A stretch of 64,000 nucleotides of DNA from assembly GCA_000827205.1 (NCBI GenBank), contig KN832555.1, positions 1,352,893 to 1,416,892 of the forward strand, in the 5' to 3' direction. The notes under the pieces are model-generated. The model ran no database searches. It saw nothing but the letters and a program-made list of their open reading frames with translations, and was not told where the DNA came from. Position numbers and translations under genes: made by a program. Below, one piece after another: positions 1 through 64,000 of this stretch (the first letter of the stretch is position 1; each line of letters begins with the position of its first letter). Source of the stretch: Plicaturopsis crispa FD-325 SS-3. Its lineage: Eukaryota; Basidiomycota; Agaricomycetes; Amylocorticiales; Amylocorticiaceae.

Positions 1-211
1 CATTCCAAGTCATAAACTTCACGCCCGACGCGCCATCGCTCGCGAGACGAACCCATTCTCGAGGTGCTATACGCCCTTTTTCGAGGTCCACGAGAGGTGT
101 AGCGACAGTTTCTTTGACCTGCATCTGCTTCTTCCGCTTGCGTTCCTCGGAGAGGGCGATCTGCTCAGGCGTCGGCACGAAGGGCCGCTTGGTGCTGGGA
201 GCGCTGGCCAT
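1..211 (-). CDS. Ngl2/CCR4-like exonuclease, N-terminal fragment
   Basis: Seen: a minus-strand frame opens with ATG at 209-211 and runs off the left edge of the window. It starts MASAPSTKRPFVPTPEQIAL, continues with a basic stretch (EERKRKKQMQ), and reaches GVKFMTWN at the edge. Known: KxMTWNxLAQ is the first strand of the endonuclease/exonuclease/phosphatase fold in Ccr4 and the Ngl RNA exonucleases. Inference: this is the start of an Ngl2-like RNA-processing nuclease. Only about 70 residues are visible and no catalytic residue is inside the window, so the subfamily is provisional. It is divergent from the M16 peptidase gene, with about 450 bp between starts. Confidence 0.6.
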   Translation of the reverse strand, partial: MASAPSTKRPFVPTPEQIALSEERKRKKQMQVKETVATPLVDLEKGRIAPREWVRLASDGASGVKFMTWN

Positions 212-662
212 TTGTGCCAAGGACATACAGCGGGCGTTCCTCAGTATTTCTGTCGATGAAGAGGCTCGGCTGGCCTGTAGCAGACTCGACAGACGGTAAA
301 TGGTAGCGGCCAGGTTTAGTACTTGTGTAAGTAGAAGTTGAAGAACGACGTCGCGAGAGTGTCGGACCCGGCCCCGCCCACGTGTCGATCGCGATTTTAT
401 TTCTCTGCCATTTACAGCGGACTCTGCTCAGCTGCAGCGTTTCCCCAGCCTGTCAGTGTTCCTCGACAAGTCATTTCCCATATACCGCTGTATGCTCCGT
501 CTATCTCCATCCTGGCGACACAGTAGCCGTCTTTTTGTATCAACAGGTCTGGGAAGCTCGTCCTATCGGAGCGCCCAGCACACGCTCTCTTCACGCTTCT
601 CTTCAAACCTTCCACTCGCTCCTAGACGCCGACACTATCAGATTGCCCACAACCTTGCAAAA
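212..662. promoter_or_regulatory. Divergent intergenic region, Ngl2-like / M16
   Basis: About 450 bp separate the two divergent starts. Open frames here are not conserved-looking. I saw no strong TATA box or repeat. It probably holds both promoters and 5' leaders. Confidence 0.4.
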
Positions 663-3600
663 ATGCCCGCAAACGACGCACAACACATCCATGCTGCCGG
701 CAACGCGGAAAAATTCGCAAACTTCGATCTCGTGAAGAGAGTAAAGCTCGACTTCACGGACGTGACCGTGTCGAAATGGCAGAGCCGGGTGACGGGCCTC
801 AGTGTCGTGCATCTAGACTACGAAGGCGAGTTGCTTGCCTCGTCTGCATGTCAACATTGACATCTAAACTCCCGATAGCGCCTCTCGTAAATGGATATTT
901 TGTTGTCGCCACCGAAAGTGAGTGCGGACGCGTCGCCACACTTTTATGATTGCTGATGATCGCGGGGACAGTATTCAACGATAGCGGATGCCCACACACA
1001 CTAGAGCAGTGCGTGATATGCATTCCTATATTATTCTGTATTCACAATGCACAGCCTAGTCTTCATGGGTTCCGAGCAATATCCATACAAGGGTATAATC
1101 GACCACTTCGCGAATCGCGGCTTCTCTGAAGGCACCAACGCGTGGACCGACACAGACCATACTGCATACACCGTGTCGACCGCTGGAGAGCAGGGATTCC
1201 TGCAACTCCTGCCCATCTACGTTGATCATGTGCTCTACCCCACAATCACAAAGGCAGGCTTCGTCACAGAGGTGCATCACATCGATCCGAAAGGCCATGA
1301 TTCGGGAGTTGTCTACAGCGAAATGCAAGGACGCGAAAATACGTCAGGCGATTTGATGGCTCTTGTGTGCGTTTGAATTTTCTCTGTGCCGCGGGGCTAT
1401 TCTGACACCATTTTATCTAGGAACCAACGTCTACTAGACCCACCAGGTAGTGGATACCGTAGCGAGACAGGCGGATTGATGGATGCACTAAGAGTCCTCA
1501 CGGTTGAACAAAGTAGGACCTCCCATTTTGTCCTGCTTCATTTTTGACACTAACCTATGCATAGTACGCGAGTATCACGGCTCTTACTACGTCCCGCACA
1601 ACCTCTCCCTCATTGTGACTGGCAAGCTATCCTCCGGAACGGAATCCCTTCTCTCTGTTATACAAACGCAGATCGAGCCGTCGCTTATTAAACATGGGCA
1701 GGCTCACGGTCCGCACGGTCCACCCGGATGGAAGCGACCCTTCGTCGAGACGAAGAGCGCTGAGAGGACTCCCATCAGCGAGGCCAAAAGAGCGGTAGTG
1801 GAATTTCCGGAGAAGGATGAGAGTGTTGGCGAGGTCCTGATCACTTTTATGGGTCCGCCACCGAATCAATTCCTCGAGCGGAAGGTTAGTCACAAAATCT
1901 TTCTCCCTCGGTGGCGCAAGTTGTTCACCCGTTTACAGGCGCTTGATGTACTCGGGACATATTTGACCTCTTCACCAGTAGCGCCGTTGAACAAGGAGTA
2001 TGTAGAGACTGAATCACCCCTATGGTATGTAGCTCATTTTTGATCCCTCGACGCGGCATTTATGGCCCCTCTAGCACGTACATTTATTTCAGCGAAGATA
2101 CTCGTGCCACCCTCGTCGACCTCCCCATCTACATCGGCTCCGTCCCCACAGAACACCTTGACACTTTCGACGCGAAGCTCAAGAAGAGCTTGCAGAAGGT
2201 TGCTGATGACGGCTTGGATATGTCGCGCATGGCCATGGTTATCAACCGTGACGAGCGCCAGCTGCTTAGCAAACTCGAGTCGGCAAAGGGTGACGTGTTC
2301 TCCGGGACCATCATTACCGACCATCTGTATGGCAAGAGGGATGGCTCGGAGCTCAAGGATTCGATGGACGAGATTAACCAATATGCCGCCTTGCGGAAGT
2401 GGACGTCCAAGCAATGGACGGATCTTCTGCGAAAGTGCGTCAACATGTACCGCATCGCCGCACCGTGCTGACTGAAGAGCAGGTATTACATTGACCCGGC
2501 TTCTATCGTTGTGCTTGGGAAACCCTCCGCCGCTCTTGCAACCAAGCTGGAGAAGGACGAGAAAGCCCGAGTTGAAGCCCAAGTTGCCAAGCTTGGTCCG
2601 GAAGGGCTCGCAAAGGCCGCAAAAGAACTCGAGGAGGCAAAGGCCGAGCATGATCGCCCTATACCGCAAGATGTGCTAAAAGGTTTCCCCGTCCCCAGCG
2701 TCAAGAGCATATCCTGGATACCTGTACAGAGCCTGCAGGAGAAAGGTAAGGGCCGTGCCGTATCTGCGGCGCGTCATTCGCATAGCAGCTCGTTGGCGGA
2801 CCATGTTGAGTCCGACGGTGAAACATTGCCCTTCTTCGTGCAGTACGACCACGTACAGTCGGATTTCGTGTCCATCCACGCATTTTTCTCTTTGGCTAAA
2901 CTCCCCAATAAGCTTCGCCCGTACGTTGCGTTCATCTCCCTCACGCCCGTGTTCTCATTAGGCGAGTTTGTTTAGGTACCTGTCGACATATCTTGGGGCT
3001 TTCTTTGCACTGCCTGTCCGGACATCCGCAGGTGAAAGTCTCTCGCACGAACAGGTCATCAACCGCCTCGATAACGAGACCGTCTCGTACGAGGTTGGCC
3101 TCGGTATATCCTCCCTATTTTCCGATACCCTTCGTGTGAGCATCAAGGTGGAGACAGCAAGGTACGAGCAGGCCGTTGCATGGCTTCATGACCTAGTTTA
3201 CGGCGGCGAGTTCAACAAAGAACGGTAAGTTCTCGCGTGTTTGCTCATGGTTAGCCTCCGCAACTGACATCTCAAACTTATAGACTCGGTGTCACGCTGG
3301 CCAAGATCCAACAGTCGCTTCCGGAGATGAAGCGTGACGGGAACACGGTTTTGAGCTCCGTGTGGAGCAGCCTGCTCTTTAATGAGAACTCGACATCCCG
3401 TTCTGGGGGTGTGCTTGCGCAGGTGGACTTCATCCCGGAGCTGGCGAAGAAACTACAAGACTCGCCCGATGCAGTCATCGCGGACTTCAACGAGATCAGG
3501 AAAATATGTATGTTGCCTGTTACCTGCGGTCCAGTCGGCGAGCTAACGTGTCTTTTGACGGCTGATAGTTACTGATCCATCTGGCATCCGTTTCTCGGTC

Positions 3601-4611
3601 AACGGAAACGTCTTGGCTCTCAAAAAGCCGCGCAGCGTGTGGGGTAAATACTTCGGCCAATCTCTACCTGTGAGTACTTGTTTCCGTCTCATGTACACTG
3701 TACTAACCTATTTGCTCAGGAAACACCCCTTGCACCCATCCCATTGGCCTCAGAGACGCTAAGCAAGGTCGGCAAAAAGCCCGTCCAGAAAGCCATTGTC
3801 GTCAGTCTGCCGACGATTGAGAGCTCGTACGTCATGCACACCACGAAGGGGATTCGCGGGTTCGATCATCCAGACTACCCCGCACTGCGAGTTGCTCTGG
3901 AGGTGCTTAACGCAACTGAGAGCTTCTTATGGCGGTATATTCGTGGCTCCGGTCTTGCTTACGGTGCATACGTGTCCCTCGATGTTGAGGCGGGCTTACT
4001 TAGCTTCTCGCTTTACCGGGTATGTCTTCGGTTTCATTGTCATTGTAATGCTGTTAACGTCTCTTCAGAGCTCAAATAGCTTGCAAGCATTCCAAGAGGC
4101 TGCGAAGGTGTTGAAGGGTCTCGTGGACGGCTCGATCGCATTGGATGAGACCGTCCTTGATGCGGCGAAAAGCGGCATCGTTTTCAGCGTTGCGAAAAGT
4201 GTCTCGACTGCAGGTCGTGCCGTGAGTACCATCTGTTGACGCCCTTTGAAGATATTCACTAACTCTATTGAAATGTAGGCGATCGCATCCTTCATAAACC
4301 AAGCACTCAAGAATGTTCCACAAACGCACAGTGTGGACTTGCTTGAGAAGTATCAGGCAGTCACCAAAGACGACGTGCTCGCTGCTCTGAAAACACACTT
4401 CCTACCGCTGTTCGATGCGTCGTCGTCTGTCGCTGTCGTAGTGACCGCGCCGTCGAAGGCAACCGCGATTACCGAGGGGCTGGGTGCCGCCGGATTCGCT
4501 GTGGAGGCACGGACACTCGAAGTGGACCCCAGCGAGATGGAGGATGGGAGCGAAGACGACAGTGGTAGTGACAGCGGGAGCGATAGCGATAGCGATATGA
4601 GTGTACGCTAG
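663..4611 (+). CDS. M16 zinc metallopeptidase (YOL098C / C05D11.1 type)
   Basis: Large intracellular peptidase of the insulinase/presequence-protease superfamily, with at least a dozen introns and roughly 1000 residues, the usual length. The start MPANDAQHIHAAG is followed by KLDFTDVTVSKW and, after splicing, VVATEIFNDSGCPHTLEH. HTLEH is the inverted HxxEH zinc motif; its last His codon is split by the intron at 1009-1054. The downstream Glu-rich GVVYSEMQGREN carries the likely third zinc ligand. Later exons hold LPIYIGSVPTEHLD, FALPVRTSAGES and FDHPDYPALRVALEVLN, typical of the second half. The C-terminus is an acidic Ser/Asp tail ending DSDSDMSVR. The first intron (826-878) has a GC donor. 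The family is named with good confidence; the substrate and cell location cannot be read from sequence. Confidence 0.9.
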
Positions 4612-5139
4612 CCGTGGCCTGCTCACTTGACACTGACGGCCAGGGTTCATGCTGTACTAACCACCGCTCTTAGTATGACTATTGTACGACACATTAATCT
4701 GCACATGGACAATTTGCAGGACATTTTTTCAAGTCATGGACTTGGTTTCGTGTTGTGCTACTCCACGAGAGGTAAGGTCAGCGCCGGTCAGTGCTAGCAT
4801 AGACGTTACAAGTTGAAGCTGGTCAAGTCCGCGGTCACTGTACTAGTCCGGAGCGGAATTCGGAGAAACGGTGTTAGGCACCCCCGGAAACAAACAACGC
4901 CTACGAGATTAGTAAGCACCCACTTTAGGCCGTTCTCCTATCACGATCGTATTTGCATTTGCGGCGTCCGCAAAATCGCTCTGGCCACCGCAGTTCGCAT
5001 CCGTTCGCCCTCTAATCACCTCGCGCGGGTCGAGGTCAACTGCACACACCCGCTCCCCAAATTTTGGCGTGGCCCCTCCCATCACTTCCCCATCAAAACT
5101 CCAAATAAACAGTTCTTTGGTCCGTGCATCTTCCGCTCG
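4612..5139. other. Intergenic, upstream of U2 snRNA
   Basis: No convincing protein-coding frame. It contains the 3' flank of the M16 gene and the upstream region of the U2 snRNA gene. Open frames here look like chance. Confidence 0.4.
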
Positions 5140-5145
5140 TATAAA
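5140..5145 (+). promoter_or_regulatory. TATA box of the U2 snRNA gene
   Basis: TATAAA sits about 25-30 bp before the expected 5' end of U2. This spacing fits a polymerase II core promoter. The assignment is inferred from position only. Confidence 0.55.
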
Positions 5146-5169
5146 ACGCTCCGCTGGATCTTCCTGGCT

Positions 5170-5437
5170 TCTCTACCACTCTGGCCTTTTGGCTTAGATC
5201 AAGTGTAGTATCTGTTCTTAATAGGTGCGAGATCGAAGCCAAAAGCCGGGCGTTCGAGCCCGTTTTAGAGCGTTTTTTACTGACGTGCATTTTTTTCTTT
5301 CGCAGTTTAACCACTATTATGGAGGCACCGCCTCCATTCTTGGTTATCTTATTTTTGCCGCCCTTGCTCCCTGTCCTCTGCTTGCACGACGGGGACGTGA
5401 TGACCTTGCCGCTGCACTACTGGCTTGTGTCGTCGGG
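5170..5437 (+). ncRNA. U2 spliceosomal snRNA, interrupted by an intron
   Basis: Core of the U2 snRNP, which pairs with the intron branch site and with U6. The 5' domain matches U2 closely: GCCTTTTGGC (stem I), TTAGATCAAGTG (U6 pairing) and the branch-recognition GTAGTA at 5205-5210, followed by TCTGTTCTT. Continuity is then broken by an 81-nt intron (5225-5305). After its removal, AATAG (5220-5224), loop TTTAACCA and CTATT (5314-5318) form stem IIa. ATGGAGGC / GCCTCCAT (5319-5326 with 5330-5337) forms a perfect stem IIb. An Sm site ATTTTTG lies at 5351-5357. A terminal stem IV pairs 5399-5404 with 5429-5434 around the loop GCTGCACTACT, resembling the U2B'' binding loop. Spliced length is about 185 nt, like human U2 (188). 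The exact 5' and 3' ends are estimated to within about 8 nt. Confidence 0.92.
5225..5305 (+). other. Spliceosomal intron inside U2 snRNA
   Basis: The 81-nt insert begins GTGCGAGAT and ends TTTCTTTCGCAG. It has a branch site TACTGAC, with branch A at 5283, 22 nt before the acceptor AG, and a pyrimidine tract. These are ordinary mRNA-type signals, identical in style to the neighbouring protein-gene introns. It splits U2 exactly between the 5' strand of stem IIa and its loop. Removing it restores a standard U2 fold, and keeping it destroys stem IIa. Confidence 0.88.
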
Positions 5438-5981
5438 GGATCTCCCTTCTTTTCTTTGCTGCCCGTGCCATTCCTGTCAGTCGACATGGGAGTTACGCGC
5501 AGCAAATGAAGCATGGGTTTTCTGAGTGCGATGGGCCTCCGCTAGCTATGTATCTAATAGTACTAGCTTGTTTGTATGAAGGAATGAGATCCTTGACGGA
5601 GATGTAGGCCTTCTTACTTCGTGCTAGTGTGCTGCAGACATATGAAACCAGCCTCCGCCAGACCCTTACTTTGAGTTATACATGTGTGCATATTCAGCCA
5701 CTACAGGATCACTCCACCAAGTTCAAGTAGGTCCGTACGTAGTTCTAAGTTCTGGTGCCAACACGCTTCACGCTGCAGTGGACTAGATGCGGGACCCTGC
5801 GAGACCATCTCTTACTGTCTACACGCAGGCGTCGAGATGATATAGTAACGCGGGCATTGCATTGGTGGACACTGTGTCGATGCTAGGACAATGTAGATAC
5901 ATGATGGTACCGATTACGACCACTCAAGCACCCGATTATTGGTTAGGCAAGTACTGGTGCCAGTCACCAGTGAGCGGCGGG

Positions 5982-6008
5982 TACTACACTGGATCTAAGC
6001 CAAAAGGC
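5982..6008 (-). pseudogene. U2 snRNA-like fragment, copy 1
   Basis: On the minus strand this 27-nt stretch matches positions 5184-5210 of the U2 gene at 26 of 27 bases, from GCCTTTTGGC through GTAGTA. The single change is A to C within ATCAAGTG. No Sm site or stems II-IV follow, so it is not a complete snRNA. It lies just downstream of the NUFIP1-like stop codon and in the same orientation. Confidence 0.65.
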
Positions 6009-6065
6009 AGTCGTTTCCGCTGACGGATTTGGAATCCAGTGCAGGTATGCAACTCGACGGCGGTG

Positions 6066-6092
6066 TATTGCACTTGATCTAAGCCAAACGGT
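6066..6092 (-). pseudogene. U2 snRNA-like fragment, copy 2
   Basis: A second minus-strand copy, 84 bp from the first, keeps TTTGGCTTAGATCAAGTG and matches U2 at about 23 of 27 bases. Both copies are followed by a GC-rich CCGCCG-like tract, which suggests a tandem duplication of one short U2-derived segment. No full snRNA structure is present. Confidence 0.55.
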
Positions 6093-6141
6093 AGACCCAT
6101 CTGACTCCCAGTCGCCCGTAACGTCTACGCACAGTAGAATG

Positions 6142-7651
6142 TTACGGTAGGTCCGGAGGAGATACGTCCTGGCTATCGACGACTTCAATCATCTTGTCGT
6201 CTGCCTCGCCGACTTTCATCTCCACGTCCTTGAGAAAGTCGTTGTCCACCAGGAAGCGAATTGCTTGAGAGAAGTTCGACACCGTCATGCGGATTTCAGG
6301 CAGGAGCAACTGAAAAGTGAATGGGATATATAAGGTTAGGCCATTCCACGAGAGATGGAACTGTCTACGTACGTTACGCAGAAGTGTGGGACGCGATGCG
6401 AATGGATTGCGTGGGGGTTTCTTCGGTTGCGCGGCTGTGATCTTTCGTGCAGGTGTTATCGTTGGGAGTGGTGTCGGCTCTGGCGCGTTCGCATCTGCAT
6501 CGATGGACATGTCTGGCTCTGCATCATCTGGTTCCTCGCCGGCTATTGGGGAAGATGCGTGGTCGACTAGACCTGGCTGAGGCTTGGACGAGACGATTTC
6601 TGGCGGCGCGGAGTCGTCGCTATCGTTTTCGGAGTCCGAGTCCGAGTCGGCATGGGGGATTTGAAGAATGTTGATTCCTTGAGACGCGGTTGGGGCTGTC
6701 GAGTTTCCTATCGAGGCGCCCGTCCGTGCAGCACCTCCACCCCTGCCACCCCAACCTCCGTCCGTCCCTCTTCCCCGCCCTCGCCCCCTCGCCATCCCTC
6801 TATCCCCCCGGCCCCGGCCTTCACCTCGCCCCCGTCCGCGTCCGCGTCCCCTTCCCCGGTCTTGCCACCCTTCCCCCTGATCGTCGTCCGTCCTCTGCCT
6901 CTTGTGCCCCCGCCCCAATAACCCAGGATCGTCGATCGACATCTGCCCCCTCGCAAGCGCTTCCTGCCGCTTCTTCTGCTTCTCCTCGACATTCTTTGCG
7001 CTCGGCCAACGCCGTTTCCGTTCTGCGATCCACGCTTCAATCACGTCGGGGGAGTCAAGGATGACCGTAGTTCCTTGGATGGGTATAGGCTTCCTATACA
7101 CGCGTGTTCAGATATAATTTACGGTTGAAAATTTGCGAAACGGGTGCCAACCCTTTCAGACTAGGATCCGCGTCCCAGTCATCGTGTTTCTTCCGCTTTT
7201 CGTACCCAGGTGGGTAAATAAGATGTCGGTCCATCATATGGATTTCCACAGACTTGTGCGACCCAGAAAATTGGCAGCCGTTGTGTGTACATCTGCGGTC
7301 TCCGGGCTGATACCAGCTACCCATCTGCGGGCGGCTGCTGAGGTTCCCGCCGCCAAAGGACCCGTTTCGTAGGCCGGACCCTTCTGCATGGGAGGCCTCG
7401 GGTACATACGCTTGGGACAAAGTGTACCCCTGCGATGTGGTTCCGGGGAATAGGGACGTGCTTGCGACAGGTTGCCGATAATACGCCTGCGCGTAATGCG
7501 ACGAGTACGCATATTGGGCAGGCTGTTGCGCGTACGGGTTGGCAAGCGTCGCGGTTATCGTCTGGGCTGCGCGTGCAGCTGCATTTTGGGAGAAATGAGG
7601 CGCTACCGGGAGAGATGGATGGGCGGGTGGAAGACCCCGCTGAGGCTGCAT
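6142..7651 (-). CDS. NUFIP1/Rsa1-like box C/D snoRNP assembly factor
   Basis: Nuclear RNA-binding scaffold expected to act with the R2TP complex in box C/D snoRNP assembly. Three exons. The start at MQPQRGLPPAHP (7649-7651) follows the first ATG of the open frame. A Gln/Tyr/Ala-rich N-terminus precedes a C2H2-type zinc finger with CTHNGCQF and HMMDRH. After an intron near 7103-7161 comes the NUFIP1 core (PDVIEAWIAERKRRWPS, EEKQKKRQEALARGQ). A long RG-rich stretch of about 45 residues and an acidic Ser/Asp region follow. A 63-nt intron (6310-6372, GTACGT...TTTTCAG) is a multiple of three, so retention would keep the frame. Splicing it joins RPTLLRN to LLLPEIRMTVSN, the usual C-terminal NUFIP1 helix. 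It is head-to-head with the KH gene. Confidence 0.85.
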
Positions 7652-8019
7652 GAACGCGTAAAATAAGATAAAAAATTCAGAAGACGCGGTCCGTTCGCCG
7701 AGTGGGACAATACTTTCAACTTTTGCCAAGATCTATGGGATGAAACTTGAATGAAACTGGGGTAATTCTGACGATCCGCCGGAGGATAAGGAACAAAAAC
7801 AAGGAGCAGAGCGGCAGAGCACGACGATCTGGACTGTGCTGCGCGGTACCGATATTCGGCAAGGGCCGTCCAAGAAATCGAGCCAACTTTTTACACGGCC
7901 TCCTCACCTTTCAGTCACCAACTCTCATCCTCCTCCTCCTCGCCCTATTCTCCTCCTCCGCCTCTCCTCCTCCTACCGCCCTTTCCCCCTTCTCCTCCCG
8001 TTTCCTTTCACCGCTCACC
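7652..8019. promoter_or_regulatory. Divergent promoter region, NUFIP1-like / KH protein
   Basis: The 368 bp between two divergent starts end in a long C/T-rich tract before the KH start, a common basidiomycete leader feature. No coding signal beyond chance frames. Confidence 0.45.
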
Positions 8020-9162
8020 ATGTCCGACTCCCCAGCTCATCAAGACGATGGTATGCTTTTTTCAAGCGTTCTCGTGGGCGTATTACTAACGCGCATCGTT
8101 TTTTATTTGTCTTGGATCTTGCAGCCTCTCCCCCGCAATCGCGTTCTCCTTCGCCTTCAAACCACGACACCCTCACCCTCCGTGCCCTCGTTAGCACCAA
8201 GGACGCTGGCGTCATCATCGGCAAGGCTGGAAAAAACGTTGCAGACCTTAGGGAGCAGACCGGTGTCAAGGCTGGCGTCAGCAAAGTCATCCCCGGTGTC
8301 CACGAGCGCGTGCTCACCGTCAGCGGAGCCGTCGAGGGTGTTGCCAAAGTATGTCGTTTCTCGTATGATTCGTTATCGCAATCGCTCACGGCGATCGTAG
8401 GCATACACTCTCATAATTCAGCAGCTCGTGGGCACTGGCTCCTCTTCTCCCGTTTCCCTCTCCGCTACCCCTTCGTCCCATACCTCCATCCGCCTCCTCA
8501 TCTCCCACAATCTCATGGGAACTATCATCGGCCGCAATGGTCTCAAAATCAAGGCCATCCAGGACGGCTCCGGTGCGCGTATGGTCGCCTCCAAAGACAT
8601 GCTCCCACAATCCACAGAGCGCATTGTCGAGATCCAGGGCGCACCCGAGGCCATCGGCCGTGCTATCGAGGAGATTGGTAAATGTCTCCTCGAGGACTGG
8701 GAGCGTGGTCTCGGCACGGTCCTCTTCCACCCCGGCACTGGAGACGACCGCTCAGGCGGCCGCCGCGGTTCCTCCAACGGTTACTCTGGCGGGTACTCCG
8801 GTGGACGACGGTCCAACGGCGATGCCCAGCGTCGCTCGCCGCCCTCCTCCCCCACCCTCGCCACGTCCCCGACATCCCCGCAGGCCCCGACCAACCTGCG
8901 CACCCAAAACATCTCTATTCCTTCCGACATGGTCGGCTGCATCATCGGGCGTGGTGGAACGAAGATCACGGAGATCCGCCGGCTGAGCGGTTCCAAAATC
9001 TCGATCGCGAAGGCCCCGCACGACGAGACGGGCGAGCGCATGTTCACGATCGTCGGCACGCCGGAGGCAAACGAGAAGGCGCTGTTCTTGCTATACAACC
9101 AACTCGAGAGCGAGAAGGAACGGCGCGTCGGCCGGGAGCAGCAGCAGGAGCAGGAGGAGTGA
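8020..9162 (+). CDS. Triple KH-domain RNA-binding protein (PCBP/Rnc1-like)
   Basis: Single-stranded nucleic acid binding protein of the poly(C)-binding / Rnc1 / Hek2 type, likely controlling mRNA stability or localisation. Three exons, with introns at 8051-8124 and 8349-8400. The short first exon (MSDSPAHQDDG) starts at the CACC-ATG at 8020. KH1 carries the GXXG loop IIGKAGKNV, KH2 carries IIGRNGLKI and KH3 carries IIGRGGTKI. KH1 and KH2 are adjacent. A Gly/Ser/Arg- and Pro-rich linker (GGRRGSSNGYSGGYSGGRR) separates KH2 from KH3, and the C-terminus is Gln/Glu-rich. All three GXXG loops are intact, so all three domains should bind. Confidence 0.92.
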
Positions 9163-10305
9163 AGGATCTCCATCCTTCATCGTGTTTCTTTCTTTCTCGG
9201 GACGCCGTAGAAATCTCATGGACTCTTCATGCTTCGTCGCAGCACCTGTCTTCACCCGATTTGCCGCTATGTGCTCGTCCCTCTGCCGTTTGGTACACGC
9301 AATGCTTTCGTTTCAATCATGTCCATATCTCCCTCCGCCTCTCCAGTGCAGTCCGAAACCATAAAACAATCACGGGCTCATTCGTTCTTCCCTTCCGGCG
9401 CACGCTTCCCTACCTCGCCACCCTCTTTCCTTCCCTCTCTTGACTGACCCATTCCTCATTCCCACTCACCAAGCCATCCTCGCGTGTGCTCCACTTTGGC
9501 ATCCATATTGACAGAAGGCAATTCCGTCATAATCACCTTTGTGTTTGTGCTCGACAGTATAAAAGTATGCGTATGTGTATTTTATGGACACTTCGGTTGT
9601 ACAGTCCATCACCGCTCCTTGAGACACTTTTCATAGCGGGCTGGATTTAATATTCTCTCGAGCACTTTTCAAGAATCTTTCTTGATATGTCTGTCTGCAT
9701 ACCCTCCAGCATGCCATATCATTTTTTTTCGAGCCGAAAGGTGTACATCTTCATGTTGTTGAGGGTGGTACTGCGTGGAGATTGTCAGAGCCTGGGAAAC
9801 AGCTCCTTGAGACACTCGGCTTAAAATATACCTCAGATATATAACTAAATGATATTTTGTGCTGAAAAAATAGGGCTGTTCCCTTTGGCATTGGAAGGTA
9901 CCGCAGTGCAAGTCTCAGAGCGGAAGGAAGAGTTTTCAGTACCGAGGAAATTATTGAAGTAGCGGACGCTGGTCAAATGCGCGCGCGCCGCGTTTACGAA
10001 ATTGTAATGTTTGGCGCGTCTCAAGGAATGGTGCTGTCTCAAGCAGTGGTGATGGACTGTAGTTATATTAGTAGGGTCATAGTCGACGTCGTCCGAGGAA
10101 AGAACGAGAGATCATCGTGTACCGCATATGTCGTCGTCACTGTGGCACGAGTCATTGCGTGCACAGTGCGTTCCTCAAATAACCACATGAAAATATCATA
10201 TTCAAATACCAACCCAGCAAAGGTCGCATAAGGGCAAAGCAGTCGCGTAGGGTACATGGATTCTCATAGCATCTGATCATATCATCGAAGAGCGCCGCCA
10301 TGGAT
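9163..10305. other. Convergent intergenic region
   Basis: About 1.1 kb between the convergent 3' ends of the KH gene and the uL13 gene. It should contain both 3' UTRs. The motif CTCCTTGAGACACT occurs at about 9614 and 9801, with similar TCTCAAG words near 10018 and 10038. I see no gene or folded RNA I can name. Confidence 0.4.
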
Positions 10306-11089
10306 CTAGTAACCGAGCTGGGTAAGTTTTTCGAATGAGGGTGCAGCATCTGTGGTGGCCTTCTGGCGCAGCTTGACAGCCGCAAGCTATAACATGAGGG
10401 GTAAGTAAAATCGCAAAGAGGACGATTTTGAATGAGGGCGTACCTTGCGCTCGTGGAAAGCCTGGGATTTAATCTTCCTCTTCTCCTCAAGGCGGTCAAC
10501 GACATCCTTGTAGCCCCACCCAACCTCATGCGAAAGACGCTAGATAATTGATTGCAAGCGTTAGATCGGCCAAATTGCGTTGTCAGTTGATCAGTCGCAC
10601 CTTCACAGTGCAGTACTTCCGTCCAGGCTTCAGCCTGAGTACCCGCAGCGCCTCCGGGACGACCATGCGCTTCTTCTTGTCGTATGGTGGGGGGACACCC
10701 TCGTAGAGCTTCAGGCGGTCGAGAGCGGCTTTGCCGCGAGGCGACTTGTGCGGCGTCATGCCGCGAATGGCGCGGAAGAGGATTTTGGAGGGGGCACGGT
10801 GATGGAAGGGGCCAGACTTTTTAGGGTTGACGATATGGCGTTTGTGCAGGAAGTTGTGGTATCGCAGCTATGCAATGGCGTCAGTGCGCGCTCGAATGCG
10901 CATTACTGAGACGGGGAAATGTGTGTTTACCTTGTTGCGGAAGAAGCTGCCGGAGATGTTGATCTCCTCGCACCGCACTACGACGATTTTCTGGCCAGAG
11001 AGCACCTGCTTGGAGATGATGGAGGCCAGCCGCCCAAGGAGATGACCCTTGCCATCAATGACGATGGGTGTCGAGGAGAATGTGGCCAT
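10306..11089 (-). CDS. RPL16: Large ribosomal subunit protein uL13 (RPL16/L13a)
   Basis: Cytosolic 60S protein. Four exons on the minus strand, with introns at 10868-10929 and 10540-10600 and a third near 10385-10450. Starts [20 protein letters not shown] and runs through [20 protein letters not shown] and [20 protein letters not shown] to FEKLTQLGY at the stop. Length is about 200 residues and no segment is missing, matching eukaryotic uL13. The introns are too short to carry typical intronic snoRNAs, unlike the human gene. Confidence 0.95.
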
Positions 11090-11604
11090 GGCGAAGTCTG
11101 TAAGCGTTTCGAGAGCGAATTCGAGGTCAATTCCGCGCACAAAACGGATAGAAATGACAGGGTGCAAACCTAGAGAGCAGAAAGAGAGTAGAGAATACGT
11201 TAGCGGACTGTTGACTGCGAAGGAGCTGTAATAATAATCTCACCTTGGGTGTCTTGAAGTCGTTCACAGTCACCACCGAGTCACACATTGTGGCTTGTAG
11301 AACTGTAAGATTTTGGGTTTCGCAAAATCCCGAAATTAAGATCACGTAATCATAAACTGCCATTGCGATTTCGACCTCCGCGATCTTGATCACGTCTATC
11401 CCAAGGAGGCACCTCGAGGCTCGAGAGCATCTGCTGGTCGTTCTGTGAGCGCTCAGGTGCACAACTCATGCTGACTAGTCTATCTGAGGCAAGATAGATC
11501 GCCAGGAAGTGCATGACAAGGCTCGCTCGGGGCAACGTCTGCAGGCTGTTCACTGTTCTATCAAATCTAATAAGTACTATGCCTGTGGGTCCATATGTAC
11601 AGAA
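11090..11604. promoter_or_regulatory. uL13 leader and promoter, with an upstream ATG
   Basis: On the minus strand an ATG at 11286-11288 opens MCDSVVTVNDFKTPK. An intron-like segment follows (GTGAGATTATT to CTCTCTAG). Splicing does not join it in frame to uL13. It therefore looks like a spliced 5' leader carrying an upstream ORF. Beyond it are the uL13 promoter and the 3' flank of the SMP-30 gene. Confidence 0.35.
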
Positions 11605-13034
11605 TCATCCCGTAAATTTGTGTCGCCATTGACCCCCTTTATAGTGGCCGGACAAGTCAACCCTGAAAAGATGCCCAGAGTCTGGACGGATATCGATGAC
11701 ATCAACGCGAATCTGCTAAACTTGCGACGTGATCGCCTACCTGGATATTGAGACTGTCTGCTGCCATCACCCCCCACTGCCCTGCAGTGTGCAGTCGTGA
11801 CATAGAGCTGGTCTTCATTAAGGCCTTGCTGTCGCCGTCAGCTATGATTTTAGATTCTACGGGAAGGAGGAATTCACCTCCAAAACAACAGGCCGTGATG
11901 TTTAGGGCCGTTGGGAAATATATCTCAGCGTCGGGAGTGCCTTCGCTCGTAAATCTGACCACCTTCGAGCCACCAAACCTAACCATGTCATAGCGAGCTG
12001 CTTACATGAACCTCCTAACGAAAATATGAACGGGCGTACCGTGCGCTCCATATACCACCCTCACTGTCAACACACAGCCCATCTGCGAATGTGCCGTCCG
12101 GATAACCATGTCGCAGTGCGTTTGTCAGGACGCGACGGTTCGATACGTTCCCGTCATCATAGTCATACGCGAGTATATCGTTGACGAGTGAGTCCGTGAA
12201 GTATCTATTCCAGATTTTGAGTAACACAAGAAAAAAGGAGCCCGTCCAGGAACACGCACAGTGTCTTCTCGTCGGGACTCCACCCCAGACCGTTCGAATC
12301 CTATTTCGTGCAGTTTACAGTCTTTCGTGAGGCCGAAGGATCAAGTACTACGACGTACAGTGAATGGACCCGGATCTACCACGACACAGCGACCGTCTGC
12401 TGGATCGTACCGGTAGAGTTGACCGGGAATGTTATGTTGCTCAGAAACGAGCGTCCCCGCAAAAAAGCGACCTTCGACTGTGTTATGGGTCTGGAAAACG
12501 GTTGAAATGATGTCTAAAGCACCTTTGCTGTCGCATGCCCCGTCATTAAATCGCGTGAAACGCGCATGATGGTCGGGGAGCGGCGTGCACAGATACTTGA
12601 TTATCCCGTCCTCGATGATGCCAAAGCCTTTGGCGGCTACACAGGCGAGCTGTAGTTGACAATGTAAGCGCGATCATGGATCACATGCGGCGAGCTAAGC
12701 GTGTCCACGAACACCCTTTCCATTTTGGCGTAACGCGAGGCACGTCACAGGCTCATCGTATTGTTCCAGAACGAGGTCGTTTGTAACGGTATTAAAGTGA
12801 AACACCTAGTACAAGTCTTAGAGGACGCGCCGATTTCCGTTACAAGAACTGCACTCACTTTCATCTCATCGATGTCAACGAAGTGCAAAGTCGCGTCCGA
12901 CGCGTCATAAAGTGGTCCTTCAAGGACCGTGGCATCAGCCAAAAACAGACGGCAATTGAAAACACTAAAAGTTCACCTTCTCCCAGCGTGCAGCCCACCC
13001 GTAGGAGTGGCTGTCCTGCGGTAAACGTCCGCAT
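11605..13034 (-). CDS. SMP-30/gluconolactonase-like (regucalcin-type) protein
   Basis: Six-bladed beta-propeller of the SMP-30 / lactonase family, expected to hydrolyse sugar lactones with a bound divalent metal. Multi-exon on the minus strand. Splicing gives MRTFTAGQPLLRVGCTLGEG then PLYDASDATLHFVDID, where the first metal-binding Glu is the E of GEG. Later exons give HARFNDGACD, SNGLGWSPDEKTLYFTDS, FADGLCVDSEGGIWSAR, FGGSKVVRFTSEG, LNEDQLYVTTA and PDSGHLFRVDLSG, and it ends WRHKFTG. The N/D metal residues of the family (FNDG, SNGLGWSPD, DSL) are visible. Junctions were chosen because they restore these family motifs. Substrate unknown. Confidence 0.88.
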
Positions 13035-13513
13035 GAGGAGGCGGTCCGGTCGTTCCGGTCGGGGGTGAAAGGGTCGGACGACGTGCATAACATCCGTCAG
13101 ACGACGCGCCGTATTTATACGGAAACTGACGAGAGCACGCCAGCCTCCAGGCGTTATCAGGAGCTATCACGAGGCCTCCTAAGACGTGTAGACAAGGAGG
13201 CGCCCGGATCGTCCATGTCGGACGGGCATCGGCGGAGGAAAACGACTGAGCAGTCAGCATGGAATGGAGAGCGAAAACTCAATACGCAATAGCACAAAGG
13301 ATGAGCAGCACCATTCCCTGGGAGGTGCCGGTGTTTCGAATGGTCTTGCTAAGCGCGTACAGCAGCATGCACCTTCGCGTTATCCTGACCTTCGGGCAAA
13401 TCAGGCATATATCCGTGATATAGCGAGTTGTGAATCGAGTGACGCGTTTCTCAGAGAATGTAGATAAGTAACACCGATGACTAGGCCACAGGATGGAATC
13501 CATTAAACGCCCT
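13035..13513. other. Intergenic
   Basis: About 480 bp between the SMP-30 start and the ACP stop. Frames are short and I recognise nothing coding. Confidence 0.4.
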
Positions 13514-14124
13514 CTAATGAGCTGTACATACATGACACGTGTTAGACTAAGTCCGCGTAACAGTGAGGCGTGTAACAGTGAGCTATGCTGACCTTCTGGT
13601 GTCTTTGCAATGTACTCGATAGCTGGAGAGCAAGGACGTAGTGTGTCAGATGATGTCACGCTTGTACGGAGCAATGTGCTCACCCTGGTCGACCGTTTCG
13701 ATCCGGTCTGCCTCCTCATCCGGGATCTCAATTGAAAACTCCTGTCCGCGCAGAATAGTCAAGCAAACTGCAACGCGAACGAACGTCAGGGAGAACACTT
13801 GCCTCTTCGACGGCCATAACAACCTCGACGGCGTCCAAGCTGTCAAGGCCCAAGTCTTTCGCAAACGACGACGTTGGTGTGAGCTGTAAACAATATATAA
13901 GCATTCCACGCCGGAAGACCACGGCTACGGCTACGAACTTTTGACGGGTCCACTCGCTCGAACTCTTTCAATACGTTGAGCACCCGAGACTGGATGTCCT
14001 CTTTTGAGAGACCCGCGGCAGCGGAGAAGGCGCGCATGGGCAGCTGCATCTGCACGCGCGGTAATGCGAGCGCTACGCGTGGGCGGGCGACATTCCGGGC
14101 AGCGAGACGGAGGAAGGAGGACAT
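13514..14124 (-). CDS. ACP1: Mitochondrial acyl carrier protein
   Basis: Carries acyl chains on 4'-phosphopantetheine for mitochondrial fatty acid and lipoate synthesis, and is a complex I / LYR partner. Starts MSSFLRLAARNVARPRVALA, a basic presequence, followed by the helical domain ERVDPSK, LTPTSSFAKDLG, LDSLDAVEVVMAVEE, EFSIEIPDEEAD and RIETVDQAIEYIAK, ending TPEAH. The phosphopantetheine Ser is in GLDSLD. The intron at 13742-13802 uses a GC donor (GAAGAG then GCAAGT) and restores VEEEFSIEIP. The last intron leaves a tiny exon encoding AH and stop. It shares a 178-bp divergent promoter with the mitochondrial bL17m gene. Confidence 0.93.
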
Positions 14125-14302
14125 GTTGACAGGAAGTGGGTTTTGACGAGGAGGTGGGGAGAGAATTTGCTCAGCGACGCGCGGGGGTCACCGCTGGTCG
14201 GGTGTGCCGTTTCTCACGCCACCGGAACGGTCTCGGCCAGACACTTTTCGTGGAAATGAAGTCTGCGCGCGCTGCCGCGTCTGTAGCTCTCTACCGCCCA
14301 CC
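14125..14302. promoter_or_regulatory. Bidirectional promoter, ACP / bL17m
   Basis: Only 178 bp separate two divergent starts of mitochondrial-protein genes, so the promoters must overlap or be shared. No TATA box seen. Confidence 0.55.
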
Positions 14303-15328
14303 ATGAAGCACCGTGTCGCCTTTCGAAAGTTCTCGCGGACGTCCTCGCACAGGAACCTAATGCTACGGTGCGCCTTGCCGCCATCTTTGAAGCGGGGAAC
14401 GTTGCTTACTCAAATTCCGCAGAAATTTGGTCACGTCGCTATTCGAGCATGAGCAGATCCAGACCACCCTGCCAAAGGCGAAAGACACTGCGCGTCTCGC
14501 GGAAAAGGTGATACGAACTCTCCCTTCATGCACCAGGATACATTCCACTCACGCGGCCCTATTAGGTTATCACCATGGGCAAGAAGAACAACCTGTCCGC
14601 GTTCCGTCGCGCAACCGCCTTCCTCCTGAAGCCCGAGGTCGTCCCCAAAGTCTTCGAGACCTTCGCCGCCCGGTACGCAGACCGCCCCGGCGGCTACACC
14701 CGGATACACAAATTCGGAAACCGCACAGGCGACAACGCACCCACCGCCATCCTCGAACTCGTCGACAACCCCAGGGACATAAAGACGGAGATGACTGCGC
14801 GGGCGGTGGGCTGGGAGATGTTGCGGGAAAACCGGAAGCATAGGGATATCGGCTCGATTCGAGACGAAGGGCTGAGGGGGACGAAGGACCTGATCGACGT
14901 GGAGAGACGTCTCCGGCCCGAGAAGGCTGGGAGACTGCGGCCACTGACGAGGTGGAATTTGCAGAAAACCTTGAAGTACAAGGACTCCGCCGCTGTAGAA
15001 GCTTTCCGTCAAAAGGCCGAGGATTATGTGGTACGTCGTCATCTCTTCACTTCGAGCGCGGGTATATGCCAACGACGTTAATTTCTTACAGGACCACCTA
15101 TTGGCGAAGTCGCGGTCGGGCATGCTAGCCAAGCCGGCGGGCATCGCTGTTGACAACAAGCCAGTCGTAGGCTGGGCGGTCCCGGGCGAAACACCTGGCG
15201 CGATGCGCGCCGTACAGGGTGCTCTCGCCAAGCCACAGTGGAAACCCCAGTGGAAGCCGAAATGGGCGCTGCATAGCGCCCAGTCGTCGCAGAATGGTTT
15301 CCTCGCTACCCGGACTGCACCTCAGTAA
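14303..15328 (+). CDS. MRPL8: Mitochondrial large-subunit ribosomal protein bL17m
   Basis: Mitoribosomal 54S protein. Four exons. Starts MKHRVAFRKFSRTSSHRNLM, the bacterial L17 opening, then NLVTSLFEHEQIQTTLPKAK, DTARLAEKV, ITMGKKNNLSAFRRA, YADRPGGYTRIHKFGNR and NAPTAILELVDNP. A C-terminal extension of about 170 residues beyond bacterial L17 includes the repeated WKPQWKPKW near the end. The start codon aligns with the bacterial L17 N-terminus, so any targeting signal lies in its basic first helix. It ends in the sequence before the convergent alcohol dehydrogenase gene. Confidence 0.92.
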
Positions 15329-15557
15329 ATACCATTACCAAGGCAATTGTCTTCGCACTCCATCCTGCGCTACGCATCTCGCACACCCCTCATATACTTC
15401 AAATTCATAATATTTATGCCGGAAAGCAACTGGAAAGCGAGCACTACTCGTTGGTACGGTACAGGGTTACATGTTACAGTTAATAATACAGGTCAAGGCC
15501 AAAGAAACGACCTCAAAGACATCCAATCATTCCGTGTCGTCAACACTGCGGCTACGT

Positions 15558-17213
15558 TCAGTCCTCCCACTCATCCACCCTCGTCAACTTAGGGCAGTTG
15601 GAGCTCGCAGGGTTGGAAAACTGGGTCTCGACGAAGACTTTCTCCACACCACTCCGCCTACGGTCGAATGCGTCGTACAGCTTCGCCATATCGTCGATAG
15701 GCACGCGATGGGTGATCATACTAGCCACGATACCAGTCAGCCTCGAGAGCGCTGATCTCAATTTAACCAGATATACGCACAACGTGGGGTCAAATTTGCC
15801 AGGGATGATGTAGTCGTTCAGTATCTCCTCCCAATATTTGTGGACGGGTGCTTGGCCATTGCCGATCAGGCGGACGCCCTTCTCCATGAGCGCACCGACG
15901 TTGACGCCGTTGGCAAAGCCGGAATACGCGGCGATGATCCCACAGCGCCCCATCTTGCGGACAGAGGTTATCATCTCGTTGATGCTCTCCGGGACGTCCG
16001 TCTCCAGCATGAGCAGTTTCTGCGCTTTGTGGAGAAGAGTCTTCGGCTCGTGGAACGACCCTAAGAATTGTGCACGTCGTATTCAGAGCTTTGAAGTAAC
16101 GATCCACGGGGGTACTGACCACAATCAATGGCGACGTCCAAGCCTCCGGGGACGAGCTCCTGGAAGCGTTTGGTGATGTCTTTATGTTCTATGAAGTTGA
16201 TCGTCTCGATGCCGCTCTTTTCTTGGGCGAACTTGAGCCGGTCGGGGACGCCGTCGATTCCAATGACACGCGACGCCCCCTTAGCCAGGGCCCAGCGTGC
16301 TACACATTGACCGATAGGCCCAAGACCCTTTTTTCATATCCACTCTCAGTGAATAATACGGTTTTTGCGAACTGCAAGCAACGCACCCAGACACCGACAA
16401 CGTCGCCCTTTTCGACGCCTGTGTCCACGACAGCGTGATAGCTCGTGGGGAGGACGTCGGACAGGTATATCGCCTGCTCATCCGTCACCCCGTCGGGTAT
16501 GGGAAGCAGGTTGACTTCGCCAATGGGGACGCGAACATATTCTGCTTGGCCTCCGGGGAACCCTCCGGTGAAATGGGAGTAGCCGAAGAAACCCGCGTCG
16601 CGGTTGCCGTACATGTAGTTTTGAAGTCTGGATGATTTTGATAAACTCGGTGGCACTCATGGGGAAGACGAAAGCACTTACGATGAATTGTTTGTACGGT
16701 CGCAGAATGAAGATAGTTTCTTGTCGCAATACCGGCAGTGCCCGCATGCGATCTGGAAAGACGCTACCACTCGTTGACCGATCTTGAGTTTCTTCACATT
16801 TGGTCCAACACGGTCGACTACGCCCATGAACTGCGAATAATTTAATTCATCGTCACTCTGTGTATAAACCACAACCCTGACGTACCTCGTGCCCGAGAAT
16901 GTCGCCCTTCTGTAAATTCATGATTTCGCCGTGGTAGAGGTGCAGGTCGGAGCCGCAGATGGTAGTGCCCGTCACTTTGAGAATGACATCGTCGGGCTCG
17001 GTGACGTCTGGAATAGGTGCATCGACAACGCGAACGTCCGTTGTACCGAACCATGCGAGCGCCTTCATCGTGACTCCGCCTTCCCGATGCTTATACTCGG
17101 GGTGGACCACTGTTGGGACGGGACCCATTTTCTACATGATCAACGCTCGTCAGATACGAAAGAACATAAGATTTGATGCTCACTTCTTGGACTTTGTTGG
17201 ATGCAAATTGCAT
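15558..17213 (-). CDS. Zinc-dependent alcohol dehydrogenase (MDR family)
   Basis: Medium-chain NAD(P)-dependent dehydrogenase resembling glutathione-independent formaldehyde dehydrogenases. Multi-exon. The first exon MQFASNKVQE splices to KMGPVPTVVHPEYKHREGG and MKALAWFGTTDVRV. Catalytic zinc residues are in TTICGSDLHLYHGE and GHE. The structural-zinc lobe ACGHCRYCDKKLSSFC has four Cys. After an intron the Rossmann motif GLGPIGQCVARWALAKGAS and a GID acidic end appear. The C-terminus reads PIDDMAKLYDAFDRR then KVFVETQFSN. The domain order and length (about 410 residues) are complete. Substrate cannot be fixed. Confidence 0.9.
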
Positions 17214-18027
17214 GTTGTGCAGATGTGTTGTGAGGAGGAAAAAGGTGAATAGAATGCGGAGATCACACAGGCCTTCATTATAAGCAAAACGACGCCAGAA
17301 GAACCTCGACGATCCCAACGTACACCGAAGGAAACAAGGTAGAATGACGCCAGGACATACGAGCTTGATGACGTCGACGTACGGGTATACTTAGGGGCGC
17401 GTCGGGGACGCGTTCGCGTTCGCGATCCCGTGACTCGCTCGCTGTATCGCGAACAGCCAAAAGAGACTGCAGTTGTAAAGAGTCAGATACATACCAGGTG
17501 GCAAAGATTTGTAGGCGCTGTATCACAGAAGACATGGATCACGCCAACAGGAACAAGCGTCAGATGAGACCATCTGAGCAGCAACTTTCCGAACTTATCG
17601 CGCACTGGACATGTCCAAGCAGCTCTGGGAAGAGATATGGAACGGGCCGGGCACTGGCAGCAAAGCAGATAGACATCGCGAGACACGATTATCGGCATCA
17701 CGATCCTATGACTTGCATGGGACCCACAAGCCGTGTTGACGGACCTGGAAGCGTTATTAATTGAAGAAGCCCCAGTAAACGCCGAAGCACAAAATAGACT
17801 GCACCAAAATTAAGAGAGAAGTATCGGCGAGGAACATGAAGAGATGACTTACCGGAGTAGACGATCACTATCCACAACTTGGCCTGAAATCCAGCCCCAT
17901 CGATGTCCTATCCTACAAATTGTCAGACTTGTTAAAACCCACGGTCTTCGATTCCTTTGGGAATTATCGAACGGAACGGCGGCTCTTAGGGGAGGGCGCA
18001 AGATAATGGCATCTAGAGTTCATGGTA
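17214..18027. other. Sparse region with unassigned exon-like pieces
   Basis: No complete gene. On the minus strand near 17770-17910 two pieces with a clean GTAAGT...TGCAG intron could encode GFQAKLWIVIVYS and a hydrophobic continuation. I cannot connect them to a full reading frame. They may be a decayed or undetected membrane-protein gene. Confidence 0.25.
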
Positions 18028-18275
18028 TCAGATCGCAAGCTGGTCCATGGCAGGCTTGGAAGGCACGGTGAGAATGAGTGTGACATTGTGGGCAAACACG
18101 AGCGGCAAAGCCGGATGGCTCCTATAGTGTTTCTCAGGATCTGCAAGGAACATATACAGCGGTCAGTTTGTAGACCGGAAATACGGTGGTGAGAGCGCAA
18201 ACTGACCTCTACTCGGCTGGACTCACCAACACGTTGAAAACACGAGTCCGAACGAGTGTCTAAGTATTGCTCCAT
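18028..18275 (-). CDS. Small two-exon hypothetical protein
   Basis: Not recognised. ATG at 18273-18275 gives MEQYLDTRSDSCFQRV. An intron with GTGAGT donor and CCTTGCAG acceptor follows, then DPEKHYRSHPALPLVFAHN and VTLILTVPSKPAMDQLAI to a TGA, about 54 residues. The splice signals are good and the second exon looks coding, but the frame is short and could be an exon pair of a longer gene. Confidence 0.25.
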
Positions 18276-18653
18276 GCTGAATGGACAGGTCTGATGTGAG
18301 ATGACACCGCACTTCCGTGCCCTGCTGGGGGTGTCGATCCCGTCCCTGGGCGTATGCGCACATCTGGCAATTGGACGCAGTGAGCAAAAAAAAGGTGATA
18401 AAATTACGTTGCAAATTATACGGGTGTCGAGGGTTCATTATGTAGGGGAACCAAAAGTTCTGTAGTATGAGCCAATCTTGATGGTGGTACAGCGTCCAAC
18501 TTCACCGCGCCTCAAGCATCACCACGCGCCAAACACCCAAAAACCTAGGGCGGTCGATACCAGCTCGTAACCAGGCCCATCGTGCTATTAACATTCAAAC
18601 TACGTCAACGAGCGAGCGAGAGAGCAACGGCCATGCGTTTTACATACCTAACA

Positions 18654-19103
18654 CTATGAATCATTCCATATGCAAAAGCGGTTGTCTTGCCAAAGGCGGT
18701 CGACTGCCACGCCGTTGACGGGCGGCAGAGCACTCGTGTTGGGCTGCGGCCGTACAGGCGGTGCACCCCCGAAAAGCGGTGATATGTCGCAGCAGAGATC
18801 TCGCCACGTTCGCGCGCTGTGTTCAATTGCCACGACGCGTCAGACCGTGCACGGACGCGGAACAAAAAAATAGGGCCACAAAAACACTTACGTGACATTC
18901 GCGACTTTCGCGTGCGCCTTTAGCGCATACCGATACACCGACCCCGCATCAAGGACGAGCGTCACGCTCTCGCCGGGATGGAGGAGGACGATCGCCCCAG
19001 TGTTCCGACCGTAGTCTCGGAGGAGCTGGACGGTCGCAAAATCGCGTGTGTCATTCGTAAAAACGAGCAGGACCTCGTACGAGTGCGCGCTGACGGAGGG
19101 CAT
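18654..19103 (-). CDS. Unrecognised 124-residue two-exon protein, paralogue 1
   Basis: I do not recognise this family. Exon 1 (18892-19103) begins MPSVSAHSYEVLLVFTNDTR, continues with FATVQL and GESVTLVLDAGSVYRYALK. A 75-nt GTAAGT...CACAG intron (18817-18891, phase 2) follows. Exon 2 (18654-18816) encodes ARTWRDLCCD and LPPVNGVAVDRLW. It has no signal peptide and no membrane helix; alternating hydrophobic residues suggest a beta-rich fold. A paralogue at 23666-24113 has the same length, the same intron phase and aligned motifs (YEVL, NDT, ATVQL, VLxAGxxYxY, W(R/K)DxxC, GVxVxR). Conservation across two diverged copies is the main evidence that it is a real gene. Confidence 0.6.
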
Positions 19104-19960
19104 GGGTGTGGGGCGTCGATGGGGTCTGCGTCACGGATGGATGTGTTGCGACAGCGAGCGTTATGTTTGAGGGGTAGAGGGAAGCAGCAGGGTGAGAGCA
19201 GAGGATGCGAGGAAAGGAAAGGGCTGGCAGGTGGGACAAGCTCTGGCTCCTGAGTAGCGTCTGCGGGGTGATTCGAGTCTGGCTTCTGTGAGAGAGGTGT
19301 TCAATGCGAGAAGTATTGCGAAGGCTTGCTCTGTTTGCATTTCGCCAGCATTTAACTATCCTCCTGAACCGGTGCACGTATTATTGCTTATGACGGATGC
19401 TGCGAGCAGTTTTTGTCCTCGAGGATGAAGTATACCGGAAACAATGACACCGCATCCACGTTGTGCTGTGCATTGTCCGGTAGAATTGCGCATTTATAGC
19501 GGACGAAAAGGGCGCCTAGAGAATGCAGACTGGGGGGACGCTGAATGAGAAAATCGGAGACCAAAAGAGCAACCGCATGCGCGAACGGCGAGGTAGGCCT
19601 GAGACGAAACGCAAAAACCCTTCCAGCCAGACAACCTTCAAAAGAGCATCTCCGGAAACATGTGACAGTGACATGCCCGATAATAAAACATATCGACTTC
19701 CGACTGCTCCGCGATCCCCCACCAGGCCACAGCCTTCGAGCTCTAAAGAACGCTTAGGATGAGTGTCCGGCACCACCACCATCTGCTTGACTGGTAAGCT
19801 CTGTAGACGGTAAGCATATCATCAGCAATCTCGGCAACAAATGATCATTAGGTATCCGAGTCCTGTAAACCGTACAGTCGTGCATGCTATCAATATGCGA
19901 AACAAGGTCCAATAGTCCATTGACAAAGGCAACACGACGAACATACGAGAAATGCAATCA
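19104..19960. other. Intergenic
   Basis: About 850 bp with no supported gene. Open frames at 19516-19782 on both strands overlap each other and show no family features. Confidence 0.35.
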
Positions 19961-21181
19961 CTATCGTCCTGCCGAGAAGAATGAATAGTCAAAGTCCGCC
20001 GGGTTAGACTTCTGCAGTCGCGGTGTTTTCCGACGAAACGATCCCTCCGCTATATCGCACAATCGGTCAGTAAATGCGAAGATAGGACATGGTGGACGAC
20101 GACAGACCCGCTTGAACAAGTACATCTGCGGCACAATCTGGACCAGCTAAAGATCAGGACTCACCCGGATGAGCCTGACTGGTCGGTGGCCTGTTGATAT
20201 CCTCCCCTCTCCCTGTGAAGTAGTTATTGTTGTAGTTAGGGGTCGGCCCGGGATCCTGCGTGTACGCGCTAGGCGGCTGTGATACCCCCGTGCGATTCGA
20301 AGGCTGGCGGGCTGGCGGATACCCTCCATACCCCTTGTCGCCCATAACGGAGGCATCGCTCGTTTGCCTCGCGTGACCGTAACCCGCGTCTTCGTCCATC
20401 GAGGGTCTGGAGTCCCATGGGTCGTTGCGACTCGTCATGGGGATGTCCGACGTAAGGGGGTTGGTGGGATCGTAGACGCTGTCGTATTTCTCGTGATCGC
20501 GCTGCTGCGCAGAGGCATACGAGGAGACAACGACATAAAAGTACAGCTGCATAAATGTGGTCAAATTAGAGTGTACTTGATCAGGATCATTCCACGCACC
20601 TGGGCAATCGCAAAAAGAACCCAAAGGCCACCCATGATTCCGACATCGACCCACCCGAAGATATTGCACATCGTTGTCCCTTCTGTATTGGTCGTACTCC
20701 CGAAAAATGTATTTTCACAGTTTGTCTGCGCGGTCGAGTGGCGAGAAGCTGAAATAGCGATCCACACCGCTGCTACGGCAAATGCAGCCACAGTGATCAT
20801 GCTATGTAACGTCACGTATCGACGATACATTATCGCCTTTTCCTGTGATAACTGTGTTTAGCGGCATGCAAGGTACCTAGTAAATTTCTGCTTACTTGGG
20901 CTACACCGAGGAAACCGAAGACTTGTATGCCAGCTGCTACATAACATATTATGGCGAATATCCAAGGGGCGAAAGATGGGGTGGCTGCCCCAACGACTAG
21001 GATACGCGCATAACCATGAGCGATGATATTTCGTGGAAACAAACTGTATAAACTCACTGCTTGGCGTGGATATAGCGAGTGTCCCTACTACAATAGCCAG
21101 AACGATCTGTTCTGTCAAAGTCGCATAGATGCCAGCGTTCACAAGGGGGATGGCACAACAGCAGTACTCTCGTGGCTTCAT
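19961..21181 (-). CDS. Four-TM membrane protein with long cytosolic tail
   Basis: Family not recognised. Starts MKPREYCCCAIPLVNAGIYA and shows four hydrophobic segments: IPLVNAGIYATL plus VLAIVVGTLAI, APWIFAIICYVAAGIQVFGF, TVAAFAVAAVWIAISA, and VGIMGGLWVLFAIAQ with LYFYVVVSSYA. The loop between the third and fourth holds two Cys (NCENTFFG, TTMCNIFGW). The C-terminal tail is Gly/Tyr/Pro/Ser-rich (DKGYGGYPPARQPSN, NYNNNYFTG) and ends FDYSFFSAGR after a small last exon. Several introns. It lacks the CCG motif of tetraspanins. The shape suggests a plasma-membrane or endomembrane organiser. Divergent from the NPC2-like gene. Confidence 0.75.
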
Positions 21182-21587
21182 TGTTTGGGAGAAAGGAGGA
21201 GTGTCAAGGAGGAGTGCGTGCGAGTGCGACCGGGTGTGGTCCGTGGAGACAAGGTCAGAGGCCGATCGTCAACGAAAGTCCGGGTAGTGCTCAAATGTGA
21301 CGGCAGTGAAGAATGTGGACCTGCCAGCTGGACGTTGGCACCCAGAGACGCAAGATATGAGCACAGCAGATGAGGAAAACGAAAAGAAAGGTGGCCAGTG
21401 CTCAAGCGCTCAAGCCGTGCGCAGTACTTTTGCCAAGTCCGGAGGCGATGTCTGGGCGATGTCGTAGTGACGCCAATGACCGCGCCGCAAACGGCAATAT
21501 ATTCACACGCGTTATATCGGGTGGCGCCCCGCCCCCTGTACGCGAGCTGCCTGCTACATCCGTCCTCCTCTTGTTCGCTACCCCATC
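21182..21587. promoter_or_regulatory. Divergent region, four-TM / NPC2-like
   Basis: 406 bp between divergent starts. TATATC and CGCCCCGCCCCC words precede the NPC2-like start (about 21510-21540). No other feature. Confidence 0.35.
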
Positions 21588-22323
21588 ATGGCCCGCCTTT
21601 CTTTACTTGCATTGCTCGCCGTCTCTGTCTCAGGACTCTCCCAAGTTGTGTTAGCGCAGCAGGAGCCGCTGAATGGCCCGGTGCACACTAGCGATAGCTG
21701 GACATACAAAGTCTGCGGTACGTGCTGCTTACAAGTTGTCTGCCCTGATGCAGCTGCTGATATGTTGGTTTCAGGCGCAGAATCAGACGTTATTCAAGTG
21801 AAGTCTATTGAGGTGTCTCCCGACCCACCAGCACCAGGAAAAGACCTTACCGTAACGGTCAAGGCATACGCACAAGACAGGATCGAGGTACGACACATAT
21901 TGTCTCACTAGCTCTTCCGTTCACGCTGACACTATCTCAGGAGGGTGCATATGCGGATGTCACCGTGAAGTTGGGTCTTATCAAGCTTCTGCAGAAGCAA
22001 TTTGACGTTTGCGAGGAAGCGTAAGTCTCTATGTTGATCCCGCGAAGAAGTCTGTAACTTATCTTCGGTATGCAAAGTCGCAATGCCAATGCGACTGTCC
22101 AATGCCCGATCGAGAAGGGCGACTACGAGGTTGTGCAAACTGTTGCCTTGCCAAAGGAAATTCCTCAAGGTATTATTCATCCGTATTACATCCCGATAGT
22201 CGACTGACGTCTTTATCCTTAGCTAAATTCACGGTCAACGTGCGGGGTTACACTGTGGAGGACGAGGACTTGACATGTGTCGACCTTGCCGTCGATTTCA
22301 GGAAGAACTTTTTCAAGTGGTAG
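21588..22323 (+). CDS. NPC2: ML-domain lipid-binding protein (NPC2 / PG-PI transfer type)
   Basis: Small secreted or vacuolar-lumen sterol/phospholipid carrier. Starts MARLSLLALLAVSVSGLSQV, a signal peptide ending near VLAQQ. Five exons give SDSWTYKVC then GAESDVIQVKSIEVSPDPP, GKDLTVTVKA, GAYADVTVKLGLIKLLQ, FDVCEEA, TVQCPIEKGDYEV and ALPKEIPQ, ending DLTCVDLAVDFRKNFFKW. The paired Cys of the ML fold are present and the length (about 170 residues) is normal. The last intron is placed by restoring AKFTVNVRGYT. Confidence 0.93.
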
Positions 22324-23665
22324 GCCTCTCGAGCTTTATTTGGGAACTCGGAGGCGGCGCAGATGCATGATACCCATCTATGTTTGACGATTTATCATGA
22401 CTGATTCCTACAATGGAACACTGTTTTTCTTGATATATTGCCTTCGAATTACTCGACCCGGGGACGACTTCGGCGTGTGAGTACGCGGTTTATATCTCGT
22501 ATATTGTGTCAACGTTGGGGTCGACGTCCCGGAGGGTTTAACAAAAAGCGCTGGCCACACATGAGCTGCTCGTTGGTACCGCCGACGAGCACCGACCCCA
22601 GGCAGTTTGACTCGGCACCCTTCCATATCCCCCTCGTTAGCCCCAACTAAAGGTGCGCCACTAGTTTCTTTGTGCATACAGCTGAGCTTACCCGGTCGCT
22701 TCCTTACAGTGAGTAGTCGCTGGTACGGCATGAGACAACTCCTTACTCTCGTGTTGACATCGTGCGCAAAAGTATTCTTCTGCGAATACATATGTCCGTC
22801 CAATGCGAAATACACCAATGGTTAGTACTCATGTTACGGCTGGCAATTCCACGGACATATCTCACAGGCAAATCTAGAGGATATTCAGGATGCTGAGGCA
22901 CTTGCTTCGAACCGCGCAAATGCTCCATGAGATCCTTGAAGACTTCGACCGGCGTTTTCCTGAAACGCGGGCAAGGATATTATCTCTGGTGTCCATAACA
23001 TCTCATCACGTAGAGTGAGCTGGTTGATAAAACAGGCACACCGTTCTGCGCGATACGCGCTGCTTCAAGGGCTGTAAAAAGCTGAGTCGACTAAGCATGT
23101 AGCTGGAGGAATCTGACCTTATCAAAACAGCGGAAACATTTAACAGATTGCATGGAGTAGTGATATGGAAGCCCAAGATTAAAGATCCATAGCAGCTTGT
23201 GTACAACACGTTCCCGGGCCATTCCCCCGCCTTTTGTTCTCTCCATCTCTTGTGAATCACATGACGGTCCTCTTCTCACAAACTCTTCCTGGCTGCGTTC
23301 CAGCTTCAAGACAATTAGCCTAGCCAACGCAGTTTTCGATAGCCGTCGATCTGGTCCGTTGAGTCGCCGGAAAATGGGCAAGGGTCCAAAGTCGTGTGCA
23401 CGGTTCCATTCCGTTCTCCCCATTCTCCCGCTCGAATCGATTGAATCGATGTTGTCAAGTGTAGGCATTATCATTTCGCCGGATCCCCTTGCGCCCCACG
23501 CAGACAATTGGCCACAGAGAGCTTGCCACGGAGACTCTATCTGGGGCTAAATCCGGAATACAATTAGCCAGCGGGAAGCTCACCAATGGCTACGTACTTC
23601 TCGGACGTCCTGTGGATGTGGACCAGGAAGCGCACGACCAGGTCTTGAGCCCCAGCAAAGCACCT
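22324..23665. other. Gene-poor stretch
   Basis: About 1.3 kb with only short overlapping frames on both strands. No repeat, RNA or family motif is recognised. It may include upstream sequence of the 124-residue protein gene. Confidence 0.35.
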
Positions 23666-24113
23666 ATGCCTACTAGCACAGTCCCGTACGAGGTGCTTTT
23701 TGAGCTCGTCAATGATACCCATAGCGCCGCAACGGTGCAGCTTGTGCACAACGCGCAGGACGACTCGGAGGGGGGCGGGGGTGCGACGATTTTGCTGCAG
23801 CAACGGGAGAACGTGTCCCTCGTGCTTAGCGCGGGGGCAACGTACCAGTATATTTTGAGACAGCGGAGGAAGGAGGTGACGATGTCGTGAGTTGATCGCT
23901 GTTCCTGCGTACGGCCGCGCGCATTCCTGACAATCAAGCGTGCTTTTTATGTTACACAGTGTGAAGCTATGGAAAGATGCTCAGTGTTCCGCGACAGCAG
24001 CACTTGCGGAGAACACACCTACCGTTGGAGGAGGAACACCGTCGTGGACGCCCATCGAAGGAGTCACCGTACACCGTACAGTCAACGGTCATTCGGCTCA
24101 TCCTTGTGGGTGA
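23666..24113 (+). CDS. Unrecognised 124-residue two-exon protein, paralogue 2
   Basis: Exon 1 (23666-23886) starts MPTSTVPYEVLFELVNDTHS and continues AATVQLVHNAQDD and ENVSLVLSAGATYQYILR. The intron 23887-23959 has a GTGAGT donor and TTACACAG acceptor, phase 2. Exon 2 (23960-24113) encodes VKLWKDAQCSAT and WTPIEGVTVHRTVNG. It gives exactly 124 residues, as does paralogue 1 at 18654-19103 on the other strand. The open frame extends upstream of the chosen ATG without another methionine close by; the chosen ATG aligns with that of paralogue 1. Function unknown. Confidence 0.6.
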
Positions 24114-24395
24114 CCTGGTAATCGTGCCGTCCTTGATTGACCGTAGACGCGATCTGACGGCTTTATATGTTGTGCAGAATCCGCGGCGCCACGGCCACAC
24201 CAATCGCAACAATCAGCGCGAAGCCTCCGGCCAGCAGGACTTATCCGAAGTCTGGAGAAGGACTTGCTGCGCGACTCGATTTATCGACCTTGTATTTGTA
24301 TGTCTCGGATCCTCTTGACGAAGCAAAACAAAAGAGAACCGCTGTTCCATGGGCTCCCGCGGGATTTTCGTATATGCCGCCTGATAATGCGACCT

Positions 24396-24782
24396 TCATG
24401 ACAAATTTCTGAGACATGCATCAGCAATCGATATATCACAGTACGATTGAGAGTTTGCTGAAGGCTTACTTGCGCCTCGTGCAAGGCGCTGACCGACCTT
24501 ACTGACCTGGGCATGTTTCGCTGCCTTCCCTGGACAATAGTCCGAGAGTGATAGCTTGCTTCGTTGAAGTGATGTTGCCAATCGACCGACCGACGGGACA
24601 GCAATGAAGTGTACCAAGGTAGTGTATGTACTGTCAGAAGTCTGAGGCAGGTAAACCGGTACAGTCAGCACGGCATTGACAAGGAGGGTGATAAACACCC
24701 ACCGTAGCGTATCCCACATAACATGCAATAGATTATCTGCAAGAGCGACAGATTGGGCATCAGGACAGATACTCGTACTCAA
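24396..24782 (-). CDS. Possible membrane-protein exon or gene remnant
   Basis: The minus-strand frame contains DNLLHVMWDTLRWVFITLLV and NAVLTVPVYLPQ, then TLVHFIAVPSVGRLATSLQ. The layout resembles the last helix and short tail of multi-pass proteins common in agaricomycetes (DUF6533 type), but no N-terminal part is found upstream. It is either a remnant or a misread exon. Low confidence. Confidence 0.25.
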   Translation of the reverse strand: MSTSICPDAQSVALADNLLHVMWDTLRWVFITLLVNAVLTVPVYLPQTSDSTYTTLVHFIAVPSVGRLATSLQRSKLSLSDYCPGKAAKHAQVSKVGQRLARGASKPSANSQSYCDISIADACLRNLS

Positions 24783-25003
24783 GCCTTATTTATGTCTACG
24801 CTTCGAATTCGGATATTTGACGCAAATGAAATGAGGCTTCTTCGTGGTACGGCCTTGAACTTTGTCACGAAGATCAACGTTTCAACATTGGACACGCTAG
24901 TCCTCCTCTGGATGCGAACGTAAGATCCTAGGAATGATATGTCCTCATGAAATGAGCGTGAGATATAGGGTATAGGACACACGATATGCGACATAAATAC
25001 AAC

Positions 25004-26150
25004 TCAAGATGAGTGTCCGTTAAGTTCGGGAACTACCTCGACTTCTTTCCCTTTCCCGTTGCCCGCGATGGGCGGTGTCGTGGCCCCTGGAGTGGAAGAG
25101 CCAGAGGGTACGTCGGCGCTGCGTGCATTCGAGGGTGAAGGACCTGCAAGTTGCCACGCAGGTATAGAAGGCCGTCCCGTCAATGGTGGTAGGGGAGATG
25201 AAGGCGAACTCGATATCGTCGGACCACGGCTAAGGAGGAGCGCTTTGAGAGATTTTAATTCTTGCTGCAGCTCTGCAAGAGATTGGTTTTGGCTGTCTTT
25301 CGTCTTTTCAATCATCTGGAACGGCGTTAGTATGCTAGCATTTATATGTGGCGGTGGGGAATTCACCTTTGGTAGCATATCCCGGATGTTATTGACCTCC
25401 TCTCTAACTTCCCGCATCTCGTCTCGTGTCTTCACTTCACCCTCGCGCATTTCTTTGACCGCAGCTTCGACATCTGCCGTCGTTTTGTCGACCTTCTCCT
25501 TCTGCTCATCTACTGCCGAACGCACAGCGGCCGTTTCCGCTTGTATTTCCTTCAGCAAAGCTTCTGCGGCGTCGAATTGAGCTGTTAACGCGTCCCGGTC
25601 CTCCTCATACGCGGTTGATGTAGGGGGTTGGAGATGCGGCAGCAGGTATTTCTAACACGTGATTATGTGAGCACGACGAGTATTTAGGTATGAACTGGGT
25701 TTACTTTGAAGAGCGAGACGGCACCGTAAGTAATAGTCCCAGATACCACGGCAGTGATCTACGCCAATAGACGGTTAGTGCGATACAACGCTACAGAGAG
25801 AGTGTACACGCACAAAGTAATCTCGCCAATCCCACTGTGGGGAAGGTGGAGGTCCCATTATCGAGTATTGGGACGGTCCATATCCATAAGACACGGGGTT
25901 GGGTTGGTAAGGATATGACGCGGCGCTCTGGTTCATAGCGGACAATTTCAACGCCTCTTCAATTTCCGGGCTGGTAAGACCCTTGGCCTCCAGAAACTGT
26001 ATCCGCTGGGCTAACGGCGACGCTTGAATCTACAAATTGAACTGCAATTAATTTGTGTATGTCCCAGTGCATTCCTATAGAGCTGACCTTGGGGTCTGCC
26101 AGGAAAGAGATGGCATTTCGAATAAGTTCCTGTCGATCTGGGGTAGACAT
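25004..26150 (-). CDS. PEX14: Peroxin 14, peroxisomal docking protein
   Basis: Peroxisomal membrane docking factor for the Pex5/Pex7 import receptors. Starts MSTPDRQELIRNAISFLADP and, after an intron, IQASPLAQRIQFLEAKGLTS then PEIEEALKLS: the conserved Pex14 N-terminal domain, with the aromatic F of SFL and QFLEAKGL that contacts receptor WxxxF motifs. A Pro/Tyr-rich linker leads to a membrane segment (DYFITAVVSGTITYGAVSLF), then KKYLLPHLQPP. A long coiled coil follows (EIQAETAAVRSAVDEQKEKV and later heptads) and a Ser/Pro-rich tail ending VVPELNGHSS. Five or so exons. It shares a 270-bp divergent promoter with mitochondrial EF-Tu. Confidence 0.95.
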
Positions 26151-26420
26151 GGTCGGGGAGACGGAGAGAGAGCTGAACCGGAGCCAATACGTAAATGGCA
26201 GTTTCTGTTTTGGGCGTTCGGCATCTCCCGGCTTGCTACCGTACATTTTTCGATTGGACGCGCGACTTGACTGCGAATTCCTCTCTCCACACCTCGTCCA
26301 TCCAATATGTTGCAGCTGGCGACGTCGAGGGCAGTTGCCCACAAGTTTACTAGCTCCAGAAGTACGCCGCTATACCTTCTGTTCATGGCCTTGCAGCTGA
26401 CGTGTCACAAGTAGTATTCA
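26151..26420. promoter_or_regulatory. Bidirectional promoter, PEX14 / TUF1
   Basis: 270 bp between the PEX14 start and the first candidate EF-Tu ATG. No other feature seen. Confidence 0.4.
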
Positions 26421-28315
26421 ATGCTTGCAAACGGAGTCCCTGGAGTGCTCCTTCGACGTTCGCGTCACCTCCTGCGTTCAACTGGGGTACTTGTTGCCGT
26501 ACCTCTTTACTTCACTACAGCTGTTAACCAGTCTCTCTAGTTGCTCGCCGAGGCTATGCTGACGAGAAGTTCTCGCGCGCCAAGCCGCACATGAATATTG
26601 GAACCATTGGTCGGTCACTAGCATTTCACGGGTTCGCCGTCACTCACCGCAGTATTCAGGCCATGTCGACCACGGCAAAACGACACTGACTGCGGCCATT
26701 ACCAAGGTTCTCTCGAGCCACGGTGGTGCCAACAAGTTCACAGACTACGCTGCCATTGACAAGGCACCGGAAGAGAAGGCTCGTGGTATCACAATCAACT
26801 CGTCGCATGTCGAGTACGAGACGGACGTCCGACACTATGGACACATCGACTGCCCCGGACACGCAGATTGTCAGTTTCTCTAGTGTACGACCTGCAAAGT
26901 GGTGCTAACACATTCATTGCGCAGATATCAAGAACATGATCACTGGTGCGGCACAAATGGACGGCGCTATCATCGTCGTATCGGCAACGGACGGGCAAAT
27001 GCCCCAGACTCGGGAACATCTACTCTTGGCTCGCCAGGTCGGTATCAAGAAGCTTGTCGTCTTCATCAACAAGGTCGACCAAATCTCGGACCCGGAAATG
27101 CTTGAACTTGTGGACATGGAAATGCGCGACCTTCTCTCGACGTACAACTTCGATGGCGAGAACACGCCTATCATCATGGGCTCGGCACTCGCTGCGCTTG
27201 ATGGACGGGAACCGGAAATTGGCGAAACCAAGATTATTGCTCTTGTCAAGGCTTGCGACGAATGGCTTGAACTTCCTCCTCGTATGTGCTGCATGCCCTT
27301 TACACATTCCATATCTAATGCCGTGCTCAGGTGACCTTGAGAAGCCTTTCCTTATGCCGGTTGAAGGTTTGTCTTCCGTGTCATGTGTTTCACGATGGAG
27401 CTGACTAGGCCCTAGACGTATTCTCCATCTCTGGTCGTGGAACTGTTGCCACTGGTCGCGTAAGATAATATTGCACCAAGTCATTCGGCATGCATTCTCA
27501 TTGAGCAACAGGTCGAGCGTGGTGTTGCCACCAAGGGCTCCGATGTGGAGGTCATCGGTCTCGGCACCAACTTCAAGACTACTCTTACTGGCATTGGTAA
27601 GTGTTGTGCTATACATAACATGGGCAGTTTACTCACCGGTTTGCGCTTCGTTCAGAGATGTTCCACAAGGACCTCGATCGGGTATGTGACTACGCGGCTA
27701 TATGACTGCAAATGACCTCTGACACTGCATGGAACAGGGTGAAGCTGGCGACAACATGGGTGCTCTCCTCCGTGGTGTCAAGCGCGAGCAAGTTCGCCGT
27801 GGTCACGTCATCGCCGCCCCTGGGTCCATCAAGTCTATCACTAAGTTCCACGCTCAGATCTACGTGCGTTAACTTTGTTCTTTTCCAATTCGTGCCATGA
27901 CCTGAGCCTCTGCAAACAGGTTCTCACCAAGGATGAGGGTGGTCGCTACACTCCTTTCATGAGCAACTACAAGCCCCAGCTCTTCATGCGCACGGCCGAC
28001 ATCACTGTCACTCTCGCCTTCCCTGAGGGCACCGAGGACGCCAGCGAGAAGATGGTAAGTCTATATCCAATCATACTCTAGTTTGACGCTGTGAGCTGAT
28101 GCTGTGCGCAGGTCATGCCCGGTGACCACGTCGAGATGGTCTGCACGCTCCAGACCGATGTCGCCGCTGAGGAGGGAGGACGCTTCACCCTCCGTGAAGG
28201 TGGCCGCACAAGTAAGCCCCCCCTCCACCCGCATATCTTCCCCAGCCATGTTGACTAACGTCTTGTACTCGCAGTCGGTACCGGTATCATCACCAAGATC
28301 CTCGAGTTCGCATAA
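26421..28315 (+). CDS. TUF1: Mitochondrial translation elongation factor Tu
   Basis: GTPase that delivers aminoacyl-tRNA to the mitoribosome. Many exons. G1 is GHVDHGKTT (after splicing ATTG to GCCATGTC), switch I holds [10 protein letters not shown]3 is DCPGHADY, G4 is NKVD and G5 is GSAL. Domain 2 starts [18 protein letters not shown], and domain 3 runs through [20 protein letters not shown] and MPGDHVEM to ILEFA. The presequence is uncertain. ATG 26421 ([20 protein letters not shown]) looks like a targeting peptide, but the obvious GTACTT donor does not give the phase needed for exon 2 ([20 protein letters not shown]). An internal GTTCGC donor would. The mature protein is certain; the first exon is not. 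Confidence 0.93.
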
Positions 28316-28908
28316 GCGTCCCGCATCACCGACGGACACGATGAAAGGAGGAAATGGAACCGTTGCAATGCTCTCGCTCTAATATTCTGATGTCACTTGT
28401 ATATCTTACCTACATCTCCATCTCCACTCAGTCCGTCCTTGAAAAGTAGCCCGACATCACTACTATTCGAGGTCTTCCTATTAGACCTATCGTACTTACT
28501 GCATTCTCTTGCTATATCTCTCTGTCAGACACCTGGTCTATACGACAATCGTTTTGAGTCAATTCCGACAAGTCTGAAGACTTCGTGAAGTTGCACTTAT
28601 TGGTAGTTGGGGTGTCTCGAGTGCCAGTGGCGGAAGAGATGATAGATAGTGAGAGTACCTCCCGGTTAAGTTCGGGTGAAGCTTTGTGCGGAACCCCGAT
28701 GCCGCAGTCACAGTCTTTCAAGTAATGCGAGCCCAACGACTGCCAGCCTCTGCTACTTGCTCCAGCCCGAGTCTATAGCGGGCACTCACTTACTTAGCCT
28801 TTAGAGGTGCACCGTAGGAAGTCCATAATCGGAAGTGCGAACGAATCGGAGCGGACAAAGGCTCAAGGCACTTGAGCACAGTCCCTCATCTGCAGATAAG
28901 AGAAGATC
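28316..28908. other. Intergenic
   Basis: EF-Tu 3' UTR and the upstream region of the PaiB-like gene. No gene or repeat recognised. Confidence 0.4.
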
Positions 28909-29652
28909 ATGCATTTGCCCGCCGCCAACGCCGAGTACGACATACCCACTCTGCGCCAATTCATCCGCGACAACCCCCTAGGGATTTTCACCACCGCCAT
29001 CCCCTCCCCCGCGCACCCGCTGCTCCAATCCAGCCACATCCCCTGGATCCTCGACGTCCACGACGAGTCCAGCCCCACCGAGCTCGGCACGCTGCGCGGG
29101 CACATGGCGCGCGCGAACCCACAGGCGAAAGCCCTCGTTGCGCGCGGCACGCGGGCGCTGCAGGAGGAGTTCATGGTCCTGTTCAACGGGCCCGCGCACC
29201 ACTACGTGACGCCCAAGTGGTACACGGAGACGAAGCCCGCGACGGGGCGGACGGTGCCGACGTGGGACTACGCGGCGGTGGAGGTGTACGGACGCGCGAC
29301 GATCTATTTTGACGCGGCGGACCCGGAGACGGGGGCCTTCCTTTCGAAAGCGGTGGAGGATTTGTCGCAGCATGCGGAGACGCATCTTATGCGGTACGAG
29401 CGGCCGTGGAAGGTCGGCGATGCGCCGAGTCAGTATGTGGAACTGCTCAAGAAGGCGATTATTGGGATGGAGGTGGAGATCACGTCGATGGCTGGCCGGT
29501 TCAAGATGAGCCAGGACAAGGGGAAAGGGGACAGAGAGGGCGTTGTGGAGGGATTTGAGGCATTGGGGACAGAGACAGGTCTGCGTATGGCGGAAGCGGT
29601 GAGGGAGCAAGGTGAACTGGCCGACGAGAGAAAGAAGAAGGCCTTGGCTTAG
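28909..29652 (+). CDS. PaiB-like FMN-binding protein
   Basis: Flavin-reductase-like split-barrel protein of the bacterial PaiB family (annotated there as a transcriptional regulator). Single exon, 247 residues. Starts MHLPAANAEYDIPTLRQFIR, then NPLGIFTTAIPSP, SSHIPWILD, GTLRGHMARANPQ and YVTPKWYTE. WYT(E/K) and HMARANPQ are family hallmarks. The C-terminal helix region (VEITSMAGRFKMSQDKGKGD) matches the PaiB tail, where the family ends in KxSQN-like sequence. It is intronless among intron-rich neighbours, and very GC-rich, consistent with an ancient bacterial origin. PaiB-like genes are common in fungi, so this need not be a recent transfer. Confidence 0.88.
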   Translation: MHLPAANAEYDIPTLRQFIRDNPLGIFTTAIPSPAHPLLQSSHIPWILDVHDESSPTELGTLRGHMARANPQAKALVARGTRALQEEFMVLFNGPAHHYVTPKWYTETKPATGRTVPTWDYAAVEVYGRATIYFDAADPETGAFLSKAVEDLSQHAETHLMRYERPWKVGDAPSQYVELLKKAIIGMEVEITSMAGRFKMSQDKGKGDREGVVEGFEALGTETGLRMAEAVREQGELADERKKKALA

Positions 29653-30223
29653 TGGTACCCGGGCCTATGGCTACTTGTGTTTTATTAGTGTTTTGAAATG
29701 ATACTTTCTGGGTTAAGTACACTTGCCCTTGGTGGTGGTCCCGAGGGAGTGCAGGCGCTAGTCAACCCGAGCAAGACGCAAACGCGTCAGAGCACGAGGG
29801 CCTCCAATGGCCCATTGAGCCTAGGTGAAAGAAAGACTGTGGTAAGCACACAGTTACTTGAACAACGTCTACTACAGACGCGTACTACAGACGCGTCTCC
29901 TGGCTTTCAAAATTCTCCTTTACTCACTGGTTTTGGGGCGCGTGTTTTGCACACATCAACAGCGCAGCATTGATGCACATCGCACCTGTGAGATGATAGC
30001 GAAAATCTTGGAAGAGAATAAAACTTGCCAGTGCTTCATGATGCATGGCTTGAACTTGATACGGAAATCTCGCGGCGGTCGCGTCAGGGAAAACGTCGCG
30101 TCGGGCGATATCGCAGCCACGTGCGGAGCGGCACCCCGTCAAAAATCTAGAATTGTTTCGCCGTCTATTCACTCAAAATATATTGTCCAGATTCCCCTGA
30201 CCCTCCCCCTCTCCCCAACCACC
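29653..30223. other. Intergenic
   Basis: 570 bp. A short direct repeat CTACAGACGCGT occurs twice at about 29870-29896. No gene recognised. Confidence 0.4.
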
Positions 30224-30964
30224 ATGTTCAGCGCACTCAAGCAAGCCTCCCGCGCGCGGTCCACCCTCTCCGCCTACTGGTCCACAAAACCGTCCACCGC
30301 CCTGCGCAGCGCGAACCCATTCCGGACGCTCGTCAGTGCGTCCTTCCGTCCCGCGTATATTCACCTGTGGTGCAGACACTCATAAAGTTTTGCGCATCCA
30401 ACAGCTAAACGGTTTACGGAGGACCACGAGGTGGTGTCGTTTGACGATGCGACGGGGTTGGGCACCGTGTGTTTGACGGATCACGCGCAGTCCAGTCTTG
30501 GCGATGTGGTGTTCGTCGAGCTGCCTACTGTTGGGTCCGAGGTCGTGCAGGGTGGTACGTCTACGCCCCTCACTCTCTCTCTTGATATTCGATAAAACGA
30601 TGGAACTGATATGTGATTCGATAGATGCAATGGGCGCGGTAGAGAGTGTGAAGGCTGCGTCGGATATCGTTGAGTCTATCATTCCACCGTGCCCGGCCTT
30701 CTTCTTCGTATATTGACCATCGATGATATCCACAGTACGCACCCGTGTCCGGCTCGGTAGAAACGGTCAACGAGGTCCTCAACGACCGACCGAACCTGCT
30801 GAACAAATCGCCAGAGGACGAGGGTTGGTTGTGCAAAATCCGGCTCACGGACCCCACAGAGGTACTTCCCGTTGGATTCCCGACGCTGTTATCGTGTACT
30901 GATGCGTATGTAGATCGAGAAGCTGATGACGGAGGAGGCGTACAAGGCGTCCCTGGACTCATAG
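30224..30964 (+). CDS. GCV3: Glycine cleavage system H protein
   Basis: Mitochondrial lipoyl carrier of the glycine decarboxylase complex. Starts MFSALKQASRARSTLSAYW, an Arg/Ser-rich presequence. Exon 2 gives TKRFTEDHEVVSFDDATG, then VCLTDHAQSSLGDVVFVELP. The lipoylated Lys lies in GAVESVKAASDI, followed by YAPVSGSVETVN across an intron. The last exon encodes IEKLMTEEAYKASLDS. Five exons with canonical signals; all core segments are present. Confidence 0.95.
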
Positions 30965-31234
30965 ACGCATCCTGGTGAGGCGCAGCGCTCACGAATGGAT
31001 AGCAGACGGCTTCAACTGCCCTCGACCGCGGAATTACGGTTATCACATTATTGTCCTGCTTCATCGCATAGACCTACTATACTATTCCGTCGCACATATA
31101 GACTGAGATCTGGTGGCACTCTAAGTGCATTTATCTTGTCCATTGAGATGATGAGCGTGACCACGAAAAAGCGAAGCAAAGTACGGCGAGCGCCGGTGAT
31201 GATATACAGTGCAATGACAGGACAGACAGCCAGT

Positions 31235-31721
31235 TCACGACGAGGCAGGTGCTATCGGCGTCTCGTACTTGTACTTCTCCCCGCGCGCCTCCATCCGCTC
31301 TTTCGCCTCCTTCAATGCCCACGTTTGGACGCTGCTCACAATTTAGCACACCGCCTCCGGAATAAGGAGGATACGCGACCCACCTTGTATCGGGCTTATA
31401 GTAGAGCAACACAGCAGCGACGCCCATAGTCCCGAACATCCCATAATACCACAAATTCTCCCAGTCCTCCTTCTGGCGCTTCTGTCCAGGTGCGGGCGGC
31501 TGCACAACGCCACACCGTCCGTTAGCTGCCGTACTGTGATGCACACACATAACAACACCCAAACGCACCTTTTCACCGAACAGGAGACCCGTGGGCTCGT
31601 TGAAATGCGGTGCGCCGTGCGAGGCGTATCGACGCCCTGGCCGTAACGTGCACCGCGGAGCGCCGACCGAGCGCCGGGGATGCGACATGTGCAAGGTGCG
31701 GAGGGTCGATGAGGACGGCAT
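31235..31721 (-). CDS. Complex I ESSS subunit (NDUFB11-like)
   Basis: Accessory subunit of the membrane arm of NADH:ubiquinone oxidoreductase. Three exons on the minus strand. The presequence MPSSSTLRTLHMSHPRRSVG leads to GAPHFNEPTGLLFGEK, then PPAPGQKRQKEDWENLWYYG with one membrane helix (MFGTMGVAAVLLYYKPDT). Splicing AG to C gives SVQTWALKEAKERMEARGEK and a YKYETPIAPASS end. The FNEP-G-LFGE and EDWENLWY motifs are typical of fungal ESSS. It shares a 242-bp divergent promoter with RIO2. Confidence 0.9.
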
Positions 31722-31963
31722 CGGTGGTGCGGTGGGTATTTATTATAGAATATTGAATTGTTTCAACTGAATGGACGGCGCAGAGGGAGAAAGCGGGCTC
31801 GGCGCTGGCGCGGTCGGATGCTCGGAACGTTGCTCTGGTAAACAGGTGTACACAACCAATATCTAATCCGCGAAAATGTGCGGCGATCGGCGAGTTGGTT
31901 TAGAGATTTGAGTATCGAAAAAATCACGACAGTACATAGCAAGAGTATCTGCAGCGAGCAACG
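31722..31963. promoter_or_regulatory. Bidirectional promoter, ESSS / RIO2
   Basis: 242 bp between divergent starts; no distinctive motif. Confidence 0.4.
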
Positions 31964-34015
31964 ATGAAGCTGGACGCTACGGACCTCCGATATGTCACGT
32001 CCGACGAGTTTAGGGTCCTCACAGCCGTACGTCCATCCATCCATCATACCCATGCCGATCGCAGACCATGCCACTGCACATAAGTAGTGTTGGCTAATGC
32101 ACGGTCTGCGCAGGTAGAAATGGGATCGAAGAACCACGAGGTCGTCCCGACGTCGCTGGTCGCCCAGATCTCCGGCTTGCGCAACGGCGGCGTGAACAAG
32201 CTCATCGGCGCGCTCGCGAAACGCAACCTCGTCTCCAAGGTGCAGAATTCTAAATGTGCGTCCCCCTCCCCCTGCATTTTTAGTGTGCATGGCATGATGG
32301 AATTGGTGGCTGGCTGGCTGATGATGTGGATTTTTGGGTGGGTAGATGATGGGTACCGCTTGACGTATGGCGGGTACGACTACCTTGCGATGCGCGCGAT
32401 GTCGAAGCGCGACTCGCTGTATTCTGTGGGGAACCAGATCGGTGTTGGGAAAGAATCTGGTAAGTTCCCATCCCATGTATTTTGCATAAAGCGGTGCTGA
32501 TGAGGGTGATGCAGATATCTACATCGTCGCAGACGCAGAAGGCAAAGAGATGGTGCTCAAACTCCATCGGTGCGCCCCGCCCCCTCCCTCCATCCCACCC
32601 ATGCACTCCCTCCCTTACTCACTTTATGCGCTTCTAGGCTCGGCCGGATCTCTTTCCGCGCGATCAAAGAAAAGCGCGACTACCTGGGGAAGCGCAAGAG
32701 CGCGTCGTGGATGTACATGTCGCGGCTCGCTGCGCAGAAGGAGTGGGCGTTTATGAAGGTGCTGCATGAGCACGGGTTTCCTGTACCACGGCCGATCGAC
32801 CAGGCGAGGCATACGATATTGATGGAGTTTATTGATGCGTATCCTCTGTGAGTGCTGATTCTCTTACTTAGCTACTCACACCGTACTTCCTCCTTACCTC
32901 TGCGCTTTGTGGACGCTGAACTAACGATTATTATGTGAATTAGCCGCCAGATAGCATCGGTGCCCTCGCCTGGAAAACTGTACTCCGCGCTGATGGACCT
33001 CATTGTGCGGTTCGCGCACGCGGGGCTCATACACGGGGATTTTAACGAGTTCAACATTCTCATTCGGAGGGACTACGACGAGTCCGCCCCTTCTACCTCC
33101 ACCCCCGCCGACGCTTCCACCTCCACTCCCGCCGACCCCTCTACATCCACATCCGAACAGGATCCCACCTCACGCGACCCCGCCCTCCCACAGATCATCA
33201 TCATCGACTTCCCGCAGATGGTGAGCACCTCTCACGCGAACGCGGAGTACTACTTCAACCGCGACGTCGAGTGCATCCGCGCGTTCTTCCGGCGCCGGTT
33301 CCGGTACGAGAGTAAGGTGTACCCGCGGTTCGCGCGGACGGTGAGGGAGGGCATTGATGGCGAGGGCGAGGAGGGTAGGGAGGATGGGGGGAAGGAGGGT
33401 GGAGAGGGTTTTAGGTTGGATGTGGTTGTTGCGGCGAGTGGGTTTGGGAGGAGGGAGGAGAAGGTGCTGGAGGAGTATATGGAGCAGGTGAAGGCGGAGG
33501 AGCCGCAGGACGAGGATGAGGACGAGGATTCGAGTGAGGAAGGAGACGAGGATAGAGACGAGGACGAGGACGAGGAGGTGCGCGGGGAACAGGAAGGCGA
33601 GATCTTACTCGATCAAGACACAAAAATGGACACGGCGCCACCACTCGACGCAGACCCACAAGCATCCACCTCCCAATTACCAACAAACCTTCCTACCTCC
33701 CCGCCCCCCTCAATACCCACTCCCGCCTCCCCGATCTCCTCCACCTCCTCCACCCGCCTGCGCAACCTCTCCCGCTCCCCACCCGCCTCGCGTTCCCCCT
33801 CGCCCGACTCGCTCGAAAAAATGACCGCCGCGCTAAGCCTGCGGGATAACAACCACCTGCGCGACACGGTGTCGTCTGACATCGCGCGGTCAAGGGCGCG
33901 GGAGCAGAGGAAGCATCATTCGAAGCGGGGTGCAAGGCGGGTGGGAAGGCCGATGGGGAGCAAGGCGAAGCAGGACACGCGGGTGAAGGTGGATAGTAGT
34001 GGGATGTGGGATTGA
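31964..34015 (+). CDS. RIO2: RIO2 atypical protein kinase/ATPase
   Basis: Pre-40S ribosome maturation factor. Exons give MKLDATDLRYVTSDEFRVLT, then VEMGSKNHEVVPTSLVAQIS (winged-helix domain), YRLTYGGYDYLAM and the ATP loop QIGVGKESDIYIVAD. Then VLKLHRLGRISFRAIKEKRD follows, with Lys in VLKLHR. The catalytic loop reads HGDFNEFNILI and the metal motif IDFPQM, both intact. After the kinase domain there is a long acidic, Asp/Glu-rich region, then a Ser/Pro region and a basic end (KHHSKRGARRVGRPMGSK). A Thr/Ser/Pro/Ala insert lies just after the catalytic loop (STSTPADASTSTPADPSTST), which is unusual. At least six exons. Confidence 0.94.
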
Positions 34016-34401
34016 GTGTGCGCTGGTGGGGATTTGTTGTACTCGTGTGTTTGTGAGGATTTGGCACGCGTATGATATGTACTGGATGTGTATCTAGTTG
34101 GGCATCGCTACATGCTACATATTTTCTTGTATCGAGGCTGCTGTGTGGCACTCTGAGGGCAAGTGTGGTACGATGATTCTTGCATAGACATTATAATGCA
34201 GCTAAAGCGCAGGCAATGTAGCTAGAGCTATTCAGCCAGATCTAGAGAATGGAACCTGCAGCCTGCAGAACCCGGGGTCGCGACTGCTGCAAAGAGTTCG
34301 ACGCGTCAGAACAAGCCGGTTCGCTGCAGACGCGTTATTTGTCCCTGTTACACGGCCACGCCCACCCCGCCACGTGCTCCCACCCTCTCTTCACCTCCAA
34401 A
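34016..34401. other. Intergenic
   Basis: RIO2 3' UTR and the promoter of the next gene. Nothing else seen. Confidence 0.4.
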
Positions 34402-34940
34402 ATGACGCGCACGCTAACCTCGAGCATCCTCATCCCCGCCCCCCACTCCGCCGTCCTCGCAGTCCTCCACGACCCGCCCGCCCTCATCGCCCTCAACCCC
34501 CTCGTCACAAACACCACCCCCGCCGGCCCCCTCCGCTTCGTCATCACAGACCGCCTCACCCTCCTCGGCTGCATCCCCTCTAGCACAAAGTATACCGTCC
34601 AGTTCACTTTAACGGATGATGGTGTGGATAGTGAGGTGCATGCGGCGGCGGGGGTGGTGCTGAGGAATCAGTGGCGCGCGAGGAGGGTGGAGGGGGAGGA
34701 GGGGGTGACGGAGGTTAGGGAGGATGTTACGATAGATGTGAGTGTCGTGCGTTATGAGAGAGGGTGGTGGGATGCTGATGAGGAGTAAAGGCGAACTGGC
34801 TGCTGATGCCGTTCACGTACCGCACGCTGCGCGACTCCCACGAGCAGCTGCTCCAGGCGTTCAAGGCGCGCGTCGTCGGTGAGTGCGCTCTCCATCTTCC
34901 ACGAATTACGCGTTACTCATGCCGCGTCGTAGGACAGTAG
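34402..34940 (+). CDS. START/SRPBCC-like small protein (DUF7053-type)
   Basis: Function unknown. Starts MTRTLTSSILIPAPHSAVLA, with VLHDPPALIALNPLV, FVITDRLTLLG and VQFTLTDDGVDSEV, the strand-helix pattern of fungal START-like proteins. Splicing GAT|GTGAGT...AAAG to GCG restores ANWLLMPFTYRTLRDSHEQL then LQAFKARVVG, ending Q at 34940. The assignment is from the pattern only. It nearly abuts or overlaps the methyltransferase gene downstream. Confidence 0.6.
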
Positions 34941-37914
34941 GGCCTCAACCTGACGATGATGATTCTGTACATACTAACTCTACACGCACCCGCTCCCCCA
35001 AATCCATACTTACCCTCGCCGCACTCGCCCTCCTCATACATGTTTCCCTCCTCGCCCTCCTCCCCGCACTCCCAAAAGAGCTCGCGTGCGCACTCGCGGC
35101 GCTCGCTGCAGCGCTCACAGACCGTTTCCTCCTCTCCCCATCTACCTCTTCCTCCCCTTCCTCTTCCCCATCCTCCCATACCTCCCACACACCCCGAAAC
35201 TTATCATCGTCCCAAGCCCCCGACCCCTACGGCCTCTTCCACCTCGCCCTCAACCGCCGCCCCACCGACCCGCCCGAAAAGGACCCGCCCACCGAGTGGC
35301 TCAATATGGGTTTCTGGAGAGATACGGAGGTGTTTGCGGAGGCTTGTGAAGGTGCGTTCGTGCGCGGTAGACCAAAACTTCCATTCACGCGCGACTGCCT
35401 ACCCATCTATCTAATTTACACTGACCCATCGCTCTGCTAACAGCCCTCGCGCGCAAACTGTTTGCTGCCGCCGAGATGGAGGAGGGCGGACATGTGCTCG
35501 GTATGTCCTCTCCTCCGTCCGCATAGGGTTGTGCTCGTGTTCGAGTGCTGACGGGTTGTCCTGCTATTTTATTTCTACGCGCGCCGACTCACTCGCTCAC
35601 TCGCTCAGACGTCGGCCACGGCACCGGCGAGTCCCTCCTCCTGCTCCTCTCTGGCGGCGTCTCTCCGCTGTCCGGCGGCGTCTCCTCCCCGCTCTCACAG
35701 GCGTCAAATGTGCCGACTGGCGACTCCCAGACGTCCCCGCTCTCATCTGGCGTCTCCAGCATCACCCCGCTCTCATCTGGCGCAGCTGGCGTCACGCCGC
35801 TCTCTCGTGGCGCAGCTGGCGTCACCCCGTCCTTACCTCGTGCAGTCAACATCACCCCGCTCCCTCGCACAGTCAACGTCACCCCGGCCTTGCCTCGTGC
35901 AGTCAACATCACCCCGCCCTATCGTGGCGCATCTTATATCCCCTCGCTCCCATCTAGCGCAGTCAACATCACCCCGCCCTATCGTGGCGCATCTTATATC
36001 CCCTCGCTCTCAGCTAGCGCAGTCAACATCACCCCGCCCTATCGTGGCGCATCTTATATCCCCTCGCTCCCATCTGGCGCAGTCAACATCACCCCGCCCT
36101 ATCGTGGTGCATCTTATATCCCCTCGCTCCCATCTGGCGCAGTCAACATCACCCCGCTCTCTCGTGGCGTAGCTGGGGTCTCCTCGCTCCCATCTGGCGC
36201 AGCCAACATCACCCCGCCCTATCGTGGCGCATCTAATGTCCCCTCGCTCCCATCTGGCGCAGTCAACATCACCCCGCCCTATCGTGGCGCATCTTATATC
36301 CCCTCGCTCCCATCTGGCGCAGTCAACATCTCCCCGCTCTCTCGTGGTGCATCTAATGTCCCCTGCTCCCATCTAGCGCAGTTAACGNNNNNNNNNNNNN
36401 NNNNNNNNNNNNNNNNNNNNNNNNNNNNNNNNNNNNNNNNNNNNNNNNNNNNNNNNNNNNNNNNNNNNNNNNNNNNNNNNNNNNNNNNNNNNNNNNNNNN
36501 NNNNNNNNNNNNNNNNNNNNNNNNNNNNNNNNNNNNNNNNNNNNNNNNNNNNNNNNNNNNNNNNNNNNNNNNNNNNNNNNNNNNNNNNNNNNNNNNNNNN
36601 NNNNNNNNNNNNNNNNNNNNNNNNNNNNNNNNNNNNNNNNNNNNNNNNNNNNNNNNNNNNNNNNNNNNNNNNNNNNNNNNNNNNNNNNNNNNNNNNNNNN
36701 NNNNNNNNNNNNNNNNNNNNNNNNNNNNNNNNNNNNNNNNNNNNNNNNNNNNNNNGTCAACATCACCCCGCTCTCTCGTGGCGTAGCTGGGGTCTCCTCG
36801 CTCCCATCTGGCGCAGCAACATCACCCCGCCTATCGTGGCGCATCTAATGTCCCCTCGCTCCCATCTGGCGCAGTCAACATCACCCCGCCCTATCGTGGC
36901 GCATCTTATATCCCCTCGCTCCCATCTGGCGCAGTCAACATCTCCCCGCTCTCTCGTGGTGCATCTAATGTCCCCTCGCTCCCATCTAGCGCAGTTAACG
37001 TCTCCCCGCTCTCACAAGACGCCTCCTCCCCGCTACGAAGCGACGCCTCCCATCCATCAGCAGACTCCCAGGTACCAAATGACGCCTCCGCGATACAAGG
37101 GACATTCCCGCGCCCCGGTCGCCTCACGGGCATCACGAGCCTCCCCGCACATCACAGCCGTGCCGCCGCGCGGGTCGCTGCCTTTTTGGAGCGCGCCCGT
37201 GTCGTTGCCACTATGGACGGGAAGGACGGGGAGGATGCACACGACGGGCCAGGAGCGGTGGTAGTAACGAAAGACGCTACAGAAGTGACGCTCTACTGCT
37301 GCGACGCGGTATTCCGCCCGGGTGACGCGGTGACGGGGTGCCGTGTGCGTGCGGACAATTCCCATCCGCTCGATCCCTCACTCATCACCCACCCGCTGGA
37401 CCCCACCATTGCACCCGACGGCACGTATGACACGATCCTCGCCCTCGACTGCGCATACCACTTCTCCCCGCGCGCCGCCTTCCTCGCACAGGCGCATGCA
37501 AGGCTCCGGCCGGGCGGGCGGGTGGCGTTGGCGGATATTTGCTGGGAGGATGAGGGCGCGGGGGATGATGCAGATGAAGGTGGGGAAAAGAATGGGGAAG
37601 GGGAAGGTGAGGATGGGGAGGGATCACGCCCACGCCCATCCCTCCTCGCGTCATTCCACCGACGCCTCCGCTACACCCTCCTCACCCTCCTCCTCCCGCG
37701 CGCCAACCTCCTTTCCCGCGCGGCCTACGCCGCGCAGATGAAGCAGCTAGGGTACGTGGATGTAAAGATGGAGGATGTGTCGGGGGATGTGTTTCCTGGG
37801 TTTCTGCGGTTTTTGGGTAGTAGGGGAAAGGTGTGGTGGATTTTTGCGGCGGGGCTGGGGTGGGTGCTTGGGCGGGAGGGGAGGTTTGTTGTGGTGGTGG
37901 GGAGGAAGGCGTGA
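34919..37914 (+). CDS. SAM-dependent methyltransferase with a repeat insert
   Basis: Probable membrane-associated methyltransferase. The N-terminus has hydrophobic helices (ILTLAALALLIHVSLLALLP, LACALAALAAAL), then PTEWLNMGFWRDTEVFAEAC. After two introns the SAM motif I appears as HVLDVGHGTGESLLLLLS. The fold then resumes only about 1.4 kb later with RPGRLTGITSLPAHHSRAAA (motif II region), DGTYDTILALDCAYHFSPR and LRPGGRVALADICWED, ending FVVVVGRKA. The material in between is a Ser/Pro/Ala/Ile-rich repeat (10- and 20-residue units) containing an unresolved gap. The frame matches on both outer flanks. Start is uncertain: the only in-frame ATGs upstream (34919, or 34883) lie inside the last intron/exon of the preceding gene. 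Near the gap's right edge, two 1-nt losses shift the frame and may be assembly error. Confidence 0.75.
35700..37015 (+). repeat. 30/60-bp coding minisatellite
   Basis: Period 60 bp made of two related 30-bp halves: CCCTCGCTCCCATCTGGCGC-like and ACCCCGCCCTATCGTGGCGC-like, each with a variable 10-bp end. The left part is simpler 30-bp units. In frame it encodes units such as PSLPSGAVNI and TPPYRGASYI. All periods are multiples of three. The array continues across the assembly gap, so its true copy number is unknown. Confidence 0.95.
36388..36755. other. Assembly gap (368 N)
   Basis: A run of N inside the minisatellite. The real length is unknown, because tandem repeats commonly collapse. Confidence 1.
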
Positions 37915-38129
37915 GAAGCAGTACTTAGCGGGGACGTGTAGATATGATATCTTCTACTTACACCGTACACAATGTTGTAAGTATACTTGAAGTTATTCAT
38001 CCCTGTTGCCACGAGGCTATCAGACCGTACACAATACACGTGGTCGCCTTGCGAATAAAACACCACCAAACAACGCGTCCTGCTCCCTCCCTTCCTCCTT
38101 CTCCCTGACTCCAACTGAGCCCTCCCTGC

Positions 38130-39135
38130 ATGGCGCCCAAAAGCAGCCCCCGTGTGCGCGCGGCCAACAAAGTGGACGCCTCTAAACTCGCAGCCGCGCT
38201 CGACGACGCCAAAGTCGAGGTCCACCACGCGGCGGCCCTCGATGACGCGGACCGCGCGCGGGTGTGGGAGATCCTGGAAGGGAATATGCGTGGTTTGTAT
38301 GTGCCCTGTCTTTCTTCCTCTCTTCCTTCACTCTCCTTCCTCTATTCCTCTTCCGTTCTCCCTCTCCTTCCACACACGCGCACATTACACCGTGACTGAC
38401 GCCGGCGCAGGTACACCAACTCGACGACCTTCAGCTGGGACCCGCCCGCGAAGCGCGCGGAGCTGTTCCATCGCTCGTCACGCTTCCTCCTCGTTAGAGC
38501 GAACGACGACGGGCAGATTGTGGCGTACACGATGTTCCGCTTCGAACATGAGGAGGGCGAGGATTTGCTGTACTGGTGCGTATGCCCCGTCTCTGCGCGT
38601 ACCTACTCCTCGTGCACTCCCACTCGCGCTATCACACTTTCACTCACACTCACACCCACCGCCAGCTACGAGCTCCAAGTCGCGCCCTCCGCGCAGCGCA
38701 CAGGCCTCGGCGCCGCCCTCGTCGCGCACCTCCACGCGCTTGCGGTGCCCTGGCATATGGAAAAGATCATGCTTACTGTGCTTAAAGGTGCGTCGTGCCG
38801 CGTTCGCAATTGGCAGGGTGATAATTGAAGTGGGGATGGTATGTGTGGTGCGTGGTACACAGCGAATGAACAGGCTGTGGCGTTTTATGCGCGCCTCGGG
38901 TGAGTGCAGTTCCTTTCTTCCATCTAAGTGTGCGTTGGTGCCATGCGTCCTTATTTTCTCGTCGTATCCGGCCGCTTCATCGCACCGCATTCTCTCACGT
39001 CCCCTTCCCGCGCTGACCTCGCCCATCCCCAGATTCACGATGGACCCCGCGTGTCCCGGGTACCCCACCGATGACGATGACGAGGAGGAAGAGGTTGACT
39101 ACGAGATTTTGTCCCGAGTGGTCGCGGCGCCGTAG
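38130..39135 (+). CDS. NAA40: N-terminal acetyltransferase NatD (NAA40-like)
   Basis: GNAT enzyme that acetylates the N-termini of histones H4 and H2A. Five or so exons. Starts MAPKSSPRVRAANKVDASKL. The junction TT|G gives GLYTNSTTFSWDPPAKRAEL, then FRFEHEEGEDLLY, YELQVAPSAQRTGLGAALVA (acetyl-CoA Q/RxxGxG/A loop: QRTGLG) and MLTVLKANEQAVAFYARLG. The last exon gives FTMDPACPGYPTDDDDEEEE and an acidic end, ending ILSRVVAAP. The YELQV and MLTV(F/L)KAN motifs are specific to NatD. A histone H4 gene lies in the same window, a possible substrate, but 15 kb away. Confidence 0.9.
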
Positions 39136-39810
39136 CAGCCGGGGCAGGTGTACGCGTACATATCAGACAAGGATATCCGAGCCCGCGAGGTTGAAGGAAT
39201 TGTTTCGACGGCTGCTAAAGGAGACTACGTACATATAGAGGTGCGCCGTATCACTGGCCACTACCTCGTTGGGCGTCGTACTGACTATGACGCCGCAGGA
39301 CCGTTGTGTCCGCTGCTTAGTGCTCTGGTCAATGAGCACGGCGCTCGCTTGCGCCAGACACGAAACTTGGGCTGTAGACGCGTCTGTTAGGCAGCATATG
39401 CAGGTCCATCTGAGACGCGACGCCGACAGATTGAGACTCATTGGGCTAGTAAACGTACCTGTCGTTCAACAGGTTTACAGCGAATGTATCTATCCGATAA
39501 TGACCATGCAAGCGGTATTTCTGAGGGCGCTTTCTGGTAGTTTTTGTGTGTGCGTTCCATATGCTCGTCTGCAGGTCGAGGGAAGCGGTGAAATTGAAAA
39601 TCGGACATGGTTTCGGACGGATCGGATCTAGTTTTGTTATCTGATAAACCGGCAATGAAGTGACGCATCCGACGCGGCCGCATCCGATATCCGCTCCAGC
39701 GACTTTCTTGAATCTTCCCTCCCTCGTCGTCGTCCATCCTCGAGCTCGCCGTTCAGCCCGTTGAGCTCCCCATCCCCGTCGCTGTCCCACACGACGTTCA
39801 GCACATCACC
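39136..39810. other. Intergenic
   Basis: About 675 bp. No supported gene on either strand; the minus-strand frames read through the MTM1 leader and first exon. Confidence 0.4.
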
Positions 39811-41060
39811 ATGGATCCATTCAACGCAAAACTCGTCGCAGCAGCAACAGGCTCCGCTGTGACCGCCCTCACAAGTCCGTCGCATTTCAATTTCAATTTC
39901 ACACTCACTCTCCTCTGACCGGTGGTGTGTCTCCCAGTGACGCCCTTTGACGTGATAAAAACACGGCTGCAGACGCAGCCGCCAAATGTACGAAACAATA
40001 AGCCTCTGTTTCCGCGACCACCGCCAGATACGTGCTGCCAGCCGAATCTCAAGCCGGGGGCGTGTCATATGCGGAATATGTCCTCGTATGCGGCGAGGCT
40101 GGCTCAGGAGGAGGTCGTGTGCGTGTGGGACCACGGGGTGTTTAGGAAGGAGCGGGTGAACGGGTTTCTGGATGCGGTGCGGCACGTCTGGCGAGCAGAG
40201 GGCGTTAGCGGGCTCTGGAAAGGCGCCGGCACCAGCTTGTGCGTCTCTCCCTATATTCTCCTTGCTTCACACCTGACACTAATTGTGGCATCGACAGACT
40301 CATCGGCGTGCCCTCCGCAACGACATACATGCTCACATACGACTACCTCCTACACACCGCCCTCCCCACCCTCGTCCCCTCCTCCCCGTCCACATCCACA
40401 TCCACATCCACATCCGCCCTCCTCCCCCTCACCGCCGGCATCCTCGCCCGCACCTCCATCACAACCCTCATGTCCCCCCTCGAGCTCGTCCGCACCACCC
40501 TCCAATCCACCCCGCCCCACCCCTCCACGCCCCACACCCTCCGCGGCACCCTCACCACCGTGCGCGCCCTCGTCGTGGCGAATGGGGCATCCCATATGTG
40601 GCGCGGGCTGGGCGCGAGCCTGTGGCGCGACGTGCCGTTCAGCGGGCTGTACTGGGCGGGGTACGAGTCGTCCCGCAGCGCCTGTGAGAGGGGCGGGTAC
40701 GGGAGGGGGGCGGGGGTGTCGTTCGTGTGCGGCGCGGCGAGCGGGACGGCCGCTGCGCTCGTCACGTCGCCGTTTGACGTGCTCAAGACGCGAAGGCAGG
40801 CGCTCGTGATGCGCACCGCGGTACGGAGTGTGGAGAAGAGGGGGCTGGGGACGGCGGGGTTGTTGAGGGAGCTGGTGAGGACGGAGGGCGTGGGGGCGCT
40901 GTATGCGGGGATATTGCCGCGGATCGCGAAGATTGCGCCTGCGTGCGGGATTATGATTTCGTGTTATGAGGTGCGTATTATTGTGTGCGGTTTGGATTGT
41001 GACGCTGACGATTGTTTAAACGCGCAGGGTATTGGGCGATATTTGGCGAAGCCCAGCTGA
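39811..41060 (+). CDS. MTM1: Mitochondrial carrier Mtm1 (SLC25A39/40 type)
   Basis: Inner-membrane carrier linked to mitochondrial glutathione, manganese and iron-sulfur handling. Starts MDPFNAKLVAAATGSAVTAL, then exon 2 with TPFDVIKTRLQTQPPN. A long loop after helix 1 contains Cys residues (DTCCQPNLKPGACHM), as in the Mtm1 subfamily. The three carrier signatures are PFDVIKTRLQ, PLELVRTTLQ and PFDVLKTRRQ. GVSGLWKGAGTSL, GASHMWRGLGASLWRDVPFS and GALYAGILPRIAKIAPACGI show the matrix-helix repeats. It ends GIGRYLAKPS after a short last exon. Confidence 0.92.
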
Positions 41061-41270
41061 GGGAGGGGCTGGATTGGATTGGTTTATTTAATGACTCCCC
41101 TTTCATCGAGACGTTACTGCATATCCTATACACCGCATACTATATCAATAGACATTCGTTCATGTTTCCATTCGCCGAGTGCCGCAAATCACTATGTCAT
41201 TCAGTACCATAATCCATCGTAAAGTAGTATATCCAGCAACCGCAACCCCCAACCCCCCATCCGCCCACGC

Positions 41271-42383
41271 TCACCCAAGCCGATTCATCAACTTCTTCGC
41301 CCCCGCCAACTTCCCCCCAAACCGATCCACCTCCTCCCCCAGCCCATCCAGCATCTCATTCTGCACCCCGATCTCCTCCGCGATCGCCACCCCCAGGTGC
41401 CGCTGCCGCGCCAGGATCGTGCTCAGCTGCGACAGCTGCGCGTCCTGCGTCTCCATCGTCGTTTGTTGCAGCTGGAATACGCCGGCGTCGTCGAGTGGGC
41501 GCGTGGCTTCTGTTTCTTGCGGCTTCTGTGCGCCGAATACGCGTTTTGCGGGTTTGGGCCACCCGCCTGCACCTGCGCCCCCCAGTAGCGCGGCTTTATC
41601 CGAATCCGGCGCACATGGCTGAGGAGCACCACCAGCAGCACCACGGGAGGTCTGACGCGCAACGGTAGCCATACGCCCAAGCGTCTCGCAGTCATCCTGG
41701 AGGCGCCCGACCATGTCCGTGCGCCGCTGCAGCTCGCCCTCCGGCAACCCCTCCAGCCCGAGCGCGTGCAGCCCCGCGCCCAGCCGCCCCACGCGCGTCA
41801 GCGCCCCCGCCAGCCGTTTCTTCGCGGCGACGTTCGCGGTGTGCGCGCCTGCGACGTCGGACGCGGTGGAGAGGGCGTCGCGCTTGGCGAGGAGGGCGCG
41901 GACTTCGCGCAGGGCGGATTGGAGGGAGTGGTGCTCGTCGAGCCAGGTGGTTAGGGTGAAGGAGGTGCGTGAGGGGTTGGAGGAGGAGGAAGAGGTGGAG
42001 GGGCCAGAGCGGTCGGAGGGGACGCCGATGAAGGCTTTGAAGGCGTAGCACTCGCGCCAGCGCTCGTCCCGCGCCGCAAGTATAGCTCTCAGGTACGCCT
42101 CGAGGCCCTGCCGGCGTTCCTCCAGGAGTGCCTCGTCCTTTGCCGTGGACCCGGGTAGGAATGAGGAGAGGGAGGAGAGGGCATGTTTAGGGGGGAGGGC
42201 AGCGGGCGGGGGCGCGCCTGTGGATTTCGTGAGCTCTGTGTGGAGGTCGACGAACTCGGAGTAACGGCGCCACATCTGCCAGGAGCGGACGTGCGCTTGG
42301 ATTTCGATGCGGTACGCGATGTGCGGCTTGGGCGTTGTGCGCTGGTCGTGTGCGCGGATGTAGATGGCCTGTATCGCGGTCAT
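41271..42383 (-). CDS. VAM7: Vam7-like PX-domain Qc-SNARE
   Basis: Vacuolar fusion SNARE recruited by phosphatidylinositol 3-phosphate. Intronless, 370 residues. PX domain at residues 1-120: MTAIQAIYIRAHDQR, then WRRYSEFVDLHTEL (RRYSEF binds PI3P), a Pro-rich loop (GAPPPAALPPKHAL) and RRQGLEAYLRAILA. Middle helices follow (WLDEHHSLQSALREV and RVGRLGAGLHALGLEG). The C-terminal Qc-SNARE helix has TMETQDAQLSQLSTILARQR and AIAEEIGVQNEMLDGLGEEV, with the zero-layer Gln in GVQNEM. No transmembrane helix, as expected for Vam7. Confidence 0.93.
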   Translation of the reverse strand: MTAIQAIYIRAHDQRTTPKPHIAYRIEIQAHVRSWQMWRRYSEFVDLHTELTKSTGAPPPAALPPKHALSSLSSFLPGSTAKDEALLEERRQGLEAYLRAILAARDERWRECYAFKAFIGVPSDRSGPSTSSSSSNPSRTSFTLTTWLDEHHSLQSALREVRALLAKRDALSTASDVAGAHTANVAAKKRLAGALTRVGRLGAGLHALGLEGLPEGELQRRTDMVGRLQDDCETLGRMATVARQTSRGAAGGAPQPCAPDSDKAALLGGAGAGGWPKPAKRVFGAQKPQETEATRPLDDAGVFQLQQTTMETQDAQLSQLSTILARQRHLGVAIAEEIGVQNEMLDGLGEEVDRFGGKLAGAKKLMNRLG

Positions 42384-42524
42384 TGTAGCGTCTGGCGTCT
42401 ATGGCGTCTATGTCGAGTCTGTAGTACGAGTCTGAGCGTTATGTTTTCCTGCAAGCACCTACCGGCAGCCACCTTGCAGCAGCAATGTGCGTGATGGAGT
42501 GAGGGAAATGACGTTTATTGCGAT

Positions 42525-43428
42525 CGATAGAAAGGATTGTGTATAAAGTTACTTATCGGGTTGACTTATTCACTTATCCCCGTGTAATTTCTGGCTGGCT
42601 AGCTTCTACTTAGCTTTTCCCACGCTTCGACAAATTAACTTGGCTTAGCTTAGGCCTGCGACTCAGCGCTGCCCAGCGTTGGGTGCTTTCTCGCTGCTCG
42701 TGTACCGAGAGAAATCATCTGAACCGGAGGTGAGCAGTGTGGACATCTCCGCGGTAAGATTTCGACTAGTATCCGGCTTATCCTGTCGGTGGTGTCATGC
42801 GCGTGCCTCTCAATACCAAGTAATTGGTACACTGTGGACTCGGAATTGGACCTAGTAGAGTAAGTAATCATAGGCACTCAAGACTGGCTGCAGCAATGAT
42901 AGAATTGTATTGGGGCGGACCACAAGACAATATCCGTGGGCATGCAAGTCCGCCCAGCATATGCAGCAGAAAAGGTGGGGTAGTTGCACGGACCTACAAG
43001 GACCCACAATGTATTTCAATTAAAATTTGAGCACCGTCTCCGGGCTCTCTCAACTCCTCAGAGGGTCTTTGGGACGACTAGTCTGACCTCTCCAGAGCCG
43101 TATATGATCGCTGTACCCGTCATATGCACCCAAGTTGATATAAGTTGAGAAATATGCATTTATTCAGTGTAAATGCCTTTGAATATTCTACCACTCAGAT
43201 ACCGGCCGTGTGACCTTCTGAGCAATGAACTTGGGTCATTTTGAAGGGAATGGCCTCCAAGGATAACGCCAAAACCTCTGTGTAGGACGATAAGTTAAGT
43301 TGTCAACTTAAAGCTAGCTTCAAGCGAGCGCGACAATTTCACTTATTGTGCCAAAAGCTAAGCTAAGTTAATTTTGGCAGGGATAAGTTAAATTGCCAAG
43401 TGAAATTGTTAACCGCCGATAGAAAGGA
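42525..43428. mobile_element. Possible non-autonomous element with 12-bp flanking repeat
   Basis: CGATAGAAAGGA occurs at 42525-42536 and again at 43417-43428. The roughly 880 bp between them are AT-richer than the surroundings and noncoding. Subterminal regions share inverted words: ACTTATCCCCG near 42572 and the reverse complement of TAACTTATCCCTG near 43378-43390, plus many copies of (A)CTTAGCTTA. A palindrome TAAGTTGTCAACTTA lies near 43292. This looks like a degenerate insertion between VAM7 and IPP1, but a 12-bp target duplication is unusual and I cannot assign a family. Confidence 0.35.
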
Positions 43429-43546
43429 CCGTCGCGAGTTGCCGTCCGATCACGATTTCTGCACTGGAAACTTTGGTGCAGAGTCTACATCGATGCGAAC
43501 GACCGTTTCGCGCCGTTTATCCCAACAACTTCGTCTCTTAACCACC

Positions 43547-44819
43547 ATGTCCTCTCGTCAGTCCTCTTTTTCATTCCCTTTTATCTTAGTTCTAATCCTG
43601 TGTTTACAGAATACGCACCCCGTCTCATCGGTGCTCCCAACACCTTGGGTGCGTCCTCTAGCAGTTTCTTTTCTACGAGCGCTACCACCGCCGCTAACCC
43701 CGCTTTCCGCTTTTCGCAGACCACCGCGTGTACATCGAGCAAAACGGCTCCGTCGTCTCGCCCTTCCACGACATCCCGCTCTTCGCCGACCAGAACAATG
43801 GCATCTTCAACATGATCGTCGAGGTCCCGCGCTGGACGAACGCGAAGATGGAGATCTCCAAGGAGGAGCCGTTCAACCCCATCAAGCAGGATATCAAGAA
43901 GGGCCGCCTGCGCTTTGTGCGCAACTGCTTCCCCCACCATGGGTACATCTGGAACTACGGGGCTTTCCCCCAGGTGAGCCCCGGCCCCCGCGCGACTACG
44001 TTATGTTTGTTTCTCATCGTTAAATCTCACCGATCGATAGACCTGGGAGGACCCCTCGCAGTCGCACACGGAGACCAAGGCCAAGGGCGACAACGACCCG
44101 CTCGACGTGTGCGAGATCGGCGAGCAGATCGGGTACGTCGGCCAGGTCAAGCAGGTTAAGGTGCTCGGCATCATGGCGCTCCTCGACGAGGGCGAGACGG
44201 ACTGGAAGGTCATCGTCGTAGACGTCCAGGACCCCCTCGCGTCCAAGCTTAACGACATCGAGGACGTCGAGAGACACCTCCCCGGACTCATCCGCGCTAC
44301 TAATGAGTGGTTCAGGTACGCCCACCCTGTCACCGAGTATTCATTTACTCACCACGCGCATGGACAGGATCTACAAGATCCCCGACGGCAAGCCCGAGAA
44401 CCAGTTCGCGTTCTCCGGCGAGGCGAAGAACAAGAAGTACGCGACCGAGATCATCCACGAGTGCCACGAGTCCTGGCGCCGCCTCATCACCGGCGAGAGC
44501 GCCGCCAAGACCGCGTCCTACGACCTCTCCATGTGCGTCCTCCCTCTCCTCCCTAAAATTATTGCTTCGTTCGTATGCTGATTCGTTCGCCCGCCCGTGC
44601 AGCCGCAACATCACGATCCAGAACTCGCCCGGGTTCATCCGGCGCGACGACCCCGCGTACACCGGCATTCCCGCGGACGCGCGCAAGCCCCCTGCCCCCA
44701 TCGACCCTTCCGGTGCGCATTCTCTTCCCTTCCCTTTCATTATCTACGCGCGACAGAGTTACTGACGGTAGGAAATAATAGTGTCGAAGTGGTTCTATAT
44801 CTCGTCCGCGCAGGTGTAG
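43547..44819 (+). CDS. IPP1: Inorganic pyrophosphatase (family I)
   Basis: Cytosolic enzyme that hydrolyses pyrophosphate and drives biosynthesis. Six exons or more. Start at the CACC-ATG of MSS; splicing gives [13 protein letters not shown] then [20 protein letters not shown]. Active-site segments include [51 protein letters not shown] (D-D-D metal cluster) and [10 protein letters not shown], all intact. Ends [12 protein letters not shown]. Length is near 290 residues, as in yeast Ipp1. Confidence 0.96.
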
Positions 44820-45514
44820 GTGTAGAGCGCAGATGTAGAGTGGACGGTGATAACAACGTGTAAAAACATGGATTGAATGCGAAATTAAACGGGACACGCG
44901 CTTAGCGTGTTTCTTCGGTGCGATGTGTGCAGATGGCAGAGTGAGCGTTAAGCATGAGACGTTGAGTTCTTGTCACTTTTTCAAGGTGGCTCTCCTGTAA
45001 TTTTGGACATGCTCATTCTACGCAACACGGAGTAGACGCGTATGTGGTGTGTACGCTGGACTGACATATCTTCGATACTAGGTCCTCTCTGTCCACGCCC
45101 GCCTCGGTCAATGGGGTATGCCGAACACAGGTGAGCACGTTCTACCGTCCGCACGCCGTGTTTCGCGTTCCCCCATCATATATCACCCGTGTATGGGCGC
45201 CGAAGTTCACTATCTTCGCGCGACTTTCTGATATTTTCATGGACGCGTTTGCTTTTTCGGTGCTCGCGAGTTACGGTGCGGTGCCCGTCGAGAAAAATGT
45301 TTCCGTCGAACCGTTCCATGATATTTTCCTTGGTCGTGAACTGTCGTGAACCACAAAACATAGATTGGTCGTGCGCCGCAATAACAACGTTCTTCCAAGA
45401 TGCTTAGTAGGATCCAACTGCAACTATCCTCCCCGGACGCTACTGCTCGGCTCAAGCTGCGCCCCCAGTCGAAGCCGGTGCCGATGCCGTACCTGCCACG
45501 ATTATGTCTCGCGT
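44820..45514. other. Intergenic
   Basis: Convergent 3' flanks. No convincing gene on either strand. Confidence 0.4.
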
Positions 45515-45889
45515 TTAAGCATGGGCTACCCACCGCGCCGCCGCAAAGGACTCACTCGTGTACGGCGCGCAGTCCGCGTTCAGCGCAGCCGCCCCCGCGT
45601 CGGAGCTGGCAGGCGAGCAGCTCGCGGCCGAAAGGCAGCGGTGCACGAAGACGAGGTAGTTACCGTCGTTGCAGAAGCATGGCCAGTCGATCCTGTGCGT
45701 GCGTGTGTCAGTGGCATTGTAGGGTGGCGTAGGGAGAGGGGGTGAAGCGACGTACGTGCCGCTCGCGCCTGGGTTCGCGCATTCTGCGCCGGTGTTGGGG
45801 TTGCGCGCGGTGTCCTCGGCGCAGGTGGAGCAGTCCGCTGCGACGAGGGCAGCGCTGAAGAGGGCAACGAGAGCGGTAGTGAGTTTCAT
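45515..45889 (-). CDS. Small secreted eight-cysteine (CFEM-like) protein
   Basis: Starts MKLTTALVALFSAALVAADC, a clear signal peptide. Two exons joined at GGCAC|GATC give mature DCSTCAEDTARN, GAECANPGASGT and IDWPCFCNDGNYLVF, then HRCLSAASC and LNADC. Eight cysteines are present with a D-x-x-C-x-C core, the pattern of CFEM domains, which can bind haem or act at the fungal surface. Spacing was judged by eye and it has no GPI signal, so call it CFEM-like. Size is about 90 residues. Confidence 0.72.
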   Translation of the reverse strand: MKLTTALVALFSAALVAADCSTCAEDTARNPNTGAECANPGASGTYVASPPLPTPPYNATDTRTHRIDWPCFCNDGNYLVFVHRCLSAASCSPASSDAGAAALNADCAPYTSESFAAARWVAHA

Positions 45890-46579
45890 TTCTGGCGGTA
45901 GAGACGAGTATGAGAGTCGGGGTGATTACGACCTGTATCTGAAGGCTTACCTGGTATTTAAAGGCATACATTAACAGGAATGATGACCAGCGCTCGAATG
46001 AAACATAACCTTCAAACACTGTATACCCTTATAGGCGTACACTGCATTGAAGAAGCTTCTGAATTTGAATAAGCAGAGTGGAAACCCCCGATGGCTTGCA
46101 GCTCACACGCCAGCAGCGGTCGCCGTCGCCGACCTGGCATTCGGTGTGTTAGTAATCCTCTCGAGAGGCTGTACTATGAGAAGCGGCGTAAGGCGATCGT
46201 AGTTGTGGATGCACGGCTCGGAAGAATGCCACTCGCGACTCACAACGACTGCCATTCGCAGCGGTCCTCCGAGTCGTCAAGTCCCCGACTGGAGGATCTT
46301 GACTGGATCTCGTGACGATGCTGTGGACGCATTGAGAACAGCTCAGCACATCGCCGAGTCGCGGGCAGTTATACTGAAAAACAATTGAGTTCATCAGAAA
46401 TGTCCGAGCATACTCGACGACTATATACAGAACCACGCACACAGAAATTTAAGGAATGAAAATCCGATGGAGACTCGACAGCCTAGATGTAATCAGTCAG
46501 ACGATGCGAAAGGAGAGATATCCCGTTCACAGTATTCCACCCCATCTCCGAGCCAGTCACCACCCTCCACCACCATCCC
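45890..46579. other. Intergenic
   Basis: Promoter of the CFEM-like gene and the 3' flank of the repeat-protein gene. No other gene recognised. Confidence 0.4.
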
Positions 46580-47781
46580 CTACAGAGCGCTGCTTGCCGG
46601 GAACACGCTAGATATTACCGCGGCACTGCTCAATGTGATTGCCCCGCTAGATGGGAAGACGACGGTGCTTGGCACGCCCGCCGCACTAGTGGTCCCACCG
46701 ACGGGGAGGCTGGTTGCAAAGATACTGGTGACGGAAGCGGTGGTGCCGGATACAACGGAGATGCTAGAGGGGGTGACGATGCTGCTAACGACAACGGTGG
46801 TGCCAGATACATTAGTGGGGCTGCTAGACGGGGCGATGGTGACGGTCACAGTGGTGGGAGTACCGCAGGACGCAACAGCGCTACTGGACGCCGCAACACT
46901 GGTCGTTTCGACGGCCCCAGGCACCGCGGCACTGCTGAGCACAGTAACGGGGGTACCGGATATGACGACGGTGGTGGTGGACCCGGGGACAGCCTGACTA
47001 CTAGAGGGCGCGACACTGGTCGTTTCGACGGTCCCAGGCGTCGCGGCACTGCTGAGCACAGTAACCGGGGTACCGGATACGACGACGGTAGTGGCGGACC
47101 CAGGGACAGCCTGGCTACTAGACGGTGCGACACTGGTCGTTTCGACGGTCCCAGGCGTCGCGGCACTGCTGAGCACAGTAACAGGGGTCCCGGATACGAT
47201 GACGGTGGTGGTGGACCCAGCGACAGCCTGGCTACTAGAGGGTGCGACACTGGTCGTTTCGATGGTCCCAGGCGTCGCGGCACTGCTGAGTACAGTGACG
47301 GGAGTGCCGGACACAGTGGGAGCACTAGACGGCACGACAATGCTGGTCACGACGGCGGTGGTGCCAGGTACACCGAGAGGGGTGCTGGATGGGGCGATGC
47401 TGACGGTCACAGTGACAGTATTGTCGCAGGATACGACGGGGCTGCTGGACGGGAAAACGCTGCTCGTCTCTACGGCGGTGCCGGACGCCGCGGCACTGCT
47501 GAACACAGTAACGGGGGTACCAGATGCTGCGACACTGCTAGTCACAGTGACGGGGGTACCGGACACCGCGACGCCGCTGGACGGGAAGGTGACGGTGGTG
47601 ACGCTACCTGAGGCACTGCTGGACGCCACAATGCTGCTGACTTCACCGACGGGGCTGCCCTCCGTTACAGTAGCTATAATTCGATCCTGCGTTAGAGTGC
47701 GACACGATGGAAAATCCCGCGCAGGTACTCACCGAGGGCGACTACTGCAGCGAGTACATGGAAAGAGTGGGTGAGCTGCAT
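46580..47781 (-). CDS. Secreted Ser/Thr/Val-rich repeat protein
   Basis: Exon 1 encodes MQLTHSFHVLAAVVALA, a signal peptide. The intron (GTGAGTACC to ATTATAG) joins it to TVTEGSPVGEVSSIVASSSA. The remaining 350 residues are Ser/Thr/Val/Ala/Pro repeats, including four units of 39 residues (GTPVTVLSSAATPGT, VETTSVAPSSSQAVPGS, TTVVVS). Likely heavily O-glycosylated and extracellular or cell-wall linked. No hydrophobic C-terminal tail or GPI signal is seen; it ends SSVFPASSAL. The opposite strand is also open over much of the repeat, but lacks a signal peptide. It neighbours the CFEM-like gene on the same strand. Confidence 0.68.
46870..47337 (-). repeat. 117-bp tandem repeat, four copies
   Basis: The landmark CGGCACTGCTGAG(C/T)ACAGT starts at 46927, 47044, 47161 and 47278, exactly 117 bp apart. 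Each unit encodes 39 residues of the secreted Ser/Thr-rich protein. Units are about 90% alike by eye. Confidence 0.92.
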
Positions 47782-48747
47782 ATTGCGTACGGCGAAGTAG
47801 ATTCGTATGAAGCAGAATATCAGATTGACGATTTGGTGGTTGATATCGAGGGAAACACTTACTTATATGCAGATGTAGGGTTCTTGCGAGTGGTATATCC
47901 ATGCAAGTAGGTGGACACTGCCTTCGGCATGGTGCCCTGGTCTACCAGATTCACACTCAGTGGAAATTCACACACGGACATGGTGTCTGTGCGGGGAAGC
48001 AGTACAAATTCTCCGTAGTTGCCGCACATAGGCACGACTCAGTCAACATGCAACCTGGGGCCGCTGGTATGCCTCTGCTGCCTGACATGCAATGCATCCG
48101 AAGTGACGTAGTCAGAACATGGACTCAAACGAGAAGGATGGGCCGACCATAGAGTCCACGGTTATCAGAGGTCATCTGGATAGACTCGCCGTCGACGGTC
48201 GACAGACACAGCATCGCAATGAATGAGAACGTGCATTCCGCAGGTGCGCTTCCGCCATCCCATTAGGGCAGCCATACAAGCAGACCGTTACTAAGATCCT
48301 TGGCGAGAAGTCAGCGCAACACTCCAGAGACTATATTTAACCGTACAGAAACCTCGTTGCAAACGACTTAAGTACACGGTGGCAGGGATCGCCGTGTAGC
48401 CTCGTGCATCCCCGTACGCCGCGAGGGACTACGACATTGTTGGACAGTGCTGGATGGGGATTGCGAGTGAGAAATCATGCTCGGGGACGGAAGAATATCG
48501 TACCTGGCGACAGCTAGTGACGGAGTCCGGAGACGATCGCGAGCAGCTTTGGCGCCCTTTGAGCATACCTGCAGTCAGGTTAATCAACTCCCAAGGGTTG
48601 CACCCTGATACCCCTCCAGAAATACGACGCAGAGGGCTCGGGAACTCCTACCAAGGATGAACGAGATGTTTAGAAAGTTCTGAATGGTTAGAATCCGGGT
48701 ATAATCACAGCGCCCATACTTGATAGCAGCTACACCAACATCAGCCC
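47782..48747. other. Gene-poor stretch
   Basis: Almost 1 kb without a supported gene; a plus-strand frame at 47707-47910 overlaps the first exon of the repeat protein and shows no family features. Confidence 0.35.
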
Positions 48748-49697
48748 ATGGAGAGTGCCCTCCGTTTCAGCCCCTTCGAGATAGCCATCCACTCCGTCCC
48801 ATTGATCCTCTTCCGTAGTGAGCCGGCCCTCCAGCTCCGCAAGGTGTTCATCCCCCTCGTCCTTCACGGACATGCAGGGGAAGTCGAGGTCCTCGATAGT
48901 GCGGAATTCGAACTTACACAGGATGGGAAGCTGGTGGTTGAGGCCTTCGAAAAATTCTCGGACGGCTGGGTCCATCTCCCATGCAGAGGACGACGCGCCG
49001 GACTTGGAAGCCGAGGATGCAGCTAAGGGATAAGCTAAATGCGCTGTGGTTCGTTGGATCTAGTGGAACGCAACTCACGGGCTTGGGGTTTATTCGAGCT
49101 CGTAGCTAGACGTTTGAACGGTAGTCTAAGTGAGAGATTGCACGTATATTGAAGGTGGCTCACAAGGTCTGATACCAGAACCATGCTGCGTTGTGTTTCT
49201 GGTCGGAGGCTTGTCTTTGAGCGTCGCCCTCCTCGGTGGCGGAATCACCAATCGCTCCTCGCCACTTTCGGGTTCGAACTTAACTGCTTTTCAACCGCGG
49301 GTGCTACGGCGAAGATGTATTTGGGACTCGTCGTCATCGTCCTTGTTTACATCGAGACTATCGTCCCCATGGCCGCCTTCAAAATCACCCCCTCTGTCGC
49401 TTTACTCCAAATCATCATCTGTAACAATGATGTCGCCGATGGTTCCATCTAAATAGAGCGCGTCTTCCGTGAGGTCGTTCATGATCTTATGCCGAAGAAA
49501 TCGATGACCTCCTTGTCGGATTCGGTTTTCGCCATCTCCCGAATCTGTGCACGCATCGTCCGGGATATCTGGACGAGTGCATACGCGGTTTATGAGAAAT
49601 CGAGAGTCGGAATGGTACTTACTAGTAGTCTCTAAATTGTAGTAAACAACACACTCACGGGTTGCCTCCGGGCCCTCTTCGCAGTGTCCTCAGGCAT
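48748..49697 (-). pseudogene. HTH-SAM family member 1, decayed
   Basis: Homologous over its whole length to the gene at 50094-51094. The N-terminal part reads MRAQIREMAKTESDKEVIDF then FGIRS and a stop. The middle keeps YLDGTIGDIIVTDDD before a stop, and LRRSTRG followed by a stop. The C-terminal SAM-like part begins MDPAVREFFEGLNHQLPILC and lacks five residues (GLGLK) present in the intact copies. A 1-nt insertion near 48813 shifts the frame before the conserved end. At least four disabling changes make this a pseudogene; sequence similarity to the live neighbour is still high, so the decay is recent. Confidence 0.8.
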
Positions 49698-50093
49698 GAC
49701 GTCCTACTATAGAGTGGCAACGTGAACACCGATACGAGGTCGATTGGTGGACTGGGGAAGCTTGAAGGTACGACGCGAACCCGCCACTTTCGTGAAACAG
49801 ACGCGACTTGGCCGACGCGAACTTCGATCTTACATCTAGATGACCACGGCGTACCGGTTCAAAATATGTACTGGCAAACCGTCTGTGCGCATGCCACGCC
49901 CCGTCTAGTAAGTGCTATGTATGTACGATATAAAACAACCCAGTGGTAGTAAGTAACAAGCAGATAAACTAGTAGTAAGATCCGAGAATGTAAGTACAAG
50001 AACAAGAAGCTTCAGCGAGACAGAAATCCTTCAAAGCAGAACAGAGCAAAACAGCATAGTCCAACAACATTCAAACCACCCGTTCGACCAACA
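49698..50093. other. Intergenic between family members 1 and 2
   Basis: About 400 bp, no coding signal. Confidence 0.4.
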
Positions 50094-51094
50094 CTAGTTC
50101 ATCGAGAGCGCCCTCCGTTTCAGCCCCTTCGAGATAGCCATCCACTCCGTCCCATTGATCCCCTTCGCTGTGAGCCGGCCCTCCAATTCGGCGAGGTGCT
50201 CATCCCCCTCGTCCTTCACGGACATGCAGTGGAAGTCGAGGTCCTCGGTCGTGCGGAATCCGAACTTGCACAGGATGGGGAGTTGGTGGTTGAGGCCCTT
50301 CAGGCCGAGGCCTTTGAAAAATTCTTGGACGGCTGGGTCCATCTCGGATGCAGAGGAGGATGCGGCGGAGGTGGAGGCTGAGGATATAGCTGGGGGTTGA
50401 AATTAATACGCGTTTACAATATTCGAGGCTTATGGTGGATGACACTCACGGGCCTGGGATTTACTGGAGCTCACGGCTGAGGCCAGTTGAGTAACGGATC
50501 AATACTTGTGTATATACACCAGAGCCATGTTAACACTCACAGGAACTCGTACTCGCACTCTGCTGCGTGCTGCCTTTGAGTGGGTTTTTCGCTATCACAG
50601 TCACCCTCCTCGGTGGTGGAATCACGGGCGGCTCGTTATCGTCGCTCTCAGGCTCATATTTAACGCGCTTTCGCTCTCTGGTGCTGCGGCGAAGCTGTTC
50701 CTGCTGCACATTCGATTTGTCGTCCGCCTCTGCCTCGAGGAATTTATCCTCCAGTCTTCCTGTGTGTTCCCCAGTGTCACTCTCTTCTGCCGACTCGTCG
50801 TCTATGACGATGATATCGCCCATGGTTCCATTTAGATATAGTTCATCCTCGTCAAGGTCGTCCTCCTCCAAATATTTACCGTTGACTATTCGGTAATAGC
50901 TGGAGTTAGCGATCTCGAAGTAGTCCATGACCTCCTGCACGGACTTTGTCTTCGCCATGGCGCGGATCTGTGCGCGGGTGGTCCGAGATATCTTGTGAAT
51001 AGTTCAAGTTATATCAGAAGCCGTCCACTGTTGATAAGAAGTGAGTACTAGTACGCACCCGCCCTCTCCGATTCTTCCTCTTAATGCCACTCAT
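50094..51094 (-). CDS. HTH-acidic-SAM family member 2
   Basis: Unrecognised family, about 250 residues, four exons. Exon 1 MSGIKRKNRRGR splices to ISRTTRAQIRAMAKTKSVQE, then VMDYFEIANSSYYRIVNGKY, which looks like a helix-turn-helix. An acidic stretch (GTMGDIIVIDDESAEESD) and a basic motif RRSTRERKRVKYEPESDD follow, then EPPVIPPPRRVTVIAKNP. A Ser-rich exon leads to the C-terminal domain MDPAVQEFFKGLGLKGL, HQLPILCKFGFRTTEDLDF, then WMAISKGLKRRALSMN, which has the helix spacing of a SAM-like domain. Inference: nuclear DNA-binding or chromatin protein. Intron positions are the same in the copy at 62324-63326. Confidence 0.78.
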
Positions 51095-51425
51095 ACTAAT
51101 AGTTGGCTGGCCTGTGTTTGAGATGGGCGCCACTAGTACGGCTGCTAGGTCTGTTCAAAGTCGCGTTCGAAGAAAGGGGAAGCATTCCTAAGCATTCTTG
51201 TCAGTCAGAGTCACGAGGGCGCGTTTCGTGCCCGGGCCGATCGTGCCGGATGTAGCCCATGGTTGCAGGCGCTCGATCCAAACTTGTTCCAAACCTTTAC
51301 AGTTGCAGTCGGTATCGACCGTCCTAAGCTGTCTATTTCTTGTCTGGCATCTATCTTTTCAAGCACCGTAAAGTCCCACAAGCTATCCGAGTGGAACCAG
51401 TCCCACCACAAGGTCCTCAGCGCTC
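51095..51425. promoter_or_regulatory. Divergent region between family member 2 and the 672-residue gene
   Basis: 331 bp between divergent starts; no special feature noted. Confidence 0.35.
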
Positions 51426-53444
51426 ATGCACTCGGCCGACCAGCGACCGCCCCCGCCGGCAGTGTTCTTAGCCCTGGAGGAACTCCTGCCCCCATCTCCC
51501 ATCCTGGTTGCCAGCGAGAACGCGACCCCCATCTTCGGCTACATACCGATCGAAATCGACCCGTCACTATACACCGCAGGTCCGGGCGACTACAGCAACA
51601 TCGGCGAGAGTATCAGCGCCAGCACGATCAAGACCACAGGCACCTTTGGGCCCCCTCGGACGACGTACTATGGGCTAGAGATCCAGCAGCCTCTGGACGT
51701 GCAGGAAGCTGAGGCGGAAGACTACTTTGACGGCGCGAGCGTCTCGAGTTGTGAAACTATCAGTCCTAGCCTGGCGAGGTCCCCCCTCTCTATCGCCTCG
51801 TTTGCGGAGTCTCTGGCCTCTCAAGCGGGATATTATGATCGCCTGAATCCTCACATGCAGACTGCCTCAAGATTTACTCTCTCCGCGTATCTTTCATCGG
51901 ATTCTATTGCTACCTCAAGGTCACCGGACACCCAGCTACCTGATATTCAAGTACAAGATCACAACGACGGCGATGGATCTCAAGACAACTACAGCGTGGA
52001 CGATGTGCAGGCCCTCCTCCAAACACATCTGGATACCTTTTCGACTTTGGCGACGGTACAATTTTGCTCTCCTACGGCGTCCTCTTCTATGGACACACTG
52101 TCTTCGAGCGCTATCTCACCGGATCGCTGGCGAAGAAACGTTGGATCATCAAGCCATCAACACGCTCTAGGCGTCTCAAAGTCCCCTACCGGTTCTGCCC
52201 CTCCCTCTCCCGACGTCTCGCGCTTCCTGCACGTCCCCACCGCGCGTCGGACCCGCTCAACTTCCTCAGCCACCATGGAATCCTCACCCTCCTGCGTCAT
52301 GGTCTCCTCCCCAACCCCCTCCACCCTCCCTCCCTACCTCCACTGGCTGCAGCACACCACCGTCAGCTTCGCCATCGACCAAGAAGGCTTCCGCTCCATC
52401 CAGCCCTCCTTCAAATTCACCGGCTTCTCCCCGCGCGCCGGTATAGCGGACTTCATGCCCACCAAACGCGAATCGTTTGTGTTCCACCACGCGCCGCTGG
52501 ACAGCGCGCCGGTCCTGAGGCGCGTGCTCGTCAACGGGGACGCGTCGCGGGACCATATCTCCCGCCAGGCGTCGCTCGGGATCAAGTCCAACGGGCCGTA
52601 CACCGTACACGGCACCGAGACAGCGTACGCGTCCGCACCCGGGAATCCAGCGCCGAAGCTGGAATGGAAGTTCGCGTACGCGGTCGCGGATAGGCGCGCG
52701 GACGGCTCGCGGAGGGTGATGCCGGGGGAGAAGATGTTCACCCCGCTGACGTTCTCGTGCGCGCCGGATCTTTTGAGGCCGATGCAGGGCCAGAAGGTGC
52801 GCCTGATATCGTTCATCAAGAAGACCGTCGCCGCGAACTTGGCCGCGGAGAAGCTGGAGCCGCCGGATTGCCCGGCGCATATCGCGAGAATGCTGGACCG
52901 AGAGAGGCCGGTGGGCGCGCCAACGAACACAATGGATGAGGACCGGGGATGGCTCGCGGTGCACCGGCGTGCGCAGTCCGCTGTACCTGCGCATATGGAG
53001 GGTGGCAGGCCGGTAGCTGCGCGCACGGAGAGCGCGCCCATGTATGCGCCGCCTCAGCATGTTCAGAACCAGCCTCAGCATGTCCAGGCCCAGCGCCCGC
53101 TCAGGCGCATGGGCAGGCGCAGGGCGTCCTCTGCAGGCGAAGGGGCGTTCTCTGCGGAGAATGCATTCGTTGCTGGTAACGCTAAGAGAGATAATAGGAC
53201 GTCGGTTGAAGACCAAAACGTGCCGCCTGCTTTCTCGAAACCCCAGCCGCCCCTCCCGATCCCGCCGCCGTCGAAACATGTCATGCCGCCGCCGTCGAAG
53301 CATATCATGCCGCGCGCGGAGCTGTGTGACTTGTTGGAGAATATGGAGTCGACTCTGGTTCATGTGCATGAGCCGCGATCGCAGGGCCTAAGGCCACCGC
53401 CTCATCGTCCTGTGCTTAGGGGGGCGAGGACGAATCGTCTGTGA
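51426..53444 (+). CDS. Conserved-looking 672-residue protein of unknown function
   Basis: Not recognised. One uninterrupted frame of 672 residues starting MHSADQRPPPPAVFLALEEL. Residues 1-280 are mostly Ser/Thr/Asp-rich and look disordered. A structured core at about 283-480 contains PPYLHWLQHTTVSFAIDQEG, GFRSIQPSFKFTGFSP, ESFVFHHAPLDSAPVLRRVL, PAPKLEWKFAYAVADR and GEKMFTPLTFSCAPDLL. The C-terminus has short repeats (PQHVQNQPQHVQAQ; PPPSKHVMPPPSKHIMP) and HRPVLRGARTNRL at the end. No signal peptide or membrane helix. The lack of introns over 2 kb stands out here. Confidence 0.75.
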   Translation: MHSADQRPPPPAVFLALEELLPPSPILVASENATPIFGYIPIEIDPSLYTAGPGDYSNIGESISASTIKTTGTFGPPRTTYYGLEIQQPLDVQEAEAEDYFDGASVSSCETISPSLARSPLSIASFAESLASQAGYYDRLNPHMQTASRFTLSAYLSSDSIATSRSPDTQLPDIQVQDHNDGDGSQDNYSVDDVQALLQTHLDTFSTLATVQFCSPTASSSMDTLSSSAISPDRWRRNVGSSSHQHALGVSKSPTGSAPPSPDVSRFLHVPTARRTRSTSSATMESSPSCVMVSSPTPSTLPPYLHWLQHTTVSFAIDQEGFRSIQPSFKFTGFSPRAGIADFMPTKRESFVFHHAPLDSAPVLRRVLVNGDASRDHISRQASLGIKSNGPYTVHGTETAYASAPGNPAPKLEWKFAYAVADRRADGSRRVMPGEKMFTPLTFSCAPDLLRPMQGQKVRLISFIKKTVAANLAAEKLEPPDCPAHIARMLDRERPVGAPTNTMDEDRGWLAVHRRAQSAVPAHMEGGRPVAARTESAPMYAPPQHVQNQPQHVQAQRPLRRMGRRRASSAGEGAFSAENAFVAGNAKRDNRTSVEDQNVPPAFSKPQPPLPIPPPSKHVMPPPSKHIMPRAELCDLLENMESTLVHVHEPRSQGLRPPPHRPVLRGARTNRL

Positions 53445-53763
53445 TGTTGTCGATATTTAGGCGACGGATATGCCTTTGGCATAGTATATATACCTGGAAG
53501 GAACCCAAGTGGACGACTACAATGTTTGTAGCGATGCAATACCAATGTCAGTACCAATATCAATATAGCCTCGCAGCGTGTACACTACTAGTACTCCGAA
53601 TCGAATGTACCAACAGCCTGCCTTTCTTTGTACTCAACACCGACGTTCGTGCATCATCGCAAACATAAAGCATATAGATTATAGGATGGAAACAGTAGCC
53701 CATGGGTCAGACACTAGAGATACACGAGAAAAATAGTCTGCAGTCCACATCCCGACCCAGCGC
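53445..53763. other. Convergent intergenic region
   Basis: 3' flanks of the 672-residue gene and of histone H4; nothing coding seen. Confidence 0.4.
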
Positions 53764-54250
<487 letters not shown>

Positions 54251-54497
54251 GTTTGATAGAGTGAGGTGGTTGAGTGGGGTGAAGTTGAGTGAAGACGGTG
54301 AGTGGCAGTGGCGGTGGTGGTGGTGGTGGGAAGGAAAGAGGAAATGGGAGCGAGTCAACGGCGCGTCGCGACTTTATACCACTGAGTTTATCCTCAGTCA
54401 CGTGTCAGTGCTTGCTCTCCTCGACTGGGGCTTCCCTCACTTCACTTATTGTCACTGCTCTGCTTGCTCCAATCCATCTATCCTCTACTCGTTCGCC
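54251..54497. promoter_or_regulatory. Bidirectional promoter, histone H4 / thioredoxin-like
   Basis: 247 bp between divergent starts. It contains a GT/GG-rich tract (GGTGGTGGTGGTGG near 54313-54330) close to the H4 side. Confidence 0.4.
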
Positions 54498-55243
54498 ATG
54501 TCGATCACGCATCTGACCAGCGTCTCCCAGCTCAACGGCATCCTCGCAAAATCAAAGGACAAGCTCTCGGTGCGCCCCTCTTCTCCCGTCCTCTCATGCC
54601 CGGAGCCGTGTTAAACGAAGGCTCGGACGCAGGTCATAGATTTCCATGCAACATGGTGAGACCACATCCGCATCGCATACCTCGCTATCGACGAGCTCAC
54701 GGGGAGCAGGTGCGGCCCGTGCCATGCGATCGCACCGACCTATGACGCCCTGTCCGAGAAATACACCGCTGTGAACTTCCTCAAATGCGATGTCGACGCT
54801 ACACCGGATGTCGCGAGTGCATACAGGGTATCAGCTATGTGCGTCTTCACCCTATATTTTACAGAGATGAGCTCTGACGACGGTCGATCGGATAGGCCGA
54901 CGTTCGTATTCCTCAAGGGCAGCACCAAAGTCCACCAGGTGCAGGGCGCCGACAAGGCGTGAGTCCCTCCCCACTTACACCCACACACCCAATCAACTCA
55001 TCCAATGCGGGGCCTTGTAGCGGTCTCGAAGCCGCCCTAGCCAAATACTCCTCCGTATCCTCCTCCACGTCCTCGGGCGCGGCCTTCACCGGCAAGGGGC
55101 ACACGCTGGGCGGGGCGACGGTATCGCCGTCCGCGCAGGACTCGGTGAAGGGCGCGGTTGCTGGGGTGAGCAATATGGACCCGCAGGTGAAGATCCTGCT
55201 GGGGCTGCTCGGGGCGTATTTGATGTTCTGGTGGCTGAGCTGA
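54498..55243 (+). CDS. Thioredoxin with C-terminal membrane anchor
   Basis: Disulfide reductase domain plus a tail anchor. Exons give MSITHLTSVSQLNGILAKSK, then [20 protein letters not shown] with an intact WCGPC site split by an intron (TG|G). VNFLKCDVDATPDVASAYRV, SAMPTFVFLKG (cis-Pro) and KVHQVQGADKA complete the fold. A Ser/Gly-rich linker (SSTSSGAAFTGKGHTLGG) is followed by KILLGLLGAYLMFWWLS at the very end, a single helix with no following domain. Inference: a tail-anchored thioredoxin facing the cytosol. A further short exon around 55010 supplies GLEAALAKYSS. Confidence 0.88.
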
Positions 55244-55594
55244 GTAGGGGGTAAGGGCTGGGATAAGGGACGACGGGAGTTGGTACGAATGTTGTAATGT
55301 ATTATGGGGGGTGAGGTGAGGTGACAATATATTCGTGCTTTCAGATTTGTGTACAACAGTCGGATATACATTGGCAACGCAGGAGGATACAAGCGAGATC
55401 CAAACACCCGCGAAATCCAATCCAGAAGGATATATACACGGCTTGTGCAGTGTGCACACCAACGCGATCCGCAAACCCCCTCCACATCCAACTCCGCGGA
55501 GGCGACATTTTTCGCAGGCCAATGCATGCGCCACCCTCAATACCCTACACACCCACCATAAATCCAATCAGCTTCACACTACCCCCACAGCGAC
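55244..55594. other. Convergent intergenic region
   Basis: 3' flanks of the thioredoxin-like and RNase III-like genes. No gene. Confidence 0.4.
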
Positions 55595-56798
55595 CTATAT
55601 ACCATAAAAAAGACGCTCACCAGGCCCCCACCCCAACGCCTGGAACGCCTGCTTCGCCGCCTCCTCCTTCGCCACCTTCTGGTTCCGCCCGACGCCCACG
55701 CCTTTTTCCGCGCCGTCCACTGTTTCGCATAGACGTCAGTCATATGTATATGTAGAATCGCGTCGGATGTAGAATCGCGTCGGATGTAGAATCGCGTCGG
55801 ATGTAGAATCGCGTCATATAGAGAATCGCGTCATGTGTAGAATCACAGGTGTAAGGGGAAAGAACCGAAAAAGCACACGCACCAACACAACGCACAGTCC
55901 ACCGCGGCGCATGCGGCGGGCCCGTGCTCTCCGCGGGGTACGACACCGACATCCCGCGCTGCGCCGCCGTCTGGTTGAATAGGGCGAGAAGGGTGAATGA
56001 GCTGGGTGTGGGCGCGGGCGGGGATCCGTATCCAGCAGTCTGGGGTAGTTGGTAGGGCGGAGGCTGGGATGGTGTAGGTGTGGGTGTGTGTGGTTGTGAG
56101 GGTGATTGTACAGGCGAGGACTGCCTCTGGCCTTGATACGAGCTGGACGCCTGATACGAGCTGGACGATGACCCGGCTACGCTGGGCGGCTCGGCGTCGG
56201 GGTTTATGATATGCACGACCCACTCGACGATGGGCGCGGGCGATTTCGTTTGGAAGTAGACGGCGCCGAGGTAGGCGTGGAATAGGGCCCGCGTTTCCTT
56301 CCGACCATATCATCGCCGTGAGTATACATATACTACTAGATAAGAATGAAGGGCATGAAGTTACCTCGGGCGTCTTGATCTCCTCTGCGGCATCGGGGGC
56401 GTATCGCAGCTTATCCCTCAGCCTATACAGCGTAACCCACTCTTCAAAATTATCGTCCGATAATATCTGCGCTCTCTGCTCCTACATACGCATGTCAATC
56501 CATCAACGCCGCATACGCCACATACGCTTAGAGGGTGGGGAGCACTTACGACGATCTCGTCGACGCTCAATAACTCCGTCTGCGAGAACAAATACAGCGT
56601 GACGGCCATATCGAGCATCCTAGCGCCGAGCTCTGCGAGGCGCTCGCTCCCGCCGTGCGCGGGCGTGGGCGCGCCGGGGAACACGAGCGTGCGGTGCGTG
56701 AACACATCGAGCATGAGCTCGCCGCTGATCTGCGGCAGCGCGGGGATCCGGTCGCTCGATGTCATAATGGTGCAGACGGATTTCTGGGATAGTATCAT
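55595..56798 (-). CDS. RNase III-fold plus dsRBD protein, probably non-catalytic
   Basis: Starts MILSQKSVCTIM or at the internal MTSSDRIPALPQISGELMLD. The RNase III fold follows: LDVFTHRTLVFPG, GSERLAELGARMLDMAVTLY. The catalytic signature of active RNase III (ERLEFLGD) reads ERLAELGA here, so the metal-binding Asp is missing. Later helices include EEWVTLYRLRDKLRYAP and FHAYLGAVYFQTKSPAPIVE. A long Ser/Gln/Pro linker leads to a double-stranded RNA-binding domain: LLALFNQTAAQRGMSVSYPA, RWTVRCV and KVAKEEAAKQAFQALGW. RNase III plus dsRBD without catalysis is known in the mitoribosomal mL44 group; a Dicer- or Rnt1-related protein is the alternative. The last intron/stop is uncertain. A tandem GAATCGCGTC repeat lies in the last intron (about 55755-55835). 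Confidence 0.72.
55755..55835. repeat. Short tandem repeat (TGTAGAATCGCGTCGGA units)
   Basis: Five units of 16-19 bp around AGAATCGCGTC, the first two identical and the later ones varied, inside the last intron of the RNase III-like gene. Confidence 0.8.
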
Positions 56799-57359
56799 CT
56801 CGAGTCAACAGGCGGGGGAGGAGGCTATTTACTAGATGATGATGAGGGAGGGGGGGTGCTCACTTTGTGAGATGCGTATTTGAGCTGCCGGGCAGCGTAC
56901 ACGTGCGGGTCTAGCGGGTATAGATAGCGCAATGAGGAGGGATCCGCGGCTGGATAGTGGAAACTTTATGGACGCACAGGGCAAGTATGGCGCCCACAAG
57001 GATCCACAACGGACGATCGCGGTGCTTATTTGCAAATGTGTCGTGCTAAGAATCGATGGCGCGGATGTTTTGGTGTTTTTCGGGGGCGTCAATGGACAGG
57101 AATGGAAGGAAGCGTGAATCAGTCCAAGTCGCCGTCGCCACAAAATAAATTATAATTGAGACGCGCCCGAGGAAAAGCTCACGTGACTACGCGCCTTTGC
57201 AAATCCTCCTCGGTTTCGAATCCTTGACACCGACTCAAGTGCAACCGTACTTGCCTCTTTCTTCCCGACCACCACGACTTCACGAAGACACAGCGGCATT
57301 GTGCTCGATACTGCCGAGGAGTACGCGACTCTTAGTGTCTCTGCCGTCCTGTCGGTGCC
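56799..57359. promoter_or_regulatory. Divergent region, RNase III-like / POM152
   Basis: 560 bp between divergent starts. On the minus strand DPHVYAARQLKYASHK is readable near 56860-56930 followed by GTGAGC, so an additional upstream exon of the RNase III-like gene (an N-terminal extension) may lie here. Confidence 0.4.
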
Positions 57360-60300
57360 ATGTCGACCACGTCCAAAGGGCCGCCTCCCGGGCCACAACC
57401 ACTCATTCACGAAAAGTATATTGACGTGCCGTCTCAACGGTTGTATTATCTCAGTTTAGGCTTGCTATGCCAGGTACCTCTCGCCCTCACTCCTCTCTTA
57501 TATCTTGAAAGCAAACCGAGCTCACGTCGCGCGCACAGGCCATAAAAATATTCGACTTCTTTCAGTATCTGTTCACATCTAACGACATTACGACGCACTA
57601 CGGGACGAAATGGGCGTTTGTGGACTTTGCGTACTGTGTAATCCTCACGCAGCTGCGCATACCGCGGCTCAACTATACCAAGTCGGTGGTCGTGCTGCAG
57701 ATCGCCGCACTGTGGTTTTTCGACGGGCTGCTCTTTGGTGGGATTAGCTTGAACATGGCGCGCGGAGGAGGCGCGTCTTCGGGGTTATTTGGGTTTTCCA
57801 GTGCGTTTCTAGAGCTTTGGCTCCTTTGTGTCGTTAAAAATCTAACCTGTGGACGTCAGGCCGACCGCGTCTACCATCAACGCCCGAGCCCTTCAGCCTA
57901 TCCTCGCTATTCTCTTCATCCGGAAAAGACGATGCCCACCTCCTCGGCCAGCACACCGTCCGCATGTCCCCCATAAGCACCGCGCAACTAAACCCCGACG
58001 CACAGACATTCTGCTTGGCACCACCACATAACACCATCCTAGTCCCTATCCTCCTAAATAACACGAACATCGCAAGCATCCGCTACTCATTAATCCCCCT
58101 CGGCTACGTCCAAGGCGAATCCAGCGGCAAAATCGAGACGGTCGAACTAAGCGCGAAGGACCTGCGCGCCATCGAGCAAGCGCGCATCGACTCTCTCCAG
58201 CTCGTCAAATCAACACCTGCGAAGGCCGCGCAGGACGAATACTACGAGGACGACGAGGACGACGAAGAAGACGAGGACACGGCGGCGCGCGGGGACTCCG
58301 CGCTGCAGAAAACGCAGTCCCTGGTGCATATAAAGCTGACGCGCCCGGGCACGCTGCGCCTCGACCGCGTGATGGACGCGTCGGGCATTGCCGCGCGCGC
58401 GGCGTACCCCGCGCAGGTCACCGTCGTCCCGTGCCCCGGCGCGCACTTCCACGACGACAAAAACAGCGGCGGCGGTGGTGGTGGTGGTGTGGAGCCGGAC
58501 GTGCGCTGCGCGGGCCCGGACGTGAATCTGGATCTGCGCATATCCATCGGGGGCGTGCCGCCCCTCAGCTTGCGCTGGTACAAAGAGGTTGAAGGAAAGA
58601 GGGAGTATTTCCTGGTGGAGGGCATCGAGGGCGATTACAGCCACCAGCACAACCAGGGGCGCTCCGAGCGCGGAGGGACGACGGGCGTGTTCGAGCGGCT
58701 CGATGTGCCCCTTGCCGTCTCGCTCGACGCTCTCGGAAAACACGCGTATGTGCTGGAGGAAGTCACCGACGGCGTCGGCAACGCCGTGCGCCTCTCCTCT
58801 GATCTTACTGCGAACGCGAATTCGGGCACGGTGCGCGCGCTGACCGTCCTCCGCCGCCCGGCCGTGTCCTTCAGGCATTGCGGCCCCGGCACCCCGACGT
58901 CCCTGCTCATCGGCTCCGAGGCGCCATTGACTGTGTCTGCGAACGAGGCGGACGCGCTCGACGCGCCGTGGGAGGTCACGGTGGGGTACCAGCCGCCTTC
59001 TGATAACACGAAGCGGTATAAGCCGTGGAAGAAGGTGTTGGGGACTCAGAAGGGTAGGAAGGATTTGACGGTAAGGGCGAGTGCGCCGGGCGAGTATACG
59101 GTGCTGGGGGTTAAAGGGAAGGTGCGTTGCTCGTTTCGTCTGTTGGGAATTGGTGCTGAATGGCATTTAGTACTGCGAGGGCGACGTCCTGGCGCCGGAA
59201 ACGTGCAAGGTCGTCGAGAGGCCACTCCCGACCGCCGAGATCGAATGGAAGAGAATCCACGAATGGTACTTGTCACCTTCCTCACCTCCCTCCCTCCTGA
59301 CCCCCCTCCGCACACAGCTCCGGCGACACCGGCGTATCCGCCACCCTCGTCCTGCACGGCACGCCCCCCTTCCACGTCACCTACCTCACGCAGCGCGACA
59401 CCTCGCCCGCGCGCGCGCGGTCCCAGACCTTCGCGTCCTCGCGCGGCGAGTTCTCCGTGCAGCCGGACCGCTCGGGACACTACGTGTACACGTTCACGCA
59501 CGTCAGCGATGCGCACTACCAGAGGGTGGCGCTGGGGGGCCCGACGATCGAGCAGGTGGTGCATCCGCTGGCGACGGCGGAGTTTGGGCGGGGTGGGAGG
59601 GGGGGGAGGGTGATTAGTAGTTGTGAGGGGGGCGTGGTGGATGTGGATGTGGAGCTTAAGGTATGAGACTTGTGCTCGATAGATGGCCCGGGAGCTGACG
59701 CGTATGTAAAGGGCACTGGTCCGTGGAACCTGGAGGTTCAGGTCGTCGGACCTCACAGTACAGAGACGTTGCAGATTCCGGGCATCACGACCCCGCAGAA
59801 AACGCTGCAGATTCCCATCCCGAAAATCATCGATCAGGAGGGCGGTTCGTTCGAAGTAGAGCTTGGTGCGCTTTTCCCATCGCCCTTTATGTGGTCGTTA
59901 AATATTACTGACGTCGTACATAGTCAGCATCGAAGATTCTTACGGATGTAAACGGCCGGTGACCGTGCCCGGGATCTCGGTAAATGTCAGAAGGGTGAAG
60001 GTAAGGATCATCATCACTTTCCGTGATACCAAGCGCTAAGTGTTGTCTTTTTGCTTGTAGCCCACTGCCAAATTTTATGGGAAGGATACCAATCGATATG
60101 TCACCGTTCTAGAACGGGAACCGGCGAGTCTACCGCTGCGTCTTACAGGCGAAGGGGTACGTAGTATAAACCTTCCTACATGATCTACTATGAGCATACT
60201 GACAGTTTTGGTTTCATCTTAGCCATGGCACATAAAATACCGACGAGCGGAGGCGCCCGACCGTATACTCACCGCGATCCTGAAGACGCCCAATGACCGG

Positions 60301-61972
60301 CTGCAAGTACGCGACAAAGGGCTATATGAGATCCTGGAGGTATGTCCCCTGCGGCGGAGCAGCCGGGCAGTCCGGAGTTGACGGCCTTGGATGTAGGTCA
60401 TGGATTCACAGTGCCCTGGGTCTGTTATCGCGGATGAGGCGACGTACCAGGTCAACTGGGTGCCAAAGCCGTCGGCCAAGCTCTCATCGCGCACGGAGTC
60501 CAATTACGAGGCGTATAATGGGTCGCACATACTCCCTGCCATCTGCGAAGGCGTTGCAGACCACGTCGACTTGGAACTAAGTGGTACGTATCTCTTGATC
60601 TTGCACTATTGTGTATGTTGACGATCCCCTCCCGCAGGCCGCCCGCCATTCCAGATCATGTACAACATTGCACAAGACAACGGGCAGGGCGGTACCACCG
60701 TCCTAGACCAGCCAACGTTTAGCAGCATCCAGCCCCACACGCGCTTCCAGCTGCACACCACCGCAGCGGGCCGGAAGTACTACGAGGTGAAGCAGATCGG
60801 CGACGCGGCGTACCCGCTCGCACAGCACCCCAACACGGTCATCCCACGCGCGGAGCGCCTGCTCTTCGAACAGCAGGTCCTACCGCGCCCGTCCGCAGGC
60901 TTCAAGAATAGGAACCGCCTAGCACACTGCCTGTACGACGCGCTCACCCCGCGGGACGTTTTCTCTGCGGACGGCGTCGTGCAGCTCGAGGGCACGCCGC
61001 CGTTCGTGCTCAGGATCTCTATCAAGAATCTCGCGGCGAGCGAGGTGAGGCAGCACGCGATCAAGGTGACTGGGCGGTCGTGGCGGGTGGACCTTCCGGA
61101 GTACAGCTTCATGTCGATTGGACCGCATGTTATCACTATCGACTCGGTGGAGGACGCGTCGGGCTGCGAGCAGGCGGTGCTGGACCCGGGGTATAAATCG
61201 ATATGGGTGGACGTTGCAGAAACCGCTGCTATCGTGCCGTTTGACCGTAGGCAGGATTACTGCGTGGGCGACGTATCGCAATTCCAGCTCGAGGGCACCC
61301 CGCCGTGGACAATCAGGCACGTATCTCGCAACTATACTTTTAATGCCATGTTCATTTATACTTATTGGCTCGTCGAGTAGTTACCGCATCAACAGCCGCA
61401 CGTACACGCAGGATGCCAAAGTCTCGCCGTTCTCGCTCGTGCAGCAGCAGGCGGGCGAGTTTGCGATCACGTCTGTTGCACACCAGCAGAAGATGTGCAA
61501 GGCCGCCGTCGCGGACTTGCGCTTCGCGGTGCACGCGCTCCCCGCGGCGAAGGTCGGGAAGGGCTCGCGCATCGAGCAGGATATTCACGAGGGTGCGTAC
61601 CGGTGCTCTATATATAATTCAGTATATGTCCAAGCACTGACGCGTGCGACCAGGCGACCAGGCAGAGATCGTGTTCACCCTGATCGGCGAGCCGCCGTTC
61701 ACGTTCACCTACCAGCGATCTGAGCCCAGCGTGCGGAAGAACGGGCCACCGGGGAAAGTTCTGGAGACACACACCGTGTCTGGCGTCACTGCGAAGCAGT
61801 ACTCTATCTACTCGGCACTAGAAGGTGCGTAGAGCACTCGATCCATTTCGCGCGCTGACTGGTTATTTCTGCTCGGTGTATAGGTACATGGACTGTTACG
61901 TCGATATCTGATCGGTATTGTCGGTACCCGCCGGCACAGCCAGATGGGGTGGTCGAGAAATCTGGGCGGTAA
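57360..61972 (+). CDS. POM152: Nuclear pore membrane protein Pom152
   Basis: Integral nucleoporin of the pore membrane ring. More than a dozen exons, about 1250-1300 residues. N-terminus MSTTSKGPPPGPQPLIHEKY, with membrane segments YYLSLGLLCQ, FVDFAYCVILTQLRIP and SVVVLQIAALWFFDGLLFGG. Then LGQHTVRMSPISTAQLNPDA opens the lumenal part, which carries an acidic stretch (DEYYEDDEDDEEDED) and a Gly run. The lumenal side is a string of Ig-like domains, each with the family motif G-x-PP(F/W): GVPPLSLRWYK, GTPPFHVTYL, GTGPWNLEV, GEGPWHIKYR, GRPPFQIMYN, GTPPFVLRIS, GTPPWTI, GEPPFTFTYQR. It ends GVVEKSGR. The order and number of domains match yeast Pom152. Confidence 0.95.
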
Positions 61973-62323
61973 GTGGATGGGGAGGGTTGGGCGAATGAAG
62001 ACCGTCAATATATACATACTGTAGCACTTAGTTGGTTGTTTTTGCATAATCGATGATATCCTGACTGAAAAGAAACGGTCTCCTACACAGCTGGACAAGA
62101 CGATGAATTCGCCTATAGTAGAGTGAACGATTGTCTTCACTCTGTTAAGGGGTTGCCTACGGGAGACTAGTGACTTCGTAAACTGCGCAGACTCGAAGAC
62201 TGGGAACGCATCCGGCCCGGTCGTCCGGGTACTAAACGCGTCCTGAATGTCGCGTCTTCTTGAACTTAACCATCTACGCGAAGTCCATCCGAGTCCTCGG
62301 TAGGTGCGGTGCCAAGCTCGAAC
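61973..62323. other. Intergenic
   Basis: 350 bp; 3' flank of POM152 and promoter of family member 3. No other signal. Confidence 0.4.
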
Positions 62324-63326
62324 ATGCCTAAGGTCAAAAAGACATGGAGTAAAAACAGAAAACCGGTGAGCTTGTTATCTAGCACGACTTGCTCTATGAT
62401 TAACCCGATATGCGGCCTCGCTCAGGTTTCGCGGATGATACGCGCCCAAATCCGAGAAATGTCAAAGACCAGCGCCCCAAAGGACGTTCTGGCTCGCTTC
62501 AACATCAGCTATACTACTTTGGCGCGGGTGAAGACCGGGAAATATGCTGCTCGCGATAAGCTGGCCGAGGACGCACTGTTAATAAAGGGAACCCTTGACA
62601 ATGCCATCGTCATAGACGACAGTTCGGAGGAAAGTGTCGCGGGAGAGCCCACCGGGAATTTGGGAGAGGACGAGCTCGAAGGCGATGAAGAGAACAAAGG
62701 TGGCACATCTGGAGCACAGCAGGATCAGCCTCGCCGTAGCACCAGAGAGCGAAAGCGCATTAAATATGAGCCCGAGAGCGACGACGGCGAGCCACCCGTC
62801 ATTGCGCCACCGCGGAGGGCGACCGTCATAGTTAAAAACCCAATCAACGGCAGCACGCGGCAGGGTCAGAGTACAAGTTCGTGTGAGTGGCCACGAACCT
62901 CGCGCATATAATGACAAGTATTGATCTTCCACTGGACTAGCCTCAGCCTCGAGCTCTAGTAAACAGCAGGCCCGTGAGTTTCATCTACGTTGCCCGAACA
63001 TAGGATGCACGAGTTAATTCCATTTCTTAGCTGCATCCTCAGCCTCTACCTCCGGTGCTACCTCCTCCAGATCCGAGATGGACCCCGCCGTTCAAGAATT
63101 TTTCAAGGGCCTTGGTCTGAAAGGCCTTAGCCACCAGTTCCCCATCCTGTGCATGTTTGGATTCCGCACGACCGAGGACCTCGACTTCCACTGCATGTCC
63201 GTGAAGGACGAGGGGGATGATCATCTCGCCGATTTGGAAGGCAGGCTCTCTGCGAAGGGGATCAACGGAACCGAGTGGATGGCTATCTCGAAGGGGCTGA
63301 AACGGAGGGCGCTCTCCATGAACTAA
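62324..63326 (+). CDS. HTH-acidic-SAM family member 3
   Basis: Same architecture and intron positions as the copy at 50094-51094. Exon 1 MPKVKKTWSKNRKP splices to VSRMIRAQIREMSKTSAPKD, then VLARFNISYTTLARVKTGKY, a good helix-turn-helix. The acidic part (NAIVIDDSSEESVAG), basic motif RRSTRERKRIKYEPESDD and PPVIAPPRRATVIVKNPING follow. A small Ser-rich exon and the SAM-like exon (MDPAVQEFFKGLGLKGLSHQ, FGFRTTEDLDFHCMSV, WMAISKGLKRRALSMN) end it. The C-terminal domain is nearly identical to copy 2 while the HTH half is much more diverged, an uneven pattern. Confidence 0.78.
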
Positions 63327-63576
63327 TGTGGGCGTTGATGGCCCGAGTGTTGTTGTGTTCTGCTGCATAGTATGTGCCTCGGATTCATCGAGTTTTCAGC
63401 TTTTTGTGGTTTACGATCAATGTACGTACTTGACAATGACGATATAAAGCTGATTTAGGGCAATAACGCGTCCGAGTCGCAGCGCGCGCTTAATGTCGGC
63501 AGGTTCGTGTCGTGCCTCCACTAGCGAAGACTAGACCCCAGCGTCCTGCAGCTTCTCGTCCAGCTCCAGCGTCGTC

Positions 63577-64000
63577 ATGCCCAAGGATATCGTGAAGACG
63601 CTCAAACGCAGGCCCGGCAGGCAACCGTCTGTGAGTGACTTTCGTTCAATTCATCTCTGTACGCGCCTGGTGACTTCTGACAGATCTCTCGAACGAAACG
63701 GGCTCAAATCCGAGAAATGGCAAAGACCAGGTCCTACAGAGATATCGCAGCATTCTTTGGCATCTCCTCTATGACCGTTTACAGGGTGAACACTGGCAAC
63801 TACGCGAAGAAGATTGACGACCTCAACGAGGATCGACACTATTTGGATGGAACCATGGGCGATATCGTCGTGATAAACGATGATTCGGAGGACGATGCCG
63901 GGGCCGTCGGTGCGGGTGAACCTGAAGGTAGCGGCTCTGGGAACGAGAGTTTCGAGGCGAACGAGGGCGCGAAGGACGATAAGTCCCAAGTGCAGCAAGA
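63577..64000 (+). CDS. HTH-acidic-SAM family member 4, cut by window end
   Basis: Exon 1 MPKDIVKTLKRRPGRQPS splices (GTGAGT...TCTGACAG) to ISRTKRAQIREMAKTRSYRD, then IAAFFGISSMTVYRVNTGNY, the clearest HTH of the four. The acidic part is DLNEDRHYLDGTMGDIVVIN followed by DDSEDDAGA. The frame is open to the window edge (KSQVQQ), where the basic motif should follow. It lies 250 bp after member 3 in the same direction, giving two tandem pairs in opposite orientations in this window. Confidence 0.7.

Follow-up and report, generated by a model that had tools for sequence, protein, structure and literature searches.

The DNA analysed here, hereafter the window, is a stretch of 64,000 nucleotides from the agaricomycete Plicaturopsis crispa FD-325 SS-3 (contig KN832555.1), and near its beginning lies a gene for the spliceosomal RNA U2, on the + strand at about 5173-5440, both ends being approximate. 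Positions 5173-5442 (+) match the Rfam U2 family RF00004 along the whole model (positions 1-192 of 192; 93 bits, E 2.8e-17), and the covariance model thus places the gene in the family well above the gathering score of 46. Inside stem-loop IIa, however, this match has a stretch of 89 nt, versus 8 in the model. Exon 1 (5173..5224, +; 5' end approximate), which holds stem I, the branch-site recognition sequence GTAGTA (5205-5210) and the 5' arm of stem IIa, TAATAG (5219-5224), is delimited by the Rfam match and by the sequence, in which its last letters read TTCTTAATAG with the final base at 5224. An insert of 81 nt follows at 5225-5305 (GTGCGA...TACTGAC...TTTCGCAG), located after nucleotide 52 of U2 in the Rfam consensus, where the 5' arm of stem IIa ends. 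Exon 2 (5306..5440, +; 3' end approximate) opens with TTTAACCACTATTA at 5306 and, as the Rfam match and the pair counts given below indicate, carries the IIa loop, the 3' arm of stem IIa, CTATTA (5314-5319), stem IIb, a perfect stem of 7 bp (5320-5336), stem IIc (arms 5308-5313 and 5341-5346), the Sm site ATTTTTG (5351-5357) and stems III and IV.

The insert (5225..5305, +) has the build of a spliceosomal intron, in its own sequence as well as in the alignments and the comparison of seven copies: just as the first-pass annotation of this DNA had described, it consists of 81 nt with the donor GTGCGA, the branch site TACTGAC and the acceptor CGCAG. The branch A lies at 5283, and the distance from branch to acceptor is 22 nt. 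Within it, the segment AAGCCAAAAG (5236..5245, +) is antisense to 5186-5195 in stem I of the same gene, and is predicted to pair with it when the unspliced RNA is folded. Next to it, predicted folds and the alignment place a hairpin, CGGGC-GTTCGA-GCCCG (5247..5262, +), which among the other U2 copies described below is longer in L004, has lost its sequence in L002 and is unformed in the predicted fold of L001. This hairpin was also considered as a tRNA T-arm, but we found a resemblance only, the stem being a misfit by eye.

Upstream of the gene lie the element GGTCCGTGC (GG[T/C]CCGTGC; 5119..5127, +) and a TATA box, TATAAAA (5140..5146, +). In a comparison that covered window positions 5119-5146 and the loci L001-L006, L017, L018, L040, L041 and L068-L070, GG[T/C]CCGTGC ended 48-55 bases before the anchor motif in 6/6 U2 and 2/2 U4 genes, and TATAAA stood at -36 from that motif in all six U2 genes; an element at about -50 together with a TATA-like box is hence common to U2 and U4 genes. 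The element also precedes five probable U1 genes, which were themselves found through CCGTGC. U5 genes present another picture by eye (L009-L014, L019-L021): their upstream stretch, ACAAAATGCA...ACTTTGATGA or close to it, is shared with U6 rather than with U2 or U4, and U5 might use a U6-type promoter. Just after the U2 gene, at 5443-5459, a stretch TCCCTTCTTTTCTTTGC is found little changed in each of the six copies and is a candidate signal for 3'-end processing. Elsewhere in the window, at 35545-36786, an open frame contains near-identical repeats of the PPYRGASYIPSLPSGAVNI type, partly masked as N.

The search of the genome with RF00004 (33.2 Mb, 33,202,659 bases in 49 contigs; 46 of 257 candidates scored) gave eight U2 matches, six over the cut-off (L001-L006, L005 being the copy in the window) and two below. 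All six are complete U2 genes when read, although the first matches of L005 and L006 ended early (69.9 and 64.5 bits); rescored on their loci, the six reach 74-95 bits. In every one of them a GT-AG insert, of 64, 69, 81, 82, 83 and 83 nt, sits at the identical point. A seventh copy, on contig 8 (L008, the same as L072), is disrupted by an insert of 2.2 kb after GTAGTAT and by another of roughly 0.2 kb downstream, and still has an intron of 76 nt at the same point. The eighth match, on contig 4 (L007, the same as L071), is a 5' fragment that ends at GTAGTAT, with no U2 3' half in the 3.5 kb read beyond it; because it ends before the intron site, it is uninformative on the intron. The two broken loci (L072, 1271-3475, and L071, 843390-843544 of contig 4) are both cut at GTAGTAT, and their inserts have the first 38 nt in common (TCATTAACAGAACTAGCC...), which suggests either an element that prefers this site or the duplication of one broken copy. 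Past these 38 nt the insert of contig 8 finds elsewhere only short partial matches (41-127 nt, 78-90% identity), and within its 2.2 kb the sequence with which U2 stem I begins, CTCTGGCCTTT, turns up at four scattered places (1406, 1465, 1606 and 1954).

The first-pass annotation had proposed looking for a second, intact U2 locus free of the intron. None was found: all six complete copies are interrupted, and joined U2 exons, allowing up to 3 mismatches, occur at 0 places genome-wide. A U2 20-mer also had 0 matches in viral contigs. The interruption concerns the entire U2 family and not a single gene, and one aberrant U2 gene is thereby ruled out. So is a chance GT-AG, because the same splice signals occur at the same point in six complete copies and in a seventh, disrupted one. 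For the uninterrupted form we turned to U2 sequences of other organisms, found on stray contigs in a prokaryote collection (L073-L076, of which L075 and L076 come from one contig). In these, CAG is directly followed by TTTAA, or by CTTAA in L074, so that removing the insert produces the standard U2 register. Stem IIa, interrupted here, is intact in them, a functional domain uninterrupted elsewhere being the mark of introns in fungal snRNA genes. With RF00004 they score 172 bits at full length, 132 and 120 with the 5' end missing, and 94 for a fourth that covers only the first 76 of 192 positions; an intronless U2 would therefore be expected to rank high in the genome search, with the reservation that these are other organisms and the comparison is not like for like.

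Signals of the major class are present in all seven introns: each begins with GT, ends with CAG, and has an RCTNA motif (sought beyond nt 25 of the intron) whose A lies 16-24 nt before the intron end, in agreement with a GU-AG intron with GT donor, YAG acceptor and a branch near the 3' end. The branch is RCTRAY in five of the seven, ACTTAC and ACTGAA each being off at one position. The donors are GTGCGA, GTGAGC, GTTAGC, GTACGC, GTACGT, GTATGC and GTACGC. Donors of the U12 type read RTATCCTT, which none of the seven fits, and an intron of the minor class was accordingly discarded. According to PMC5832005, U3 introns of fungi, which are described there as agreeing with introns in general, have GTRWGT donors and YAG acceptors, and fungal branches read RCTRAY and lie 6-36 nt from the acceptor; our branch distances fall inside that range, but the window donor GTGCGA deviates from that consensus, which counts against the intron. 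So does length: two actin genes of P. crispa contain candidate introns of only 48-60 nt, whose donors include GTAAGT, GTAAGC, GTGCGT and GTATGT, and the U2 introns, at 64-83 nt, exceed them. The actin candidates were picked with a pattern that takes GTRNGY and RCTNAY for granted, and were then judged by eye. A 57-residue piece of a KH protein used as query returned short fragments only, of no use for intron mapping. Among the six complete copies, pairwise exon differences amount to 0.5-12.6%, and stay under 5% except with L004, while in the introns 8.4-43.9% of the aligned positions differ, with as many as 31 gapped columns in addition. Despite this divergence the donor, the branch and the acceptor are retained.

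The joined exons behave as one structured RNA. GTAGTA and ATTTTTG are invariant in the six complete copies, and of 258 cells (the 43 pairs of 6 helices in a structure based on the window copy, counted over six related copies), 99.6% are standard pairs, a level reached by 10 of 500 shuffles, with slid controls at 24-56%. The pair 48:65 of stem IIa, whose two bases come from different exons, reads A-U in five copies but U-A in L004, and the pair 118:139 of stem III is C-G in four copies and U-A in two. At least two two-sided pairs are however seen in 54 of 500 shuffles, and at least as many pair types in 298 of 500; since shuffles often reach these counts and the copies are only six and related, we regard the compensatory changes as supportive, not decisive. 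Together, the diverged introns with kept signals and the compensatory pair across the intron support the claim of the first-pass annotation that a spliceosomal intron lies in the U2 gene. Its further claim, that removing the insert restores the structure, stands for the letters of stem IIa, the Sm site and the perfect stem IIb, with one reservation about the fold of IIa: in predicted folds of the naked spliced RNA, IIc prevails over IIa in five of six copies (IIa pair probabilities 0.01-0.09), the exception being L002 (0.55-0.96). Judging by the pair counts, U2 here encodes both stems. Yeast U2, according to PMC6633205, must take the stem IIa form to join pre-spliceosomes and later refolds to IIc, and Cus2 is described there as favouring IIa. 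As the naked spliced RNA of five copies prefers IIc, proteins would have to favour IIa in P. crispa as well, in the manner of Cus2.

The genes for U4, U5 and U6 leave no room for an intron. Genome-wide Rfam matches over the cut-off are 6 for U6 (106-117 nt, versus a model of 105 positions), and there are 2 for U4 (130-132 nt versus 138) and 3 for U5 (117-119 nt versus 117), lengths that exclude an intron-sized insert in any of these matches. Three of the U6 genes lie within 22 kb in alternating orientation (G000:C13:575839-597533), and contig 7 has two weak U6 matches (L015, L016) with about 0.3 kb between them. The Rfam search of the genome for U1 returned nothing, and the five probable U1 genes went unrecognised at E 0.1; these were picked by eye from the 49 places that match the pattern CCGTGC-gap-ACTTACC (24 for the reversed pattern), and are presumably U1 given their 5' end ATACTTACC and a Sm-like site. 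Their alignment is close and shows no variable GT-AG segment. Nine places with ATACTTACCTGG were dropped as U1 for want of an upstream CCGTGC, and a search with Rfam for fungal U3 found nothing. Because U4, U5, U6 and the probable U1 genes contain no intron-sized insert, the intron appears, on this evidence, to be confined to U2 among the snRNA genes.

The antisense segment deserves separate attention. Exact antisense matches to exon 1, aimed at stem I or its 3' side, extend over 10 nt in L005, 13 nt in L002 and 10 nt in L003, lengths reached by 3, 0 and 0 of 2000 dinucleotide shuffles; they are shorter in L006 and L072 (8 nt each; 36 and 26 of 2000), L004 (7 nt; 210) and L001 (5 nt; 1396). 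The pentamer AGCCA, complement of UGGCU in stem I, is unchanged in all seven introns. Folding predictions, which cover the six complete copies and not the disrupted L072, pair stem I with the intron in each unspliced RNA, with mean probabilities of 0.79 (L005), 0.73 (L001), 0.78 (L002), 0.58 (L003), 0.48 (L004) and 0.92 (L006), as against 0.04-0.25 for shuffled introns. The real value was reached by 1, 1, 1, 0, 9 and 0 of 60 shuffles respectively, so that pairing is above chance in five copies and not in L004. Duplex energies between exon 1 and intron, matched or exceeded by 12 (L005), 63 (L001), 65 (L002), 37 (L003), 355 (L004) and 10 (L006) of 500 shuffles, are modest evidence for pairing, the tests by exact match and by pairing probability being stronger. 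Changes of stem I in L003 and L004 have no compensating change in the intron. In all six predicted unspliced folds stem IIc coexists with IIb while stem I is paired to the intron. A functional role of the segment is possible.

We are highly confident that the insert is a U2-type GU-AG intron that splits stem IIa, that it is ancestral to the seven copies, that the supply of U2 depends on U2 and that the unspliced RNA is inactive. The sequences show directly the insert with its signals, its occurrence in each complete copy that was found, and the antisense match; splicing itself, transcription from these promoters, the dependence loop and the inactivity are what we infer from them. The seven copies that reach the site most likely inherited the intron from an ancestor that they share. 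Under this explanation, the primary U2 transcript would be spliced by spliceosomes that already hold mature U2, before stem IIa forms. In the unspliced RNA the antisense segment would occupy stem I, and the two arms of IIa would be separated by 81 nt more; with its IIa arms parted and stem I bound to the intron, such an RNA should not assemble, and would take no active part in forming pre-spliceosomes before the intron is removed. Splicing would then be an obligatory step in the maturation of U2, and since each primary transcript needs spliceosomes with mature U2, the supply of U2 would depend on existing U2.

Two readings compete with this explanation. The insert could be an expansion of the stem IIa loop, retained and never spliced, tolerated like the long insertions of other fungal U2 RNAs: large dispensable insertions are found in yeast U2, the insert does sit between the arms of a stem-loop, and the Rfam match runs along the whole unspliced RNA. 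Such a loop gives no account of GT, branch and CAG being kept in seven of seven introns while, in the six complete copies, divergence of the interior reaches 44% and length varies, or of a removal that yields the register of uninterrupted genes, and each of the six predicted unspliced folds has a rearranged stem I; we find it hardly credible. Alternatively, all copies with the intron could be pseudogenes and the active, intronless U2 be absent from an assembly that may be incomplete, a view that two further broken U2 loci might encourage. The six copies have nevertheless kept the upstream element, the TATA box, the Sm site and almost all of their pairing, and an intronless gene should outscore them (120-172 versus 74-95 bits, not like for like) yet none was found, which makes this very improbable.

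A different doubt concerns the antisense segment alone. The intron may be real and the segment have no role, being a relic of how it arose, whether by chance or by inversion of a part of the U2 5' domain. The uncompensated stem I changes in L003 and L004, the short matches in L001 and L004 and the shared descent of the copies, which are hence not independent, speak in favour of this, and the constancy of AGCCA in diverged introns and the rarity among shuffles of the matches in L005, L002 and L003 speak against it. We lean towards this reading, which leaves the main explanation standing except for its remodelling step. The more ambitious idea, that the intron is at once a safety catch and a homeostat, with stem I remodelled and IIa split so that the unspliced RNA is kept from working as a defective U2, and with a U2 pool under positive feedback and inherited cytoplasmically, is rather unlikely in our estimation; there, removal needs working U2 and the pool would therefore be set by positive feedback on its own maturation.

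If the intron is spliced as proposed, there is no U2 without U2 in this organism, because all complete U2 genes located in the assembly lie behind the spliceosome. Two questions then become testable: how all copies of a core snRNA gene come to retain an intron, and whether or not the supply of spliceosomes is controlled by such self-dependence. The antisense segment offers a concrete hypothesis for how harm from unspliced U2 could be avoided.

Among the literature matches listed, no report of a U2 intron in an agaricomycete appears; the subscription literature is mostly outside their coverage, and a published one is possible. That the DNA is from an agaricomycete, as the first-pass annotation took it to be, agrees with the named protein hits; among the 120 of 548 hits listed in one protein search, no other protein is more than 62% identical. 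Introns of spliceosomal RNA genes have precedents. Introns in fungal U6 genes were reportedly described by Tani and Ohshima in 1989 and by Canzler et al. in 2016; these are likewise spliceosomal introns in a spliceosomal RNA, but unlike in those fungi, the U6 genes of P. crispa lack an intron-sized insert in all six matches over the cut-off. The fission yeast U6 intron lies near functional nucleotides, according to PMC10484740. Introns of fungal U3 snoRNA genes, which PMC5832005 presents as GU-AG, clustered at few places and broadly spread in Basidiomycota, are likewise GU-AG introns in a structured RNA gene; they involve no self-dependence, because U3 is not part of the splicing machine. The closest case is the U2 snRNA gene of Rhodotorula hasegawae, for which an mRNA-type intron is on record (Takahashi et al. 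1993, as cited in PMC2586383). Both species would carry a spliceosomal intron in a basidiomycete U2 gene, the one of P. crispa being presumably spliced; they belong to different basidiomycete classes, and in P. crispa six complete copies are all interrupted. The Rhodotorula intron is said to lie just downstream of the branch-site recognition domain. What we describe is thus a variant of a kind already known, distinguished by three things: the intron occurs in each complete copy found of a multi-copy U2 family, it parts the two arms of stem IIa, and it holds a segment antisense to its own RNA.
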